From Pilasporangium apinafurcum (taxonomy: Eukaryota; Oomycota; Peronosporomycetes; Pythiales; Pythiaceae): a stretch of 64,000 nucleotides of DNA. A program made the translations under genes and the position numbers. Below are positions 1-64,000 of this stretch, one piece after another. Location of the stretch: positions 380,053-444,052 of the forward strand of contig BCKE01000017.1 in assembly GCA_001600495.1 (NCBI GenBank), written 5' to 3'. Numbering within the stretch: position 1 is the stretch's first letter; every line of letters starts with the position of its first letter. Under the pieces are notes generated by a model. It did no database searches. It saw only the letters and a program-made list of their open reading frames with translations, and had not been told where the DNA came from.

Positions 1-440
1 TTTGCGTAGTCGTGACCAATGCACTAACCTCTATCCCCCATTTCTCCTAAATCAAATCGATTGTCCAGAAAGCGTGGTACGATAGTATCGATGCAAAAGG
101 AAAACAAACATCACACATACAACTGTGAGAAACACTATACAACAAAGATTTGTTCTCACTGTGAGAGAATCAACTACACAATGAAGCACTAAAAAGTTTT
201 TCAATAGATGTACTGCAAGTTTGTTCTTGACAGAGATNTTAATGCTGGTAGAAACATCTTTCNCAAGAATGAACATTTATTCATCGAGTCCAGGTGTTGA
301 AGATGTCTACTCTGCGATTGTCTTGTCTTGATTAGACAAGTTGGACTCAAACGAAGAATAAAAGGTCCTTCCAGAGTTATCGGCATTTTGGCATCAAATG
401 ATCCCTTGGGTGGGGATGAGACGGAGCGAGACCCGAACGG
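1..440 (+). repeat. Dispersed repeat, copy 1, with decayed TnpB/Fanzor C-terminus
   Basis: This stretch matches 16735-17200 on the same strand and 55290-55740 on the opposite strand, and continues as far as about 420 (ATGATCCCTTGGGTGGGG, matching the third copy). Read at 124-300 it encodes, through stops and one frame, a zinc ribbon and the RuvC-III motif of TnpB/Fanzor proteins: TTKICSHCERINYT, then CKFVLDRDVNAGRNIF and KNEHLF before a stop. The DRDVNAxRNI string is diagnostic for the family. Compared with copy 2 it lacks a piece of about 60 bases near position 50. Two isolated N bases fall at the same places as in copy 2 or nearby, so reads of several copies were probably merged. The left end is cut by the window edge. 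Confidence 0.75.
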
Positions 441-570
441 GTTTGATAAAGTACGGTTTTTTGTTATGTGGGCCACAAGCTTTCTAAGTGCAATCTAATG
501 TTGTTTATGGATACTCCGTAAATAAATGCGCTTACTAAATATGGAAGTGGTAGTAATAACCACTATTCCA

Positions 571-862
571 ATTAGGGATGCAAAAAGTATCTAACGCGTT
601 AAATACTTTTTTCGTCAAAAATAGTTAATAACTGTTTTTAAAAGTATTTAAACGTTAAAAAAGCCCCATATGAAATATTTCCTTACCTCTCACACTTGGC
701 CCAACAGAAACAGTTTTGTTTAGGAGACTGTTGGTAAATTTCGTGCTGATTTCATTACTGACTTTTAAAAGTTATTAACAGTTAAATGTTTTGTGAAAAA
801 TTTGCACGAAACTATTATTAACCAATTTCACAGTATTTAACTTGTGAAATTGCAACCCTAAT
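571..862. mobile_element. Candidate MITE, hAT-like termini
   Basis: The ends are a 13-base inverted repeat with one mismatch: ATTAGGGATGCAA at 571-583 and TTGCAACCCTAAT at 850-862. The interior is AT-rich, non-coding and contains related motifs (TTTTAAAAGT followed by ATT..AAC) in both halves. TAGGGNTGCAA-type ends are common in hAT-derived miniature elements. I cannot find a convincing 8-base target duplication, so the class is an inference. Confidence 0.45.
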
Positions 863-2120
863 AAAAACCAATATTTCAGCTCCTAAATTTTCTTTAAAGA
901 GTAAGTCTTTCTGTTTTTCTCTTTCCTATTTGTGGTTGATAATGTTTGGCGCCAGCCAATTGCGCACTTTCTCACAACATAATAGTGTTAGATAGTAAAA
1001 AAGGTTACCGTTTTTACAAGTCCAGTCAGTTTGAATTGTGTACTAATGGTTAATGGGCACGATGCAAGTGTGACATAGATCATAGCATGCAGAAATATGT
1101 TACATTACTTGAATGTAAATCGCTGGTACATCAGTACCTAAATATTGGTTAACTTAAATAATAAATTTATGTTACCTAAATATTAATTAATTTGGTCTAA
1201 AATTGATTGTACTTATTTTAGCTCAAGTTAAAATGATTGTTTGTAAAAACTAAATTTGGAAACTAACTTAAGCAATATAGAATTTTGTTTGCGTATAGAG
1301 TAAATGTGCGCTTATGTGGTCGAATAGCTCGTACAAGTTATGAATATTTGCCATAACATAGGCTGTTGAATTATGAAAGCTCAGTTAATGGTGTTTCACA
1401 ATATTGCAATATTTAATTTATTATGATCACGTACTATACAATTATGCCAATTTAAAACCGGAATGGTCAGAATGTTGATCTGCTTTTGATGATCAGTCAT
1501 CATAGGACAATAGCTATTCTTTGTGCTTGCAGTTGCAACGTTCGTCGTCGATGACGTAGATTCTCATTGAAGGAACTGTATATTTTTCTTATCAAATTCT
1601 ATTGCTGGTCAGGCACTCTGCCATTGAAGTTCAACTGCAATGACAAAAGAGGCGCAATCGCCTTTCGTCACATGGTGGAGGATCTGGCGACAAAGTAACA
1701 AAAGCACAAGAATCCTTGAATCAGAAAACTCAACATGGAAAGCCTTGATTATCGGTTAGCCATGTCACAAAATGTGGTGTAACTCAAACCCCTTTATGGA
1801 TCTGTCTATGACAGTTTGAGTAAAGATAGTCAATGGACTAAACTACCTCTTTGATGTGACATTTATTTCGCACCGGAAAAGTAAATCACAAAAGTCCACC
1901 CCCCATTTTCCTCTGCGTATTATTCCTAATTCCAGGAGAGGAAAATGGCGGATGGAATCGCATGATTTTACTTTGCCACAAGAAAAATGCTAGTAGGAAG
2001 AAAATGAGAGAAGAAAAGCAGAGATATTTACTGTTTAATGCGCATAATAGCTTCGAAGAGAGTCTTCCCAGTTGTAACACACCAAAACTGTACAACAAAA
2101 AATATGAGCTATCTATCGCT
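863..2120. other. Intergenic, no gene seen
   Basis: AT-rich sequence between the candidate MITE and the end of the first permease gene. Short open frames here show no recognisable motif or plausible start context. It holds the 3' flank of the permease gene on the minus strand. Confidence 0.5.
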
Positions 2121-3581
2121 CTAGAAGCGAGTGGAATTGTCCTTCACGTAGTAAATCTTATTCTCGTATTCTGGCGCGCAGAATGGGAACGCTGGACCAT
2201 CCGCGTCATCGGGGTTAAAGAGTTCCTCACCAGAGGTGTAGGTCACATAGCAGCCGAAGAAAAGGCACACCGCGACAACGATGATCGCGGGGACCTTTTC
2301 GTACAAGGGGATCGCTGCCCAGCACTTCTTCAAGTAGAAGATGATGGGCAAGATAATGCAACTCAAGGTAATAGCCGAAGCACCAACGAAATCGGTGAAT
2401 GCACTGAAGTCGTCACGGAAGATCACAGCAGCGATAACCAGGATGATAATGACCACAGTACGCAAAGTCATGAACTTGAGCGAATAACCCTTGTACTCCA
2501 TCAACTCAGCATCTTCATCATCGTGTTCTTTCGCAATGTCAGCCATTGACACAACTGAACCCTTCGAGGCACGAGTCTTGATACCATCACCTGGGGTTTC
2601 AGCAGCTTCATATGGAATCGATTCAATGTCATCAGCAGGTTTGACTGGATGCATTCCCAAGAGCATACGTTCCAAGAGGTAGAACGCAGGAGCGATGAGG
2701 ACATTGAAAGCGATCGTGATATGCAATTGCATCCCCAAGAATGCCAAAACAACGAGACCCTTGTCAACGGTGAAGCCAAGACGAGTGAGACCAGTAGTGG
2801 CATCTGGGTAGATGGAGAAAAGCAAGTTACCAGAGATTTGGCAACCAACAGTGGAGTACCCCGTACTTGCCAACACCAAAAACAAGCATGAGATAAACGT
2901 CACGGTCACGAACACAACACGTGGCATACGTGTAGGATCACTGTGTTGACGCTGAAGAGCTGGGATGACAATACCGGCACCGTAGGCNAGNGANAANTTA
3001 CCGAAAGCAGNTGCNACTTGCTTAAAGTTGAGNTCNGGNNNTGGNACNGATGGATGACCAGACATACCATGCNNNAAGANNGNNACACCNAGGACATCAC
3101 CAAGAATTGTGCCCAAGCAACCAGCAAGAGCAACACCAGCTCCTTCCTTGAGAGTTGGAATCAAACACACTGGCCACACAAGGACACCCATCAAGATGAT
3201 CCAGGTCTTAGGACTGAATGCACCAGGGAACAAATCATCCAACAAGGTGCCACCAAGCACAAGGAATGCACATGGTACTAATGTACAATTGGCCATCTGA
3301 GCAATCACGGTCAGATAACGACCAACCTTCCCCATGCACCATTCACCGAGATCACCATAAGTCTTGACCGAACGTGGTGCAAGCAACATCGTCTTACTGA
3401 TGCATACCGACGAGTAGACATTGGCGAATGCCATGAAGAGCAACGCGAGCGTCGCGATAACTGGCCCAGCGCGAGAGAAATTGCCAGGCATACCAAGCGT
3501 ACCGATACCGTAAACACAGCAGAAGAGATTGAATGAAGCTTTGAAGTCTTCGACGGTGAAGAATGGTTTGCCGTTCCCCAT
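2121..3581 (-). CDS. AAAP amino-acid permease, copy 1
   Basis: Predicted 486-residue multi-pass membrane transporter of the amino acid/auxin permease family (Aa_trans fold, proton-coupled amino-acid uptake). The N-terminal FNLFCCVYGIGTLGMPGNF segment is the characteristic first helix, followed by about ten more hydrophobic segments. A long acidic cytoplasmic loop lies roughly two-thirds along (SKGSVVSMADIAKEHDDEDAEL). I start at the ATG giving MGNGKPFF because it aligns with the starts of the other copies and because the frame extended upstream begins with TTG and crosses the conserved 5' leader. Scattered N bases at 2988-3091 hide about 17 residues. The first 400 or so residues are almost identical to copies 2 and 3, while the C-terminal 90 residues differ, which suggests recent duplication or gene conversion. 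The C-terminus KDNSTRF is shared by all four copies. Substrate unknown. Confidence 0.88.
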   Translation of the reverse strand: MGNGKPFFTVEDFKASFNLFCCVYGIGTLGMPGNFSRAGPVIATLALLFMAFANVYSSVCISKTMLLAPRSVKTYGDLGEWCMGKVGRYLTVIAQMANCTLVPCAFLVLGGTLLDDLFPGAFSPKTWIILMGVLVWPVCLIPTLKEGAGVALAGCLGTILGDVXGXXXXXHGMSGHPXXPXXXLNFKQXAXAFGXXXXAYGAGIVIPALQRQHSDPTRMPRVVFVTVTFISCLFLVLASTGYSTVGCQISGNLLFSIYPDATTGLTRLGFTVDKGLVVLAFLGMQLHITIAFNVLIAPAFYLLERMLLGMHPVKPADDIESIPYEAAETPGDGIKTRASKGSVVSMADIAKEHDDEDAELMEYKGYSLKFMTLRTVVIIILVIAAVIFRDDFSAFTDFVGASAITLSCIILPIIFYLKKCWAAIPLYEKVPAIIVVAVCLFFGCYVTYTSGEELFNPDDADGPAFPFCAPEYENKIYYVKDNSTRF

Positions 3582-3644
3582 GATGACTGGAATAAAAGCT
3601 TGAGAAGTCGATCGAATGTGTACTGGAGTTGTGAGTAGAACGAA

Positions 3645-3662
3645 GCGAATTCGAGACTGAGC
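3645..3662 (-). promoter_or_regulatory. Oomycete Inr+FPR core promoter
   Basis: On the minus strand GCTCAGTCTCGAATTCGC lies 64 bases upstream of the permease ATG and fits the oomycete initiator plus flanking promoter region (GCTCAnTYY followed by an AWTT core). The same element sits at the same distance in copy 2, and homology of the two leaders starts here. Confidence 0.55.
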
Positions 3663-3728
3663 CGATCGAAGGTAGCAGTAAATCACAAAGATAGAACCGT
3701 TGTCAGTCGTCGTTACTGCAATAGCCAA

Positions 3729-6700
3729 AATCCAGGCGGTGCAGGGACAATGGCTGAGACCTAGTCAGCAAGAGAGCCGTGTCCTTTCTTTCCCGGTATG
3801 ACTTGTCTGCGGAATGAACACACGCAAATGACTAACTCCCATGGGCTAGAGGTAGGACATACCGCTGGTGAAGCTGTTGTAACGAAAGATATTGTTTTAC
3901 AAGTTTTTCACTTTGAAAAGGAAATCCGCTAAAAAGATCTGAGATCCAAGTATTTTGACTAAAATTTATTAAAACTGAACCCACCTACCAGAAAATTAGC
4001 CAATAGTGACACAGTTTTTGGTTTTATTCATTCCATCTGCTTTACTGGATGGCAAAAGCAAAGTTTTTTTGGGGGGTGGCATCAAGTTTTGCTCCTTTCC
4101 CATTTATTAATCCCCCAAGAGACAGTTTCTTTTAGGATTCAGTGACTACAGAAACGCAACTGCTAGCAATGTATAAGGCAGCAGCAAAGGAATGACGCAG
4201 GGCTGTCGCCAACGAAAGGCAAGTTGAACGTCTTTTCGACAACTTCCATACAAATTAACTTCTGTGGATAGAGAACTGTATTATGGGTTGCTACAAAGTG
4301 CATTCAGAGAGAGGACTTCTATTCCGGGTGCACAAAGATCACGAAATTGTTGGGTATGCTGACTAACTTATGAGGAAGGTTCACATCGAATACATCCAGT
4401 TTGTTGCAAACCCTAACGGTTCTATGGTTGTGAAGAACATCGTCATACAAGTACAATACCAGGACAGGTTTGGGTATCGTAGCTTTTTTTTGCCCAAGAT
4501 GATAAGAACAGGCTTGGATGTGCATGATGTTGTGTGATAGTCGTGAATGCTTTGCTACAAAAACATACAAAGTCATACGTTCTGTTGCAAAAATTCTTTA
4601 TCCTTTACACTATCGATGGCACTTTTCTTCATTGCCCATTATCTGAAGTCCTATGCTCTTCGCATCACAGTCAATTATTCACGGAAACTAGGCAATCACT
4701 CTGAGATGAGTGTGTTACTACGACGCGCACACACACAAAATGTATCTGAAGGATGATGCTTTAGGTGGCTACATAAGCATCTCCAATTTTCCCATCTCAT
4801 CTCGTCAAAACGACATAGGGAGCTCAAGGTGCTTCTTTGGATTAGTACGAAGTACAGAAAAGTCGTTCTCTGGTGGTTGGATACTCAAAAGCAACCCATC
4901 CCCAACTGTCAAAAGATACAGCACGGACATCCCCTTCGATTATGGCCTGAGATGAAAATGATTGACAAATTTTATTACATCACAGAACAAATTAGCCAAT
5001 TAGCCAAACTGTCAAAACATTTAGCATGATACTATAACAGCATTTTATTGAACAATAAAAATTACAATGATGCGTGTGAAAAGTATATAGTGAAGAAATA
5101 ATTTTGTGGATTCATATGCATTTTCGTCGTCGTTGACCTGATGAGCGCAGCTTGTACCGCTGTTTGATAGTGGGTCACCTGTCACCAAATTCTTCCTTCA
5201 TCATCTCTTCTTAGTTCTGAACCGACAAAAAAGAAACGGGAAGATGGACTCAAAACAAAGAGCCAGAGTGATTGAATATGACGTCGCTGCCATCACCTCG
5301 TTTTCGCTGAGGTACCCACTCTAACTCGTGTTAGCTCTATGCACTTCCGGTTGTAGACGTGCCATCGTAATTGCGCAAATCGTAAGCATTTTGATAAAAA
5401 TGCAACCTCTACATTCCAATATGTGCTTTTTTTTCCCTTTAGAATGGCAAAAGAAATTTGAAAATGTACTATGCTAATATAATGCTGAATGATTTTTAGT
5501 CAAATAGGTGATATTGATTATTTTTTGCATAAATGTGACTGGCTTGGACATTCTTATTTTCATAGTCAGGCCAGCACAATAGAGATCGCCTGCACATCCT
5601 CTTTATTGCTCTGCGAGAGGACAGAAAAATGCCTTCAGAGATCAAATCCCTGAAGATATTTGGTTTCTCGGGTGCAATTTGCAAAACATAGGTCGTATCC
5701 GCTAAGATACGGAGGATAAGTTTGCATGATCGGCTGCGAAACCCTTCAAGTCGGAACTGTCTATTTGGACAGAGACATCACATATCACGCGTATTTTCTT
5801 TTTTTGCTTGTCCTTCTTGTATTATCACTATCTCTTTTTTGGACGCGCAAGTGAAGTGTAATCTCCAATTTCATCGAGTCTGCTGCAGAAGATATTAAGT
5901 CTTTTACTTTCTTTGTGGGTATCGTTGAGATTACTGGACTATAAAATATAATTTTTTGTTCATTTCCCACATTTGCTTAGGTACTACTTCATAAGCATCA
6001 AATACATTATAGCTTTTGTTGGGATGCTGGTGCATTTTGATGGGAGACCTATTCCAGCAAACGACCATTATCACCTCAAACACGGCAGAGCATATCTATA
6101 GTAGGAATCATATGTATGTTTAATGAAAAACTCGTTTGACGAATTTGCTTCCCAGCACCGCATGCACAGCATTTTATCAGTGTAATACCTTTCTCTGACC
6201 AGAGTGCTGATATGATAAGGCTTTGATGTCATGCGCGAGCACTGGGGATAACCAAAGATTTTGGCACCGCAAATCATGCTTGTAATGCACAGAGATTAAA
6301 TGCACAATTCTAAAGTAATTCGCCATCTTGCAACGTTAATCAAACTATCATGACATTGGTAACTGTTCTGCGAGATATTCTTGTCCGGTCAGTCCCCAAA
6401 CGACATATTCAACATTTAATGGGTGCCAACTATATTTTCAACATCCCAAATATCTAATCCTACGAAGTACGGCTCCTATTAAATATCAGTACGAGATCTA
6501 AAATTCTTCTAATTTCTCTTAGCAGAATGCTTTCCCTTCCCCCCCTCGCCCCCTCTCAAAACAGAGTGGGACTGTCTCTTTCTTTGCCTTGATCAGGTCA
6601 CAGAACTCGGAGTTTGGGGGACGTATCATCTACTACACACCCCATCCACACTTCAATCATTTCTCAACTGCGGACTTAAACGAGAGATAAGAATGAGTCA

Positions 6701-6917
6701 TTATAGACCTTTTTCGTTTAAGCTCACATCGTATGCGGCTATTTTAGAGAGTGACTATGGATTCCTGAGCCACAAAGCCATGAGGTGGGACACATATGTT
6801 TGTGGCTACAACCTGCACTTACCGCTTCTGTGTCGATTATACCTCAATGCGTCCATATCTCTCCTTCACATCGTATTGCCTCGTGTTCTGAGACGGTAGA
6901 TCTACATCTTTCAAACA
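3729..6917. other. 3.2-kb intergenic stretch, no gene supported
   Basis: Low-coding sequence between divergently transcribed permease copies 1 and 2. All open frames are under 90 codons, with no signal peptide, domain or splice-consistent chain that I can defend. A C-rich run is at 6538-6556. It may contain old transposon debris, but I recognise none. Confidence 0.5.
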
Positions 6918-6935
6918 GCTCAGTCTCGAATTTGC
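6918..6935 (+). promoter_or_regulatory. Oomycete Inr+FPR core promoter
   Basis: GCTCAGTCTCGAATTTGC lies 63 bases before the ATG of permease copy 2. It matches the initiator (TCAGTCT) followed by the FPR core (GAATTTGC). The copy 1 leader carries the same element with one base changed. Confidence 0.6.
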
Positions 6936-6998
6936 TTCGTTCTACTCACAACTCCAGTACACATTCGATCGACTTCTCAAGCTTTTATTCCAGTCATC

Positions 6999-8935
6999 AT
7001 GGGGAACGGCAAACCATTCTTCACCGTCGAAGACTTCAAAGCTTCATTCAATCTCTTCTGCTGTGTTTACGGTATCGGTACGCTTGGTATGCCTGGCAAT
7101 TTCTCTCGCGCTGGGCCAGTTATCGCGACTCTCGCATTGCTCTTCATGGCATTCGCCAATGTCTACTCGTCGGTATGCATCAGTAAGACGATGTTGCTTG
7201 CACCACGTTCGGTCAAGACTTATGGTGATCTCGGTGAATGGTGCATGGGGAAGGTTGGTCGTTATCTGACCGTGATTGCTCAGATGGCCAATTGTACATT
7301 AGTACCATGTGCATTCCTTGTGCTTGGTGGCACCTTGTTGGATGATTTGTTCCCTGGTGCATTCAGTCCTAAGACCTGGATCATCTTGATGGCCATCTTG
7401 GTTACTCCAGTGTGTTTGATTCCAACTCTCAAGGAAGGAGCTGGTGTTGCTCTTGCTGGTTGCTTGGGCACAATTCTTGGTGATGTCCTCGGTGTATCGA
7501 TCTTGATGCATGGTATGTCTGGTCATCCATCAGTCCCAAAGCCTGATCTCAACTTTAAGCAAGTCGCAACTGCTTTCGGTAATTTGTCACTCGCCTACGG
7601 TGCCGGTATTGTCATCCCAGCTCTTCAGCGTCAACACAGTGATCCTACACGTATGCCACGTGTTGTGTTCGTGACCGTGACGTTTATCTCATGCTTGTTT
7701 TTGGTGTTGGCAAGTACGGGGTACTCTGCTGTTGGTTGCCAAATCTCTGGTAACTTGCTTTTCTCCATCTACCCAGATGCCGCTACTGGTCTCACTCCTC
7801 TTGGTTTCACCGTTGACAAGGGTCTCGTTGTTTTGGCATTCTTGGGGATGCAATTGCATATCACGATCGCTTTCAATGTCCTCATCGCTCCTGCGTTCTA
7901 NNNNNNNNNNNNNNNNNNNNNNNNNNNNNNNNNNNNNNNNNNNNNNNNNNNNNNNNNNNNNNNNNNNNNNNNNNNNNNNNNNNNNNNNNNNNNNNNNNNN
8001 NNNNNNNNNNNNNNNNNNNNNNNNNNNNNNNNNNNNNNNNNNNNNNNNNNNNNNNNNNNNNNNNNNNNNNNNNNNNNNNNNNNNNNNNNNNNNNNNNNNN
8101 NNNNNNNNNNNNNNNNNNNNNNNNNNNNNNNNNNNNNNNNNNNNNNNNNNNNNNNNNNNNNNNNNNNNNNNNNNNNNNNNNNNNNNNNNNNNNNNNNNNN
8201 NNNNNNNNNNNNNNNNNNNNNNNNNNNNNNNNNNNNNNNNNNNNNNNNNNNNNNNNNNNNNNNNNNNNNNNNNNNNNNNNNNNNNNNNNNNNNNNNNNNN
8301 NNNNNNNNNNNNNNNNNNNNNNNNNNNNNNNNNNNNNNNNNNNNNNNNNNNNNNNNNNNNNNNNNNNNNNNNNNNNNNNNNNNNNNNNNNNNNNNNNNNN
8401 NNNNNNNNNNNNNNNNNNNNNNNNNNNNNNNNNNNNNNNNNNNNNNNNNNNNNNNNNNNNNNNNNNNNNNNNNNNNNNNNNNNNNNNNNNNNNNNNNNNN
8501 NNNNNNNNNNNNNNNNNNNNNNNNNNNNNNNNNNNNNNNNNNNNNNNNNNNNNNNNNNNNNNNNNNNNNNNNNNNNNNNNNNNNNNNNNNNNNNNNNNNN
8601 NNNNNNNNNNNNNNNNNNNNNNNNNNNNNNNNNNNNNNNNNNNNNNNNNNNNNNNNNNNNNNNNNNNNNNNNNNNNNNNNNNNNNNNNNNNNNNNNNNNN
8701 NNNNNNNNNNNNNNNNNNNNNNNNNNNNNNNNNNNGGGCGGCGATCCCCTTGTACGAAAAGATCCCTGGTATCATTGTCGTTGTGGTTTGTATATTCTTC
8801 GGTTGCTACGTGACTTACACGTCGGGCAAGCAGCTCTTTCATCCCGGTAGCTCGAGTGGTCCAGCGTTCCCATTCTGCGCGCCAGAATACGAGACTGAGA
8901 TTTACTATATCAAGGACAATTCCACCCGCTTTTAG
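6999..8935 (+). CDS. AAAP amino-acid permease, copy 2 (interrupted by assembly gap)
   Basis: Same permease as copy 1 on the opposite strand. Residues 1-300 are readable (6999-7900, ending ...NVLIAPAF), then 835 N, then the last 66 codons (8736-8935, AAIPLYEK to KDNSTRF and TAG). This copy has clean sequence across the region that is N-filled in copies 1 and 3, for example around 7490-7600. The readable parts sum to 1102 bases. A normal member has about 1461, so only about 360 bases should be missing, and the 835-base gap is either mis-sized or hides an insertion; the length across the gap is also not a multiple of three. The C-terminal tail (SGKQLFHPGSSSGPAFPFC) differs from copies 1 and 3. 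Function as for copy 1: amino-acid uptake at a membrane, substrate unknown. Confidence 0.85.
7901..8735. other. Assembly gap (835 N)
   Basis: A continuous run of N inside permease copy 2. Open frames drawn through it are artefacts. Confidence 0.99.
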
Positions 8936-9463
8936 ATGAAGGGTACCCTGTTGATGGCAACTCAATGGGTTGTTGTTGTCTCTTGTTGCACCTCCCTTTT
9001 CCTTTCGTTTTGGTAGTATACGTGATGGTGATACGTTTTTGAATACAAGATTGTTTTGATCTTTCCATTCTTTTGGTTACCCTCTCATTTATTTTGTTAT
9101 TCAGTTCTGGATTCATTGATGAAACTATCATGTAATATGGCTGCATTTACTTGATTCACAGAAGAACATCATCTGATGCGTTGATCCCAACGCCCCTTAA
9201 TCACTTAGCTCAGCGTATGGTTGGCGATAACACACTCACTATTAGATTGATCGTTGGTTGATCTATCAACAACTCGACTACGTCAAAATAATTTGGAACT
9301 TCATTCGTACAACGGTATCACCACAACACTTGATCAGATGGCTAACTCATGGCGGAGTACCAACAACAAGGAACCAAGTTGAACTCATTTCAAGCTTTTA
9401 AGAAAAATCCTTAACGGCAATATAAACCTACCAAATGAACCATATCTACTACTGACATGCATT
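8936..9463. other. Convergent intergenic spacer
   Basis: About 530 bases between the stops of copy 2 (plus strand) and copy 3 (minus strand), serving as both 3' regions. No coding or repeat structure seen. Confidence 0.5.
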
Positions 9464-10930
9464 CTAAAATCGCGTTGAGTTGTCCTTGATATAGTAAACC
9501 TCGTATTGGTATTCCTTGTGACAATATGGGAACACAGGATCACTTGCGGACGAGTCATCCGGATTGAAAAGCTCCTTGCCCGACGTGTAAGTCACGTAGC
9601 AACCGAAGAATATACAAACCACAACGACAATGATACCAGGGATCTTTTCGTACAAGGGGATCGCCGCCCAGCACTTCTTCAAGTAGAAAATGACAGGTAG
9701 CACAATGCAACTCAAGGTAATGGCCGAAGCACCAACGAAATCCGTCAGATCGCTAAAGTGGTCACGGAAAAGCACCGAGGCAATCACGAGCACAACCACG
9801 ACAGCGATACGCATCGGAATGTACTTGAGTGCGTGGCCCTTGTACTCCATCAACTCAGCATCTTCATCATCGTGTTCTTTCGCAATGTCAGCCATTGACA
9901 CAACTGAACCCTTCGAGGCACGAGTCTTGATACCATCACCTGGGGTTTCAGCAGCTTCATATGGAATCGATTCAATGTCATCAGCAGGTTTGACTGGATG
10001 CATNCCNANNANCANACGTTCNANNANGTAGAACGCAGGAGCGATGAGGACATTGAAAGCGATCGTGATATGCAATTGCATCCCCAAGAATGCCAAAACA
10101 ACGAGACCCTTGTCAACGGTGAAACCAAGAGGAGTGAGACCAGTAGCGGCATCTGGGTAGATGGAGAAAAGCAAGTTACCAGAGATTTGGCAACCAACAG
10201 CAGAGTACCCCGTACTTGCCAACACCAAAAACAAGCATGAGATAAACGTCACGGTCACGAACACAACACGTGGCATACGTGTAGGATCACTGTGTTGACG
10301 CTGAAGAGCTGGGATGACAATACCGGCACCGTAGGCNAGNGANAANTTACCGAAAGCAGNTGCNACTTGCTTAAAGTTGAGNTCNGGNNNTGGNACNGAT
10401 GGATGACCAGACATACCATGCNNNAAGANNGNNACACCNAGGACATCACCAAGAATTGTGCCCAAGCAACCAGCAAGAGCAACACCAGCTCCTTCCTTGA
10501 GAGTTGGAATCAAACACACTGGNNNNACNANGANNNCCATCAAGATGATCCAGGTCTTAGGACTGAATGCACCAGGGAACAAATCATCCAACAAGGTGCC
10601 ACCAAGCACAAGGAATGCACATGGTACTAATGTACAATTGGCCATCTGAGCAATCACGGTCAGATAACGACCAACCTTCCCCATGCACCATTCACCGAGA
10701 TCACCATAAGTCTTGACCGAACGTGGTGCAAGCAACATCGTCTTACTGATGCATACCGACGAGTAGACATTGGCGAATGCCATGAAGAGCAATGCGAGAG
10801 TCGCGATAACTGGCCCAGCGCGAGAGAAATTGCCAGGCATACCAAGCGTACCGATACCGTAAACACAGCAGAAGAGATTGAATGAAGCTTTGAAGTCTTC
10901 GACGGTGAAGAATGGTTTGCCGTTCCCCAT
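9464..10930 (-). CDS. AAAP amino-acid permease, copy 3
   Basis: A 488-residue permease, full length. It starts at the ATG of MGNGKPFF in a good context and ends in KDNSTRF. The readable first 390 residues match copies 1 and 2 almost exactly. The final 90 residues (from HALKYIPMRI) follow the copy 2 type in the last helix but have a unique tail, DDSSASDPVFPYC. N bases at 10004-10028, 10337-10439 and 10523-10537 fall where copies 1 and 2 disagree, so this copy was assembled from mixed reads and its sequence there is not reliable. Its 5' leader is unlike that of copies 1 and 2. Role as for copy 1. Confidence 0.87.
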   Translation of the reverse strand: MGNGKPFFTVEDFKASFNLFCCVYGIGTLGMPGNFSRAGPVIATLALLFMAFANVYSSVCISKTMLLAPRSVKTYGDLGEWCMGKVGRYLTVIAQMANCTLVPCAFLVLGGTLLDDLFPGAFSPKTWIILMXXXXXPVCLIPTLKEGAGVALAGCLGTILGDVXGXXXXXHGMSGHPXXPXXXLNFKQXAXAFGXXXXAYGAGIVIPALQRQHSDPTRMPRVVFVTVTFISCLFLVLASTGYSAVGCQISGNLLFSIYPDAATGLTPLGFTVDKGLVVLAFLGMQLHITIAFNVLIAPAFYXXERXXXXMHPVKPADDIESIPYEAAETPGDGIKTRASKGSVVSMADIAKEHDDEDAELMEYKGHALKYIPMRIAVVVVLVIASVLFRDHFSDLTDFVGASAITLSCIVLPVIFYLKKCWAAIPLYEKIPGIIVVVVCIFFGCYVTYTSGKELFNPDDSSASDPVFPYCHKEYQYEVYYIKDNSTRF

Positions 10931-10987
10931 GGTTGATGAGTATATGCGTATGATTGAAGGATCCTTTTAGCTCTTGAATGAGGTGAA

Positions 10988-11003
10988 GCAAATTGGGAAC
11001 TGG
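10988..11003 (-). promoter_or_regulatory. Probable Inr+FPR core promoter of permease copy 3
   Basis: On the minus strand CCAGTTCCCAATTTGC lies 58 bases upstream of the ATG. The initiator part (CCAGTTCC) is followed directly by an FPR core (CAATTTGC). Weaker than the copy 2 element. Confidence 0.4.
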
Positions 11004-14000
11004 AACAGAACACAGAGCAACGAAACGAAAACGCTAAGCAAGGTGCTCTCGCTTCCTAAATAGATCGAGGACTTGACAACGAAGCGTAGATAGGTAGATC
11101 TTTTCTAATCATGTGCGTTTTTTTTCTTTGTGTTCCTGGCCATGCACACACAGTAGCTGTGCTTGACTCATAATGACTCCACAGGTTGTAAAGTGTGCTG
11201 ACGCTTGCTGATGATACATAGCGGCTATGGTTTGGGACAAAGTATGCACACACTTCCAACAGACAGGGCTGCCTACAACGCCAAAACGCGATGCAAAGCC
11301 CCTTTCATGTTGGACAGCCGATCTTGCCAAGACGATCCTCCGTCTCTCGCTTTTGTATAATTTCATCATTGACTATGGTGTCCAACAAAAAGATAGTTCA
11401 ACATTCGCCCCATCTCATCGAAAGCAGGAGAGTGGATTGCCAGGTTTTTCGAAGTCTATCTTTACTTTTTAATGTTAAAATGCTGTAATGCCCACTTCTT
11501 ATTTTGTGGTTTGTTGGGCGTCTGTGACATGCTAATTCGCGGGCTCATACTGGTGAATTTCGAGGATCTGATATAGGTGAGATGGGCTCTATGTATCAGC
11601 GAATTTGTGGAGATCAACTCTCAAAAGCATTCATATAGTGGCAACGTTCTGTGCCGGTCTTCGCGTATTGCATTACGCTGGTTTGCGGTGGGTATTGACA
11701 ATATTAAGAACAGAAATCGCGTTGATACTTTAGATATGATATATATTCATCCTGATTTGGTACTTGATGGTACGGAATAGAATGAATGGCCAACTTGAAC
11801 CAAATCTATTCCAATATGGATAAAGACGAAGCGCATCAGCATCCACTCCAATGTATAACGTTATGAGCGTACGGCCATTGTATCCCCTGTTTAACTCCAT
11901 ATCGCACGGTATGGACAATCCGACTTTGACTTCCAAAGTTCTAGCCGTTTTGTAAGACCCAATATGAGACTCTGATTCTTGGACTTGGCACCTTTCGTTT
12001 AAATGCATCTATCCTTCTTATGTAGCCGTGTTAAACACATATCAATAGTACACATTATCCTAAATATCATGGTTTAGGCTCAAATCGGTTCTGGTCCTGG
12101 TATTCGACAGGAATGTTAGTGATGATTATGCAGCTACCTAACATGTCGCCATCTAAGCTCCTACAGATGTACAGTTTTTGGGGAGAGACATCGAAGTGGT
12201 TGTGGACAGGCGAGCATCCAGTGTTGACTGAGACCTGCAACTGCGTGTCAAAAGTCAACCAAACCGACTCTCTCAGGAGGATCTTTTCTTCACACCAAAC
12301 CAATGATAGCTGATAGATAAGGAAGGAGATTTTCCCTATCAGCTCATCACCCTGGGTTCGAAAGAAAGACAAAAACCAGACCAAACATAGCATCTTAATT
12401 TTATTGCGTTTTCTTGAAATATAAATTTGGTAAAAATGCAGTGAAAACTGCCATTATTTGCGCCATTTGATTCGTTTAAATCACTCTTCCAGTTATTATA
12501 AGTAGTCGCAAAGGTATGTGGCAAACTGAATATCGATGGAAGCTCTGGTGACTTAATTGATCTTTCTTGGTAGATGGAAAGGCAGCTTCAAGACAGTATC
12601 GTAACACTCTTCGTTGTCGTTGCTTACGTACGAAGAAAGTAACGCGTGATGGTGGTGTTTGACGCAGTACAGGTCATACTCCGAGTGGATACGTCTCGGG
12701 TGTACTATTCGTTTCTATTGGACGGCTTGGGTCACGACGTTGTCGATGTCACACCTATCAACGATCTTTTTCTTGTTAAGAGGGGAAACGAGCGTAGAAA
12801 GAGGATAGGAAAAGATTTGGTGCAAAAACAGAAACTCGCACATTAACTTGTATTTGGTATGTGAACAAGCTGATTGGCGTCAGAGAACGCACAACGAAGG
12901 GAGGCGGCTACATCGAGTGAGTCAGGTCTGAGTCAGACCTAGGTCCCCATAGCGAACATTGGCATTACATTCTCATTTTCATTTTCCTCCGGTGAAACAA
13001 TCATCCCTTCGCGCTTGGCAAATCCTTCGCCCTATCAAAAGTACGTTCGTCACTATCATCCATTTCCGTGCTGTGAAGGATATTAAAACTTCACAGTTTT
13101 CAACCGTATCTTGGGCATGTGACTGTCTGTTTCGCAAGGATCAAGTAACCAACCTTCTTCACGCCTACGGTATGAATACTTTATGTCCATAGTTTAGCAA
13201 AGCGTCTTTTACTGTCTCCAGAATAAAGATGTATGAGCCGATTACTCGCCGTGGAGTTTTAGTTCGAATGGACAGAGTGACGTATTTGTAGATACTCGGT
13301 TATTATATGTATACTAATTTCGATGAAATCATGGGCACGATGAAAATGAGAGAGATACTACCATATTCTGGTCCCAATCGATTGTTTCGACTTTATCAAC
13401 CTTCTAAGGATCAGTTAAGTATCATACATAGTCACATTCTCCTTGTTGACCAAAAGTAGATACTTTCCCGGCCCACCCAATATGACGCACATAATGTAGT
13501 TTGTAGTCAACACTGGCAGTAGTTACTCAATCACCTGCAATAGACAAGCTATAGCTACTGGAAGCAAAATTGTAGGTGCTCTCAACGCTGCTTTTCTCCC
13601 CTATTGGTTTATACAGTGGCTAAAGGCTTGAAGTAAGAGCATATGCACACAAAGCGACACAATTGATGTTAATATGGAAACAAATTCCAGTTTTCTTTGA
13701 TATAATCCCAAAAGTCGGTGACCAATGGTGATATGGATACGGAAACAAAAAAAATCTTTTTTGCTGGGAGACTATGTAACAAGGATCTTTTATATCCGTA
13801 TACTCTCTCCACCATGGTGAACAGAAAGCCAGATCTTCTCTCTGTGATGTCACGAAGATTCTAATTCAACACTTCGTCCTGGTTCAACAGCAGATGTGAG
13901 TGCTCGATCATCACCACTATGCACCTATATGTTTTCACCCAAGTTGTGCTAAATGTGCCTGCATTCAATAAATGCTACATCTTCTTGGATAGGTCAAGAT

Positions 14001-14918
14001 TTCAAGCTACTTTTCAGTTAGTTCATCAGCCACGATTTGAAACAGCGATTAAAACTTTTGAAAGTGGCTACAATTAATCATCTCACTTCAAAAATGAAGT
14101 ACACTATTTCCTACCACAGTGTGCTACGCTTGTTATTGAGGTGAAGCAATCGACGTATAGGAAACAATGCAGCGATATTTTATTCCTAATCCGCAAAATA
14201 TCGCTTGTGTTGCACCTTCACGTCGTATTTTCATCCACAATTCATGCGTAACCTCGGACGTCTTGGGTTGGCTATACCAACATCCACTCAAAGGAAAGGA
14301 ACACTCCACATCACCCAAAACCTGACGAACACCCCTTCTTTGTGCTATTATACATGGTCGGCGTATTACGATGTGAAATAAAATGAACATAATCAGAGGA
14401 TGCGATCCATCGTAAGTCGTGAACTATAGGAACTAAACCATGTGACTGAATGTTGATAGTAAACTCACAATTATTTATTTTTTTTGTTCTTAAACAAAAT
14501 CTTATCAGCGAAATATAACCTAAATAAAGAAATTAGATCCATCATTCCAGCATGAACCCATGAAGACAGATTGGCAATCTCCAACTTCTTTTTCTTTTCC
14601 GATAGATACAGTAAATTCATGTGCTCCATAGAAATTCACTATAAAAATGCACATAACTGATTATGACTCGTGGTTGCCTAAACCTACGAAAAGAGTGCGG
14701 GACAACTACAACAGAGGAAGGAGGATGGGACAGGGAGCACCACTCTCCTCTCTTCACTTCGGGTTCGAAATCTATCACTTACTCTCTAATGTCTCCTTGT
14801 CTGATTCACTTGGGCAGGTTTTTCGTTTGAGATTCTGCTTTCACTTTTGTCAGTTGGCAATCTTCCTCCTCCCAGTCACATCAACACAAGAGCAAGAGAC
14901 CAGAGATCATCGACAACC
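11004..14918. other. 3.9-kb gene-poor stretch
   Basis: Between divergent permease copies 3 and 4. Open frames reach at most about 90 codons, on both strands, without motifs. A frame at 11227-11472 has ordinary amino-acid composition but no match that I recognise. The last 100 bases are the pyrimidine-rich leader of copy 4. Confidence 0.45.
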
Positions 14919-16382
14919 ATGGGCAAAGGAAACCCACTTTTCACGTTTGAAGACGCGAAAATCGCCTTCAATCTCTTCTGCTGTGTTTACGGTATTGGTA
15001 CACTTGGTATGCCCGCCAATTTTTCTCGTGCGGGTCCAGTTCTCGCAGTAATTGCGATGCTGTTTATGGCATTCGCAAACGTTTACTCCTCGGTGGTGTG
15101 CTCAAAGGTTTTGCTCATTGCACCACGCTCGGTGCGGACCTTTGGTGATCTCGGCGAGTGGTGCATGGGTAAACCTGGACGATATTTGGTTGTGGTGTCG
15201 CAGATGGGCGTCTGCTTGCTCGTCCCTTGTGCGTTTTTGGTACTCGGTGGGATCTTGTTGCAGAGTCTCTTCCCGGGTGCGTTCGAACAGAGCACATGGA
15301 TCATCTTGATGGCGCTGATGGTGTTGCCTGTCACGCTCATACCAACGTTGAAAGAAGGTGCCGCGGCTGCGTTCGCTGGGTGCATGGGCACGATTCTTGC
15401 CGATATTATTGGTGTTGGCGTGTTGTTGCATGGGATGTCAGGCCACCCATCGGTGCCCACACCACATCTCACATTCAAACAAGTGGCGACCACCTTTGGT
15501 AATCTGTCACTTGCCTACGGTGCCGGTATTGTCATCCCAGCGCTGCAACGTCAACACAGTGATCCAAGTCGCATGCCTCGTGTGGTTTTTGTGACCATCA
15601 CGTTTATTTCGATATTGTTTTTGGTTTTGGCCAGCACGGGTTACTCGGCTATCGGCTGCCAGATTTCGGGCAACTTGCTCTTCTCAATTTTCCCGGATGC
15701 GGAAACTGGTTTGAGCAAACTTGGTTTCCACAGTGACAAAGGCATGGCCGTCTTGGCGTATCTATTCATGCAGCTGCATATTACCATTGCGTTTAATGTG
15801 ATTGTGCATCCTGCCTTTTACATTTTGGAACGTCTGGTCTTGGGCATGCACCAGAAGAAGTATGAAGACGTGGAAGCCCCCAACTACGAGTCAGTCGATA
15901 CTCCCGCCACTGGCATCAAGGTTCGTAATTCCAAGGGATCGACTGTGTCTATGGCCGACATTGAAAAGGAAACGCTAGATGAAGAAGAAGAGCTAGCGGA
16001 ATACAAAGGCACGGGGTCGGTCATCAAGTATGTTGTTCTGCGTACCGTAGTGGTTACAATACTTGTGGTTGCCTCGGTGTTGTTGAAGGATCACTTTTTG
16101 GATTTGACCGACTTTGTCGGTGCCTCAGCCATTACAATGAGTTGCATCATACTGCCGATTGTCTTTTACCTCAAGAAACTCTGGGTGAACATCCATTTCG
16201 CTGAGAAAGCCATGGCACTCTTGGTGGTTCTGATTTGTCTGGTACTCGGCTGCTACGTGACGTACCTCTCGGGCAAGCAGCTCTTTAACCCCGATAACTC
16301 GGGTGGTCCATCGTTCCCGTTCTGCCACGCAGAACACCAAGAGAGCATTTACTACATCAAGGACAACTCTACGCGCTTTTAA
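14919..16382 (+). CDS. AAAP amino-acid permease, copy 4 (diverged)
   Basis: A 487-residue permease, uninterrupted and free of N. I choose the ATG of MGKGNPLF (context ACAACCATGG) because it aligns with the starts of copies 1-3; an upstream in-frame ATG at 14847 would add 24 residues with no counterpart. It keeps the first-helix signature FNLFCCVYGIGTLGMPANF, the acidic loop (SKGSTVSMADIEKETLDEEEEL) and the terminal KDNSTRF, but differs through most of its length from the near-identical trio, so it is the oldest branch of the cluster. Because it is intact it is the best reference for the gene structure: one exon, about eleven hydrophobic segments. Likely proton-coupled amino-acid uptake; substrate unknown. 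Confidence 0.92.
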   Translation: MGKGNPLFTFEDAKIAFNLFCCVYGIGTLGMPANFSRAGPVLAVIAMLFMAFANVYSSVVCSKVLLIAPRSVRTFGDLGEWCMGKPGRYLVVVSQMGVCLLVPCAFLVLGGILLQSLFPGAFEQSTWIILMALMVLPVTLIPTLKEGAAAAFAGCMGTILADIIGVGVLLHGMSGHPSVPTPHLTFKQVATTFGNLSLAYGAGIVIPALQRQHSDPSRMPRVVFVTITFISILFLVLASTGYSAIGCQISGNLLFSIFPDAETGLSKLGFHSDKGMAVLAYLFMQLHITIAFNVIVHPAFYILERLVLGMHQKKYEDVEAPNYESVDTPATGIKVRNSKGSTVSMADIEKETLDEEEELAEYKGTGSVIKYVVLRTVVVTILVVASVLLKDHFLDLTDFVGASAITMSCIILPIVFYLKKLWVNIHFAEKAMALLVVLICLVLGCYVTYLSGKQLFNPDNSGGPSFPFCHAEHQESIYYIKDNSTRF

Positions 16383-16734
16383 GCGGGTTATTCAAGGCGG
16401 CATGTGGAGTTTTTTTGACATGTGTTATGTGTTGGACCAAAAAATAACAAGTGTCGAGATAGTTTTTACAATTTCTGTTGTTTGACTGCAAATGAAAAAA
16501 ACACAAAAAAATCATGTGTAAGTTGGCCATTTTTAATTTTCATGCATTGGTGCAAACCCTAAAAAGAATTCTTACCTATGAGATAGCAAATCGGTTCTTT
16601 TTTATACCAATAGCGGAACCTATTAAGTGATAGAGAGTCTTAACCTGTAAGCAAAAATAGGAGTCCCTATTAATTATTTGAATGCACATCTGAAGGTATT
16701 TGTGTTTCTCTTCACCTTTATTGACTGAGACAAA
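16383..16734. other. 3' flank of permease copy 4
   Basis: 352 bases of AT-rich sequence between the permease stop and the dispersed repeat. No gene seen. Confidence 0.5.
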
Positions 16735-17200
16735 ATCCCATCAGTGGGATCAATGGGCAATAGACGTTAACCTCTATCCATCATTTCTTCTATCTCTACG
16801 ATACATGTTGACGATAACAGTGCATGCCCGAGGCGATTGAGTGCGTGGAAAATCAAATCGATTGTCCAGAAAGCGTGGTACGATAGTATCGATGCAAAAG
16901 GAAAACAAACATCACACATACAACTGTGAGAAACACTATACAACAAAGATTTGTTCTCACTGTGAGAGAATCAACTACACAATGGAGCACTAAAAAGTTT
17001 TTCAATAGATGTACTGCAAGTTTGTTCTTGACAGAGATGTTAATGCTGGTAGAAACATCTTTCNCAAGAATGAACATTTATTCATCGAGTCCAGGTGTTG
17101 AAGATGTCTACTCTGCGATTATCTTGTCTTAATTAGACAAGTTGGACTCAAGCGAAGAGCAGGAGATCCTCTCAGAGTTACCAGTATTTCCATATCTCAA
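16735..17200 (+). repeat. Dispersed repeat, copy 2, with decayed TnpB/Fanzor zinc ribbon
   Basis: The best-preserved copy of the repeat also seen at 1-440 and 55290-55740. The coding remnant at 16925-17101 reads TTKICSHCERINYT, two stops, then CKFVLDRDVNAGRNIF and KNEHLF. This has the first CxxC knuckle, a second knuckle with one Cys left, and the DRDxNA RuvC-III motif of TnpB/Fanzor nucleases. It ends next to the thiolase leader (about 17200). The three copies differ by internal deletions, so the family is old and no longer coding. Confidence 0.75.
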
Positions 17201-17338
17201 ATGATCGCTGTTTTCGGAATTTACCGAACACTTTCTGTTCTATCATGTTACGAAAACAGGTCCAAACTTCAACCAGCAGCGACTCACTCAATCAATCACT
17301 TCATCAACAGCTCCATTCCCACCGCATCCTCAGACCAC

Positions 17339-18598
17339 ATGAATCGCATCGACCGCATCCGCTCACATGTGCAACACACCACGCACCACTCCACTGCTGA
17401 AGCGCACAACGCTGAAGATAATGACGATGTCGTCATCGTCTCGGCGTTGCGCACGCCAATCACGCGTGCCAAGCGCGGCGGCTTCAAAGACACAACACCC
17501 GATGTATTGCTCGCCCATGCATTGCAGGCTGTGCTGACGCAGGCAAATGTCAGTCCCACTGCTGTGGCAGACATCGTCGTGGGTAACGTGCTCCTGCCAC
17601 GTGCGGGCGCGACGATCGCGCGGATGGCCCAGCTGTCGGTGGGCATTCCACACACCGTGCCACTGCATTCGCTTAACCGCCAGTGCGGGTCTGGTCTACA
17701 AGCCGTGGCGAATGTTGCCGCGAACATCAAAGCCGGTCACTACGATATTGGTATTGCAGCGGGGTTTGAGAGCATGTCAGTCGTCGATATCAGCAGCCAG
17801 GCGCCACCACTAGTGGATTGGGAACTTATGAAGGTCGTCCCAGAAGCCATGGACTGTGTTACGCCTGTGGGCATCACCTGCAGTGAGAATGTCGCAGCTA
17901 CATATGCCATCTCGCGCGCTGACCAAGACGCGTTTGCGGCGACATCGCATGCCAAAGCCGTGAATGCTCAGGCGAACGGCTGGTTCCAGGACGAAATTAC
18001 TCCCGTCTCAACAATTATTAAGACAAAAGATGGAAGTGAACAGGCGATTGTGGTTACACAAGACGATGGCATTCGACCCGGGACGACTATCGAAGAGCTG
18101 GCCAAGCTACAGCCCGCTTTTCAGGATGGTGGCTGCACGACAGCAGGGAATGCAAGTCAAGTGAGTGATGGTGCAGCGGCGGTGTTGCTCACCCGTCGCT
18201 CTGTTGCCAAGCAGAATGGCTTACCCATTCTTGGTCGCTTCGTCTCATATGCAGTTGTGGGGGTCCCTGTATCAACATTGGGTATTGGCCCGGCAATCGC
18301 GATCCCTGAAGCGCTGAAAAAAGCAGGGTTGACGAGTGACGACATCGACATTTTTGAAATCAATGAGGCGTTTGCCAGTCAAGCGTTTTACTGTATCCAA
18401 GAGTTGGGTATCCCTATGGAAAAAGTGAATCCAAAAGGAGGTGCCATTGCGCTGGGCCACCCGCTCGGCTGTACTGGTGCAAGACAAGTGGCAACGGTGC
18501 TCACGGAGCTTAAACGCACCCATAAGCGATACGGTATGATCTCAATGTGCATCGGCACTGGGATGGGTGCTGCTGCTGTCATTGAGCGTGAACCATAG
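17339..18598 (+). CDS. 3-ketoacyl-CoA thiolase, probably peroxisomal
   Basis: A 419-residue thiolase performing the last step of fatty-acid beta-oxidation (3-ketoacyl-CoA + CoA to acetyl-CoA and a shortened acyl-CoA). Catalytic residues visible: nucleophile C116 in [11 protein letters not shown]374 in [14 protein letters not shown], and C404 in [14 protein letters not shown] is also present. I start at the second ATG rather than 17201, because [11 protein letters not shown] then forms a type-2 peroxisomal targeting signal (R-I-x5-H-V) at residues 3-11. The length then fits peroxisomal ACAA1-type thiolases (about 420). The extra 46 codons upstream overlap the flank of a repeat and have no thiolase counterpart. 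Single exon. A mitochondrial isoform from the upstream ATG cannot be excluded. Confidence 0.93.
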
Positions 18599-18831
18599 CT
18601 TCTACAAGCATCTCAACATGTCTGTATGAAGGCAAGAAGGAGTACATGTAGTATGTCTATGCCTTCTACTAGGTGTGAGGCCAACCCTTTCCGATCATGA
18701 TGCAGTCGTTGTGATCTCTTGAGGTGGGAAGTAAATGAAATCAAAAAATATTTTTGAAGCCACATATTATTAAATTAGACATCCCATGTACTATTTTCGG
18801 TAAGGACCATAAACAAAGGTGGCATCTCCAA

Positions 18832-20138
18832 ATGCGACTAGAAGAAGCTCCCAACATAAAAGCAGATTTCTCCACCGCTGGTGTGATGGCTGCGCATCAG
18901 AATACGCTCCCAGCCGAGGGTGTGTTGCTATGGATGGTGCACCAGCTACTATGTGAGCAATGGCAACTGATGTCGCCTACAGATCTCATGAATGGCGATT
19001 TGCATCAGCTAGTTGGAAACATCATCCTCGCTCCACCCGTCCACTATACAGTCACTCTTGATCCACTGCTAGCTGAATGCATGACAGTAGAAGTTCGTGG
19101 TATTGCAATTGGAGGGAAATTGTTTGTCCATTTTGTGACTCCCACGATCTCAACACGCTTGAGTTTGCTGTGAGTTTAACTCTTTATACCTGGAGTTTGT
19201 TTTTCATGTATTGATCGATGTTGACACCGTTCTTATGTCTCCCCACATTGTTTGTTGGTCAATTATTAGAATCCGAGATTACGTGAAGCCACACACCAGC
19301 GTAAAGACGAACGAGCAACCCATCGAGCTCATCAATCGTGCGGTGCACATCGATGCTTGGTACGGCGACCTGGAATTGTTGCGTTGGAGGTACAGTACAT
19401 TTGATCTGGTTTGGCTTTCGGTGAGACACAACTGAACCAATTTGCTCACGAGTTACCCTTGCTGATATTGCTGACTGTAGATTGGAACGCAATGTATTCT
19501 CAGTCTTTCAACACCATGTTAATGCGCCTACAACACAACAGGGTGCTGAGCTGAGTCAGCTTTCGGACGTGCTTCTGCGTCACGTGTTTGGCTTTTTGCA
19601 CGTAATAGAGTTTATGCGCGTCACCCAGACCAGCAAGGTAAGAGTAAAGAAAGCACTGGTTTCTTTTTACCAAAGGTAGTATTCTTGACCAATCTTCTTG
19701 TTCATGGATCTGGAACGCTCTTTTTAACTTTTTAGTGTCTTCATCGGCTGTCGGATGATCCTATATTGTGGCGGCAATACCTTCTTCATGGTATGAACAT
19801 CACTCTTGTGGTTCTTAATAAATGACAAACTCCATGCTCATGGCTGTCTCTGCATCATAAAATGCTCTGCAGATTTCCCGCATGTAAGCGTCGACGACCA
19901 TTTCAAGTTAGAATATATCCGCAAGTATTCGGAACAGGGACATCATGAGTCAATGGTCGACTGGATGCCTCCCTGGTTTGGCGGAGCACCACGAAGGGAA
20001 AACTTTCTACCACCACGCTCTCCATTACGCTTACCACCCCCGCCATTTTTGCCGCTAGGACCCACACTCGGCCCACATATTGATCCGTCAATAGATATTG
20101 ACTTCGATCTTCAGCCAATGTTTAACCCGCGCTTTTAA
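18832..20138 (+). CDS. F-box protein, FBXO7-like (five exons)
   Basis: Predicted substrate adaptor of an SCF ubiquitin ligase. Exons 18832-19169, 19270-19389, 19481-19637, 19736-19790 and 19873-20138 join in frame across GT-AG introns of 82-100 bases. Order: an N-terminal region resembling the FP (Fbxo7/PI31) domain (GVLLWMVHQLL, then HYTVTLDPLL and GIAIGGKLFVHF); an F-box spanning the exon 3/4 junction (LSQLSDVLLRHVFGFL, then CLHRLSDDPILWRQYLLHDF); and a Pro/Arg-rich tail ending in FNPRF. FP domain, F-box and proline-rich tail in that order is the FBXO7 plan. The ubiquitin-like N-terminus of FBXO7 is not seen. The start is the first ATG in frame; an upstream exon is possible, since the open frame continues back to 18754. 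Confidence 0.7.
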
Positions 20139-20475
20139 ACAAAAAAACGTTCATAACTGACCCAGCTAGCCATATATTGTGCGTATGGGTTGTGGCGATA
20201 CTGAAGCCATGCAACTTGGGCCCGCATCACCTGGTTAGAGTGTCCAGCTATTTTATAAACTGTTTTTAAGTTGGAGGTCAGGCACTAACTCGGTGATTGT
20301 GCATGTCACTTGACGGCCGAAATAATCGAAACGTTAACCTATTTATACTCGATGCATCCATGTTCGCTTCAAGGCTGTAAATCATTACTACGGGTGCTTG
20401 TGTTGCCTGTCATTTGAGGCCACTTGAGCAATCATCACAAACTTTCAGGTCTCGGCATCTTCATTAAACCAAATA
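20139..20475. other. Intergenic spacer
   Basis: 337 bases between the F-box gene and the next ATG; presumably the 5' region of the latter. No gene or repeat seen. Confidence 0.5.
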
Positions 20476-22053
20476 ATGCGATGGGGAGACAAACCAGTTT
20501 TCCATGGCGCTTCTGTTGCGGCGCCTTCTGTTGGCGCACGTGATGAAGACCTATACTATCATTTCCCAACCGCAAATCATTCTAAACAGCACGCCGTCGA
20601 CGGAAACAAGCATTACAAGCCTGTAATCATTACTTCTAAATCAACAGCAACCGTGGCCCGGAAAATGAAAAGCAACCAAACTACAACAAGTGTCTTGGCA
20701 TCGAGTAGTCCTGTTGATGACATTTTTGCTGCTAAACCCAACTTGCCTTTCATTAGTACAACAAGCAAGGGGGAATCGAGTAATTTTAATGACAGTCATC
20801 TAGAGGAATGTTCAAAACCAAAACTGGTAGATAAAAGCAACGCTTCGACTGATACTGCAAGAAAAATGACGCCACGACCATCGTCAGCTTTGCAGCGCAC
20901 GGATTCCGAACTGGAGGTTATCATCCAAGAATTACGTGAGAAGGTTGCTCTACAACATCACACAGAGGAGGAAGTCCAGAAACACACCACCAACAATAAA
21001 AGAAAGAACGCGAAAGGCGAACCAAATGGGATGGTGGCCAGTCGAAGCAATCTATCTTCAACTGATTCGACTCCATTTCTGACTGGTCAGCACTCGCGAA
21101 AGTATTTGAAAAATCCAGTCGAGCGGATGCAGGATTCCACATCGTCCATCATGTCCAAGGGAATCTCAGGTGCATCGAAAACCATGCTTGTTCCCTTAGC
21201 AGGCGTATCACAACAGGATGATACAAAATGTGGACAACGATCGAATGACAATGACGACGGTGAAGTGGAAGGCTTCCGTATTCGGTCGCTAACACGAGAT
21301 CCAAGCCGTAGCAAGAACAATGCTCATCACGACAGTGCAATTTTTCGCAGTTCGACTTCATTTGGAAGGCCAACGACGAGCACTGTGTCTGTGAATGTTT
21401 CAGGCGGCGAGACAGTAAAGCCAAAAGCCATCGCTTCACATGGGAGCCTACATGTGCGTCGACACAAACCACAAACATCTACAAAAACAGCATCACGGAA
21501 TTACCAGCTCTATTTACCGCATGGAGAAACCCCAGATTCAAATGACAGTGATGACGAAGCGTCCTTGCCGTGGTCGACGTCACCCTTAGGACCATGGGTG
21601 GGATTTTCATCCCAGCGTGTAGACACCTTTGCCTCTGGTTGGGATTCTAGGTCACCAACGAATGCACCTTTATCTTCGCCGTCATCTTCAACAGGATCAC
21701 CCCGAAGACAAAAACCGACCTGGCAGGAGCGGCTGGCAGCACTTTCGCCACGAAGTCGATTGTTGTGGATCTCGGATTCAGTAGACCGAGAAGAAAGCTC
21801 CACATCCTGTTCTGAGCTCCTTCGACTACATCGATCAGCGACCCACCAGGGACTGCTTCGGCCCTTCACTGCGTTAGATCGAATACACACAACCCCGAAA
21901 CCTCCAACAGCGATATCCCAAAAAACCCGATGCAGCTCCGCTAAGATTCGTAAGACAAGTACAGATCTGATTGGGAAAGAAAGCAAGTTAGCGACGAACA
22001 TGCAGGTAGATAAGCTAAAGAAAAGCGGGAAAATGACGAAAAGTGCAGGCTAA
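20476..22053 (+). CDS. Disordered Ser/Thr-rich protein, unknown
   Basis: A 525-residue single-exon frame starting at ATG. I do not recognise the family. Composition is strongly polar (Ser, Thr, Lys, Asn) and mostly low-complexity, as in intrinsically disordered proteins. One short region near residues 135-180 (SELEVIIQELREKVALQHHT) could form a coiled coil. A basic segment near the C-terminus (QKPTWQERLAALSPRSRLLW) is the best-ordered stretch. There is no signal peptide or membrane segment. Its stop is 58 bases from the stop of the convergent deubiquitinase gene. That the frame stays open over 1.5 kb with consistent codon use supports a real gene. Confidence 0.75.
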   Translation: MRWGDKPVFHGASVAAPSVGARDEDLYYHFPTANHSKQHAVDGNKHYKPVIITSKSTATVARKMKSNQTTTSVLASSSPVDDIFAAKPNLPFISTTSKGESSNFNDSHLEECSKPKLVDKSNASTDTARKMTPRPSSALQRTDSELEVIIQELREKVALQHHTEEEVQKHTTNNKRKNAKGEPNGMVASRSNLSSTDSTPFLTGQHSRKYLKNPVERMQDSTSSIMSKGISGASKTMLVPLAGVSQQDDTKCGQRSNDNDDGEVEGFRIRSLTRDPSRSKNNAHHDSAIFRSSTSFGRPTTSTVSVNVSGGETVKPKAIASHGSLHVRRHKPQTSTKTASRNYQLYLPHGETPDSNDSDDEASLPWSTSPLGPWVGFSSQRVDTFASGWDSRSPTNAPLSSPSSSTGSPRRQKPTWQERLAALSPRSRLLWISDSVDREESSTSCSELLRLHRSATHQGLLRPFTALDRIHTTPKPPTAISQKTRCSSAKIRKTSTDLIGKESKLATNMQVDKLKKSGKMTKSAG

Positions 22054-22111
22054 CATAACAGTTAAAGTAATTCAACATATGATGACACGGAGCTACTGTT
22101 CAAGTAAACAT

Positions 22112-25100
22112 CTATGCTTCCGTGAGATCGTGGTGTACCTCATCCAGGTTCAGACGCCAGTGCACGTGGGTATTCAAAAACTGAGTATCGGAATTCTCAG
22201 GCTCGTCGAACTTTGGCCTCACGTTATCGTGCACATTTACGTATGGGGATTCTTCTTCAGCGTCGACTTGACCTACTTCTGGATGCTGAGAGTCGCTATT
22301 TTTGCTATTACAGTCCACGATAGCTGGGCTACTCGCGTGCGAATTTCCCAATTTCTTTGCCAGGGTTTCCGGTGCATTTGCGTTTGCTTCATTTTCTTGG
22401 TTTATATTAGATGCATTTGCTTCATATTCTGCGATAGAATCATTTCGGTCATGTTTTATGCCAATCTCCAGCTCTTCATGTGGTTTTGGTACCAGAAAAA
22501 TTGTGATACCTAATGTTGTTTCCGCTGCTGCGAATAAATTGCAAACCTTCTCCTCAAACTGCGCATCCTCGTTCAGAAACTCATCATCTTTATTACTACG
22601 GTTCACACTCTCATCCCATCTTTCCGTTTGTCGAATGGTTCCGTGCGGATCAAGATAATTGACCAACCACTCCTTGATCCATATGACTTGGTCCTGGAAT
22701 TCTGGATAGTGTTGCAACATGTTCCTTAATACTTTGGAGCGCTGACCACGATTAATGATGAATTCCAGCAGTACAAACGTGTACTTGTGAAGCAACTGAT
22801 GATCTTTGTAGTACATAGCCGCCTCCAGAATGCCACGAGTCGGCGAAAATATATGCTGGTGAATCGACAACGTCATTGTTGCATTGTTATCATCGGCATC
22901 TTCACCATCATTCTGTTGGTTAACCAATTCTTCGTGATCGAGTAATGTGTTAAACACACGAAAAACTTTGTCGATTTTAGTTGTTTTCACATCTTCGAGC
23001 ACAGTGATTAAGAGTGACAGGAATCGATCACGTTGCATAATCCCTCGGCTTTCACCTGTCGCCATCTGAATGAACAGTGGGGCTATGGCGATGTCAATAT
23101 CGTACTGTATCAGGTTCTTCAGTGCTGTCGGGTTCAACAGAAGGGTGTCGTCAGCTGGCAATTCCACGACATCTGTGTTATTAGATGATGGGCTAGTTGT
23201 TTGTCCATGCATCGAGGCGTAGGTTCGAATCAGGTGGTGCATCATCTTTTTCTCAATGCTAAGTGTGCAGGATCGAATGTCATTGTTTGATGCAGAACTT
23301 GCATCTGTTACGAAATCACTTGGTGCAATCTTTAATGATACACGGGAGGAGGAGATCTGGGACTTGTCTGAACTATTGATGGTGCTTCGGTCCGTTTGGA
23401 ATGTAAACAAAAATCGATCCAATAGTCGCAGCTTGTCCATTAGCATACAACATGTTGTGGCAGCCTCCAACTCGGACGCTGTTTCATTCACGCAGCTTTC
23501 CAAGAAATCGCCTACACGAGTGAGTGTGCTAATCCTGGTGGAAGTAGCAAGCATAACAGCGCCTCCTGTCGCGGGGTCTATTAGTTCCATATCCTCGTCT
23601 CTTTCATAGAAGATATCTAAGAGTGCTCGATAAAAATCGATGACCGCCGCTTCAGTGGAAGCAAAGTCTTCATCTCTTCCCTTGTCGTCAACACTCTGAT
23701 GCTCTTGTTGTGCAAGTTGTCGAGTCAAAACTCGAACACATATGGATATAATCTGAAATAACCCATCCACGAGTTTCGGATTCTCTGTGTTTAAGAATAA
23801 TACGTCGAAGAGCCAGGTACGTTGGCGGTGGACATTTGATTCTAGCGGACGAAGCGATGAGTAGTCGGTTGACTGTGCTACGAGCTGGCTGAGAAACCAT
23901 GCACCAAAAAGAGCGCATTCATTTGAATCTTCATTACTTGTTTGAGACACATAGCCAATTATTTGCTCAATAAGCTTTTGTTGATCACGGATGGGAGTCG
24001 TGGTTGTCGATAACAAGGAATCTGATCTTCGTAATGAAGTAATACCAAAAACGTACTGGCACGCAGATTCGCACGCGTAACGAGCTAATATCTTAAGTGA
24101 TTCCGATCCGCTTGCGTGCAGATCAGCAGAAGGATCGAATTGCTCTTCCGTATATTGACCCGACGTTGCGCCGAGAACTTTCTCCAGTATGAGTGCACTA
24201 AACTGCTCATAGTTAGGATCAAAAGCATTAACAACCCGTTCAAAACGTACATTTTCCAGCTGGATTTCCGTTATCATCGCTTCAACGGTAGCACTTCGTT
24301 GCACAGCTGAATCATTGGTTTTATTCGTACACGTACTGATAACATCTGCATCTTGTCTGTTTGTGGTTGCTGAACTCTCTCGACGTTCGTAGACAAGCAT
24401 ATATGCACAGCGGCGCTTCATTTGCACAGCCGGCACCCACTTTTTTGCCTTCGGATCCCACTGCTGGCTTACTTCTTCGCCACCAAAGCATTCATCACAC
24501 ATGGTTTCGACATCAAACTTTCGAATAGCTTCGTCATTAAACTCGAGCCAGTGGTCTGTTTTCCATCGATCCTTAATGAACGAGTAATAGTGCCCCATGT
24601 CGGCGGTGCCTGAATGCACCACTACTCCAACAAGATCGTACATGGATGATTTTGATATTCCACCATCCTGTATGTTGATACCAGACTTCATGGTTCCTGT
24701 CAACGCTTCGCTAGTGAATGGAAACATGTCTAGTTCAAAAGGGAACTCCAGAAAATCATTGATTTTCACTTTTTCCATCGTGTCAAAATCAAATTCAAAG
24801 CGCTTCAAATGGCAAACGAGTATTTGCGGTAGTGTTTTGATACAAATTCGCTTCATTGCCGACACTTTTTGTTGCATTCGCTCACAAAAATAGGCATTTT
24901 CGCCTTCGAGCGACTCACCCTGGACGTACAGCTCTAATGACTCGGTAAGATGCTGCTTCTTCGAGACTTCTAAGCTCAGTGCAAAGAAATTTTCTTCCCG
25001 TTCCGAGAGATGTCCTTGTTGAGTCAAAATCTGATTGACAAGAACACCACCGAAGCATTTCTGCACAAAGTTAGCATGACCATTTTCATTAATATTTGTT

Positions 25101-28100
25101 GATGATTGGGCACGAGTGTACATATCCAGCCGATCCAGCAGCATACAAAAAAATTCGTCTGCGTCCATTTGAACACACAAATCCGTAGGGTTACCATCAA
25201 TGTCGCGATGGGAAATTGCAAACTCTGTTGGATCCATTGCCCGATAATGCGTGGACGCCAAGGATGCGAATAGCTTCTGTAGTTGGACAATCTCGTCTTT
25301 CCACAGCGAAACAGTTTCATTCAAGCGATCATTAGTTGTGGAATCACATTCCAAGGCTAATAATCCATCTCGAAAGCCCGAAGCCATGAACAATTGTTGT
25401 ATCAGTGCATTCATGTAGCAAATACAGCCCGGATTTATAAGCCCTGCATATTGAATCCCTGTGCTGGTATCCTGCAATGACTCTCCAGGTGCGTAGTTCC
25501 ACTGTCTTTCTCCTTCATTAATTTTTTGAAGAACTGCCTCTTGAAAAGCTCTTTGGCACTGTAGCATGTACATTATTGGTCTCTTCGCAACATCTTGTGA
25601 TTTGGATCGAGACGAGGCAGTTGTTGACGCAAATGGGAACATCAACGTTAAAAGTAGCTCTTGAACCAACACACGACAACTAGAAGACTTGCATATAGGA
25701 CCAATCGACGCCCGGGCCTTTCTTCCATCAATGTTAGCCAAGACATCGCCGAAGAGTAAACGTTCAAGCAACAAACTCATAATCCACTCCCCGTCAAATA
25801 CTGGCGATTTCCCTGGGGATAGGTTTGATGGTTTATTGTGTAAAATTGTAAGGCGGAGTCCGTCGGAAAGCTGAGCAAGTGTGATCAAGGTCTTCAGATA
25901 CCCACAGAGAAGTTTGTCATCAGTATCGTAGTCTGCAGATTGTTCACAAACTTCAAGATACAAGTTTGCCATGATACGATCGATGGTTCGTTTCTTGATT
26001 ATGTCACTGATCAGTGTTGATCGAACAGACAATGAGGTAGCACAATGACGAAGAGCAAAATCACAGAACTCGAATAATTGTTCAAAATTGGTTCTGGCAA
26101 ACCTTCGATTGTTTGTACCTCCAGCACCAATTATGACTTCGGTTGATGCGTGCACAAGATGCTCAACGAATGAACGGGTCTTTTGATTCGTGCAGACATT
26201 AGCAGCCACAGTCATATTTCTTAGCTCCACCACGACATTTTCCCGAGTAGACTTGGAAGGACATTCAAGTAACAAAGCGTGCAACCACAAAACAATGCTG
26301 GGTGAAGAGATTCTAGTACGATAATCTTCATCAAAATCGATTACATCTGGACTGGGAGCAAAGACAGCAAGTGGCAGTTCAGGCTCTAATTTCACGATTG
26401 TAACAATCATACGCATACCACAAATGACTGCTTCTGCATTCTCAGTTGAAAATTTTGTGTTTTCATCCTTAGGCTGTGTAGAAACCGAGCAGTAATTGTA
26501 AGTGAGTTGGATTGCGACCTGCAGCAACGACGCTAAGCTGATCGACTTTTCGAATTGAGGTAGTGTCGAGAACAGTAACTGCACATCAAATAAGTTATCA
26601 TAGTAAGTCCTTTCACCTCTGCGATGCTGATGTAACTCCAAGAGGTAGTTGAGTGTCCGAATGACAGCAGCCAAACATGTTGATTCAAGGTTTCGCGTAT
26701 ACAATGAAGGAGACGATACTGAGTCAACATGCTCTGACTCAATCTTCGTCGTTAAGTGTTTGTCTTTCCAATTCAAAAGTGCATCATACAAATGACGAGC
26801 GCCACCCAGACGAACAAATCGTTCTCTCCACTGTCGTCGCCCTGAATCTACTCCTTTGTTCGCAATGAGCGCCGTTTCTGTAGGTACGAGCAAAGCTTCA
26901 ACGAGTCGCAATGCGTAGAGCAGTCGATGAATATTTGAAGTATCCAGCAATTCCATCCATCGTACATCAGTAGAGGAAGATGGACGCAATCGAATCATTT
27001 TTCGTAAAAGTTCATTGTTCGTTGGTAATCGACAAAATAACTCCCAAGTTCGTTGCGAAGTATGTTCGTTCCAGTCGACTAACTGCAGCAACACGTCAAA
27101 ATATGATCCTTTGTTTGCTAGCAGTTGACTTACAACACCGTATTTCGACTTGCCGCCATGTTCCTGATATCGTGCTGGCTTTGCATCCTCTCCACCCAAT
27201 TTATCATCACCTTGATGCGGTTGATCGCTCTTTCCATCCACTGCCACGTCGTGAAGAGCCCTACTGATATCTTCTAAACTCAGATCAGGCCCACGCTGAG
27301 GAGAAAGACCTTGGGGCCATTGAAGATTCGGACGAACGCGGACTGTAGGTGATCGCAACCTCATAGTTACAAGAGAAGGCGTAAGCATTCCGTCAAGTGC
27401 ATTGATATCTTCAGTGGACGCTAACGATTGATTCGGAGGAGCTGTCGTGTCCTGAATGTTATCTTCAACACAACTATTTTCTTCATCATCATCTTTAATA
27501 GGATCCAATAATGCGCGCTGTTGTCGATATGTCCAACTTGGCCGACGATGAATGTTGACTTTGGATGGCTCTGAGACTCCAGTCAGCACCTTATCATTCA
27601 CATTGAAAGTGTTTCTCATCGGAGATGGAAATACTTCCAAATACTGCAATCCTTCCTCCAGATTCTCTAGTTGAAAGACGCGTTTTTGTTTGTGGAGACC
27701 ATCTGATATTGAAGTCAAATCATTATCATTCTCAGCGCTCACAACATCCTCATCTGTTTCAGTAGTTACGGTATCATTTGACAGCTCTACCGCATCACTT
27801 GCTTCCAGAAAATAGCGCAATAAGTCCACACATCGATTAACAACAGCAATTTCGTACTCATGTGGAGTGTCTTGATTATGATCCACTACTTCTTTTGCCT
27901 CATTTAGAAGTGCCATGCACTTGTCGATAAACTGCACCTTTCGCTCCAAAGGGAGACTCGTGTGTCGCCAAGATGGAACAAATTCCAGATAAAGCCGTGT
28001 AAGCAGCGTAATGCATTCCTCTGCCACAGATGCGTCTGAGGCATAGAGAGCGAGGTGCCAAAGCTGATCCAACCCTGTGAGTTCTTTATCTGTGACCAGA

Positions 28101-30616
28101 TCCACAACTGCATCTTCATCTCCATCCACTTGAACGTCGTAAGTTGGCAGCGTAGCAACCGTAAAGCTCTTCAACCCACCATTCTCTATATTGATACGAC
28201 GAAACAGATTGTGGAAGCAGCACAGCGCCGAAACTGTGATATGTTTCCCCCGCAACGAGCGGAACCTTTTGGAGAGCACATATTCCGCTAGCTGAGACGT
28301 CATTAATGATGCTGAACCATCAAAGGGATCATCATTTCCATTAGCCGAGAGCGGCGTGTTCAAACAAAATTCAATCCATTGGAAGCACAATGACGCTTCT
28401 TCAATCATGAATGCTTCGTCAACTAACATCCGCCAGAGAATATCGAGTTGTTCTCCAGAGAAGGCGGATACGTTTTGCTCGTATCGGGCAGCCAACATCC
28501 AAGCACCACGCAGAGCCAACAGTCGCACTTTGACGTCTGCCAAATGAGAAGTAGGGAGAGGACCGAAGCGCTCGTGGTCGCTCATTTCCTGCCATTGACA
28601 CACTGAGATATCACGATCTTGACGTATCTCATCCCATATCTTGCGCTTGTATTCCTCAAGCTCTTGTAGGACAGCTAGGACGAGAGGCTGACGTCGCGCT
28701 GGCGACAACATTGGAGGAATATCCGCGTCTGAAATTAATTGGGCAAGTCGCGTGACAAATTTTAACGACGCAACTATGTGTACGCGTCGGAACAAATTAT
28801 CTGAGCAAAGCAGAAGAAGCTTGTTCACTAACTTATGTGGTGAGTTTGTTGTTTCTTCCCCGCCATTGTCCACATTTGTTTCATTTTGTTCGTCGTGATC
28901 TGCACATAATTTTCTCAAAATTTCATCCATGCAACGCAATATCTCATCCAAATCGACAGTCGTGGTGGTCACCAGGGTAACCTCATTCCAGAGATGCATC
29001 AGTATCTCCTCTACGAGTTCTAGTGACCTAGCAGTCTCACTATGTTCATCGACTTCTTCAATGATTGCACTTCGGGCTGCAATGTGTACTAGGAGAGACA
29101 GTTGATTTGAATCAAGAGGCTTGGTTGATTTGATCTGATCGAGAAGATGCACCAACAATTGACCATCAATAAAATCTATCAATTCTATCACAAGGTCCTG
29201 GATCGCTGTGAGCAACGCTTCATGCCGTTGCTGCGTTGGTACCTGCTCGCTTGCAGCCGGACCAGCATAACACTTCCACACAATGTCGATTAACTCAGGA
29301 CTCAAACAATCCAATTCAGAAAGAAACTGAAACAGCGGAATGCAACGTTTGACCAACTCAACGTGGATCTTATCACCGAAAAGCTCGACTAACAACTCGT
29401 TCTCCATCATCCATTCGACCAAATAAAATAGCTGTGTCTTTAACGATTCTGTCGTAGGGTCGACTTGCTCTTGCACTTGACCATTGTAAAGCCGTGTGAT
29501 GGTCACAACTATCTCCGTGAGACCATAAATACGTTTCTCTAACGAACTACTTTGTAGAAATCGCCAAAATAAGTCTAATCGCAATAGTTGAACGCTTGGA
29601 TACAGTTTTTCTTCAAGCTCGATCCAGTCTTCTTTATCACATTCCTCGTCATTGTCTTCAGTTTCCGGTCCTGAAATTTCCTCCAGCTCGTTTACATCCA
29701 GGCTCTGCGACACATCTTGGGCTTTCGCGACAAGTAGCTCCATGATTTGTACAACCTCAAGCAACGAATCGCGAGGAAGCCCATAAAAATCTGCAGCTGG
29801 CATATTTCGCATAAATGATCGAGCGGCGGCTGACAACGACAGGCAGTACCGCAGCATAAATCGCGGGGTGAGGTAATCCTTTACAGCGTATATCGCTCGA
29901 AATATGAATTGCATAGCCTCGAACGACAAATGTAATGCACAATCATTTCCTCCGGTGTCATGTTCACCACAGTTTGTATCCGTTCTTCCTTTCATAATCG
30001 AAACAAATAACGAAAACCCACCAATTTCCCCCCAGAACTGCAGATTTTTAAGGAAATAGCGAGACACATAGCGACAATGTGCAAGAGCATATCTCACCGG
30101 TCCCAGAGTCGAAACTTGCTCATCAACATTCTCGAAGTCACTATTGCATCCGTAGTACAAGTAGAATGGTCGATGTACATCCAAGACCCGAACCAGCGTT
30201 GGGAGCATGGACAAATCTCCTTCTTGAAGTCGATCCGCCACTTTTTGCAACACAAACTGAAAAAACGCATTCACGCGATGCACACAATCATAATCCACAG
30301 CTTTACCCAGCAATAATTGCACGATTTGAGGAAAGAAATCGGTTTCCAGTCGATCCACTATCGATTCACTAAGCCAAGCGCAACCATCATTACCACTGAC
30401 ACCAACTTCATCATCAATGCCGTTGCTGCCATCGCGAATATTGCAAGTAATCTCCGTGAGAATATCTAGCAAAAGTACTGGATCGGAAGTCGAAGCGAGT
30501 TCGTTGGCTATAAACAAACACGTCCCGTCGAAGTCCTGTACTAGCTCCTCGCAAATTCGCTTCATATCTTCCGTAGAAACGGGGACATGTGCCATTTCTT
30601 CCATCGTCTCGTTCAT
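22112..30616 (-). CDS. Giant ubiquitin carboxyl-terminal hydrolase, USP9X/USP34 class
   Basis: A 2834-residue single-exon deubiquitinase (C19 cysteine protease) removing ubiquitin from proteins. The catalytic domain starts near residue 1720: the Cys box is GLINPGCICYMNALIQQLF with the nucleophile at about C1733, and the His box is VVVHSGTADMGHYYSFI with H about 2009, followed by WLEFND. The Cys box has GCIC where most USPs have GNTC; the USP9X group also departs from GNTC here. About 1700 helical residues precede the domain and 750 follow, like the Armadillo-type flanks of USP9X, USP24 and USP34. The zinc-binding CxxC pairs in the fingers are not obvious. The start is the ATG of MNETMEEM; five further upstream codons begin with GTG. 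Nothing suggests an intron in 8.5 kb. Confidence 0.92.
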   Translation of the reverse strand: MNETMEEMAHVPVSTEDMKRICEELVQDFDGTCLFIANELASTSDPVLLLDILTEITCNIRDGSNGIDDEVGVSGNDGCAWLSESIVDRLETDFFPQIVQLLLGKAVDYDCVHRVNAFFQFVLQKVADRLQEGDLSMLPTLVRVLDVHRPFYLYYGCNSDFENVDEQVSTLGPVRYALAHCRYVSRYFLKNLQFWGEIGGFSLFVSIMKGRTDTNCGEHDTGGNDCALHLSFEAMQFIFRAIYAVKDYLTPRFMLRYCLSLSAAARSFMRNMPAADFYGLPRDSLLEVVQIMELLVAKAQDVSQSLDVNELEEISGPETEDNDEECDKEDWIELEEKLYPSVQLLRLDLFWRFLQSSSLEKRIYGLTEIVVTITRLYNGQVQEQVDPTTESLKTQLFYLVEWMMENELLVELFGDKIHVELVKRCIPLFQFLSELDCLSPELIDIVWKCYAGPAASEQVPTQQRHEALLTAIQDLVIELIDFIDGQLLVHLLDQIKSTKPLDSNQLSLLVHIAARSAIIEEVDEHSETARSLELVEEILMHLWNEVTLVTTTTVDLDEILRCMDEILRKLCADHDEQNETNVDNGGEETTNSPHKLVNKLLLLCSDNLFRRVHIVASLKFVTRLAQLISDADIPPMLSPARRQPLVLAVLQELEEYKRKIWDEIRQDRDISVCQWQEMSDHERFGPLPTSHLADVKVRLLALRGAWMLAARYEQNVSAFSGEQLDILWRMLVDEAFMIEEASLCFQWIEFCLNTPLSANGNDDPFDGSASLMTSQLAEYVLSKRFRSLRGKHITVSALCCFHNLFRRINIENGGLKSFTVATLPTYDVQVDGDEDAVVDLVTDKELTGLDQLWHLALYASDASVAEECITLLTRLYLEFVPSWRHTSLPLERKVQFIDKCMALLNEAKEVVDHNQDTPHEYEIAVVNRCVDLLRYFLEASDAVELSNDTVTTETDEDVVSAENDNDLTSISDGLHKQKRVFQLENLEEGLQYLEVFPSPMRNTFNVNDKVLTGVSEPSKVNIHRRPSWTYRQQRALLDPIKDDDEENSCVEDNIQDTTAPPNQSLASTEDINALDGMLTPSLVTMRLRSPTVRVRPNLQWPQGLSPQRGPDLSLEDISRALHDVAVDGKSDQPHQGDDKLGGEDAKPARYQEHGGKSKYGVVSQLLANKGSYFDVLLQLVDWNEHTSQRTWELFCRLPTNNELLRKMIRLRPSSSTDVRWMELLDTSNIHRLLYALRLVEALLVPTETALIANKGVDSGRRQWRERFVRLGGARHLYDALLNWKDKHLTTKIESEHVDSVSSPSLYTRNLESTCLAAVIRTLNYLLELHQHRRGERTYYDNLFDVQLLFSTLPQFEKSISLASLLQVAIQLTYNYCSVSTQPKDENTKFSTENAEAVICGMRMIVTIVKLEPELPLAVFAPSPDVIDFDEDYRTRISSPSIVLWLHALLLECPSKSTRENVVVELRNMTVAANVCTNQKTRSFVEHLVHASTEVIIGAGGTNNRRFARTNFEQLFEFCDFALRHCATSLSVRSTLISDIIKKRTIDRIMANLYLEVCEQSADYDTDDKLLCGYLKTLITLAQLSDGLRLTILHNKPSNLSPGKSPVFDGEWIMSLLLERLLFGDVLANIDGRKARASIGPICKSSSCRVLVQELLLTLMFPFASTTASSRSKSQDVAKRPIMYMLQCQRAFQEAVLQKINEGERQWNYAPGESLQDTSTGIQYAGLINPGCICYMNALIQQLFMASGFRDGLLALECDSTTNDRLNETVSLWKDEIVQLQKLFASLASTHYRAMDPTEFAISHRDIDGNPTDLCVQMDADEFFCMLLDRLDMYTRAQSSTNINENGHANFVQKCFGGVLVNQILTQQGHLSEREENFFALSLEVSKKQHLTESLELYVQGESLEGENAYFCERMQQKVSAMKRICIKTLPQILVCHLKRFEFDFDTMEKVKINDFLEFPFELDMFPFTSEALTGTMKSGINIQDGGISKSSMYDLVGVVVHSGTADMGHYYSFIKDRWKTDHWLEFNDEAIRKFDVETMCDECFGGEEVSQQWDPKAKKWVPAVQMKRRCAYMLVYERRESSATTNRQDADVISTCTNKTNDSAVQRSATVEAMITEIQLENVRFERVVNAFDPNYEQFSALILEKVLGATSGQYTEEQFDPSADLHASGSESLKILARYACESACQYVFGITSLRRSDSLLSTTTTPIRDQQKLIEQIIGYVSQTSNEDSNECALFGAWFLSQLVAQSTDYSSLRPLESNVHRQRTWLFDVLFLNTENPKLVDGLFQIISICVRVLTRQLAQQEHQSVDDKGRDEDFASTEAAVIDFYRALLDIFYERDEDMELIDPATGGAVMLATSTRISTLTRVGDFLESCVNETASELEAATTCCMLMDKLRLLDRFLFTFQTDRSTINSSDKSQISSSRVSLKIAPSDFVTDASSASNNDIRSCTLSIEKKMMHHLIRTYASMHGQTTSPSSNNTDVVELPADDTLLLNPTALKNLIQYDIDIAIAPLFIQMATGESRGIMQRDRFLSLLITVLEDVKTTKIDKVFRVFNTLLDHEELVNQQNDGEDADDNNATMTLSIHQHIFSPTRGILEAAMYYKDHQLLHKYTFVLLEFIINRGQRSKVLRNMLQHYPEFQDQVIWIKEWLVNYLDPHGTIRQTERWDESVNRSNKDDEFLNEDAQFEEKVCNLFAAAETTLGITIFLVPKPHEELEIGIKHDRNDSIAEYEANASNINQENEANANAPETLAKKLGNSHASSPAIVDCNSKNSDSQHPEVGQVDAEEESPYVNVHDNVRPKFDEPENSDTQFLNTHVHWRLNLDEVHHDLTEA

Positions 30617-30929
30617 CGCAGAGTCGCACACACCACGAGTTAATGCAGCACGAAGACGCCAATGCAGAGAATATTATACGCACACCTGGTTCAAATGAAC
30701 CAGTCTGTTTTTTCTCCACACCTCAAAGTAAACGAACACGATAGTAACGTAGCAGCAGTCTGCAAATCCGAGAGAAGTTGCAAAGGAAAGAATACCCGAA
30801 ACGGTCCATAAAAAAAAATGATCCATAACGCCTTGTGATCGACGCGTCGCTTCGTCGTTTACCGCCTCCACAGCACGTATGCTTATATCAGTGATCTGCC
30901 TTGGTTTTGCTGATTTGTGTTTGCTGTGT
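30617..30929. other. 5' region of the deubiquitinase
   Basis: 314 bases between two minus-strand genes. A palindrome TGGTTCATTTGAACCA is at 30689-30704 and may be a regulatory site; otherwise nothing seen. Confidence 0.35.
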
Positions 30930-31712
30930 CTATTGCTCGCGCGTCACAAGATCGGCCAGAGTTGTGATGATATCTTCACGAGGAAGAGCACCGCCATTCC
31001 AAGGTGGGAGAGTTCCGCGGCAAAGCCAACGTGAATGGGCGCCTACACCATGCGCCCCCTTGTAGTCCTTCTCTACGTGATCCCCTATATGTAGCACGTC
31101 CACATAGGAGCTACTGGATGAATCGCCACCTTGCAATCTCGAAAACGTCGTTTGGAAGATGGATGGATGTGGCTTCATGTGTGGTTGACCCCACGACGTC
31201 GTGATTACTTGGAAATACTCGGTCAGTCCTAATTCACGTAAAATCGACGGTAATCGTTCGTCAAAATTGGAAATCACACCTAATGCAACTCCATTCGAGC
31301 GCAAGTGTTCAAGCACTGGTAGAACATCGCTGAACACAGTCCATGCGCTAGAGGTCGCGAAATGGGCATATAGCTCCTGCGTGAGCTGCACACCAACACG
31401 TTCCGGAATCGATCCCAGTACATCCTGAGGTAAAGCATTCAAAATTAACTCCCTCCACCAGGGATATGCTGTCGTCACTGCAGGAAAGTATCCGAAATTC
31501 GGTTTTTCCTTGGAAAGACGACGGAAAACCTGCGGGAAACGCTCATTAATCGTGTTTTCCACGCTCTCGAAGAGCACGGGCGTGAGTGTTTCTTGTGTAG
31601 TTGCCATCCAATACTCTAGATATGTTTTTCCGATGCTTTGTCGTGGCCGAATGAGTGTACCTGTGGCGTCGAGCGTCACGTATCGCCACTTGAACATTTG
31701 TTTTCTCCGCAT
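30930..31712 (-). CDS. HAD-superfamily protein, HDHD3-like
   Basis: About 260 residues of the haloacid dehalogenase fold. Motif I is VTLDATGTLI near the N-terminus, motif II is VISNFDERL, motif III is the Lys of KPHPSIF, and motif IV is HIGDHVEKDYKGA. Motif I has Thr in place of the second Asp of the phosphatase DxDxT signature, as HDHD3-type members also depart from it, so phosphatase activity is doubtful. The spacing of motifs and the WW pair before the cap (AYPWWRELI) agree with HDHD3. I start at the ATG of MRRKQMFKW; the frame extends 12 codons further only to a GTG. A second ATG five codons later is equally possible. Substrate unknown. Confidence 0.83.
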   Translation of the reverse strand: MRRKQMFKWRYVTLDATGTLIRPRQSIGKTYLEYWMATTQETLTPVLFESVENTINERFPQVFRRLSKEKPNFGYFPAVTTAYPWWRELILNALPQDVLGSIPERVGVQLTQELYAHFATSSAWTVFSDVLPVLEHLRSNGVALGVISNFDERLPSILRELGLTEYFQVITTSWGQPHMKPHPSIFQTTFSRLQGGDSSSSSYVDVLHIGDHVEKDYKGAHGVGAHSRWLCRGTLPPWNGGALPREDIITTLADLVTREQ

Positions 31713-31888
31713 TTTGAGTTGATGAATGCAGACAAAGTGACACCTCACTAATATCCAACATATGCTAAATATGGTAAATATTGAAAAAAGGTATCATTTG
31801 GTAACTCAGAGATGATCTTTATTTACCTTGAGTTTCTTCCAAACAATCAACGCGTGAGTCGTTCTCCACACTACCAAGCTAGTGCAAA

Positions 31889-32185
31889 TTACAATACCCC
31901 GAGGAAGGCAGCCCCGATCGTGCGAGGGCGATGCGTCCAGGTGAGTTTATATTCATTCTTGAGATAGATGTTGCGAGCAGCATTCATATCTCGATCCATA
32001 ATAGAGAGATATCCTGGACATACAAACACTTTCTGTACTTTCATGTCTTCGTCGTGAACTCTTCTTTAAATTCGATCAGCCGTTCACCTGCTCGTTCCAT
32101 CTTGTACTGCAACATCATATTAAACTTGTAGTGAGACCTCCAAGCATATGAATTTGCAAAGTGATTCTCTTATTATTATTTTGTC
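31889..32185 (-). pseudogene. TnpB/Fanzor2-like nuclease remnant
   Basis: The minus strand first reads SYAWRSHYKFNMMLQYKMER, then AGERLIEFKEEFTTKT and a stop. After a frame change come KVFVCPGYLS and DRDMNAARNIYLKNEYKL, then about 15 residues to a TAA at 31889-31891. This is the conserved end of TnpB-like proteins: helix before the zinc ribbon, TTKT, part of the second knuckle (VCPGY), and the RuvC-III motif DRDxNAARNI. The first CxxC is lost at the frameshift (near 32057). Everything upstream of about 32185 is gone or unrecognisable. The RNI.LKNE ending resembles the dispersed repeat, so both may come from one family. It lies 150 bases from a different, nearly complete Fanzor element. Confidence 0.8.
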
Positions 32186-32333
32186 TTACTTTGGTATCTA
32201 AGCGTAACATCGAATCTAGAGTATTGTATTGCATATGATGCACAGATACATCTCTTATATGAATGGAAATGAGGAGGATAGTCGACAAAATGACAAAGAA
32301 GTAAGATCCATAGCATATAGAAATCTTTTAACT

Positions 32334-32387
32334 TTTATTCCCCAGGTGTTCTGTACCATGTGTGGTACAGAACACCTGGGGAATAAA
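32334..32387. repeat. Perfect 25-bp terminal hairpin over the nuclease stop codon
   Basis: Two arms of 25 bases (32334-32358 and 32363-32387) are perfectly complementary around a TGTG loop; a T-G wobble and a C-G pair extend the stem by two. On the minus strand the hairpin encodes the last 15 residues of the nuclease and its TAA. In Fanzor and TnpB systems the guide RNA comes from the end of the gene and runs off the element end, so this hairpin is a candidate guide-RNA scaffold end as well as a transposon terminus. Confidence 0.85.
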
Positions 32388-34341
32388 GGCTACACTCATC
32401 CGTTTCCGGAACCATAGCAATGAGGTCGTTTATCACCTCAGTTTTTGATTTCGAGTACCAATTCATTTTTTTCCTCGTGAATGCCTCGAGTCTCTTCTTT
32501 TTCTTCACTTGGTCGATGAATACTCTCAAAACGTCGATTTCGGCGTTGATGTCACGATCCCACAATGTGTGATGACATTCATTATTTTTGCAGTGTCGAA
32601 CACTATAAAGACCGTCACTGACAATTTTTCCATCAAGGACGAACTCCTTCATCTTCTTGTGACAAGCACAACACAGCTTGCTCGTCCTGAACTCGTCCAC
32701 ATCAACAACACGACACCTGGAACCAATTTTCTTCCGTAGGGTCATTGTAGGAACAGCAATGTTGCCTTTAGCTGAGCTTGTGAAATTTGCATCTCCATAC
32801 GCGATAATGGTTCGTTTATTACCATCTGTAAGGTTCTTAACTATCTTCTCGTACGTCTGTTGCCGATGGATGTAGATCGACCATCGTAGCCTCTTCATCC
32901 TCCTTGATGAATACACGTCAAGAAGACGATCCAAATACACGAGACAAAATCTCGTCCGTTTCAAATAGGAGACAAGGTTCGCAACTTTTGCCGAAGGAAC
33001 GTTTTCATTGAAGGTTTTGATGTCAGGCTCAGCATCAATCCACTCTTTGGTCAACTTTGTTCGTCTGTGGTAGCCACACTCTCTGTAGCAACGGCCGTTA
33101 GACCAGTGGATGACTTCATGTTTCACGTTCTCTCCTTTCGGCTTTTGCAGCGTAGTCATACTTTCCTCTTTGTAGACAACAGCAGTGAAGATCTTCTTTC
33201 TCCTCGGATCTAAACCGATGATCCAGTCTTCAAGAGAAAATGTTTCTTTTTGCTCTCTCTCGGGAAGCTTTGAACGGGAGATTGTCACACCAACTGACAT
33301 ACTATCGATCGAGATGAAGTGCTCAAACTCCTTTCGCTGGACTTTGGTCACAAGACCTATATTGAACTACGTGCGCCATAACTCAGCTTTATCAGCGTAA
33401 AGCTCAACAGGATCACTCAAAGCCTTAGGAAGTTCCTTCAGGACGACGATGTTGATCTTGATGAAAATGGGTTTGAAGTGTCTCTGTGGAAGCAGAGACC
33501 AGACTCGACAACCCTTCATTCCATCATCCATATGGGCTTGTATGTCTTTTAGCATTGTGTGAAGAAAAGGCATGTAACATTCCGGAGAGCTCTTCAACTT
33601 GAGTGGCAGCGGTCCGACCTCGTTTCTCACTCTATCCGATAATTCCTGCATCCAAACAATCTCCGCAGCAGGGATGGGATACTTCTTGAACCTGGAGTAC
33701 GCGGACATCAGGGCGGATAAGCTATGCTGAGTTTGGGTGCTTGCACGGACCAGCAGTGAAACAGCGCTCTTGATTATCTTGCCTTGGTGCTTTTCAAAAT
33801 AGGCAGTGTTGTGAAGACGTATCTGCAGGCGCATCCACTTACACAACCGGGAGCAGAACGTCAATCGGTTACTGACTTGAAAATTCTGCCTTGCTTGTTG
33901 AGCGATCATAACCAACATCTGAGCCATGTGGGGTCTTCGTTCTGTCAGTTCATAATCCGAAGGGTATTGGGTTCTGTAAAGGTCTAGACTGGTTTCCAAT
34001 TCAGGATTGACGACCTTTCTGTTGCCGGTCAAGTTGGCTATTGCAGATGTGCATCGATTGAAAAAGTCATTATCCAATGAAGGGAGTTCTTCGCCAGCTC
34101 CCAATAATCGCAGAATATGGACGGATACCAGCATAGATACCTCACATGCTATTCTTGAACAAACTCGCACAGCCTCATCAATCTTTTCCGCCATTCTTTT
34201 GTCTTTGCAAAACTTTCTCCAGCCAGTCTTCACAGTGGTGTAGACTATTTGCTTTTGTCGAGCTTTCCGTTCCGCAAAATCCGGACGGGCTCTCCGCTTT
34301 TTAGTGGTGTTCTCTTCAATACCATGGCTCGTTGATGTCAT
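32335..34341 (-). pseudogene. Fanzor1-type RNA-guided nuclease, one in-frame TAG
   Basis: A 668-codon reading frame, open except for a single TAG at codon 325 (33367-33369); both sides are in the same frame, so one substitution separates it from a complete gene. Family known activity: RNA-guided DNA cleavage by a RuvC domain. Features: basic helical N-terminal half (residues 1-324); RuvC-I at IIGLDPRRKKIF (D378); IIAYGDANF (514-520 region) where the second RuvC motif is expected, without the usual Glu, as Fanzor1 proteins have a rearranged second acidic residue; zinc ribbon with C557/C560 (KLCCACHKKM) and C584/C589 (HCKNNECH); RuvC-III DRDINA (595-600). The start is the ATG of MTSTSHGIEE; the frame runs 49 codons further to a TTG. 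The TAG could be a true mutation, a sequencing error or a readthrough codon. An intron removing it would be too short (14 bases). Confidence 0.85.
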
Positions 34342-34766
34342 TGTATCACAATATTCAAAAACAAGAACGCTTCGTAGTTGGTTTGATTTTTTGATTATGC
34401 TGTTTCTCAAAGCTGCAGTTCTTTCTGTTTTGGCGAATGGTGTTGAAGCGACACTCAATAGATGGACTTGAGGTGGCAAATACTTCAATTCAATACGCTT
34501 CGCTATTGAGAAGCCGGAAACGATTCATTCAAGAGATGCCACCAAAATGAGAAATTCTCAAACTCCTGAGAAGTACCTTGTGGTGTATACTTGATTTTCC
34601 TAACTTCATATATCTTAACCTTTTTCTCCACTCAAGGTGTATAATTTCATTTTTCTGGAAACGCGATTGATCGTCAACATGGCCTTTCAAGATGATTGTG
34701 CACACAGCAAAAATCACCAAGGAGTCTCTCCATCCAATGAATACTAAAGTCTACTCTCAAGGCAAT
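34342..34766. other. 5' leader of the Fanzor element
   Basis: About 425 bases between the nuclease ATG and the right terminal hairpin, presumably its promoter and leader. No second gene in it. Confidence 0.5.
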
Positions 34767-34817
34767 CTTTATTCCCCACATCATTTGTACAGCACGTTGT
34801 ACAAGTGGGGAATAAAG
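34767..34817. repeat. Bulged terminal hairpin, right end of Fanzor element
   Basis: Outer stem of 13 bp (CTTTATTCCCCAC with its complement ending GGGGAATAAAG), an ATCAT bulge on one side, an inner stem TTGTACA/TGTACAA and a GCACGT loop. The outer ten bases equal those of the hairpin at 32334-32387, the inner parts differ, so the shared TTTATTCCCC is the terminal repeat proper. Confidence 0.8.
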
Positions 34818-34930
34818 GTTGAATAATGAACTCGCGGACAGTATTTCCCTGAATTTTGGTGTGCACCACGCCATCTAGGATCAGAAAGGGAGAGAGAAAA
34901 AATCATCCATTGGAAGTTGCACCTAATGAG

Positions 34931-35710
34931 ATGATGACAATGATGATGATAGTTGCTCTCCTGACGTTCTTGCTATGCGTGATCTCTCAAAGCACCGCTC
35001 GCATAGCTTCGTCTGAAGATCGGCTCACTCGACAACAGCACCGTCATCTGCGTGTGGACGCACAACTGCTTTGCTCAAAGTTTGCGGTAATTTGTGAAGA
35101 TGTCATCGCCAACTGCAATGATGTAGAAGAGCACAAAACTGCATCTCCGACGTGCGAGAAAAGTTTCCAGTTTTTCTACGACGAACAATCACTACTAATG
35201 CAATGTGAGCACCACACCAGCGTGACTGACATCCAGAAACAGCACATGCTGCGTTTTATGGAAATGTACACGCACTGGCAGCAGGGCAACGTCTGTCGGA
35301 TCTTCCACGAACAAGAGAAGAAAGCAGCACATGAATGCTCAGGTGCGAACGTGCATCGACCATGGAAACAAGACACGTGGCCGCTGTTTTGCCATAAAAT
35401 CTTCACGAGTTACAATACCATGCGAAATGAAATCGACCCTCTTTGCGGGCGAACAGCGCACTCGGATGCTTTCTGGGAGGGGTTCGTGGATTACATTGGC
35501 TCACCGACATGCAAGCGGTATTACGACCGCATCCGCAGTGCTGTTTCACACGACTGTGGATCCAAAGATGCATTGACCAACATTGCATGTGTGGAGATGT
35601 TTGAATGGTATGCGCAGCACCAACAGGTGATTGAAGTAGATTGTTATGAGTTACGCACGAGCAAAGCGTTCTATAAAGGTTATTATAAATGGAAAGCCTC
35701 CAAGCATTAG
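34931..35710 (+). CDS. Secreted Cys-repeat protein with RHLR motif
   Basis: 259 residues. MMTMMMIVALLTFLLCVIS is a signal peptide, so the product should be secreted. RHLR at residues 38-41, preceded by an acidic SSED, fits the position of an oomycete RxLR host-translocation motif; no EER follows, so this may be chance. The mature part holds five repeats of a Cys pair 15-19 residues apart with aromatic residues between (e.g. TCEKSFQFFYDEQSLLMQC, FCHKIFTSYNTMRNEIDPLC, TCKRYYDRIRSAVSHDC), probably disulfide-linked helical hairpins. I do not recognise the family. The start is the first ATG; the frame extends upstream 25 codons only to a TTG. The ATG lies 113 bases from the hairpin end of the Fanzor element, which may have altered its promoter. 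Confidence 0.8.
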   Translation: MMTMMMIVALLTFLLCVISQSTARIASSEDRLTRQQHRHLRVDAQLLCSKFAVICEDVIANCNDVEEHKTASPTCEKSFQFFYDEQSLLMQCEHHTSVTDIQKQHMLRFMEMYTHWQQGNVCRIFHEQEKKAAHECSGANVHRPWKQDTWPLFCHKIFTSYNTMRNEIDPLCGRTAHSDAFWEGFVDYIGSPTCKRYYDRIRSAVSHDCGSKDALTNIACVEMFEWYAQHQQVIEVDCYELRTSKAFYKGYYKWKASKH

Positions 35711-35847
35711 CATCACACCCATACAAAGCAAGTGACTGAGTGACATAACGTAATTATATGCGCATCAACAATGACCATCCTCTAATGTGTAATTTGTGGA
35801 ACTTTTGCTCGTGAAAGGTCGTCCTTGCGCGTGATGCTCTGTCTATC

Positions 35848-37543
35848 ATGCTGAAGTACACCAACTTTCTATGGTTGCTCCTGCAATTATACTGGATCAT
35901 CCTGGGTGTCTCGGCAGGTAAGACATGCTTGCTAGCTTTCATCCATGACACCTCCATGTTTCCTATCTCTATCAACGATCGCATTATCACGGTTATGTCT
36001 TCGTCGCAGAATTTGTCTATTACGATTTCAACGCGACCACGGGACTCATTCTCAATGGCAACGCAGCCACAAGTAGCTGTATTCATGTTTCAAAGGTAAG
36101 TGACAATGGATATGCCAATGCAAAAGCCCTTGAAAACGAACTTATTATGCTTTCGTTGGCATGTGGAACCTTGCAGAATGACTATTCGGATCGAGCAGGA
36201 GCCGATGATCTGATTGAAGCCTTATTGGAACCAGTACAGCATCAGCAGGTAGAAACAATGATGACCGAAACAACAGAGACAGAAATTCCTACCACCAGCG
36301 CGCACATTACCATGGAGGAAGCAATGTTTGGGCATCGTAATGTCTTTGCAGAGAGTCTGACAACGCGCTGCGCGGTGCGTTTGCGACTGACAGCTTCCCA
36401 GCCACGACAAGTTTCGTCAGTGTGGTATGCAGAGCCATTACCGGTGCTACAGGGCTTTGAAACACGCTTTACGTTCCAGATCACGGACCAGTCCAAACAC
36501 TGTTTGGAGGTCAAGGACCAAAACTTTGGCATCCGGCACTACCAAAGTTGCAGTGTCCATGGCGGCGACGGATTCGCCTTCGTGCTTCATTCGCATCCCA
36601 ATAAAACAGCGACTGTGGGAAGAAACAATTTCGTCACGAAAGAGCGGAGTGCCTTGGGGTACGAAGGCATCGCAAACTCACTTGCGATTGAATTCGATAC
36701 GTGGTTTAATACCGAGTACCCGGATACGTTTTATGATCACGTCACTATTTATTCAAATGGTCATATGGAAAATTCGATGCTAGAGAATGCACGGCTTTCC
36801 ACGACGGCATTGCAAGATATTGCTGACGGACGCATTCACTCTGTTAAGATTCGGTATTATAATGAGCTACGAGTAAGTGCTTGGCATGCTTCATGCACAA
36901 CTTGAGTATAGTATTATGCACGCTGATTGTCTACGATCGATAGTATGAGTACGCACCATTCTTCTCGTCCACGTCCAAGTTGATCTCCTTTGTAAAGGAT
37001 GTGTCCGAAGGTCGTCGCGTGGGGACACTGGTGGTGTTTACTGATAACGGCATCGACAGCGACACACCACTATTAGCAGTTCCGATTAATCTCGCTGCTA
37101 CGCTGCGGCTTGATTCTGACGAAGCCTATGTGGTAAATCGATTGACTCGCTCCTACACATTGTTAAATCACTCATTTCACCCCATTTGAATATCCAGGGA
37201 TTCACTGCGTCAACAGGAAAATCCTGGCAGAAACACGATATCCTGGGCTGGTACTACTGCACGCATGTACGTTATACATGCACATACTCTCCATGATTTG
37301 AGTGCAACTTTCTGTCATGGGCATGCAACTCATAACCCGTTTTTGTGATCTGATTAGCCGCCATGTCTAGACGAATACGGTACTGAGATGGCATTTGACT
37401 TTGATTATAACCACCAGTCCATGCTTTCCACGGCTACACATGCGCACAACCTCTATCCGATCTACATATACCCAGATACGACACCATGGGCCAAACGGCA
37501 AACGTATTTCGCTACCAACCAGCAAATCGGTTTGATTTCTTGA
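35848..37543 (+). CDS. Secreted L-type lectin-domain protein (five exons)
   Basis: Exons 35848-35917, 36010-36872, 36944-37132, 37198-37266 and 37358-37543 join in frame with GT-AG introns (458 residues). Exon 1 is a signal peptide (MLKYTNFLWLLLQLYW, then IILGVSA). Exon 2 opens with FVYYDFNATTGLILNGNAA, a typical L-type lectin beta strand. Later signatures are GGDGFAFVLH, SLAIEFDTWFN (metal and sugar site region), INLAATLRLD, AYVGFTASTG, KSWQKHDILGWYYC and a C-x3-C (CTHPPC). An insert in exon 2 rich in Glu and Thr (about residues 75-125) interrupts the fold. L-type lectins bind glycans; this one is probably exported or cell-wall bound. It could continue through a further exon, because the TGA follows a Cys-poor end. 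Confidence 0.82.
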
Positions 37544-37575
37544 TCCCATCCCCACCACACAACCGAGATGGACTG

Positions 37576-38016
37576 TTACCAATCTAAACGACTCTGAGTG
37601 CTGAGGATGGGCGCAGTAGGCTCTTGGTAACAAGGTTGTGAACGAAGCACTTGAAGATCATAACAATCCTTCCATGAAATCTGATTCCATTGATTGGTGT
37701 CCACACTAAACCTGATCCCACTGAATGCACTCTGGATGGTCTCTGTTTCATGTGAATGTGCATAAATGATAGATACGAAGGCGTTATTTACGACAAGTAC
37801 CAATTTATTTATGGATATATTCGTAAAAAACGTCCTCGATGCCCTGAATTCCTCACTCTTCCTCATCACCTCATCGTTTTCTGTTGTCTCGTTGGGCGAT
37901 TTGATGGAGATTACCTGAACGACGATATTCGTAGGTAACCAGCCGATTCGTGTACATCCGTCCGCTTCTTCTTCGCTCTCTTCCGCACGCTCAATAGTTG
38001 CCTCCCATATTTTCAT
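37576..38016 (-). CDS. Doubtful ORF, 146 codons
   Basis: An ATG-initiated frame opposite the lectin and kinase genes. Its ATG is 18 bases from the first ATG of the divergent kinase gene, and its stop is 32 bases from the lectin stop. The translation has natural-looking composition (TNISINKLVLVVNNAFVSII, then IRFSVDTNQWNQISW), vaguely like repeats of VPS13-type proteins, but I cannot place it. Both this gene and upstream exons of the kinase cannot be real. It may be a gene fragment. Confidence 0.25.
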   Translation of the reverse strand: MKIWEATIERAEESEEEADGCTRIGWLPTNIVVQVISIKSPNETTENDEVMRKSEEFRASRTFFTNISINKLVLVVNNAFVSIIYAHSHETETIQSAFSGIRFSVDTNQWNQISWKDCYDLQVLRSQPCYQEPTAPILSTQSRLDW

Positions 38017-38034
38017 TCATTTGACTGGCATCAC

Positions 38035-40807
38035 ATGGCGTCAGCGTTAACAGATGCCGAAGAGACGGCACAGACGTGGTTCACGGCCAATTTAGACGAC
38101 GGCACGACGCAGTTGGCTGTCGGTGCATATTCGTCTCTAGATTTGGCGGAAGCAGATGAGATTTGTGGTGGTAAAATACCCTCACTGCAGACGCGGTCTA
38201 CATCGTCTCCGAATGGCGGTTGCCCCGATCTCTTTACGTCCCTGAATGCATCCTGCACATGTTTAAATGGATATGCAAACACCACAACGTGGAATTTCCA
38301 AGTCACTACCAAAACAGCAACAACAACCGAAACGTATCCACTCACCCAGGAAGCGAGTGATGTGCTTGCGATTGACGCTATCCGTACGCTCGTAGTGCCA
38401 GACACACTGGAGGCAATGTAAGTCTAATATGTGAAACTTACAGAGTCTTGAAATGGCTGTACTTTTGGATTTGCTGACGTGGTGATTGTGATCGAAATGT
38501 ATAGATCCATTATCGGGGTAGGTGATTCGCCATTGTCGATTAGTTTTATGCCACAAGACGCTAGTGTTGTCGACAACGAACTTCCCATCGCGCAAGTGGC
38601 ATCTGGCACACTCGCCGTGACAGCAGTGTACGTTGGTATTTTGTCGGAATGTCATTTATCTGCCCATTCGATGTATATGGCTTATCATCGCCATTCCTGG
38701 TTTTGTTTTATCGTTTCTTGTAGCGAAATTGTCAATATTAACTTAAATGCCGTTTCCCAAGCCGCTTCCAAGTTCTTTCCGTCCACTGCTACAAACATGT
38801 AAATCCAGTCCATTTTCATCTATGATTGAGATGCTGCTATATGCATCTAACGATGATTATTCTTTATTTTTTTTCGCTTTAGATCACTCCGCAATTGTAA
38901 TATCAGTTCATTCGGCTATAATTTTTTTGCCGATTCAGACAGCATTTATTACTTGTAAGTGATCACATCCATTAGCTAAAATAACCTGTGCATTTATCGT
39001 CTCTGGTCTGAGTCTATCATGTTTTTCACAGAGATCTATCCATGAATTCACTGACCGCGGGATATGCGGGATCAGCCATATCGAAAACATGCGCTAACGC
39101 CATGTGTGCCATCATTGAATAGTACGTTTTACTCAGAGGCGTGTGCTCAACTTTGAGAGCGTGGATCATGTACTTTAAATACCATTGACTGACGCTGCAT
39201 GTTGTTGCTTCTACTCTCATCCCAGCAATCTTTCCTACAACAGTCTGGTGACATTTCCTACTACGGTGTTTAATGTTGAAAGTCTACAAAAATTGTGAGT
39301 ACCTCTGTGCATCAAGTATCATGCAGCATCATATGATAATGGAGCGACTTTCTGTTTGTCGTTTGAGTTCAGTTACCTTCAAGGCAACAAAATTACAGAC
39401 TTTACCGTCACCGCGGAGGTATTTCAAGCTATTCAAAACTTGGCTGTATTCGAGTCCGACTTGCCCGATGATTCGGCGGATTGCACTGATGGAGAATGGC
39501 AAACGGCTCATAATTCCAGATTTTGCGTGACAGGTTTGTCCACTGAAACTACCACAGGTTTGGTTCATTCCCTTGCTTTCAAGCCTATGTAGTAGTGGTC
39601 TTATGTGTTAAATGCTTGCATTGTATATATACGATTAGAGAGCTCAAGTAGTCCCAATTACATATTGTATGCAGCAATAGCGGGTGGGGTGATCATCTTG
39701 GTGCTGCTAGCGCTGATCATTCGACAAAAATATTTCCGTGCGAGAGAATCACAACTGGAATCATCATCCTCCAAGTATGAAATTGACTCCACAAGTTCCA
39801 CCGGATACGACACGTTTGGCGACACACATAAGGCACTGGAAATGTACCTCATGAGTTTCCCCGTGATCGAGCAATCCCGGATAGAGTACAAACAAGTGAA
39901 ATTAGGGAAATGTCTAAGTGAAGGTGCTTCAGGTGTCATTTTCGCGGGGGAATACTTTGGCCGAAAAGTTGCAGTCAAGAAAATTCGTGCCAATCATACG
40001 GGCGATTCGGTCGAATTGGAGTTATTTGTGAAAGAAATTGTACTGATGGCAACACTGATGCATCCGCGGATCGTGGAATACATTGGCGTGGCCTGGGATA
40101 ATGTGCGTCATCTATCAGCTGTAACTGAGCTGATGGAGCGCGGGGATCTCTGCGAAGTCCTACAGAGCTTCAAAATGCGCGATTGCCGACTCGCGTGGCC
40201 GACACATAAAGCCCCCATTGCGCTGCATATCGCTGAGGCGCTTACATATTTGCACTCATTGCGTCCGAAAGTCATTCATCGTGACTTAAAATCTAAGAAC
40301 GTATTGCTGAATGCCAATTTAGAAGCGAAATTGAGCGATTTCGGTATCGCGCGACTGCGGCGGCTCGAAGAAACGCACATGACGACTGGTGTGGGAACCT
40401 CCTTTTGGATCGCTCCAGAAGTTTTGCGCGGTCAAGACTACGACGAACGTGCCGATATTTTCTCGTTTGGTGTTGTGCTTTCGGAGATCGATACGGATGA
40501 TTTTCCCTATTGGAATGCATCGAACTTGGCTCCACGCGGAAAAATTCAAGAGGGCGAAATCCTCCGCATGGTTGCTGCGGGTGAATTGCGACCTACATTT
40601 ACTGATGATTGTCCCAAGGCCATCCTTGACTTGGCCGATAGCTGTTTGCAGGCTGATCCAAATGACCGGCCATTAGCAGCCGAAATTGTGTACGAGCTCC
40701 AGCATATTTTACGAAATTCCTTCCGCTCATCGCCCTCGGCATCGCAGGCGGCCTCAGCCTCAGCTCGGTCGGACGATAGCTATAGAAGTGGTCATGTGGA
40801 ATTTTGA
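38035..40807 (+). CDS. LRR receptor-like TKL protein kinase (eight exons)
   Basis: Exons 38035-38417, 38505-38627, 38724-38798, 38883-38954, 39032-39121, 39226-39294, 39373-39533 and 39639-40807; all junctions keep the frame (713 residues). The outer part has a Cys-containing N-region, then leucine-rich repeats, one per small exon (ISLRNCNISSFGYNFF, LDLSMNSLT, YNLSYNSLVTFP, YLQGNKITDF). A transmembrane helix follows (NYILYAAIAGG with VIILVLLALII), then a TKL kinase: Gly loop SEGASGVIFAGEYFGRKVAV, VAIK-type Lys near 39976, HRDLKSKN at 40276, SDFG at 40334 and APEVLRGQ. All catalytic residues are kept, so it is likely active in signalling at the plasma membrane. The first exon starts at ATG but encodes no signal peptide, so an upstream exon is probably missing. 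The donor of exon 5 is the least certain junction. Confidence 0.8.
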
Positions 40808-42356
40808 ACAATCCAATGAATTAGTGATGGACAGTGTGGCTCGCTGTAGTAATAGAAAATAGAAGCTTTAATATGAGTAAAAATGGATTAGCAGAATGAC
40901 TTCCATGAATGATGATGGATTTCGTTGGATTCTGAATGGATCCATTTTGTTCGGATTTTTTTATGAACCCATTCGGTAACCCTAAGCTCTTTATTCATTA
41001 GTATATAGCGCTACTAAATATTAAACATGGATTTTCCATATATAACGCTAATAAAGCCCAAAAATATTATAGCATGGAGTACTGTTTAGTATTGTTAAAG
41101 TATTATATTGGTGCATTGTTGGAATAATAAAGAATAGAATATACTTAAACGATTTAATATAATGTCGTTGAGTATTATAAATACAAGCAATATAATTCAC
41201 TCATGACTTCAATCTACAGATCACCATTCTGCTTCCTGCGATTGTCTTTCTGGAGCAATTGACGATTAAATAGACAATAGAAGTATTGTTTCAAGTATCC
41301 GTGCTTCAGACATAGCCATATCAGCATAAGACGGACTTCTTGCAGCAAGCTTACAAGTATACTTCACGTCTGATGAGCCCATCATCATCACAGCACACAC
41401 AATCAGGCACAACAAAAAACGTAAATCTTTCTTTATCATGAACCTTTTTGGTGCATTGTACAGAAGCCAATGGAGCTGTCTATATAGCAGGAAATTCACC
41501 ACCAACCAAATCATTGGTCCAAGTGCAGAAAGCGATCCAAATTTCTACTGCGGTATTGGCTCACGACTGTTGACATCACATGAAACTGCCTTGAAACAAG
41601 ATGGATATATCCTTTCGCGTTTATCTTTTGTCATTGTCTCTGCCCTTGCGTATGAAAAACTAAGAATCCATTATATAATAGCAAGTTTTTATATTAACAA
41701 AGCTGTTACGATTGAAGACAAAAAGTCCTGCTTTTCTCTGCTTTTCTTTTTATAAACTCGTTTTTACAACTCGAATTCTTCAAGCACTGGTTGCTCAAAT
41801 AGATGGAACCTGAGTCAGAAACGCCTTTCGTACTTCATATCGTGGACGTTCAATTTCAGGATGGGGATCATATTCTAAAATGTCTACTCTATTTGATCTC
41901 CATGAGTAAAAAATCTCGCAAGTTGTTGTAAGTCTGCCATGGTTTGTCATTTTTACTGTGCGTGTTTGCGAAAAATGATTGGTAACCAAGGCGTTGGTTG
42001 ATGTTGGTTGCTTTACTTGGGCGACGCGGCTTACCGCGGTGCACAATCAACGAACCCGTTATATAGTGCACATAGGTAACCCGGCTCTTCCTAAACGTTC
42101 GTTGGAATTCCTTGACGAACGAAACACCTAAAACAATATCCCTCAATGTTGAGTCAAGGCGTGTTCTCTATCACCTCAACGGATGCGTACTGAGGTACGA
42201 CTTGGTGGAGGTGCTACACATACCTATTCCGGGACGAGTACACACACTTAGCCGGTACCACGCCGTTTCGCACTTTTTTTTGGCCATGGGAAACGACGAG
42301 GCATGCCAAAACAATCTTCCGTCGAAAAACGGTCTTAAAATCACATTCCTCCTCCC
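40808..42356. other. AT-rich intergenic stretch
   Basis: 1.5 kb, strongly AT-rich at 40980-41200. The segment 40885-40986 ends in GGTAACCCTAA after repeated GGAT/GAAC motifs and looks like one end of a hAT-type element without a visible partner. No convincing gene apart from a small secreted-like frame at 41266-41439. Confidence 0.4.
41266..41439 (-). CDS. Possible small secreted protein
   Basis: A 57-codon frame from an internal ATG. The first 24 residues (MIKKDLRFLLCLIVCAVMMM) look like a signal peptide; the remainder, with one Cys, is unrecognised. Too short to exclude chance in AT-rich DNA. Confidence 0.2.
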   Translation of the reverse strand: MIKKDLRFLLCLIVCAVMMMGSSDVKYTCKLAARSPSYADMAMSEARILETILLLSI

Positions 42357-42372
42357 GCTCATTCTGCTTTCG
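42357..42372 (+). promoter_or_regulatory. Inr-type core promoter
   Basis: GCTCATTCTGCTTTCG, matching the oomycete initiator GCTCATTYY, 107 bases before the ATG of the first zinc-finger gene. The FPR half is less good. Confidence 0.5.
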
Positions 42373-42463
42373 TCTACGACGTTGCTAGCCATCTCACCTT
42401 GTTCTTCTTCTTTTTCATCTTCGAAACTACGCGATCACTCTCAGTAATCGCCTCGCTTCCCTT

Positions 42464-43600
42464 ATGCTTCGTTATGCTAACAGCCACCACGGCCACGTTG
42501 ATCCAGCCTCTAATCAGTACGAAGAGCCGCGACCTCCACGTCGTGGTCAGCACCGACCGGAGCTTGGATGGTCCACGTACTCACCCTCGCATGACCCGGA
42601 AACGAGCTGGCGTGTGAATACACCACCGCTGAAGCCTGTCTTTTCCATCACATCATCTCTGAATCGTTCGGTGAGTTCACCAAGGTTTCTATCTCGTACT
42701 TTCTGTAATATGGAGAAACAAGAAAACACAATCAATGATAGTTTTGGTGGTCGTAATTTCATATCTATGGATCGATTTGAGCCTCAAATGGCTCAATTTA
42801 ACGAGCAACATATGCACCAGCAGCAACACTTGCCACTTGCGGATCCCAGTCCAGTTTCTTGGATACATGGAGCAGAAGAGATGAGCAACACCAATATCAC
42901 TAAGGATGCAGTCAGTATGGCCAACCAAGAGGAGCTTCGCGTGTCATTGAAGCGTTACAGTCAGACCGAACGTCCAATGTCGACCATCAAAAAGTACATT
43001 GCCGATGCCAATAATTACATTACCACCAATAATAGTGAGTCGCCGAAGCGTTCGATTCTGGAAGAGTACGCACGGACTATGGCGCTCTCGTACTGTCATA
43101 CTTTCCAGAAGCGCTGCATCTACCAAGATTGTGGCAAGATCTCAGTCAGCCGCGGTCTTTGTCGTCGGCATGGCGGTGGGCGGCGTTGCCACTCGGAAGG
43201 GTGTACAAAGTCTGCACAAAGCCGTAGCAATTTCTGCTGGGCACATGGCGGCGGACAACGTTGTGAAGTGGAGCATTGCATGCGGTCACGCAAGTCGAAG
43301 CGATTTTGTGTGGCTCATCTCTCGCATGAGAAAGCTACCAACTCTGATACCCCTACCATTGGAAATAATAAACCCAAGGATGTCATTGCGCCTATCAGCA
43401 ACACGAGTAAGGTTATGGACTCCACTGAGGCGCCAAAGACCAGCAATTATCACTCGTACACCCAAGACGGACTGTACTTGCCCAGAAAGAACTCTTCACT
43501 TCCGCGTCGCTACCTCCCCAGTCTTGGTCAAGCATTAAGTTCAGCCTCTCGCTCGCCGCCGAACCTCCCAGTGCGCACGCAAGGAGGGTTGTGTTGTTAA
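42464..43600 (+). CDS. Cys/His zinc-finger protein, WRKY19-annotated oomycete family, copy A
   Basis: 378 residues. Near residues 220-290 lie three tandem units of C-x4-C followed by a C-x3-H end: CIYQDCGKISVSRGLCRRHG, then GGGRRCHSEGCTKSAQSRSN with FCWAHG, then GGGQRCEVEHCMRSRKSKRF with CVAH. In oomycete genomes this family is usually labelled WRKY transcription factor 19, although the WRKYGQK core is absent here. The flanks are polar, probably disordered, with a Gln/His-rich patch. Likely nuclear and metal-binding; DNA binding is inferred only. A paralogue of the gene at 44224-45912, with which it converges. The start is the ATG following the initiator at 42357. Confidence 0.8.
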   Translation: MLRYANSHHGHVDPASNQYEEPRPPRRGQHRPELGWSTYSPSHDPETSWRVNTPPLKPVFSITSSLNRSVSSPRFLSRTFCNMEKQENTINDSFGGRNFISMDRFEPQMAQFNEQHMHQQQHLPLADPSPVSWIHGAEEMSNTNITKDAVSMANQEELRVSLKRYSQTERPMSTIKKYIADANNYITTNNSESPKRSILEEYARTMALSYCHTFQKRCIYQDCGKISVSRGLCRRHGGGRRCHSEGCTKSAQSRSNFCWAHGGGQRCEVEHCMRSRKSKRFCVAHLSHEKATNSDTPTIGNNKPKDVIAPISNTSKVMDSTEAPKTSNYHSYTQDGLYLPRKNSSLPRRYLPSLGQALSSASRSPPNLPVRTQGGLCC

Positions 43601-44223
43601 GCATCTCCGTTTTCTCCTTTTATTTCATGCTTCACCCGAAGTGAGAAGATGTAATAGTGATGCCACATGTGGTGCAGGATTTGGAAGCTTCTTGTCTGCT
43701 CGTCAATTTTTTTTCTTTTTTTCAATTGCTACAAGAAAATAGTAGAAGTCAGTCACTTTCTTTTCCTTCACAGCAATCGTTCGTTTGCTCTTGAATATCA
43801 CGACATTCTTGGTCACGTCTATCTGTTTGTCAAACAATCGTGTGCTGCATTCATGTGTGTTATATCGTTCGCAATTGATCACTACAGCTCTTTTGGTTTT
43901 TCTCAAGTGCATCAAAGAGATGTCTCACAAAAAAGAGGCTTGATCTTAATGTTTGCAAACACTTGAATGTTCCAATATAGGGAGCAATAGAATGGTCCGA
44001 CAGCTTTCATACCAGAAAAAGTTAATACGCCCGCATCGGAAATCGTTCGATTGCTGAGATACGCGGGAGGATCCTGAGTCGGACTTGCTATGCACATCGA
44101 GGCTATTCACCATCAAAAGTACAAACCATTTGCGCCCCAGATGATGGTGGTGATGATGGGTAAGCACAGCCTCACAGGTCGCAATTCTTGTTCATAATTA
44201 TCTTGATAGGTTTTCTCTCGCTC
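43601..44223. other. Convergent spacer between zinc-finger paralogues
   Basis: 620 bases shared as 3' regions. Contains a T-rich run at 43708-43722. No gene supported. Confidence 0.45.
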
Positions 44224-45912
44224 TTACTGAAAGGACTTTGGGAGTTCAAACCCGCTTTGATAAGGGGTACCGCTTCCTTGTGGCCACATGTACTCTCTTT
44301 GTTGGAGTGATGCCGATAAAAGTGCTTCTCCAGACGGTTTCGAGGGAAAAGCGCGCTGCAGTGCTTCGTTGAGACTCGGGAGTTGCATTCCGGATGTTCT
44401 CTCACCCGGAGGCTGTTGATGTTGCTGATGATGCTGGTGCAGAAACTGTTGCACATGTGGTTGATGACTGATACTGGTTGTCTGCATCACTTCGGTCGTG
44501 ACGACTATGGAGGACATGTCGCTATCTGACGCAACGGTGGACCCGCCAGGGCTTTCATCGGAATCGATTGCGGCAGAGAGATTCGCTGGAAGAGGCACTG
44601 TGAGCTCCATATCAACATGATCTACGCAAAATCGCTTTGTTTTCCGGCTACGGCGGCAATTCGGGGCCTCACAGCGTTTCCCGCCACCATGGGCCCAGCA
44701 ATACGGGCTTCTGCTCTGCGCACATTTTGAACAGCCCGTGTACTGACACCGTCGACCGCCTCCATGGCCACGACAGAGTCCTTTGCTGACTGCAATCTTC
44801 GAACAGTCGCCTGCAGAGCATCGTTTCGCACCACAACCTGTGAGCAGCGCCTTTGCTAAGGATGGCGCAATTGCTTGGGGTTTTTGGCGTCGCTTGTTGC
44901 TGCTTGTACTAGTACTAGTACTGCTACTCCCATTGAGTGACGCCTCGGAAGGTGATCGTGGCGGTCGCTGGGTGACGCTAAGTTGATCCTTCTCGTGTGC
45001 AGGAGATGAGATGGTCATAGCTTGAAACGCCGCGTGCTGGTCCATCCTTGCCGCGGCCTGCGACACGCGAGGCGGAGATACAGACTGTCTGCCGTGCGCA
45101 CGATGCCGATGATGACTTGACTGCCGCGGATGAGGTTGCTGCAGCTGCGGTGGCTGTTGAGGGAAAGCCGGTTGGCCCGAGACGCTACCGTTCTTCTCGA
45201 GAAATTTGCCCATCGCGCGGAAGAGGTCTTCGCGTGTCTCGACTACAGGCTGTGTGATGGTGCTACTGGATGCAAATGAGGCCACGGAATCTATGGATGA
45301 GAAGCGACTTCGACTGCCCTCGGTCGTAGTGCTGCTATTGCTGTTCGTGCGGATCCGTATACGCAATTTTTCCTCGCCCTGCTGACTACAATTACTTCTT
45401 GGGGTGCTGCTATTCGCACTGACAGTCGTCGTCGCTGCCGCCTGTAAAAACGGGAACGACCGCGCGAACGTCATCGCTTCGTCCACTGCCGCTAGCGGAA
45501 TGGCGCTTACCGCTGACCCACCATAATCTTGGTTGTTACCATGCCTATTGTTACCTGTTTTCGTCCATATTTGCTGCGTTGCCTTCATGCTTTCGCTATT
45601 ATTTTCATTTGAGAACTGCCGTTGGTAATGTGTCGGTCGTTGGTCGATAAACACACCTGCACGCTTCACGCCGCTACTACCACTGCCACTCAATCCCAAT
45701 CGTTCATGTTCGTTAGCTTCTAATTCTTCTCCTTCTTGTCGTGTGAAAGTCACTTCTTGATGCACATTCCACGCCATCGCACGCGGAAAAAGCCGGTGAC
45801 GCAGTAGTAGCGCCGCCGCCGCTGCTGCATCCGTCGACATCTCCGTCGGTGGTTGAGACACTTTAGACGAAGAAGAAGAAGAAGAAGGTGGAGAAGTGTG
45901 AGGCCGATCCAT
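44224..45912 (-). CDS. Cys/His zinc-finger protein, WRKY19-annotated oomycete family, copy B
   Basis: 562 residues. The same three-unit Cys/His array as copy A: CSAGDCSKIAVSKGLCRGHG, then GGGRRCQYTGCSKCAQSRSP with YCWAHG, then GGGKRCEAPNCRRSRKTKRF with CVDH. The long N-terminal half is Ser-, Gln- and His-rich, with homopolymer runs of Ser and Ala, and the tail is rich in His/Gln (HQHHQQHQQPP). It is longer than copy A only in these low-complexity parts. A C-terminal PSLNEALQRAF resembles PSLGQALSSAS of copy A, so the homology is over the whole length. The ATG is in MDRPHTSPP; six codons upstream start with GTG. Probable nuclear regulator, targets unknown. Confidence 0.8.
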   Translation of the reverse strand: MDRPHTSPPSSSSSSSKVSQPPTEMSTDAAAAAALLLRHRLFPRAMAWNVHQEVTFTRQEGEELEANEHERLGLSGSGSSGVKRAGVFIDQRPTHYQRQFSNENNSESMKATQQIWTKTGNNRHGNNQDYGGSAVSAIPLAAVDEAMTFARSFPFLQAAATTTVSANSSTPRSNCSQQGEEKLRIRIRTNSNSSTTTEGSRSRFSSIDSVASFASSSTITQPVVETREDLFRAMGKFLEKNGSVSGQPAFPQQPPQLQQPHPRQSSHHRHRAHGRQSVSPPRVSQAAARMDQHAAFQAMTISSPAHEKDQLSVTQRPPRSPSEASLNGSSSTSTSTSSNKRRQKPQAIAPSLAKALLTGCGAKRCSAGDCSKIAVSKGLCRGHGGGRRCQYTGCSKCAQSRSPYCWAHGGGKRCEAPNCRRSRKTKRFCVDHVDMELTVPLPANLSAAIDSDESPGGSTVASDSDMSSIVVTTEVMQTTSISHQPHVQQFLHQHHQQHQQPPGERTSGMQLPSLNEALQRAFPSKPSGEALLSASLQQREYMWPQGSGTPYQSGFELPKSFQ

Positions 45913-46655
45913 CGTGGGCAACCGCAACACTCATCCACTCCTGTCGGTCAGGAGGCCTTGCTGCTTGAGTAATGGAAAGTGGGATGATGGCGAGTACACT
46001 CTGGCGCTAATTCGTACTTAACCCCGGCTCACTCATTTTACCTTTTTTTAATGGCTTATTTAATTAATGACATTTCAAAATAAATGATAAAAGTAATGAT
46101 AAGTATTAGGTAATCGAAAAATATGGTCGTTAAAAGAAGGTGGGTGACAATGTTCGTGCTAACAAACCAAAAAAAGGTGGTATACGTGGGTAAATTTACC
46201 AAAAAAAGGTTTAATACAACCAGATGGATTTATGTGTAAACGAATGACAAGTTGACGAAATTTAGCTAATTGATGGGTCGACTACCGAAAGGATTAACAG
46301 CCATCATTGAGAAAACTAGACGAGACTGATGTCTTTATTTGATGCCTGCATGTGTGTATGTGTGTGCAAATGATGTTCAGATATGAAACTAGATGGCGTT
46401 TCTATAGAGGTCGCTTTTTAGTTCTATTAACTATGAGACGACGTCTTATCGTGTCTCGAGGATCCGTGCAGACATTCCTGGATAAGAAATCTCAACTAAT
46501 TGTCGCCATTAAGTATGCTAGCTAAACCACATGCAATAGGTAGTGGAGGACCCAGATCGTCAAACTCTAAAAATGGATACAAATCTAATCTTAGATCATT
46601 GACGACGAGGTACGAGAGACAAGTGTCTGACATACGTTGAACTCAGGAGTTGATT
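45913..46655. other. Divergent intergenic region
   Basis: About 740 bases between divergent genes; promoters of both. AT-rich at 46030-46230. No gene or repeat recognised. Confidence 0.45.
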
Positions 46656-48428
46656 ATGGATGCCCGAGGCTTCACCCCCCGTCAACAGCAGCAAGAAACC
46701 GTGCTGAACCGTTTGCGTCACGGATGGAGACAAGCTGAAGAACACGTCACATACCACGGTCGGTACTCCGCCGAGCGGTTCTGCGCCTTTGCCGCTTATA
46801 ACGAAACAGCCTCGTTCTGGCGTGTCGCTGCACTCTGTGTGTGTTCGTTTCTGCCGACGCTTGTGCTGATTGTCATTATCGAGACATTACCACTTCGAGA
46901 TCCAAATGAAGGCCCAATTGCCAGTCAGTGGTTCTGGGTCCGCATCTTTCTTAGCGCGAGCGCACTCACGTGTGGAACGCTCTGTCAGATGCGCAGCATT
47001 GCCCCAAGCGTGGTGCTACCTATTCAAAAGATTTTATATATTTCGATCTACACGGGTGCTGGATATGCTGGAACGATGTTCCTGCTAGCTTTGTTGTGGG
47101 TTTTCCCCATTCCGTTCTCGATGATGGTAATCATGCCCATTTGGCAAGTGCTTTTCGTTTCGGGCACGCTCTTCGTAATCGGAAAAAATGAAATCCAAAC
47201 GAATGAGACGCTTCAGAGGCAGCTTATTCGGTACAGCCGCATCCTATTGGCACAATCGATGCTTCTTTTGCTTTATCCGGCGTATAACGCGTGGTTTATC
47301 TCCTTGAAGGGCAACTCCCAACTTGCATTACTTTTGATCCTGCCGATATTGAAAACGATCATTAAAAAGCTTATCACAAGCGCCGCTGCGGGTACTTTGG
47401 ACGATGCTGTGCCTGTATTGGTAGTTGGTGTGGATATCTTCAACGCGCTTTATCAGTCGAAATGTATGCAGAACGCAGGTTCGCTAACGACAAGCATCGG
47501 AATCATCATCATCGATGCGTTTCACAACTTCTATTCGTTGTACAATATCACCAAATTGGCGAACGAAATCCAGGACATTCATACGACAAAAGCTACTTCC
47601 CCCACTGTGGGATTATTGTCGCGCGCATGTACAATTTGTGAGCACCCACACGAGCTCGATCCGTCGTATTTGCTGTCGGTGCCCATGCGCTCGCACTCCA
47701 TTCCAGTCTTACCCACGGAAAAACGCCAGATTTTGGAAAACATGGCGCAGCTCCAGCTTCAGGCCAAATCCACCCGAGAGATCACCAATCATAAAACGGA
47801 AGTAACTCATAGTAACTTGGTTTCGAGAACCCATCAAGAGCAAGGACGAGGTATTATTGTTCAACCCGGCCCGTTTCCGAAGAATGCAGTTGTACCCTTT
47901 GTCTTACTGCCAGCAAGCACCATTGTTCCAGCTGATAAAGATAGCAAATCGAGGCGACCTCGCTCAAATGGTATCTCTCGATCGGTCTCACAGGAAAAGA
48001 CGCTGCTGCTGATCAACACACTAGCGCTGCTGCAGAAATGCGAGCTGGTGCTCTTGATCGAGTTTATCGAGTGTGCAGTTCCTTGGCTTTACTCCATCTA
48101 TTTGCCGATTCTCTATCACTTGCCCAGCGCAGAGTTTTATCCTGAAATGAAGTCACTGACACTCGAAAAACTCTATCATATCGCCTCAACGATTTTCATT
48201 TATGGCGGAATGGAGTTTGTATCGCTCGTTGTGGTACACATGGCACTACGAAGACGGTTTGGCTTTTCTGGTTTCCGCTTGTTGGCGTTTGTATTAGAGA
48301 ATGAGTGTCTTATTATCCAAGGCAACTTTCTGGCATGGGCACTTGTTACACTTCAGTTCACGCTGCAGCATTTTGGTAACGTGTTGATTGACGCTCGAAG
48401 CGATGAGTTGCATGTTTATATAGACTGA
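46656..48428 (+). CDS. Multi-pass membrane protein, oomycete-type, unknown
   Basis: 590 residues. Helices visible near the N-terminus (VAALCVCSFLPTLVLIVIIE), then at FLSASALTCGTLCQM, AGYAGTMFLLALLWVFPIPF, MVIMPIWQVLFVSGTLFVIG, LLAQSMLLLLYPAYNAWF, LALLLILPILKTIIKKL and four more, i.e. about ten. A polar loop of about 120 residues splits the set (residues 320-440, with CTICEHPHELDPSYL). Such proteins are common in oomycete genomes without a known function. The start is ATG at 46656 (an ATT-preceded TTG is two codons upstream). A decayed tandem copy follows at 48838-50537. Confidence 0.78.
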   Translation: MDARGFTPRQQQQETVLNRLRHGWRQAEEHVTYHGRYSAERFCAFAAYNETASFWRVAALCVCSFLPTLVLIVIIETLPLRDPNEGPIASQWFWVRIFLSASALTCGTLCQMRSIAPSVVLPIQKILYISIYTGAGYAGTMFLLALLWVFPIPFSMMVIMPIWQVLFVSGTLFVIGKNEIQTNETLQRQLIRYSRILLAQSMLLLLYPAYNAWFISLKGNSQLALLLILPILKTIIKKLITSAAAGTLDDAVPVLVVGVDIFNALYQSKCMQNAGSLTTSIGIIIIDAFHNFYSLYNITKLANEIQDIHTTKATSPTVGLLSRACTICEHPHELDPSYLLSVPMRSHSIPVLPTEKRQILENMAQLQLQAKSTREITNHKTEVTHSNLVSRTHQEQGRGIIVQPGPFPKNAVVPFVLLPASTIVPADKDSKSRRPRSNGISRSVSQEKTLLLINTLALLQKCELVLLIEFIECAVPWLYSIYLPILYHLPSAEFYPEMKSLTLEKLYHIASTIFIYGGMEFVSLVVVHMALRRRFGFSGFRLLAFVLENECLIIQGNFLAWALVTLQFTLQHFGNVLIDARSDELHVYID

Positions 48429-48837
48429 CTAGTTAATCCTCTGCTTCCTCATAGGCTTGGATTTCTCATTCCAGTTTGAATGGATGACCAAATCATAATT
48501 TTTGTACAGGAAACAACCCTAGAATGTTCAGGCGCGAAAACTAGCAGTACAAAGCTTAAATGCCTAGCGAATAGACGAAGCAACTGAAGAGTTGTCACGC
48601 GGATTTCCACCCTCGCGCTGCCATCCGTTATCATTGGTTACTTTCCGCGTCAAACGGGTTAATGTCATCCGATGGTTGTTAGACAAGACCCAGCTATAAT
48701 CGAGATAAACCTAAGAATGGTCTCAGCAAATACAGTCGTAGAAGACATATACAAACCAAACGATGGTGAGTTCTTCCTTCTTAATGCAATGACTGTTTTG
48801 TACTCGGTAATAAACCACATCTTTTGTGTGATCACTA
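48429..48837. other. Spacer between intact gene and its pseudogene
   Basis: About 410 bases; 3' flank of the membrane-protein gene and former promoter of the dead copy. Nothing else seen. Confidence 0.4.
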
Positions 48838-50537
48838 AGCAGCGAGGAAGTCTGTTCAGTCGCATTCATCAGGGATGGAGACAAGCCGAAGCGTATGTTT
48901 ACTGCCACAGCCAGCTTTCGATTAAGTGGTTTTACGTCTTCGCCATTTATAATGGAATGGTTTCGTTCTAGCAAGTAGCCGCGTTCTACTTGAGCTCGTC
49001 CGTGCCAACATTCGTGGTGATCGTCGTGATCGTCGTGATCGAGGCTTTACATTTATGAGATCCAAGCAAGAGCCCATTTGCAAGTTTGTAAGTTTGAGCT
49101 CAAGTCTTCATCGTCGCTGCAGCATTTTCCTTTGGTACTTTCTGTGAGATACAAGGCATCACACCGATGTTACATTGTCATTGCAAAAATGTCCTGATGT
49201 TGTTTTGTTTGTTGGCGCTATCAACACGCTTTATCAGCTTTTGCTTGTATCGTTGTGAGTGTTCCATGCTCGATTTGCCATGCTACTCAGTGTGACACCA
49301 TGGCAAACGTTGTACATCTCCAGGACGTTGTGTGTGATCAGCGAAACTGCAATTCAGATGAACCCGACGCTTCAAAGACAACTCATCTGGTACAGCCTCA
49401 TCCTACCCACGCGATCGCCGCTCGTGGCGGTTTGTTCAGTGCACAATCCAGTGTTTGTCTCGCTGAAGGGTAGTTCGCAATTACTGTTTGTTGTAATACT
49501 ACCGACGCTGACGATACTCACGAAGGATATCATCACGTGTGCTACTGCAAGTAATTTGAACGATGCTTTGCCAGTGTTGGTTGTCGGGATAGGCATCTCC
49601 AATACGCTCTATCAATCCAAGCGTATGCTCCTTGATGGCGAGTGCTGTGATTATCACCATCGATGCACTGCAAAACATTTATTCTCTGCGAAAAACTTGT
49701 AAACCAGCGAATGAAATCCAAGTGTATCAAATAGCAGGTTCAAATACACTCAACACCACCTCGTGCAACTTGCTCGCGTGGATTTGGAAGATTTGTAAGC
49801 ACGTGCAGGAACTGGACCCTTCGTACCTTACGTCAGCGTCAATGTCACCATACTCTTTTCATACTCTGTCTGTTGAGAAACACAATATGCTTGACAAGAT
49901 GATTCAGCTCCAACAGTAGATCATGACCAGTCAAGTTAGTGACAACTAAAGCGTGTCAACAATCAACAATTTAAGAACCGAATGCAGCCACCAAGTGCAT
50001 CCAAGATTGTTGACTGAACTCAGTTTTAGTTCCTTTTTGTTGAGTACAGCTTCCCCCTTCCGTTGCTATCAAAGAAAAATAACTCGATTATCGCTGATGA
50101 TTCTGCGAGCAAGCAAAACGATATCTCTTTGAATGCGACCACTTTGCCCGTCTCTCAAGAGAAAACACTATTGCTGAAAAACATGGTCGCACTGCTGCAG
50201 AAGTGTGAGTTGGCGTTATTGAATGAGTTCGTCGAGTGTGCGATGACGTGGCTCTATGGAATCCATTTATTAACTCTCCATTAATTGCTGACCGTGCAGT
50301 TTTATCTGGAGATGACATCGCTGGTATCTGAAAAATTGGACCACATCGTGCTAATGATTCTCATCTACGCCAGCATGGAGTTCCTATCACTGGACGTGGT
50401 ATATGTATCACTGAAGGGATGGCTTGGATGTTCTAGGTTTAGCGTGTTGGCATTTGTTTTAGAAAATGATCCAAAATAATTTCCTGACATGGGTGCTCGT
50501 CACGCTTGAGTTCATACTGCAGTATCATGGTAAGTGA
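48838..50537 (+). pseudogene. Decayed tandem copy of the membrane-protein gene
   Basis: Colinear fragments in several frames follow the upstream gene: SLFSRIHQGWRQAEAYVYCH (parent LRHGWRQAEEHVTYH), VAAF after a stop at 48969-48971, LQRQLIWYSLILPTRSPL, VFVSLKGSSQLLFVVILPTL, NDALPVLVVGIGISNTLYQS, CKHVQELDPSYL, SQEKTLLLKNMVALLQKCEL and FSVLAFVLEND. A part of the first helices (about residues 90-150 of the parent) is missing or scrambled near 49070-49250. Stops and frameshifts are frequent, so it is dead. Confidence 0.85.
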
Positions 50538-50759
50538 TGACTGAAGATTACTCTAACACAGCAGTAGAGTAGGTAATGCACTAGTAATACTTTATGTGGC
50601 ACGTAGGTTTGGATTTTATGTTCAAATTCGAGTGAAGGATGTACCAATCGTGATGGACAAACCATAGCTAGATTGTTCATCGGTGCAGTCGAGAACGTTC
50701 GTTCAGTGTTTAATTGTCTAGGCTGTCGTTTGATTATGTCGTGTATATAAGTGTGCAAG

Positions 50760-50885
50760 GACATGAGTGGCTACTTCGTGGTTGTCTAGTCTAAGCTAGC
50801 TTTTGCAGTTGAGTCGGACTCAAAGAAAAAACAGGAGGCCCTCCCTGAGGTACTTTGATGTTGCATATGATTTCTTAGAGTGTAA
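50760..50885 (+). repeat. Fragment of the dispersed Fanzor-associated repeat
   Basis: CTTCGTGGTTGTCTAGTCT and GACTCAAAG...GGAGGCCCTCC match the distal part of the repeat, best the copy at 55290-55740 read on the minus strand (CTTCGTGGTTGCCTAGTCT). The zinc-ribbon part is absent. Confidence 0.55.
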
Positions 50886-51683
50886 ATGCCGAATGCATGT
50901 GTTAAGCTTTTGTGATCGTATGATACTTCATGCTGCAGATCGGTCGATTGTCATTTTTCCAGGATGGAAAACACGAAAGGGGAAATACAGTCCTTCGGCC
51001 GTCGTTAAGCATGTTCAATAATTTATTATTACCAATAGTGAGAGAATAGATATGGTCAGTGTTCGTAGGAATCGCGCCAACTGTTCCGAATTTATCTAAA
51101 ACTAGGGATATCAATGACTTTTGGATCATCCAGAACCATTTCATTCAGGTAATTATCCCATTACTTGAAGGATTTTCTGCTCAGCACCATATAAGCACTC
51201 GCGTTCGTGTGCGATACTAAAAGCTGCTGTAATCGCGCAAGTTCCATCACTGAGCAAGTTGAGACAACCTATGTCTTTGACCTGGCTATTGCTAATACAA
51301 TTCGCACGGCCACTTTTAGCGCTTTTTCGGCTAATATGCATGGTTGTCATCCACTGACAGGAAACTGAATTCAATTAATTGATCCATTTCTACGACAAAT
51401 TGTGGCACCCGGATGTGACATCCAATTTCTTTGTTTTCCTGGTGTAACAACAGCAATAGTGTTGTATGGCATGGCGTAGATGAGTGGGAGCACTGGATAC
51501 CGCGCGAAAAGGCTCGAAGGAATGCTGCTAGAAAATTTATCGTTTACGGCCGCCATTCCAGAAGACTATCATGTCTTGCAGACGATTATTGATGACGCCC
51601 GCAAGGTCGGTGCATTATATCTATCTATCAAGATGATAGATATACTGGTGGCTCAAGCTCAAAATTGGCTGTCGTTTTTGTGA
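50886..51683. other. Intergenic
   Basis: About 800 bases. Short frames on both strands (for example a 67-codon ATG frame at 51480-51683 ending at the stop of the next gene) have no recognisable content. Confidence 0.4.
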
Positions 51684-53432
51684 TTATGTTGATTCCAATG
51701 GGTTACATTTACCGCTTTCAGCCTTCGCTCTTGATTCACCCACGGATTGGTTAAATTGCATCAGCACCATCTTTGTCATCATCGTACGCAGATGGCTGTT
51801 GTTGGACTTTGGGGCAACGTATTGGGAATTAAACTCGACATTACCATGTAAGATGAGCAGCTCGTGGGTATGGCTGCGGTTCCAGATGCGCCAAAGCAAG
51901 CGCCAGCTCCAGAGGAACGTGCTCATTAAGCGACTGAGCATTAACGGCACCACTGATGCTTCGATTTTATGATTCGCAAACTGATAGTACAGGAAACGAC
52001 GGTCCTGTAGGTTCCATTTGCCCCAAATCAATAATTCTGATGCGATGAGAATCTGCATGATTATAAAGAGCAGTATGACTGGACCAGCGTAGCGGATATG
52101 AAAGTGGAGTTTGGCGCGTGCAATTGGCGTCAACGCATCCAGGGAGACGATCATCGCTATCCAGATCAAGGAACAAAACACTCCACAGCATTGTTGCCAT
52201 TTCCAGAAGAGCAGATCACATATACATATATGTACGACCACGAGCTGTACCATGATAAACAAATAGTCGAACGATGAGTACAACATACGCACAAGGTCAC
52301 GCTGTAAGTGGGTGCCGACATAGCCCAAGAATAACACTGATAGCAATCCCAGCACTGCGAAGAGTGAATCTTTTCCATAATTCTGCGGTTTATCAGCAGG
52401 CAAAGTGGCGAGCATGGAAGACAGGAAACCAATAAATCCGCAGCTATACAACAAAACGACCTGCCATCTCTGAAGTGGGGCAAAGCCATCACTGATAGTT
52501 TTGATACAAAGGATTGCTTGCCGCGCGTCGATTACTACATCCACTTTAGCGGGCCGCATTTGCAAGATATTGCCATTCACTGTATCGTGCTGTTGCTGCT
52601 GCTTCTGGTGAATCCCTGATGGATCTAGCACTGGCTGCAACGGCTTGCCCTGCAATTTAATTCTGTGGTGGTAACTGATGCACTGTGTGGTCTGCGTGCG
52701 AGACTTGGTGGCTTTCCAAGAAGCGCGTTTTCGATACCCAATGCGCAGTACGAGGATTAAGATCGTCATGGTGGCGTTCATGAAAATGTCCTTTGCCGTT
52801 AATGTCCGCCCATGTACCGTCATAATACTCATTGAGCTATTCGTGTGGTCGATCAGATCCAAAGCGAGCAGGGCGACCATCCCCAAGAGCATAAGCGTTG
52901 AGAGCCACGAGACTAAGACAATCTGCCGAAGATTCCGCAGAAACGCGTCCATCAACGCAGCATTCAAGAAGTCGATGCCGATCAATGCCAACAGCACGGC
53001 GCGTAAGTCTGGAAACAGCAGCATCGACGCAGTCAACCACGTCATGGTGATGATGAACAAATGCCAGAACTGGTACGTGCTCACTAGAATTTTCAAAATG
53101 TCGATACGGAACGAGAGCATGACGTTGATTGTGCCTGGAATTTGTAAAAACACTGAGATAACTGCGAGCCAACGACCTCGGCTGACTGAAACGAAGAACG
53201 TCGCCCAGCGCAGTAGAAATGAGACCCAGTAGGCAGTGAGCATTGCGATGCGATGGCGTTTGACGAAGCCATTGTATACTTTAGCTTGGTTTGGACGCAG
53301 TAGTTGTAGTTTGATAGTTTTGGCGGCATTAACGCATGGGAGTTGCTGGCTTGCAACCAATTCGTAGAGTATAGCAGTGTCGTCGTCATCAACTGGAGGT
53401 GTAGCGACGTGAGGGTGGATTGTTGCCACCAT
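51684..53432 (-). CDS. Multi-pass membrane protein, unknown
   Basis: 582 residues from an ATG with G at +4 (MVATIHPHV). About ten hydrophobic segments in two groups of roughly five, for example IAMLTAYWVSFLLRWATFF, LFIITMTWLTASMLLF, QIVLVSWLSTLMLLGMVALL, VVLLYSCGFIGFLSSMLATL and AGPVILLFIIMQILIASELL. They are separated by a basic, Gln-rich cytoplasmic loop (residues 245-310, with QKQQQQHD). The overall plan is that of the membrane protein at 46656-48428, though similarity in sequence is slight. Function not known; single exon. Confidence 0.75.
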   Translation of the reverse strand: MVATIHPHVATPPVDDDDTAILYELVASQQLPCVNAAKTIKLQLLRPNQAKVYNGFVKRHRIAMLTAYWVSFLLRWATFFVSVSRGRWLAVISVFLQIPGTINVMLSFRIDILKILVSTYQFWHLFIITMTWLTASMLLFPDLRAVLLALIGIDFLNAALMDAFLRNLRQIVLVSWLSTLMLLGMVALLALDLIDHTNSSMSIMTVHGRTLTAKDIFMNATMTILILVLRIGYRKRASWKATKSRTQTTQCISYHHRIKLQGKPLQPVLDPSGIHQKQQQQHDTVNGNILQMRPAKVDVVIDARQAILCIKTISDGFAPLQRWQVVLLYSCGFIGFLSSMLATLPADKPQNYGKDSLFAVLGLLSVLFLGYVGTHLQRDLVRMLYSSFDYLFIMVQLVVVHICICDLLFWKWQQCCGVFCSLIWIAMIVSLDALTPIARAKLHFHIRYAGPVILLFIIMQILIASELLIWGKWNLQDRRFLYYQFANHKIEASVVPLMLSRLMSTFLWSWRLLWRIWNRSHTHELLILHGNVEFNSQYVAPKSNNSHLRTMMTKMVLMQFNQSVGESRAKAESGKCNPLEST

Positions 53433-54112
53433 CGCCCTGTACTGATAGCTGCTTTAGTACGCAGAAATATTAAGGCCACTGGTGGTGTGGGATGTGCTAT
53501 TCTTACACACACGACGTGATTAGAAGATTGAGTTGCCAATTGTTGTCCCAGATTTGCTAAGTGGGGTTTTCATGCTGAGTCGAGCGCTAATTCGAAGAGA
53601 ATTAGATTTAGTGTGATGGTATTAGCAAGTCAAACACTTACCATGAGAGTGTGCCATCAGAAACAACTTGGTGAGCCACAGAGCTTGGTGGTGGGAATCA
53701 ATCAAGACAACGTTCGAAAACGACGTCATATTTCAAACCTTTTGATTTTTCCCACCAGAACGAGCAGGGAACGGTTGGCATCCCGTTTGGTTTGTTTTTT
53801 TTCTCTTCCCCACTCATTCGGTTATCTTCTCTCCAATATGCAATGGAGGACTTGCGTATCAACCACACGCGGTTGCCATACGCATGTGATAGTTATTCCA
53901 GACGCAATATGTTGCCACGTGTCGCTCTCGGTGCCGGGGCAGGACGGGTACTAAACCACAATGTAGTACACTGCCTGCATCTCATCCAGCGGTTGAAATC
54001 AAGAAAAATTTCAGCCGCTGCGATGAGCATTCCGACACAAAGAATCGACGCGGGAACTGCGTTCTGAGGATACGAAACAAGCGCCATCCCCTATGTTAGA
54101 AATACAGCCAAC
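53433..54112. other. Intergenic, perhaps with an exon of the next gene
   Basis: 680 bases. On the minus strand 53893-54087 is open and reads ASILCVGMLIAAAEIFLDF, which could be another membrane helix of the upstream gene, but the reading frame does not join through the GTAAGT at its stop. Confidence 0.35.
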
Positions 54113-54739
54113 TTACCCCAGCGAGCGAGTGAGATGACGGCGCATTTCGTTTAGAACTCCGCAGCCAAGTGAAGCAAGTCGGATATGCAGCAGCGCAGTC
54201 AAAAATGCAATCGCCACATCGATTAACGTACGCGGAATACCGTCGGCTTGAGCACGTAAAACCATGCGCACAAACGCGTAGACCATCTCGGCTAACAACA
54301 CAACATTGAGCACCACAAATCCGCCGACGTATGGCAGGTTTGCGAGACTAATCGGCGAACGAGTGGCCATGAATCCGACAGCGACTGTTAATAGACCCTG
54401 GATGGGCACGAATGGTGAGTGCCACGCCGGGAAGCTCAGGCCGTAGACAATGCCGATGAAGACAATACCAGAACGACAAGTCTGGACTATTGGTGACTCA
54501 TCGAGTGCTGATGAAGAAGAAATGGGTGTTGCTGGTGGTGAGTCAACGGCTAGTTCACTTGAAATACTGTTCACCTGGTCATTTCCTGGTTGAGATTGTT
54601 CTTGGACGACTTCTGGGTCCGCAGAAAGCGCAGGCAGTGACTGAAGACGGTAAACGAAAGACATGGGAGAAACCGATGACATGGCGGAAGTGGAAGCGCT
54701 GGCGTCTACCATCAGCACGTACTCCTCCAGCGCGTGCAT
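54113..54739 (-). CDS. Small membrane protein, unknown
   Basis: 208 residues from the ATG of MHALEEYVL (context AACATGC); the frame upstream begins with a GTG. The first 90 residues are Ser/Pro-rich and acidic (PATPISSSSALDESP). Three or four hydrophobic segments follow: GIVFIGIVYGLSFPAW, LLTVAVGFMA, GGFVVLNVVLLAEMVYAF and LIDVAIAFLTALLHIRLA. The stop TAA lies inside GGGGTAAGT, an exact splice-donor consensus, so the true protein may be longer with a second exon further left; I could not find an acceptor that restores the most likely frame. Family not recognised. Confidence 0.55.
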   Translation of the reverse strand: MHALEEYVLMVDASASTSAMSSVSPMSFVYRLQSLPALSADPEVVQEQSQPGNDQVNSISSELAVDSPPATPISSSSALDESPIVQTCRSGIVFIGIVYGLSFPAWHSPFVPIQGLLTVAVGFMATRSPISLANLPYVGGFVVLNVVLLAEMVYAFVRMVLRAQADGIPRTLIDVAIAFLTALLHIRLASLGCGVLNEMRRHLTRSLG

Positions 54740-55289
54740 GTTCGTGTGGAACAAACTAACGCAATGTTGTGGAAACAGAACAAAACAACCACGAAGAGCA
54801 TGCTTATGGCCGACCAGCACTCAGTGGAATCAAGCTCATCTCCCTGTTGTGCAAATCACTTCTGGCGAATCAGTCATCACATGTACCAATGCTCTATGGG
54901 TGGTCAACTATTTGAACCCATACCCATTACCACTGGATCACAAGTTTACCCTAACGGGTCAATTTAACCCGAAATACAATTGCTAGATCTTTGAAACCCG
55001 AGAAAAATTACTTGGCAGCCCACCCACTACCCGCGCTAGCTCGTCGGGGTTGTTCATTCTCCCTGTCAATCAAAATCGTTCATAAATGAAACATAAATTA
55101 GGTTGCTGGAAAGGTAGCAAATCATGGTCTTCTTCTTTTTTTTTGCATTTTCACGATCAAGCGATGGTACCGCTACCAATCGCCCGAATTGGAGATTTGC
55201 TTGACGCTGACTCGCTTCTACAAGTTTTTTGCTATTATGGAACTTTTTGTTTTTGTCCATATGACGCCCTACCCCAGGGATCGTATGAG
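54740..55289. other. Intergenic with possible hAT-like debris
   Basis: From about 54894 to 55035 several AACCC(A/G) and GGGTCA motifs lie between TGGGTGGTCAAC and CAGCCCACCCACTACCCG, resembling the subterminal motifs of Ac-like hAT miniature elements. The boundaries are unclear. Confidence 0.3.
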
Positions 55290-55740
55290 CTACCGAAATG
55301 CTGGTAACTCAAGGAGGATCTCCTGCTCTTTGTTTGGGTCCAACTTGATTAATCAAGACTAGGCAACCACGAAGTTGCCAGCTTCGATATTTGGACTCGA
55401 TGAATAAATGTTCATTCTTGAAAAAGATGTTGTATGTGTGATCTTTGCCTTCCTTTCGTACCGATACTACCGCATCACGATTTATGGACAATCACTTTGA
55501 TTTTCCACGCGTTCGATCGTCTCGGGCATGCACTGTCATCGTCTCGCACCCGCTTTTGAAAAGAAGAATGGTGCCGAAAAAAGCTCATTGTGGAGAATTG
55601 GGAGCAATTTTCTGCTTCTATCGATGTGGATCTGTTCGCTTTAAAAAAACAGGTCAAAGTGTATCGTAGAGGTAGGAGAAATGAGGGATAGAGATTGATG
55701 TCTATTGCCCATTGATCCCGTCAGTGGAATTTTGCTTTGG
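55290..55740 (-). repeat. Dispersed repeat, copy 3 (inverted)
   Basis: Reverse complement of the family at 16735-17200: the shared start reads GATCAATGGGCAATAGACAT, then CAGTGCATGCCCGAGACGAT. The TnpB-like zinc ribbon has been removed by a deletion that joins CATACAAC directly to ATCTTTTTCAAGAATGAAC, with AAC at both edges of the missing part, a typical short-homology deletion. The KNEHLF end remains. Confidence 0.75.
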
Positions 55741-55821
55741 TCAATAAAGGACAAGTAGTTTATGTATTTTGATATCAAGATGTGCATCAAATTCGTCATG
55801 TACTAACACGAAAACAGACCC

Positions 55822-56751
55822 TTAGACCTGGCGAAGCTTGCGGTTGCCAGTAGTGACGTAGTCCGAACTGTAGTAGTCAATGTTCGATTCCGTTGGTGCT
55901 GGTGTCGGGACAGATGTGATCGGTGTAGGCGTAGTCGGCGCAGGTGTAGTTGGCGCAGGTGTGGTTGGCGTAGGTGTCTCGGTAGTTTGTGGCGCTTCAG
56001 TTGGCGAGTATGTCACACCTGTGGCGCTTGGAGTTGGGGCTTGCGCTTCCTCTGTTTTCTGGGTGGCTGTAGGTGCTGTATCTTGAGAAGATCCCGTTGA
56101 TGAATATGTCGCATCTGTGGCACTTGGAGTCGGTGCTCGCGCTTCCTCTGTNCCCTGGGTAGCGGTAGGTGTTGTATCTTGAGGAGCTTCTGTTGGTGAA
56201 TACGTTGTTTCCGAGCTTGGTACCGGAGTATCGCTATCGGAGCCAGTTGTTGTGGGGCTCTCAGTATCATCCACTGAGGTCGGAGCCTCTTCCTGCGCTG
56301 AAGGCGTCGATGATGGTGTAGCATCGGGTGTCACATCACAATTCTTGACGGTAGATGCGGGTGTTGGCACGGAAGTGGAGGTGGTGTCGGTGGGGCAGGA
56401 ATTATTTGGGAAACAGCCACGAATGTCGGTATTTGGTCCCAGCACAGCACAATATGAGCCAAACGGCAGGTCCTTCTGTGGACCAGGGCACGCTTCGTCC
56501 AGATTACCGGAGCACACCGGGCCTCTGGCGCAAAACACGCCCGAGCCGACCACGCTTACAGGATACCAGTTGTCTCGGCCGTTGCATTGCGTTGGGATGG
56601 TCGTGTCGATCTCACAAGTCACAAGTTCAGAAACAGGAGCGCTTTCAGTATTTGAGCCGGCAGTGGTGGAGTAAACATCTTCACTGCGTACGACAAGCAG
56701 CGGTGCCACCGTTAAGGCAAGGAGAAGCAACGAGGTTGTGATTCGCACCAT
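55822..56751 (-). CDS. Secreted Cys-rich, CAR-like mucin protein
   Basis: 309 residues. Signal peptide MVRITTSLLLLALTVAPLLV. A compact N-terminal domain of about 90 residues holds nine Cys with the signature WYPVSVVG, CARGPVC, DLPFGSYC and GCFPNNSC. The same domain is found in the gene at 63428. A long Thr/Pro/Ser tail follows with repeats built on TTYSPTEAPQDTTPTAT; these resemble the TTYAPTEE octapeptides of Phytophthora cyst-germination-specific acidic repeat (CAR) proteins, which coat germinating cysts. The tail is expected to be heavily O-glycosylated. No membrane anchor or GPI signal seen at the C-terminus (GNRKLRQV). One N base leaves a single residue unknown. The name of the Cys domain is unknown to me; an adhesive or protective surface role is an inference. 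Confidence 0.85.
   Translation of the reverse strand: MVRITTSLLLLALTVAPLLVVRSEDVYSTTAGSNTESAPVSELVTCEIDTTIPTQCNGRDNWYPVSVVGSGVFCARGPVCSGNLDEACPGPQKDLPFGSYCAVLGPNTDIRGCFPNNSCPTDTTSTSVPTPASTVKNCDVTPDATPSSTPSAQEEAPTSVDDTESPTTTGSDSDTPVPSSETTYSPTEAPQDTTPTATQXTEEARAPTPSATDATYSSTGSSQDTAPTATQKTEEAQAPTPSATGVTYSPTEAPQTTETPTPTTPAPTTPAPTTPTPITSVPTPAPTESNIDYYSSDYVTTGNRKLRQV
55895..56205 (-). repeat. Coding tandem repeats in the mucin tail
   Basis: Three imperfect units of about 32 residues, each TYSxTxxxQDTxPTATQ followed by TEEAxAPTPSAT, and then short TPAPTTP units near the C-terminus. Such tracts vary in length between alleles. Confidence 0.75.
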
Positions 56752-56833
56752 TCTGTCGGGTTAAAGAATAAGCTGTCTTGTATAAGGTGGCTGAAAGAAC
56801 GCTGGGTATTTTGCTGCTGGAAATTGTTAGCAA

Positions 56834-56851
56834 GCAAAATGGAAAATGAGC
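56834..56851 (-). promoter_or_regulatory. Canonical oomycete Inr+FPR promoter
   Basis: Minus strand GCTCATTTTCCATTTTGC, a full match to the combined initiator and flanking promoter consensus, 83 bases upstream of the ATG of the CAR-like gene. Confidence 0.8.
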
Positions 56852-57294
56852 TCTTTGTTTCTGGATGCAGCGTAAGCTGGTTCTTCTGCTGAGACTTGAC
56901 AAGAAGCATCGCATCCGCGAACGATACGTACGTTTTACCTGCTCGGTCGTATGTGTTCAAGCACATGCATGCAATCCTATGAGTATGAGATTGACAGTAT
57001 GTAATACGTTCAGTTGTTATTCGATGTGGCTATTCTTAGAACAAAAATATATCTATGCAGAAAGAGGATAACTGCCACCATCGCAAAGAATCCTCGACGA
57101 AGGTTGCAACATGCGACGCTGCTGCTTGAACAGCTAAAGCGAATGTATCCATTTTACGTAAATAATTACGTATTTGTTTATTTACGGAGGATATAAACTT
57201 GACTTCCTTAAGTATTATCAACCAATCATTTGATATATAGCTTTATATTTTATCCAATCATATACTTTAGAAGAAGAACAATTCTCAACACTAT
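56852..57294. other. Divergent intergenic region
   Basis: About 440 bases between the CAR-like gene and the LRR gene. AT-rich at 57150-57290. No gene seen. Confidence 0.5.
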
Positions 57295-59163
57295 ATGATC
57301 ATGGCCAACACTGTAACGTTGGTGGAGCTGGTTGCTGGCAATCGCGATGTCTTGTCAATTGTCGTCCATTTCCTGGACTTCTATGACTGGAAGGCGTTCT
57401 CCTCTGTTAATAAATGCAGCGCAAACTCCGAAATACGCTACTGGCTCTTTGCTCAGTGTGTATTGCGGCTCCCTCCAATGGATAATCCAGCTTTTCAAGT
57501 GCTGGCACGTATGGACTTAATGCTAGTGGCATTTATCACCGAAGTTTCGATCCCCAAAGCAGATTTGCAATGGCTGCAGTGGCTCAAATATGCTTCCAAT
57601 ATAAAAAAAGTAAGATTTTGGACGGATTCCCGAAGGAAAACATCCACTAATAACAGCCAAACCGAGAAGAGAACAGATAAATCAATGTTGCAACCATTGG
57701 CGACGCTCCAAGACGTGAATCTCAGTGGCATGAGCCTTGGAGCCGATGATTTTTCGATCCTGGCAAGCAGTATAACGCTGATGTCTCTGGATCTATCAAA
57801 CACGAACGTAGTCGATCTGCACAGTTTGAAGGGAATGCACCATTTACAGTCACTCTCACTCGCAAACACACCGATCGTGGACATATCGCTTGTGAGCAAG
57901 ATGCACCATCTGCGCGTGCTCGATATTTCTGGGACACATGTGCAAGATTTTCTGCCATTGCAGCATCTGACGCAGTTACAAATGCTGGATTTGAGTCGGA
58001 ATTGGGTCTTTGGTGAACTACATTTACACGGGATGTTGAGTTTGCGTGAGCTGCGAATGAGTAAAATCGGATCGATGGGGACATTGGAATTCTCTTTGCA
58101 TGCACCGCAGTTGACTGCCTGTCATATGCATGATGTCATGTTGGATAATTTTGAATTTTTGCGTAAGCTCCCCAGCCTCACGTATCTAGATTTACGGCGA
58201 TCCCCCATACGCGATTTTCGGCCGTTCGCATCATTAGTGGGGCTGGAAACGTTGCTGACCAATTGCGTACCAGTTGGCGAAGGGATCGATTTCCTTCCAC
58301 CAGGTAGAGATTGGCATCAATTGTTGGCTGGGTTGCTCAACTTGAAGGAACTTTATTTGACCCCGTGGGATCGTGGGTTGTACCCTGTCATTTCCATCTA
58401 CCATTCTAATGCATCGTTGCTTTTGCATTGCACCAGCAAGATTGAAACATTGCACACTCCCTCGATGATCGATTACGCACCTTTAGTCACCGTTGATCAC
58501 TCACTGAAGCAGTTTCGGCTTATCATGTTCAATACTGATGATTTGCAGCGATTGAGTACGGCGACTACACTCCCAGCGCTGCAGCAACTGTCATTGCAGT
58601 TACCTTCGTCGCCTGAAATCGTGGATTTCTCAGCACTGGAGAGCTTCAGACATCACCAGCTCACACACTTGGAGATAACGAATGTGCTCTATGAAGACCT
58701 TTCGCCGCTCAAATCGTTCGTGCAACTCGTGAAACTCGATTTATCATTGCGGAGCCGCAAGAAGCGGCAGCTTTTACGAAGACATCATCGACGGCAGGAT
58801 TTTTCGTTTTTGAAACAGTTAGTGAAGCTAGAGGAGCTGGTACTGACGGGGCGAGTGGATTTTAGTGATGTCTCGGTGCTCACGCGCGATTCTAAGCTGC
58901 GGAAACTGTGGTTGAACATTACAAAAGTGAACAAGTTGACCGCTTTATCAGCATTACCGCGACTCGAGTTTGTGCATCTCGCGCACACACCGATCACGGA
59001 ACTGTCGAGTTTACCTGGTCACAGGACCTTGCAAACAATTTACTTATGTGAACATGTCAATTGTGAGGTGTTGCATAATACTGTCAAATTCCCACGCCTA
59101 CGGTCAATTTGGCATTCAGAGGAGCTCAACTGCTTATGCATGTCACATGGAGATGACAACTAA
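57295..59163 (+). CDS. F-box-like leucine-rich-repeat protein
   Basis: 622 residues from ATG (MIMANTVTL; a second ATG two codons later is equally possible). Residues 15-60 (VLSIVVHFLDFYDWKAFSSV) resemble the helices of an F-box. From about residue 140 there are some 15 LRR units of about 22 residues of the type LxxLxxLDLSxTxVxDLxxL (for example LMSLDLSNTNVVDLHSLKGM, LRVLDISGTHVQDFLPLQHL), closest in pattern to the SDS22/internalin class. No signal peptide or membrane helix, so cytosolic. If the F-box is real, it would select substrates for an SCF ubiquitin ligase. One uninterrupted exon. Confidence 0.78.
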   Translation: MIMANTVTLVELVAGNRDVLSIVVHFLDFYDWKAFSSVNKCSANSEIRYWLFAQCVLRLPPMDNPAFQVLARMDLMLVAFITEVSIPKADLQWLQWLKYASNIKKVRFWTDSRRKTSTNNSQTEKRTDKSMLQPLATLQDVNLSGMSLGADDFSILASSITLMSLDLSNTNVVDLHSLKGMHHLQSLSLANTPIVDISLVSKMHHLRVLDISGTHVQDFLPLQHLTQLQMLDLSRNWVFGELHLHGMLSLRELRMSKIGSMGTLEFSLHAPQLTACHMHDVMLDNFEFLRKLPSLTYLDLRRSPIRDFRPFASLVGLETLLTNCVPVGEGIDFLPPGRDWHQLLAGLLNLKELYLTPWDRGLYPVISIYHSNASLLLHCTSKIETLHTPSMIDYAPLVTVDHSLKQFRLIMFNTDDLQRLSTATTLPALQQLSLQLPSSPEIVDFSALESFRHHQLTHLEITNVLYEDLSPLKSFVQLVKLDLSLRSRKKRQLLRRHHRRQDFSFLKQLVKLEELVLTGRVDFSDVSVLTRDSKLRKLWLNITKVNKLTALSALPRLEFVHLAHTPITELSSLPGHRTLQTIYLCEHVNCEVLHNTVKFPRLRSIWHSEELNCLCMSHGDDN

Positions 59164-61103
59164 AAGAGACACTCTGAGCCAGTAATAGTCAAATGTGAAA
59201 CCTTGGGGCACACAGTGGTTCGTAGCATTATTATATTGATGCATTAGAGCTATTCAAATGGTACAAACTAAGCAATATTCTTACATAGAATAGCAGGCTG
59301 TGAAAGTTTTCGCAGCAAGGTAGCACATGACCAACAGATACTGTCACACCAATTCGTCAAAGGTTCAGTGCCCAATTCATTCGTTTTGCATCACAGTGAT
59401 CCACTAGCGTCATCACAGTTGATCAAGTAGCAGAAGTGAGACAGTCAAGGTATTGCTGATTGCAGGCTGGATCTTCTTGTATATTGGACCTTCCCGCTAA
59501 AGTAGACCAGACAGATGGCCTCATGACTACCGGTATCCGGCAATGCAGATCATAGCTAGGCGACCACGAAACTTTGAACCTCTCATTCATACCGCAAGCA
59601 CAGACTTTGTTGGGTTAAAATGCGCAAATAAACTGATGGCTGTTGAATCTCTTTGCGCAAGATAACCAGCGTCTAACGACAAGCCAGGGAAGTCATATGC
59701 AAGAGGATGAGACCCAAAGATTGCATCCGTCTTAGCATGCTGGTACTGTCAACTGTGGATTGGTGGCATAAGATTTGAGGAAAAGAAAAATTGACTTGAT
59801 GCTGTGCGTGAAATACTGATACATCAATGATTCGAGGAAATTTCCAAATATCCTTATTTATCACCCACCTAAATCCAGGAAGAATGAGTGGATTATTGAT
59901 TAATGCAACCGTTGCAATCTCCAAAACCTGAGAAATGATGATGCACTATACATTATAGTCAAAGCCTGGACCAAAGAGTGGCATGTGTGGCGGTATAATA
60001 CATGACGGCTATGATAGAATCCACTACATGATATCAGGAACTCCCACTCACATGGAAAATTTACCATTTGTGATCGAAGGTCCATTCGCATTCCAGACAC
60101 GTTCTTTTCTTTCTGAGGTCTATTTTCAGGCAAAAACCGGCTCAGTTAGGCTAGCAACCTATTCTATCAGGTTTTTGATCCCAGGTACAACCGTTTAGAG
60201 CGACGTTGGTGTACACATCATCTTTTTGATAACCACGGCAAGAGAAAGACCGCCCAAATCACATCAAAACGCATAAATCATGACCGACAGTTCACAAAAC
60301 CAGCCCACTCTCCGTAGGTAACACATTAGTTTCCTTGAGGAACGCGGAGGGTTATTATTTAGCAAATGCCCTCCCCACCAGGTGGTGTTACGGTCCAGTT
60401 GGACAGCGCCGTACGACACTACTGTACCATAGACGATAGCCACAAGAAATCAACCATGACTGGCGGGCTCAGGTGCGCATGTGATGGTTGATGTAACGCT
60501 CTTTAGCCATCCAATGCAGTGGGAAGAAAAAACAAGTTAATAATTGGCATTCTGTGATCTCCCATCAAGAAAATATCCATTTAAACAACGACTGAGAGGG
60601 GCTAGCTGATAATAGAATATCATGTTTCAAATCATTGGAAAGGCTCCTACATATAAGCATGCACAAAGTGATCAGACCACTTGCTGGTGGAAATTTCAAC
60701 ACAAGGTGTAAAAGCTGGCCACACATATCGAAGACAATATGACGATGCAGTCACTGTCGGTGATGCGCTGATAGCCTTAATAAATTGATATTTATCGTTC
60801 CGCCATCGTGGTAATACGATACATTACAATATTGATAAACCTTTAATAATAAATATTTATAGGGAATCGACTGGATTCTGAACCACTCCTGTCAGTGCCA
60901 CTGTCGCCGCGGCTTTGATCAGATGTGATTGCCTAGAGTGCTGCAAAGCCCGAAATATGAACACGATGACGCCAGTCACGGTCCAAACGCTAACAAACCA
61001 AATGAAGAAGAGAGAGAGACAGTGTCTTTTCTTCTGTTGCTTGTTCCCTCGTTCGGCCTGTTTTTTGTTTTGCTGTTGAAAGTGGCCAAGTGTGCATCGC
61101 CTT
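59164..61103. other. 1.9-kb intergenic stretch
   Basis: No supported gene. At 59560-59575 CTAGGCGACCACGAAA resembles part of the dispersed repeat (CTAGGCAACCACGAAG), too short to be sure. AT-rich around 60780-60870. Confidence 0.4.
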
Positions 61104-61119
61104 GCTCATTTTCCGATTC
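61104..61119 (+). promoter_or_regulatory. Oomycete Inr+FPR promoter
   Basis: GCTCATTTTCCGATTC, one of the better matches to the consensus, 79 bases before the phospholipase ATG. Confidence 0.7.
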
Positions 61120-61182
61120 TTTTCCCACCTTCCACTAGCAACACAGGCATAAACTTTGGACTAAAGCAGCACAACAGAAAAA

Positions 61183-62631
61183 ATGCCGAAGCTCTTGGAA
61201 GGTACGCTGTCGTTCGTGGACAAGCTCCGCGAGAAGCGACAACGCCGCAAGGCATACCGCCAACAGATCGAGCAATATCTCGAGATGCGCTACTCGGAAG
61301 ACCCCGAGTTTCATCGCCGCAGTTCACTTCATAACCAACATCGCAGACGCTCGGCACTTCGTTTCTCATTGGCAACTCATCCATCAACAATCCCTGAACA
61401 GCCAAAGGAGATGCCAAAGCTCCACTTTTCCTTCTCTGGCGGCGGTTGGCTCATGGTCTACATGTACGGCGTCGCCAAGGCACTACGTGAACAGCGGCTG
61501 CATGAAAACGCGGAATTCATTGGCACGTCCGCGGGTTCTTTGTCGATCGTGTCGTTGGTGCTGGGCTCCGATTTCGATGCCATCTGTGAATCCGTCATTC
61601 AGAGTTATGTCCCCCAGGCAAGAGGCAGTTGGAGTGGTCCTTTCAACATGCGCGAGTACCTCGTCGATGCCATTACGACACATGGGAACGTGGAGCAGTT
61701 CGAGGAGCTCAACGACAAAGTTACAGTCGTCTACACTTCCTTGTCGGCCTGGGAATCACGGCGCACATCAAGATTCCACTCCTCTGAGCATTTACTGCAC
61801 ACAATGGTGGCATCTTGCTGTGCGACTCCACTTGTCGGTCTGCCTTTCAAACATGAAGGCGAATGGGTCATCGATGGAGGTCTGATGGACAATCAGCCGC
61901 TGTTTCATGGTAAAAAGACCATCACTATCAGCCCCAACGTCTTCTCCGGAGCAGACATCCGTCCTTCGCGGTATGTGCCTGCGTGGTGGTCCATGTACCC
62001 GCCGTCTCAACGGGATATGAAATGGCTTTATGAGTTGGGGTATGAAGACGCGCTCACATGGATGAAGAAGCACAAACTCCCTGGCTGTGAACATCTCGAA
62101 ATCCCAACAAAAGCTGCCAATTATGACGGTCAATGGGAAACCGTCGTGGGGCAAGTTGTTGGTTATCGATCTGTTGAGAACTTTGTCCTAAAAGTCATGG
62201 ATTTCCTGGGCCATCCCAGACATGCAACAAATGCCAACGTGCTGAAGACTGAGATGTTATTCTGGAAGCTAATTGCCATTCTGACAGCTGCGATGGACCG
62301 TGTTTCGGTGCTCTGGACGATCCTTGCTACCGCCACGTTGGCGGTACTGGTGCTGTTGGATCAGCAGTATACCCTCGAGTTTGTCTTGGTGTCGATGGCG
62401 CACTCGAGTGTGGCGCTCATGACGCTACGTCGTGGGTACTTACAGGTGAACAGCTCCGAGCAATGGAAGAAGCTTCAGGACTCAGTGCTAGCCATGGAAG
62501 CACATTCGGCCAAGACATTGGTGGCCGAGGACAAGAAAGTGCAAGATTTTGAACAGGCGCTCACACCAGAACAGCATGATACACTCGCCGAGTCGTCGTT
62601 TATCTACCGCATGAGCAGTGCGTTCGTCTAA
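61183..62631 (+). CDS. Patatin-like phospholipase, membrane-associated
   Basis: 482 residues. Predicted lipid acyl hydrolase with a Ser-Asp dyad: oxyanion loop FSGGGW (GGG 86-88), nucleophile S116 in GTSAGS, and D231 in DGGLMDNQP. The first 75 residues are basic and probably disordered. Two hydrophobic segments near the C-terminus (VLWTILATATLAVLVLL and FVLVSMAHSSVALMTL, residues 375-420) may anchor it in a membrane, giving a plan similar to PNPLA-type lipases. Single exon, ATG in AAAAAATGC after the promoter at 61104. The substrate (phospholipid or triacylglycerol) cannot be told from the sequence. It may work in lipid turnover with the thiolase in the same window, but they are 43 kb apart and no link is implied. 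Confidence 0.9.
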   Translation: MPKLLEGTLSFVDKLREKRQRRKAYRQQIEQYLEMRYSEDPEFHRRSSLHNQHRRRSALRFSLATHPSTIPEQPKEMPKLHFSFSGGGWLMVYMYGVAKALREQRLHENAEFIGTSAGSLSIVSLVLGSDFDAICESVIQSYVPQARGSWSGPFNMREYLVDAITTHGNVEQFEELNDKVTVVYTSLSAWESRRTSRFHSSEHLLHTMVASCCATPLVGLPFKHEGEWVIDGGLMDNQPLFHGKKTITISPNVFSGADIRPSRYVPAWWSMYPPSQRDMKWLYELGYEDALTWMKKHKLPGCEHLEIPTKAANYDGQWETVVGQVVGYRSVENFVLKVMDFLGHPRHATNANVLKTEMLFWKLIAILTAAMDRVSVLWTILATATLAVLVLLDQQYTLEFVLVSMAHSSVALMTLRRGYLQVNSSEQWKKLQDSVLAMEAHSAKTLVAEDKKVQDFEQALTPEQHDTLAESSFIYRMSSAFV

Positions 62632-63291
62632 CTTTGTGATTAGATGCTTTTCTATTGGAAAGCGGAAAACAGAGTAGAAAAAGAGCAAAAAGAGTGGACC
62701 GAACGGAAGGTTTAGCTCTATGACTTTTATTTTGTATTGCTATTTAATAATGGATCAAAGAGAATTCATCATGTGTTCATATATTGCTTTTCTATCCATT
62801 TCCTTAGTGAAATAACTTCTCTACTTCGATTAATCTGTTGCATGAGGTTACTTGCTGATCCGATCAAGGTCAAACAGGCACACCAATGCCTCGCAATAAC
62901 CAAAGGATACAATCAGGAAATCACATCCCAGTATTTCAGACATAAAGATACACCATATTGGCAGTTTTAGTTGTACATGTTGCTTTGAGATACCCTGATT
63001 GATGCATTCCACGGGAATATTCTTTGGTCATTTTTATAGACACAATCCAACAGAGATATGTACAATGTCGAGAAATTCGTAGCTAAAGATAGAAAGGAAT
63101 TATCCGAGTAACGATCCATGAGACAGCCAAGTCGAACTGAGACTACATCACGTGCTGTTGGAAAATTGTGCTTGTAGGTTTTGGTAGCCGGTCCTGTTCG
63201 TTTCCAGATCATCGTAACCACAGCAACGGCTTTGGTCAACTACGCATATGAATAGTCATGAGCCTAGTCGGCTTCACGCTTCCAAATCTTC
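62632..63291. other. Intergenic
   Basis: 660 bases between the phospholipase stop and the next promoter. No gene supported. Confidence 0.45.
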
Positions 63292-63308
63292 GCTCATTCC
63301 AGCATTTG
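63292..63308 (+). promoter_or_regulatory. Oomycete Inr+FPR promoter
   Basis: GCTCATTCCAGCATTTG lies 119 bases before the ATG at 63428 and matches both the initiator and the CATTT of the FPR with one extra spacer base. Confidence 0.65.
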
Positions 63309-63427
63309 CTTCACAAGCCTCAAGCGTGTGTGGTAAATCTGACCTCAAAACAACCCAACCAGCCTTACCACCATCTCTACGTGGTCTTCTCCTTTTGTGA
63401 ACAACAAACAAGTTATTGAACTCAACA

Positions 63428-64000
63428 ATGAACGTTCGACTCGTCCTTGCGTTGGTCTCACTTGTAGGCGTCTCTGCGTCTAGCCCACCTTGTTCGTTCC
63501 AACCGGATCTCCCGACCACGTGCGATGGCTCGAATGGCTGGTACCCAGTGAGTGTCGTCGGTCACAATTCGTTGTATTGCGCACGTGTCAACGATGTTTC
63601 CGAAGCCGTTTGCTCTACTTCGCCTGAGGGGAAATGCCCTGAGGCACAACCAAACCTCGAATTTGGCTCCAGTTGCCAGTTGCTCGCGGATGGCAAGACC
63701 TATGGCTGCTACGCGAATAGCTACTGTGGCGAAGCGCGGCTGAGTGATAATCAGCCTAGCACGTTGCCTCAAAAGTGTGATGCGGCGGAGGATGATACGC
63801 CAACTGTGACGCCTGCTGCCACGACACCAGCACCGACGCCCCAGGAGGATGCCAAATTTTCTCCGGCACCAACGACCACTTCTCCATCGCCATTACAAGA
63901 AACGGAGACAGTTCCAGCTCCAGAGCCAACGACGGAATCTCCATCACCATCACAGGAAACGGAGATAGCTCCAGCTCCAGAGCCAACGACAGAATCTCCA
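63428..64000 (+). CDS. Secreted Cys-rich mucin-like protein (cut by window end)
   Basis: 191 codons are visible and the frame is open to the last base, so the gene continues outside. It starts at ATG (CAACAATGAACG). Signal peptide MNVRLVLALVSLVGVSA, then the same nine-Cys domain as the gene at 55822-56751: WYPVSVVG, YCARVN, CPEAQP, LEFGSSC and YGCYANSYC line up residue for residue. The tail is Thr/Pro/Ser/Glu-rich and enters a repeat of about 20 residues, ETETVPAPEPTTESPSPSQ, seen almost twice before the edge. It is a paralogue of the CAR-like gene with a different tail, so the Cys domain is the conserved part and the mucin tail varies. The domain family and function are unknown to me. Confidence 0.85.
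   Translation, partial: MNVRLVLALVSLVGVSASSPPCSFQPDLPTTCDGSNGWYPVSVVGHNSLYCARVNDVSEAVCSTSPEGKCPEAQPNLEFGSSCQLLADGKTYGCYANSYCGEARLSDNQPSTLPQKCDAAEDDTPTVTPAATTPAPTPQEDAKFSPAPTTTSPSPLQETETVPAPEPTTESPSPSQETEIAPAPEPTTESP

What the first reader, a model, noticed from the sequence alone, without database searches (positions are those of the whole stretch)
32335..34341. Near-complete Fanzor1-type RNA-guided nuclease interrupted by one TAG
Seen: one 668-codon frame broken only at codon 325 (TAG at 33367-33369), with RuvC-I (GLDPRR), a four-Cys zinc ribbon and DRDINA. Known: Fanzor proteins are eukaryotic relatives of TnpB that cut DNA with a guide RNA. Inference: the nuclease was active recently or still is in other alleles; the TAG may be a sequencing error, a young mutation or read through. 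The missing Glu at the RuvC-II position (AYGDANF) fits the rearranged active site of Fanzor1.
Basis: partly seen in the sequence, partly recalled or inferred. Interest (0 to 1): 0.9.

Follow-up and report, generated by a model that had tools for sequence, protein, structure and literature searches.

The report
Decayed Fanzor1 transposon with hairpin ends
This is one worn-out copy of a mobile DNA element that once made a Fanzor, a eukaryotic RNA-guided DNA cutter; it belongs to a large, decaying family whose ends and insertion sites hint at which sequence the cutter recognised.

The parts
32332..34818 (-). whole element, 2487 bp, Fanzor1 gene on the minus strand; left end (5' of gene) at 34818, right end at 32332
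   Evidence: Homology stops at these points in 13 of 20 copies on the left and 14 of 20 on the right; ends and length.
32328..32331 (.). TTAA target-site duplication at the right end
   Evidence: single site in empty paralogues of two other insertions.
34819..34822 (.). degenerate TTAA at the left end, preceded on the gene strand by T (34823)
32332..32389 (-). right-end hairpin, 58 nt, 27-bp palindrome, contains the right inverted repeat
   Evidence: Inverted repeat I1, RNA fold -45.0 kcal/mol, pair counts over 18 copies.
34763..34818 (-). left-end hairpin, contains the left inverted repeat (5'-CCTTTATTCCCC on the gene strand)
   Evidence: Inverted repeat I5.
32335..34341 (-). Fanzor1 reading frame as reported (668 codons with one TAG)
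33367..33369 (-). in-frame TAG, codon 325
32467..32469 (-). site of the frameshift relative to 24 of 25 other copies (about codon 625)
33208..33210 (-). RuvC-I catalytic Asp, D378 (motif reads D-P-R here)
   Evidence: aligns with the D-P-G of GtFz1.
32692..32694 (-). predicted catalytic Glu, E550, six residues before the zinc ribbon (alternative position)
32575..32673 (-). zinc ribbon, cysteines 557/558/560 and 584/589
32551..32553 (-). RuvC-III catalytic Asp, D597
32332..32437 (-). 3' non-coding part of the element: candidate omega-RNA scaffold (inferred; small stems plus the terminal hairpin)
   Evidence: Position by analogy with SpuFz1 (PMC10432273 passages); folds; no Rfam match.
32308..32327 (-). 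host flank directly after the right-end TTAA: would be the guide (inferred)
   Evidence: Analogy with Fanzor/TnpB loci (passages).
31955..32136 (-). separate relic of a second Fanzor/TnpB-type zinc-ribbon family, in two frames
   Evidence: tblastn with the L122 reading frame, E 1e-11.

Best explanation
The stretch is a dead copy of a Fanzor1-bearing DNA element. SHOWN: the element is 2487 bp, has CCTTTATTCCCC / GGGGAATAAAGG inverted repeats, each lying inside a terminal hairpin, sits between TTAA duplications, carries only the Fanzor1 gene, and belongs to a family that spread in a burst and is now decaying. INFERRED: while the family lived, it was moved in trans by a transposase that inserts at TTAA (piggyBac type or another TTAA user). 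Its Fanzor, loaded with an RNA made from the right end and continuing some 15-20 nt into the flank, cut chromosomes that still had the empty site, so that repair copied the element back. In this model the T found beside the TTAA mainly at left ends is the trace of the motif the nuclease needed, 5'-TTTAA. The window copy itself cannot make the protein: a stop, a frameshift and a changed RuvC-I motif.
Against: No transposase with matching ends was found: three piggyBac-type stretches, one in an open 546-aa frame, but no matching inverted-repeat pair in the 7.7 kb fetched around it. The 3' non-coding part is not more conserved than coding DNA (diversity 0.095 against 0.081-0.111, 14 copies) and the right-end hairpin is the most variable part compared, 0.165. 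Covariation in the hairpin is weak and could come from DNA-level conversion of a palindrome. A left-biased T could reflect asymmetric transposase ends. The two halves of the T test are uneven: p=0.058 for pattern-found ends, 0.0025 for protein-found ends. The predicted structure has mean pLDDT 53.7, with most of 328-428 and 479-668 under 50. In the SpuFz1 row the RuvC-I segments are out of register, so D378 is placed only by the GtFz1 row and the motif.
Confidence: 0.85

Rival explanations
1. One reading: a recently active or still usable Fanzor1 whose single TAG is a sequencing error, a young mutation or read through.
For: By the copy has the fewest stops of the 12 rows spanning 600 or more residues (before codon 626 it ties with L017, L022 and L030 at one stop); the three catalytic acids and the cysteines are kept.
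Against: A frameshift near codon 625 against 24 of 25 copies, a departure from D-P-G, a 5.7% terminal branch, and the same stop in a non-sister copy.
Confidence: 0.05
2. The gene is a domesticated host gene kept for a cellular role.
For: Codon position 3 is slightly more divergent than 1 and 2 in the family, so coding function was kept for part of its history.
Against: Hundreds of ends, empty sites, a stop in all 12 rows of 600 or more residues, and near-neutral singletons 164/138/172 by codon position.
Confidence: 0.03
3. The left-biased T and the terminal hairpins are features of the transposase (asymmetric end recognition, cruciforms or flipping palindromes) and have nothing to do with RNA-guided cutting.
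For: One left-end loop is flipped (L022); two solo hairpins flanked by TTAA-like sites exist among 73 sampled ends (L090, L106); the right hairpin varies more than the other parts compared.
Against: SpuFz1 shows the same arrangement: bases outside the left repeat plus the duplication make up its measured motif, and a TTAA motif is measured for GtFz1.
Confidence: 0.4

Closest known systems
SPu-1 / SpuFz1 elements of Spizellomyces punctatus (Fanzor1)
   Same: Fanzor1 as the main gene, inverted repeats at both ends, many partial and gene-less copies, no transposase inside, conserved base(s) just outside the left repeat; best PDB match.
   Different: Putative TA duplication and CATA motif there, TTAA here; 30-33-bp repeats there, hairpin ends here; nine copies with intact frames reported there, none seen here.
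GtFz1 of Guillardia theta (Fanzor1)
   Different: GtFz1 loci seem to lack inverted repeats and use Asn as third catalytic residue; the window copy has Asp, while four environmental relatives (P0002, P0004, P0005, P0007) have Asn at that place.
Insect-virus Fanzor1 families with TTAN duplications (Bao and Jurka 2013)
   Same: 4-bp TTAN duplications, short inverted repeats, no transposase known (passage).
   Different: 13-bp repeats in viral genomes; here hairpin ends and many copies in a eukaryotic genome.
Mariner-type Fanzor-only element PUl-4 of Pythium and the two Fanzor1 families listed for Albugo laibachii (Bao and Jurka 2013)
   Same: Fanzor elements in oomycetes (passages).
   Different: PUl-4 has TA duplications; the ends of the Albugo families were not in the passages seen and supplements could not be read, so identity with this family is open.

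Membership tests
Fanzor1 | D-X(125,275)-[TS][TS]-X-X-[C4 zinc finger]-X(5,50)-RD, shared by Fanzor and TnpB (Bao and Jurka 2013, abstract passage) | tested here: met
   D378, 174 residues to T553-S554, two residues to C557; cysteines 557/558/560/584/589; six residues from C589 to R596-D597.
Fanzor1 | alternative glutamate six residues upstream of the zinc finger (PMC10711439 passage) | tested here: met
   E550, six residues before C557.
Fanzor1 | D-P-G in RuvC1, near exclusive in Fanzors (PMC10711439 passage) | tested here: not met
   The window copy reads D-P-R. In one search, 12 of 28 aligned copies read D-P-G, two (L012, L030) D-P-R, two (L019, L029) D-P-E, one (L020) D-S-G, and 11 are blurred by gaps or not covered (direct translation gives D-P-G for two of those, L027 and L038). 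Six of seven environmental relatives read D-P-G. The family meets the feature; this dead copy does not.
Fanzor1 | similar to solved Fanzor1 proteins by sequence and fold | tested here: met
Fanzor1 | RNA-guided DNA cutting | not testable with these tools
   Needs biochemistry on an intact relative.
piggyBac-type element | TTAA target-site duplication | tested here: met
   Other superfamilies that use TTAA exist (Kolobok, recalled).
piggyBac-type element | ends shared with an element encoding a DDE_Tnp_1_7 transposase | tested here: inconclusive
   Three matches in the genome; no matching end pair in the 7.7 kb around the open one.

The most novel reading that the evidence does not exclude
The transposase's target site doubles as the nuclease's recognition motif: T plus the TTAA duplication = 5'-TTTAA. 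Insertion orientation in this family is biased because copies facing the right way could be retained or copied back by the Fanzor. Several Fanzor lineages in one genome share one TTAA end type, forming an RNA-guided retention system that served transposase-less elements in trans.
Probability: 0.4. Interest if true: 0.7.

Novelty: new member of a known kind. Interest (0 to 1): 0.45.

Why it matters
What Fanzors do for their elements is an open question (PMC10432273 discussion passage). A family with hundreds of ends, empty sites in hand and a left-biased base outside the duplication lets the 'motif equals target site' idea be tested on genome data, and predicts a motif that a simple in vitro screen could confirm. 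The window copy itself is ordinary.

Tried and rejected
Rejected: a single lesion (frameshift found); the TAG as shared descent with L011 (the two are not sisters and share only that one exclusive variant; independent mutation fits better). Led nowhere: Rfam (0 matches at E<=0.1 in 31000-36000); relatives in viral contigs (63 pattern hits, none a relative); ends of the open piggyBac gene (degenerate end-like hairpins about 5.4 kb apart in L040 and L034 were judged inconclusive); the L123 reading frame as a Fanzor by sequence (no supporting match). A first end classification was loose. One search was wrong in its end classes (fuzzy patterns too lax) and crashed; only its list of 13 paired ends, which does not depend on that step, is used, and one search replaces the rest. 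One search left 4 of 73 sampled ends unclassed (L090, L106, L108, L118) and dropped L032 as a duplicate of L031. The 73 ends are from the first 100 places listed, leaving out places in or near loci already fetched. Hairpin pair counts used 18 of the 36 right ends; short or odd ends were left out. Long open frames partly run through N stretches and are not counted as intact genes. The plain Foldseek PDB search was not obtained.

Literature: four papers were seen as passages only (PMC10432273, PMC3627910, PMC11423790, PMC10711439); others as search listings. PMC11423790 names the CATA and TTAA motifs in swapped order in one sentence; PMC10432273 and a later passage of PMC11423790 give TTAA to GtFz1. 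Listings in which I saw no report of this family; the Albugo families named in PMC3627910 could be this one.

Full report
What was reported. The interval 32335-34341 holds, on the minus strand, a 668-codon frame with one TAG at codon 325.

Active site. SpuFz1 binds metal with D383, N385, E541 and D606 (PMC10432273 passage). In one search, E550 aligns with the SpuFz1 DEYKTS segment and D597 with its NRD; D378 aligns with the D-P-G of GtFz1, while the RuvC-I segments of the SpuFz1 row are out of register. E550 lies six residues before C557, the 'alternative' position that marks Fanzors (PMC10711439 passage). The RuvC-I motif reads D-P-R here; 12 of 28 copies read D-P-G, two D-P-R, two D-P-E, one D-S-G, and 11 were blurred or not covered; six of seven relatives read D-P-G.

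How broken it is. Beyond the TAG there is a frameshift near codon 625: 23 of 25 other copies covering it have one base more, one has two, one shows no net difference. The reported C-terminus is therefore non-coding sequence and terminal hairpin read in the wrong frame. At codon 325, 25 of 26 other copies have a sense codon and one, L011, has the same stop; L011 groups with L018, not with the window.

The family. The own genome (36.5 Mb, 136 contigs; unnamed; an oomycete by my inference only) has 78 matching stretches, some of them pieces of one copy, with 66 of 889 candidates scored. All 12 rows spanning 600 or more residues hold at least one stop. Twenty-three long copies, window included, form a star-like tree with terminal branches of 0.03-0.07 apart from one duplicated pair, mean pairwise divergence 9.7%, codon-position divergence 0.092/0.085/0.113, singletons 164/138/172 by codon position. 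This is a burst followed by near-neutral decay, with a modest trace of earlier coding constraint. Many rows begin near residue 172; the two examined, L027 and L028, have lost residues 1-171 and carry another 5' part, so such copies moved without a full-length protein of their own.

The element. Homology ends sharply: 13 of 20 copies on the left and 14 of 20 on the right stop within a few bases of the same points. The left end begins TTAA-CCTTTATTCCCC, the right end finishes GGGGAATAAAGG-TTAA, and each repeat is one arm of a terminal hairpin. Two copies, L009 and L016, are inserted at the same spot of another repeat. Twenty places match the joined L009 flanks without the element (40 of 259 candidates scored); of seven fetched and aligned, five have a single TTAA there and two have TTGA. 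TTAA is thus duplicated on insertion. Exact or one-mismatch outer ends number 251+254, with 0+0 for the reversed control pattern. Of 73 sampled ends, 21 are left and 15 right ends of this family, 33 belong to a second family with the same outer repeat, and 4 were not classed. One second-family element, L122, holds a TNB zinc-ribbon frame, E 2.4e-21, with a Glu six residues before its first cysteine (read). The TNB domain has at least 150 places over the cut-off in this genome, 150 of 852 candidates scored.

Transposase. Three piggyBac-type stretches exist, one in an open 546-aa frame, but no matching end pair was found in 7.7 kb around it. Who moved the family is unknown; TTAA points to piggyBac or another TTAA user.

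The recognition motif. Read inward, the base before TTAA is T at 34 of 40 left ends but 14 of 34 right ends (Fisher 1.8e-4; 0.058 and 0.0025 in the two ways the ends were found). The window background is 28.5%, giving p=1.5e-13 for left and 0.13 for right ends. In 13 elements with both ends mapped, seven have T at the left only, none at the right only (one search list; sign test 0.016). In SpuFz1 elements two bases outside the left repeat are conserved and, with the putative TA duplication, spell the measured CATA motif; GtFz1 uses TTAAN. I infer TTTAA as the motif of this family's nuclease. An asymmetric transposase could also cause the bias.

Guide RNA. The 106 nt between the family's stop position and the right end fold into small stems and the 27-bp hairpin in the window copy. 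Rfam has no match. Pairing in the hairpin is kept in 91.2% of cells over 18 chosen ends and six pairs change on both sides, reached by 4 of 500 shuffles; but the hairpin is the most variable part compared (0.165) and palindromes can convert at the DNA level, so this does not prove an RNA.

Verdict. The window holds an ordinary dead copy of a Fanzor1 element; the family around it is a good new member of a known kind with a testable motif prediction.

Noticed in passing
window 121-291, 16922-17113, 55314-55695, 31955-32136: Further relics of the second, TIR-sharing Fanzor/TnpB-type family (protein or DNA matches to L122).
   Followed up: partly
L027 2678-4102, L028: A derivative keeps residues 172 onward of the Fanzor behind about 0.8 kb of unrelated 5' sequence; L027 has an open 475-aa frame with RuvC and zinc ribbon.
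   Followed up: partly
L126 (G000 C135:16000-19300): An open 638-aa TnpB-like protein (D-P-G with a Glu at what looks like the canonical place) on a 20-kb contig; could be a contaminant or a recent arrival.
   Followed up: no
L127, L131 and others: A third Fanzor-like family (CALDPG... CSRCGK... DHDRDVSAAKNIF) in several loci, some interrupted by N stretches.
   Followed up: no
L090, L106: Solo terminal hairpins of about 60 bp flanked by TTAA-like sites, as if the inner arm had served as the opposite end.
   Followed up: no
L022 left end: The left-end hairpin loop is in the flipped orientation.
   Followed up: no
window 34931-35710 (+): Next to the element, a frame for a small protein with a hydrophobic start and an RHLR motif, as in secreted oomycete proteins (motif recalled); no Pfam match.
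   Followed up: no
L031 and L032 (G000 C50): Two Fanzor copies without differences over the compared coding sites, in inverted arrangement about 4 kb apart: a local inverted duplication or an assembly effect.
   Followed up: no
window element, 5' non-coding part 34342-34760: The 418 nt before the start codon are the least diverse part compared in 14 copies (0.063 against 0.081-0.111 in coding sites).
   Followed up: no
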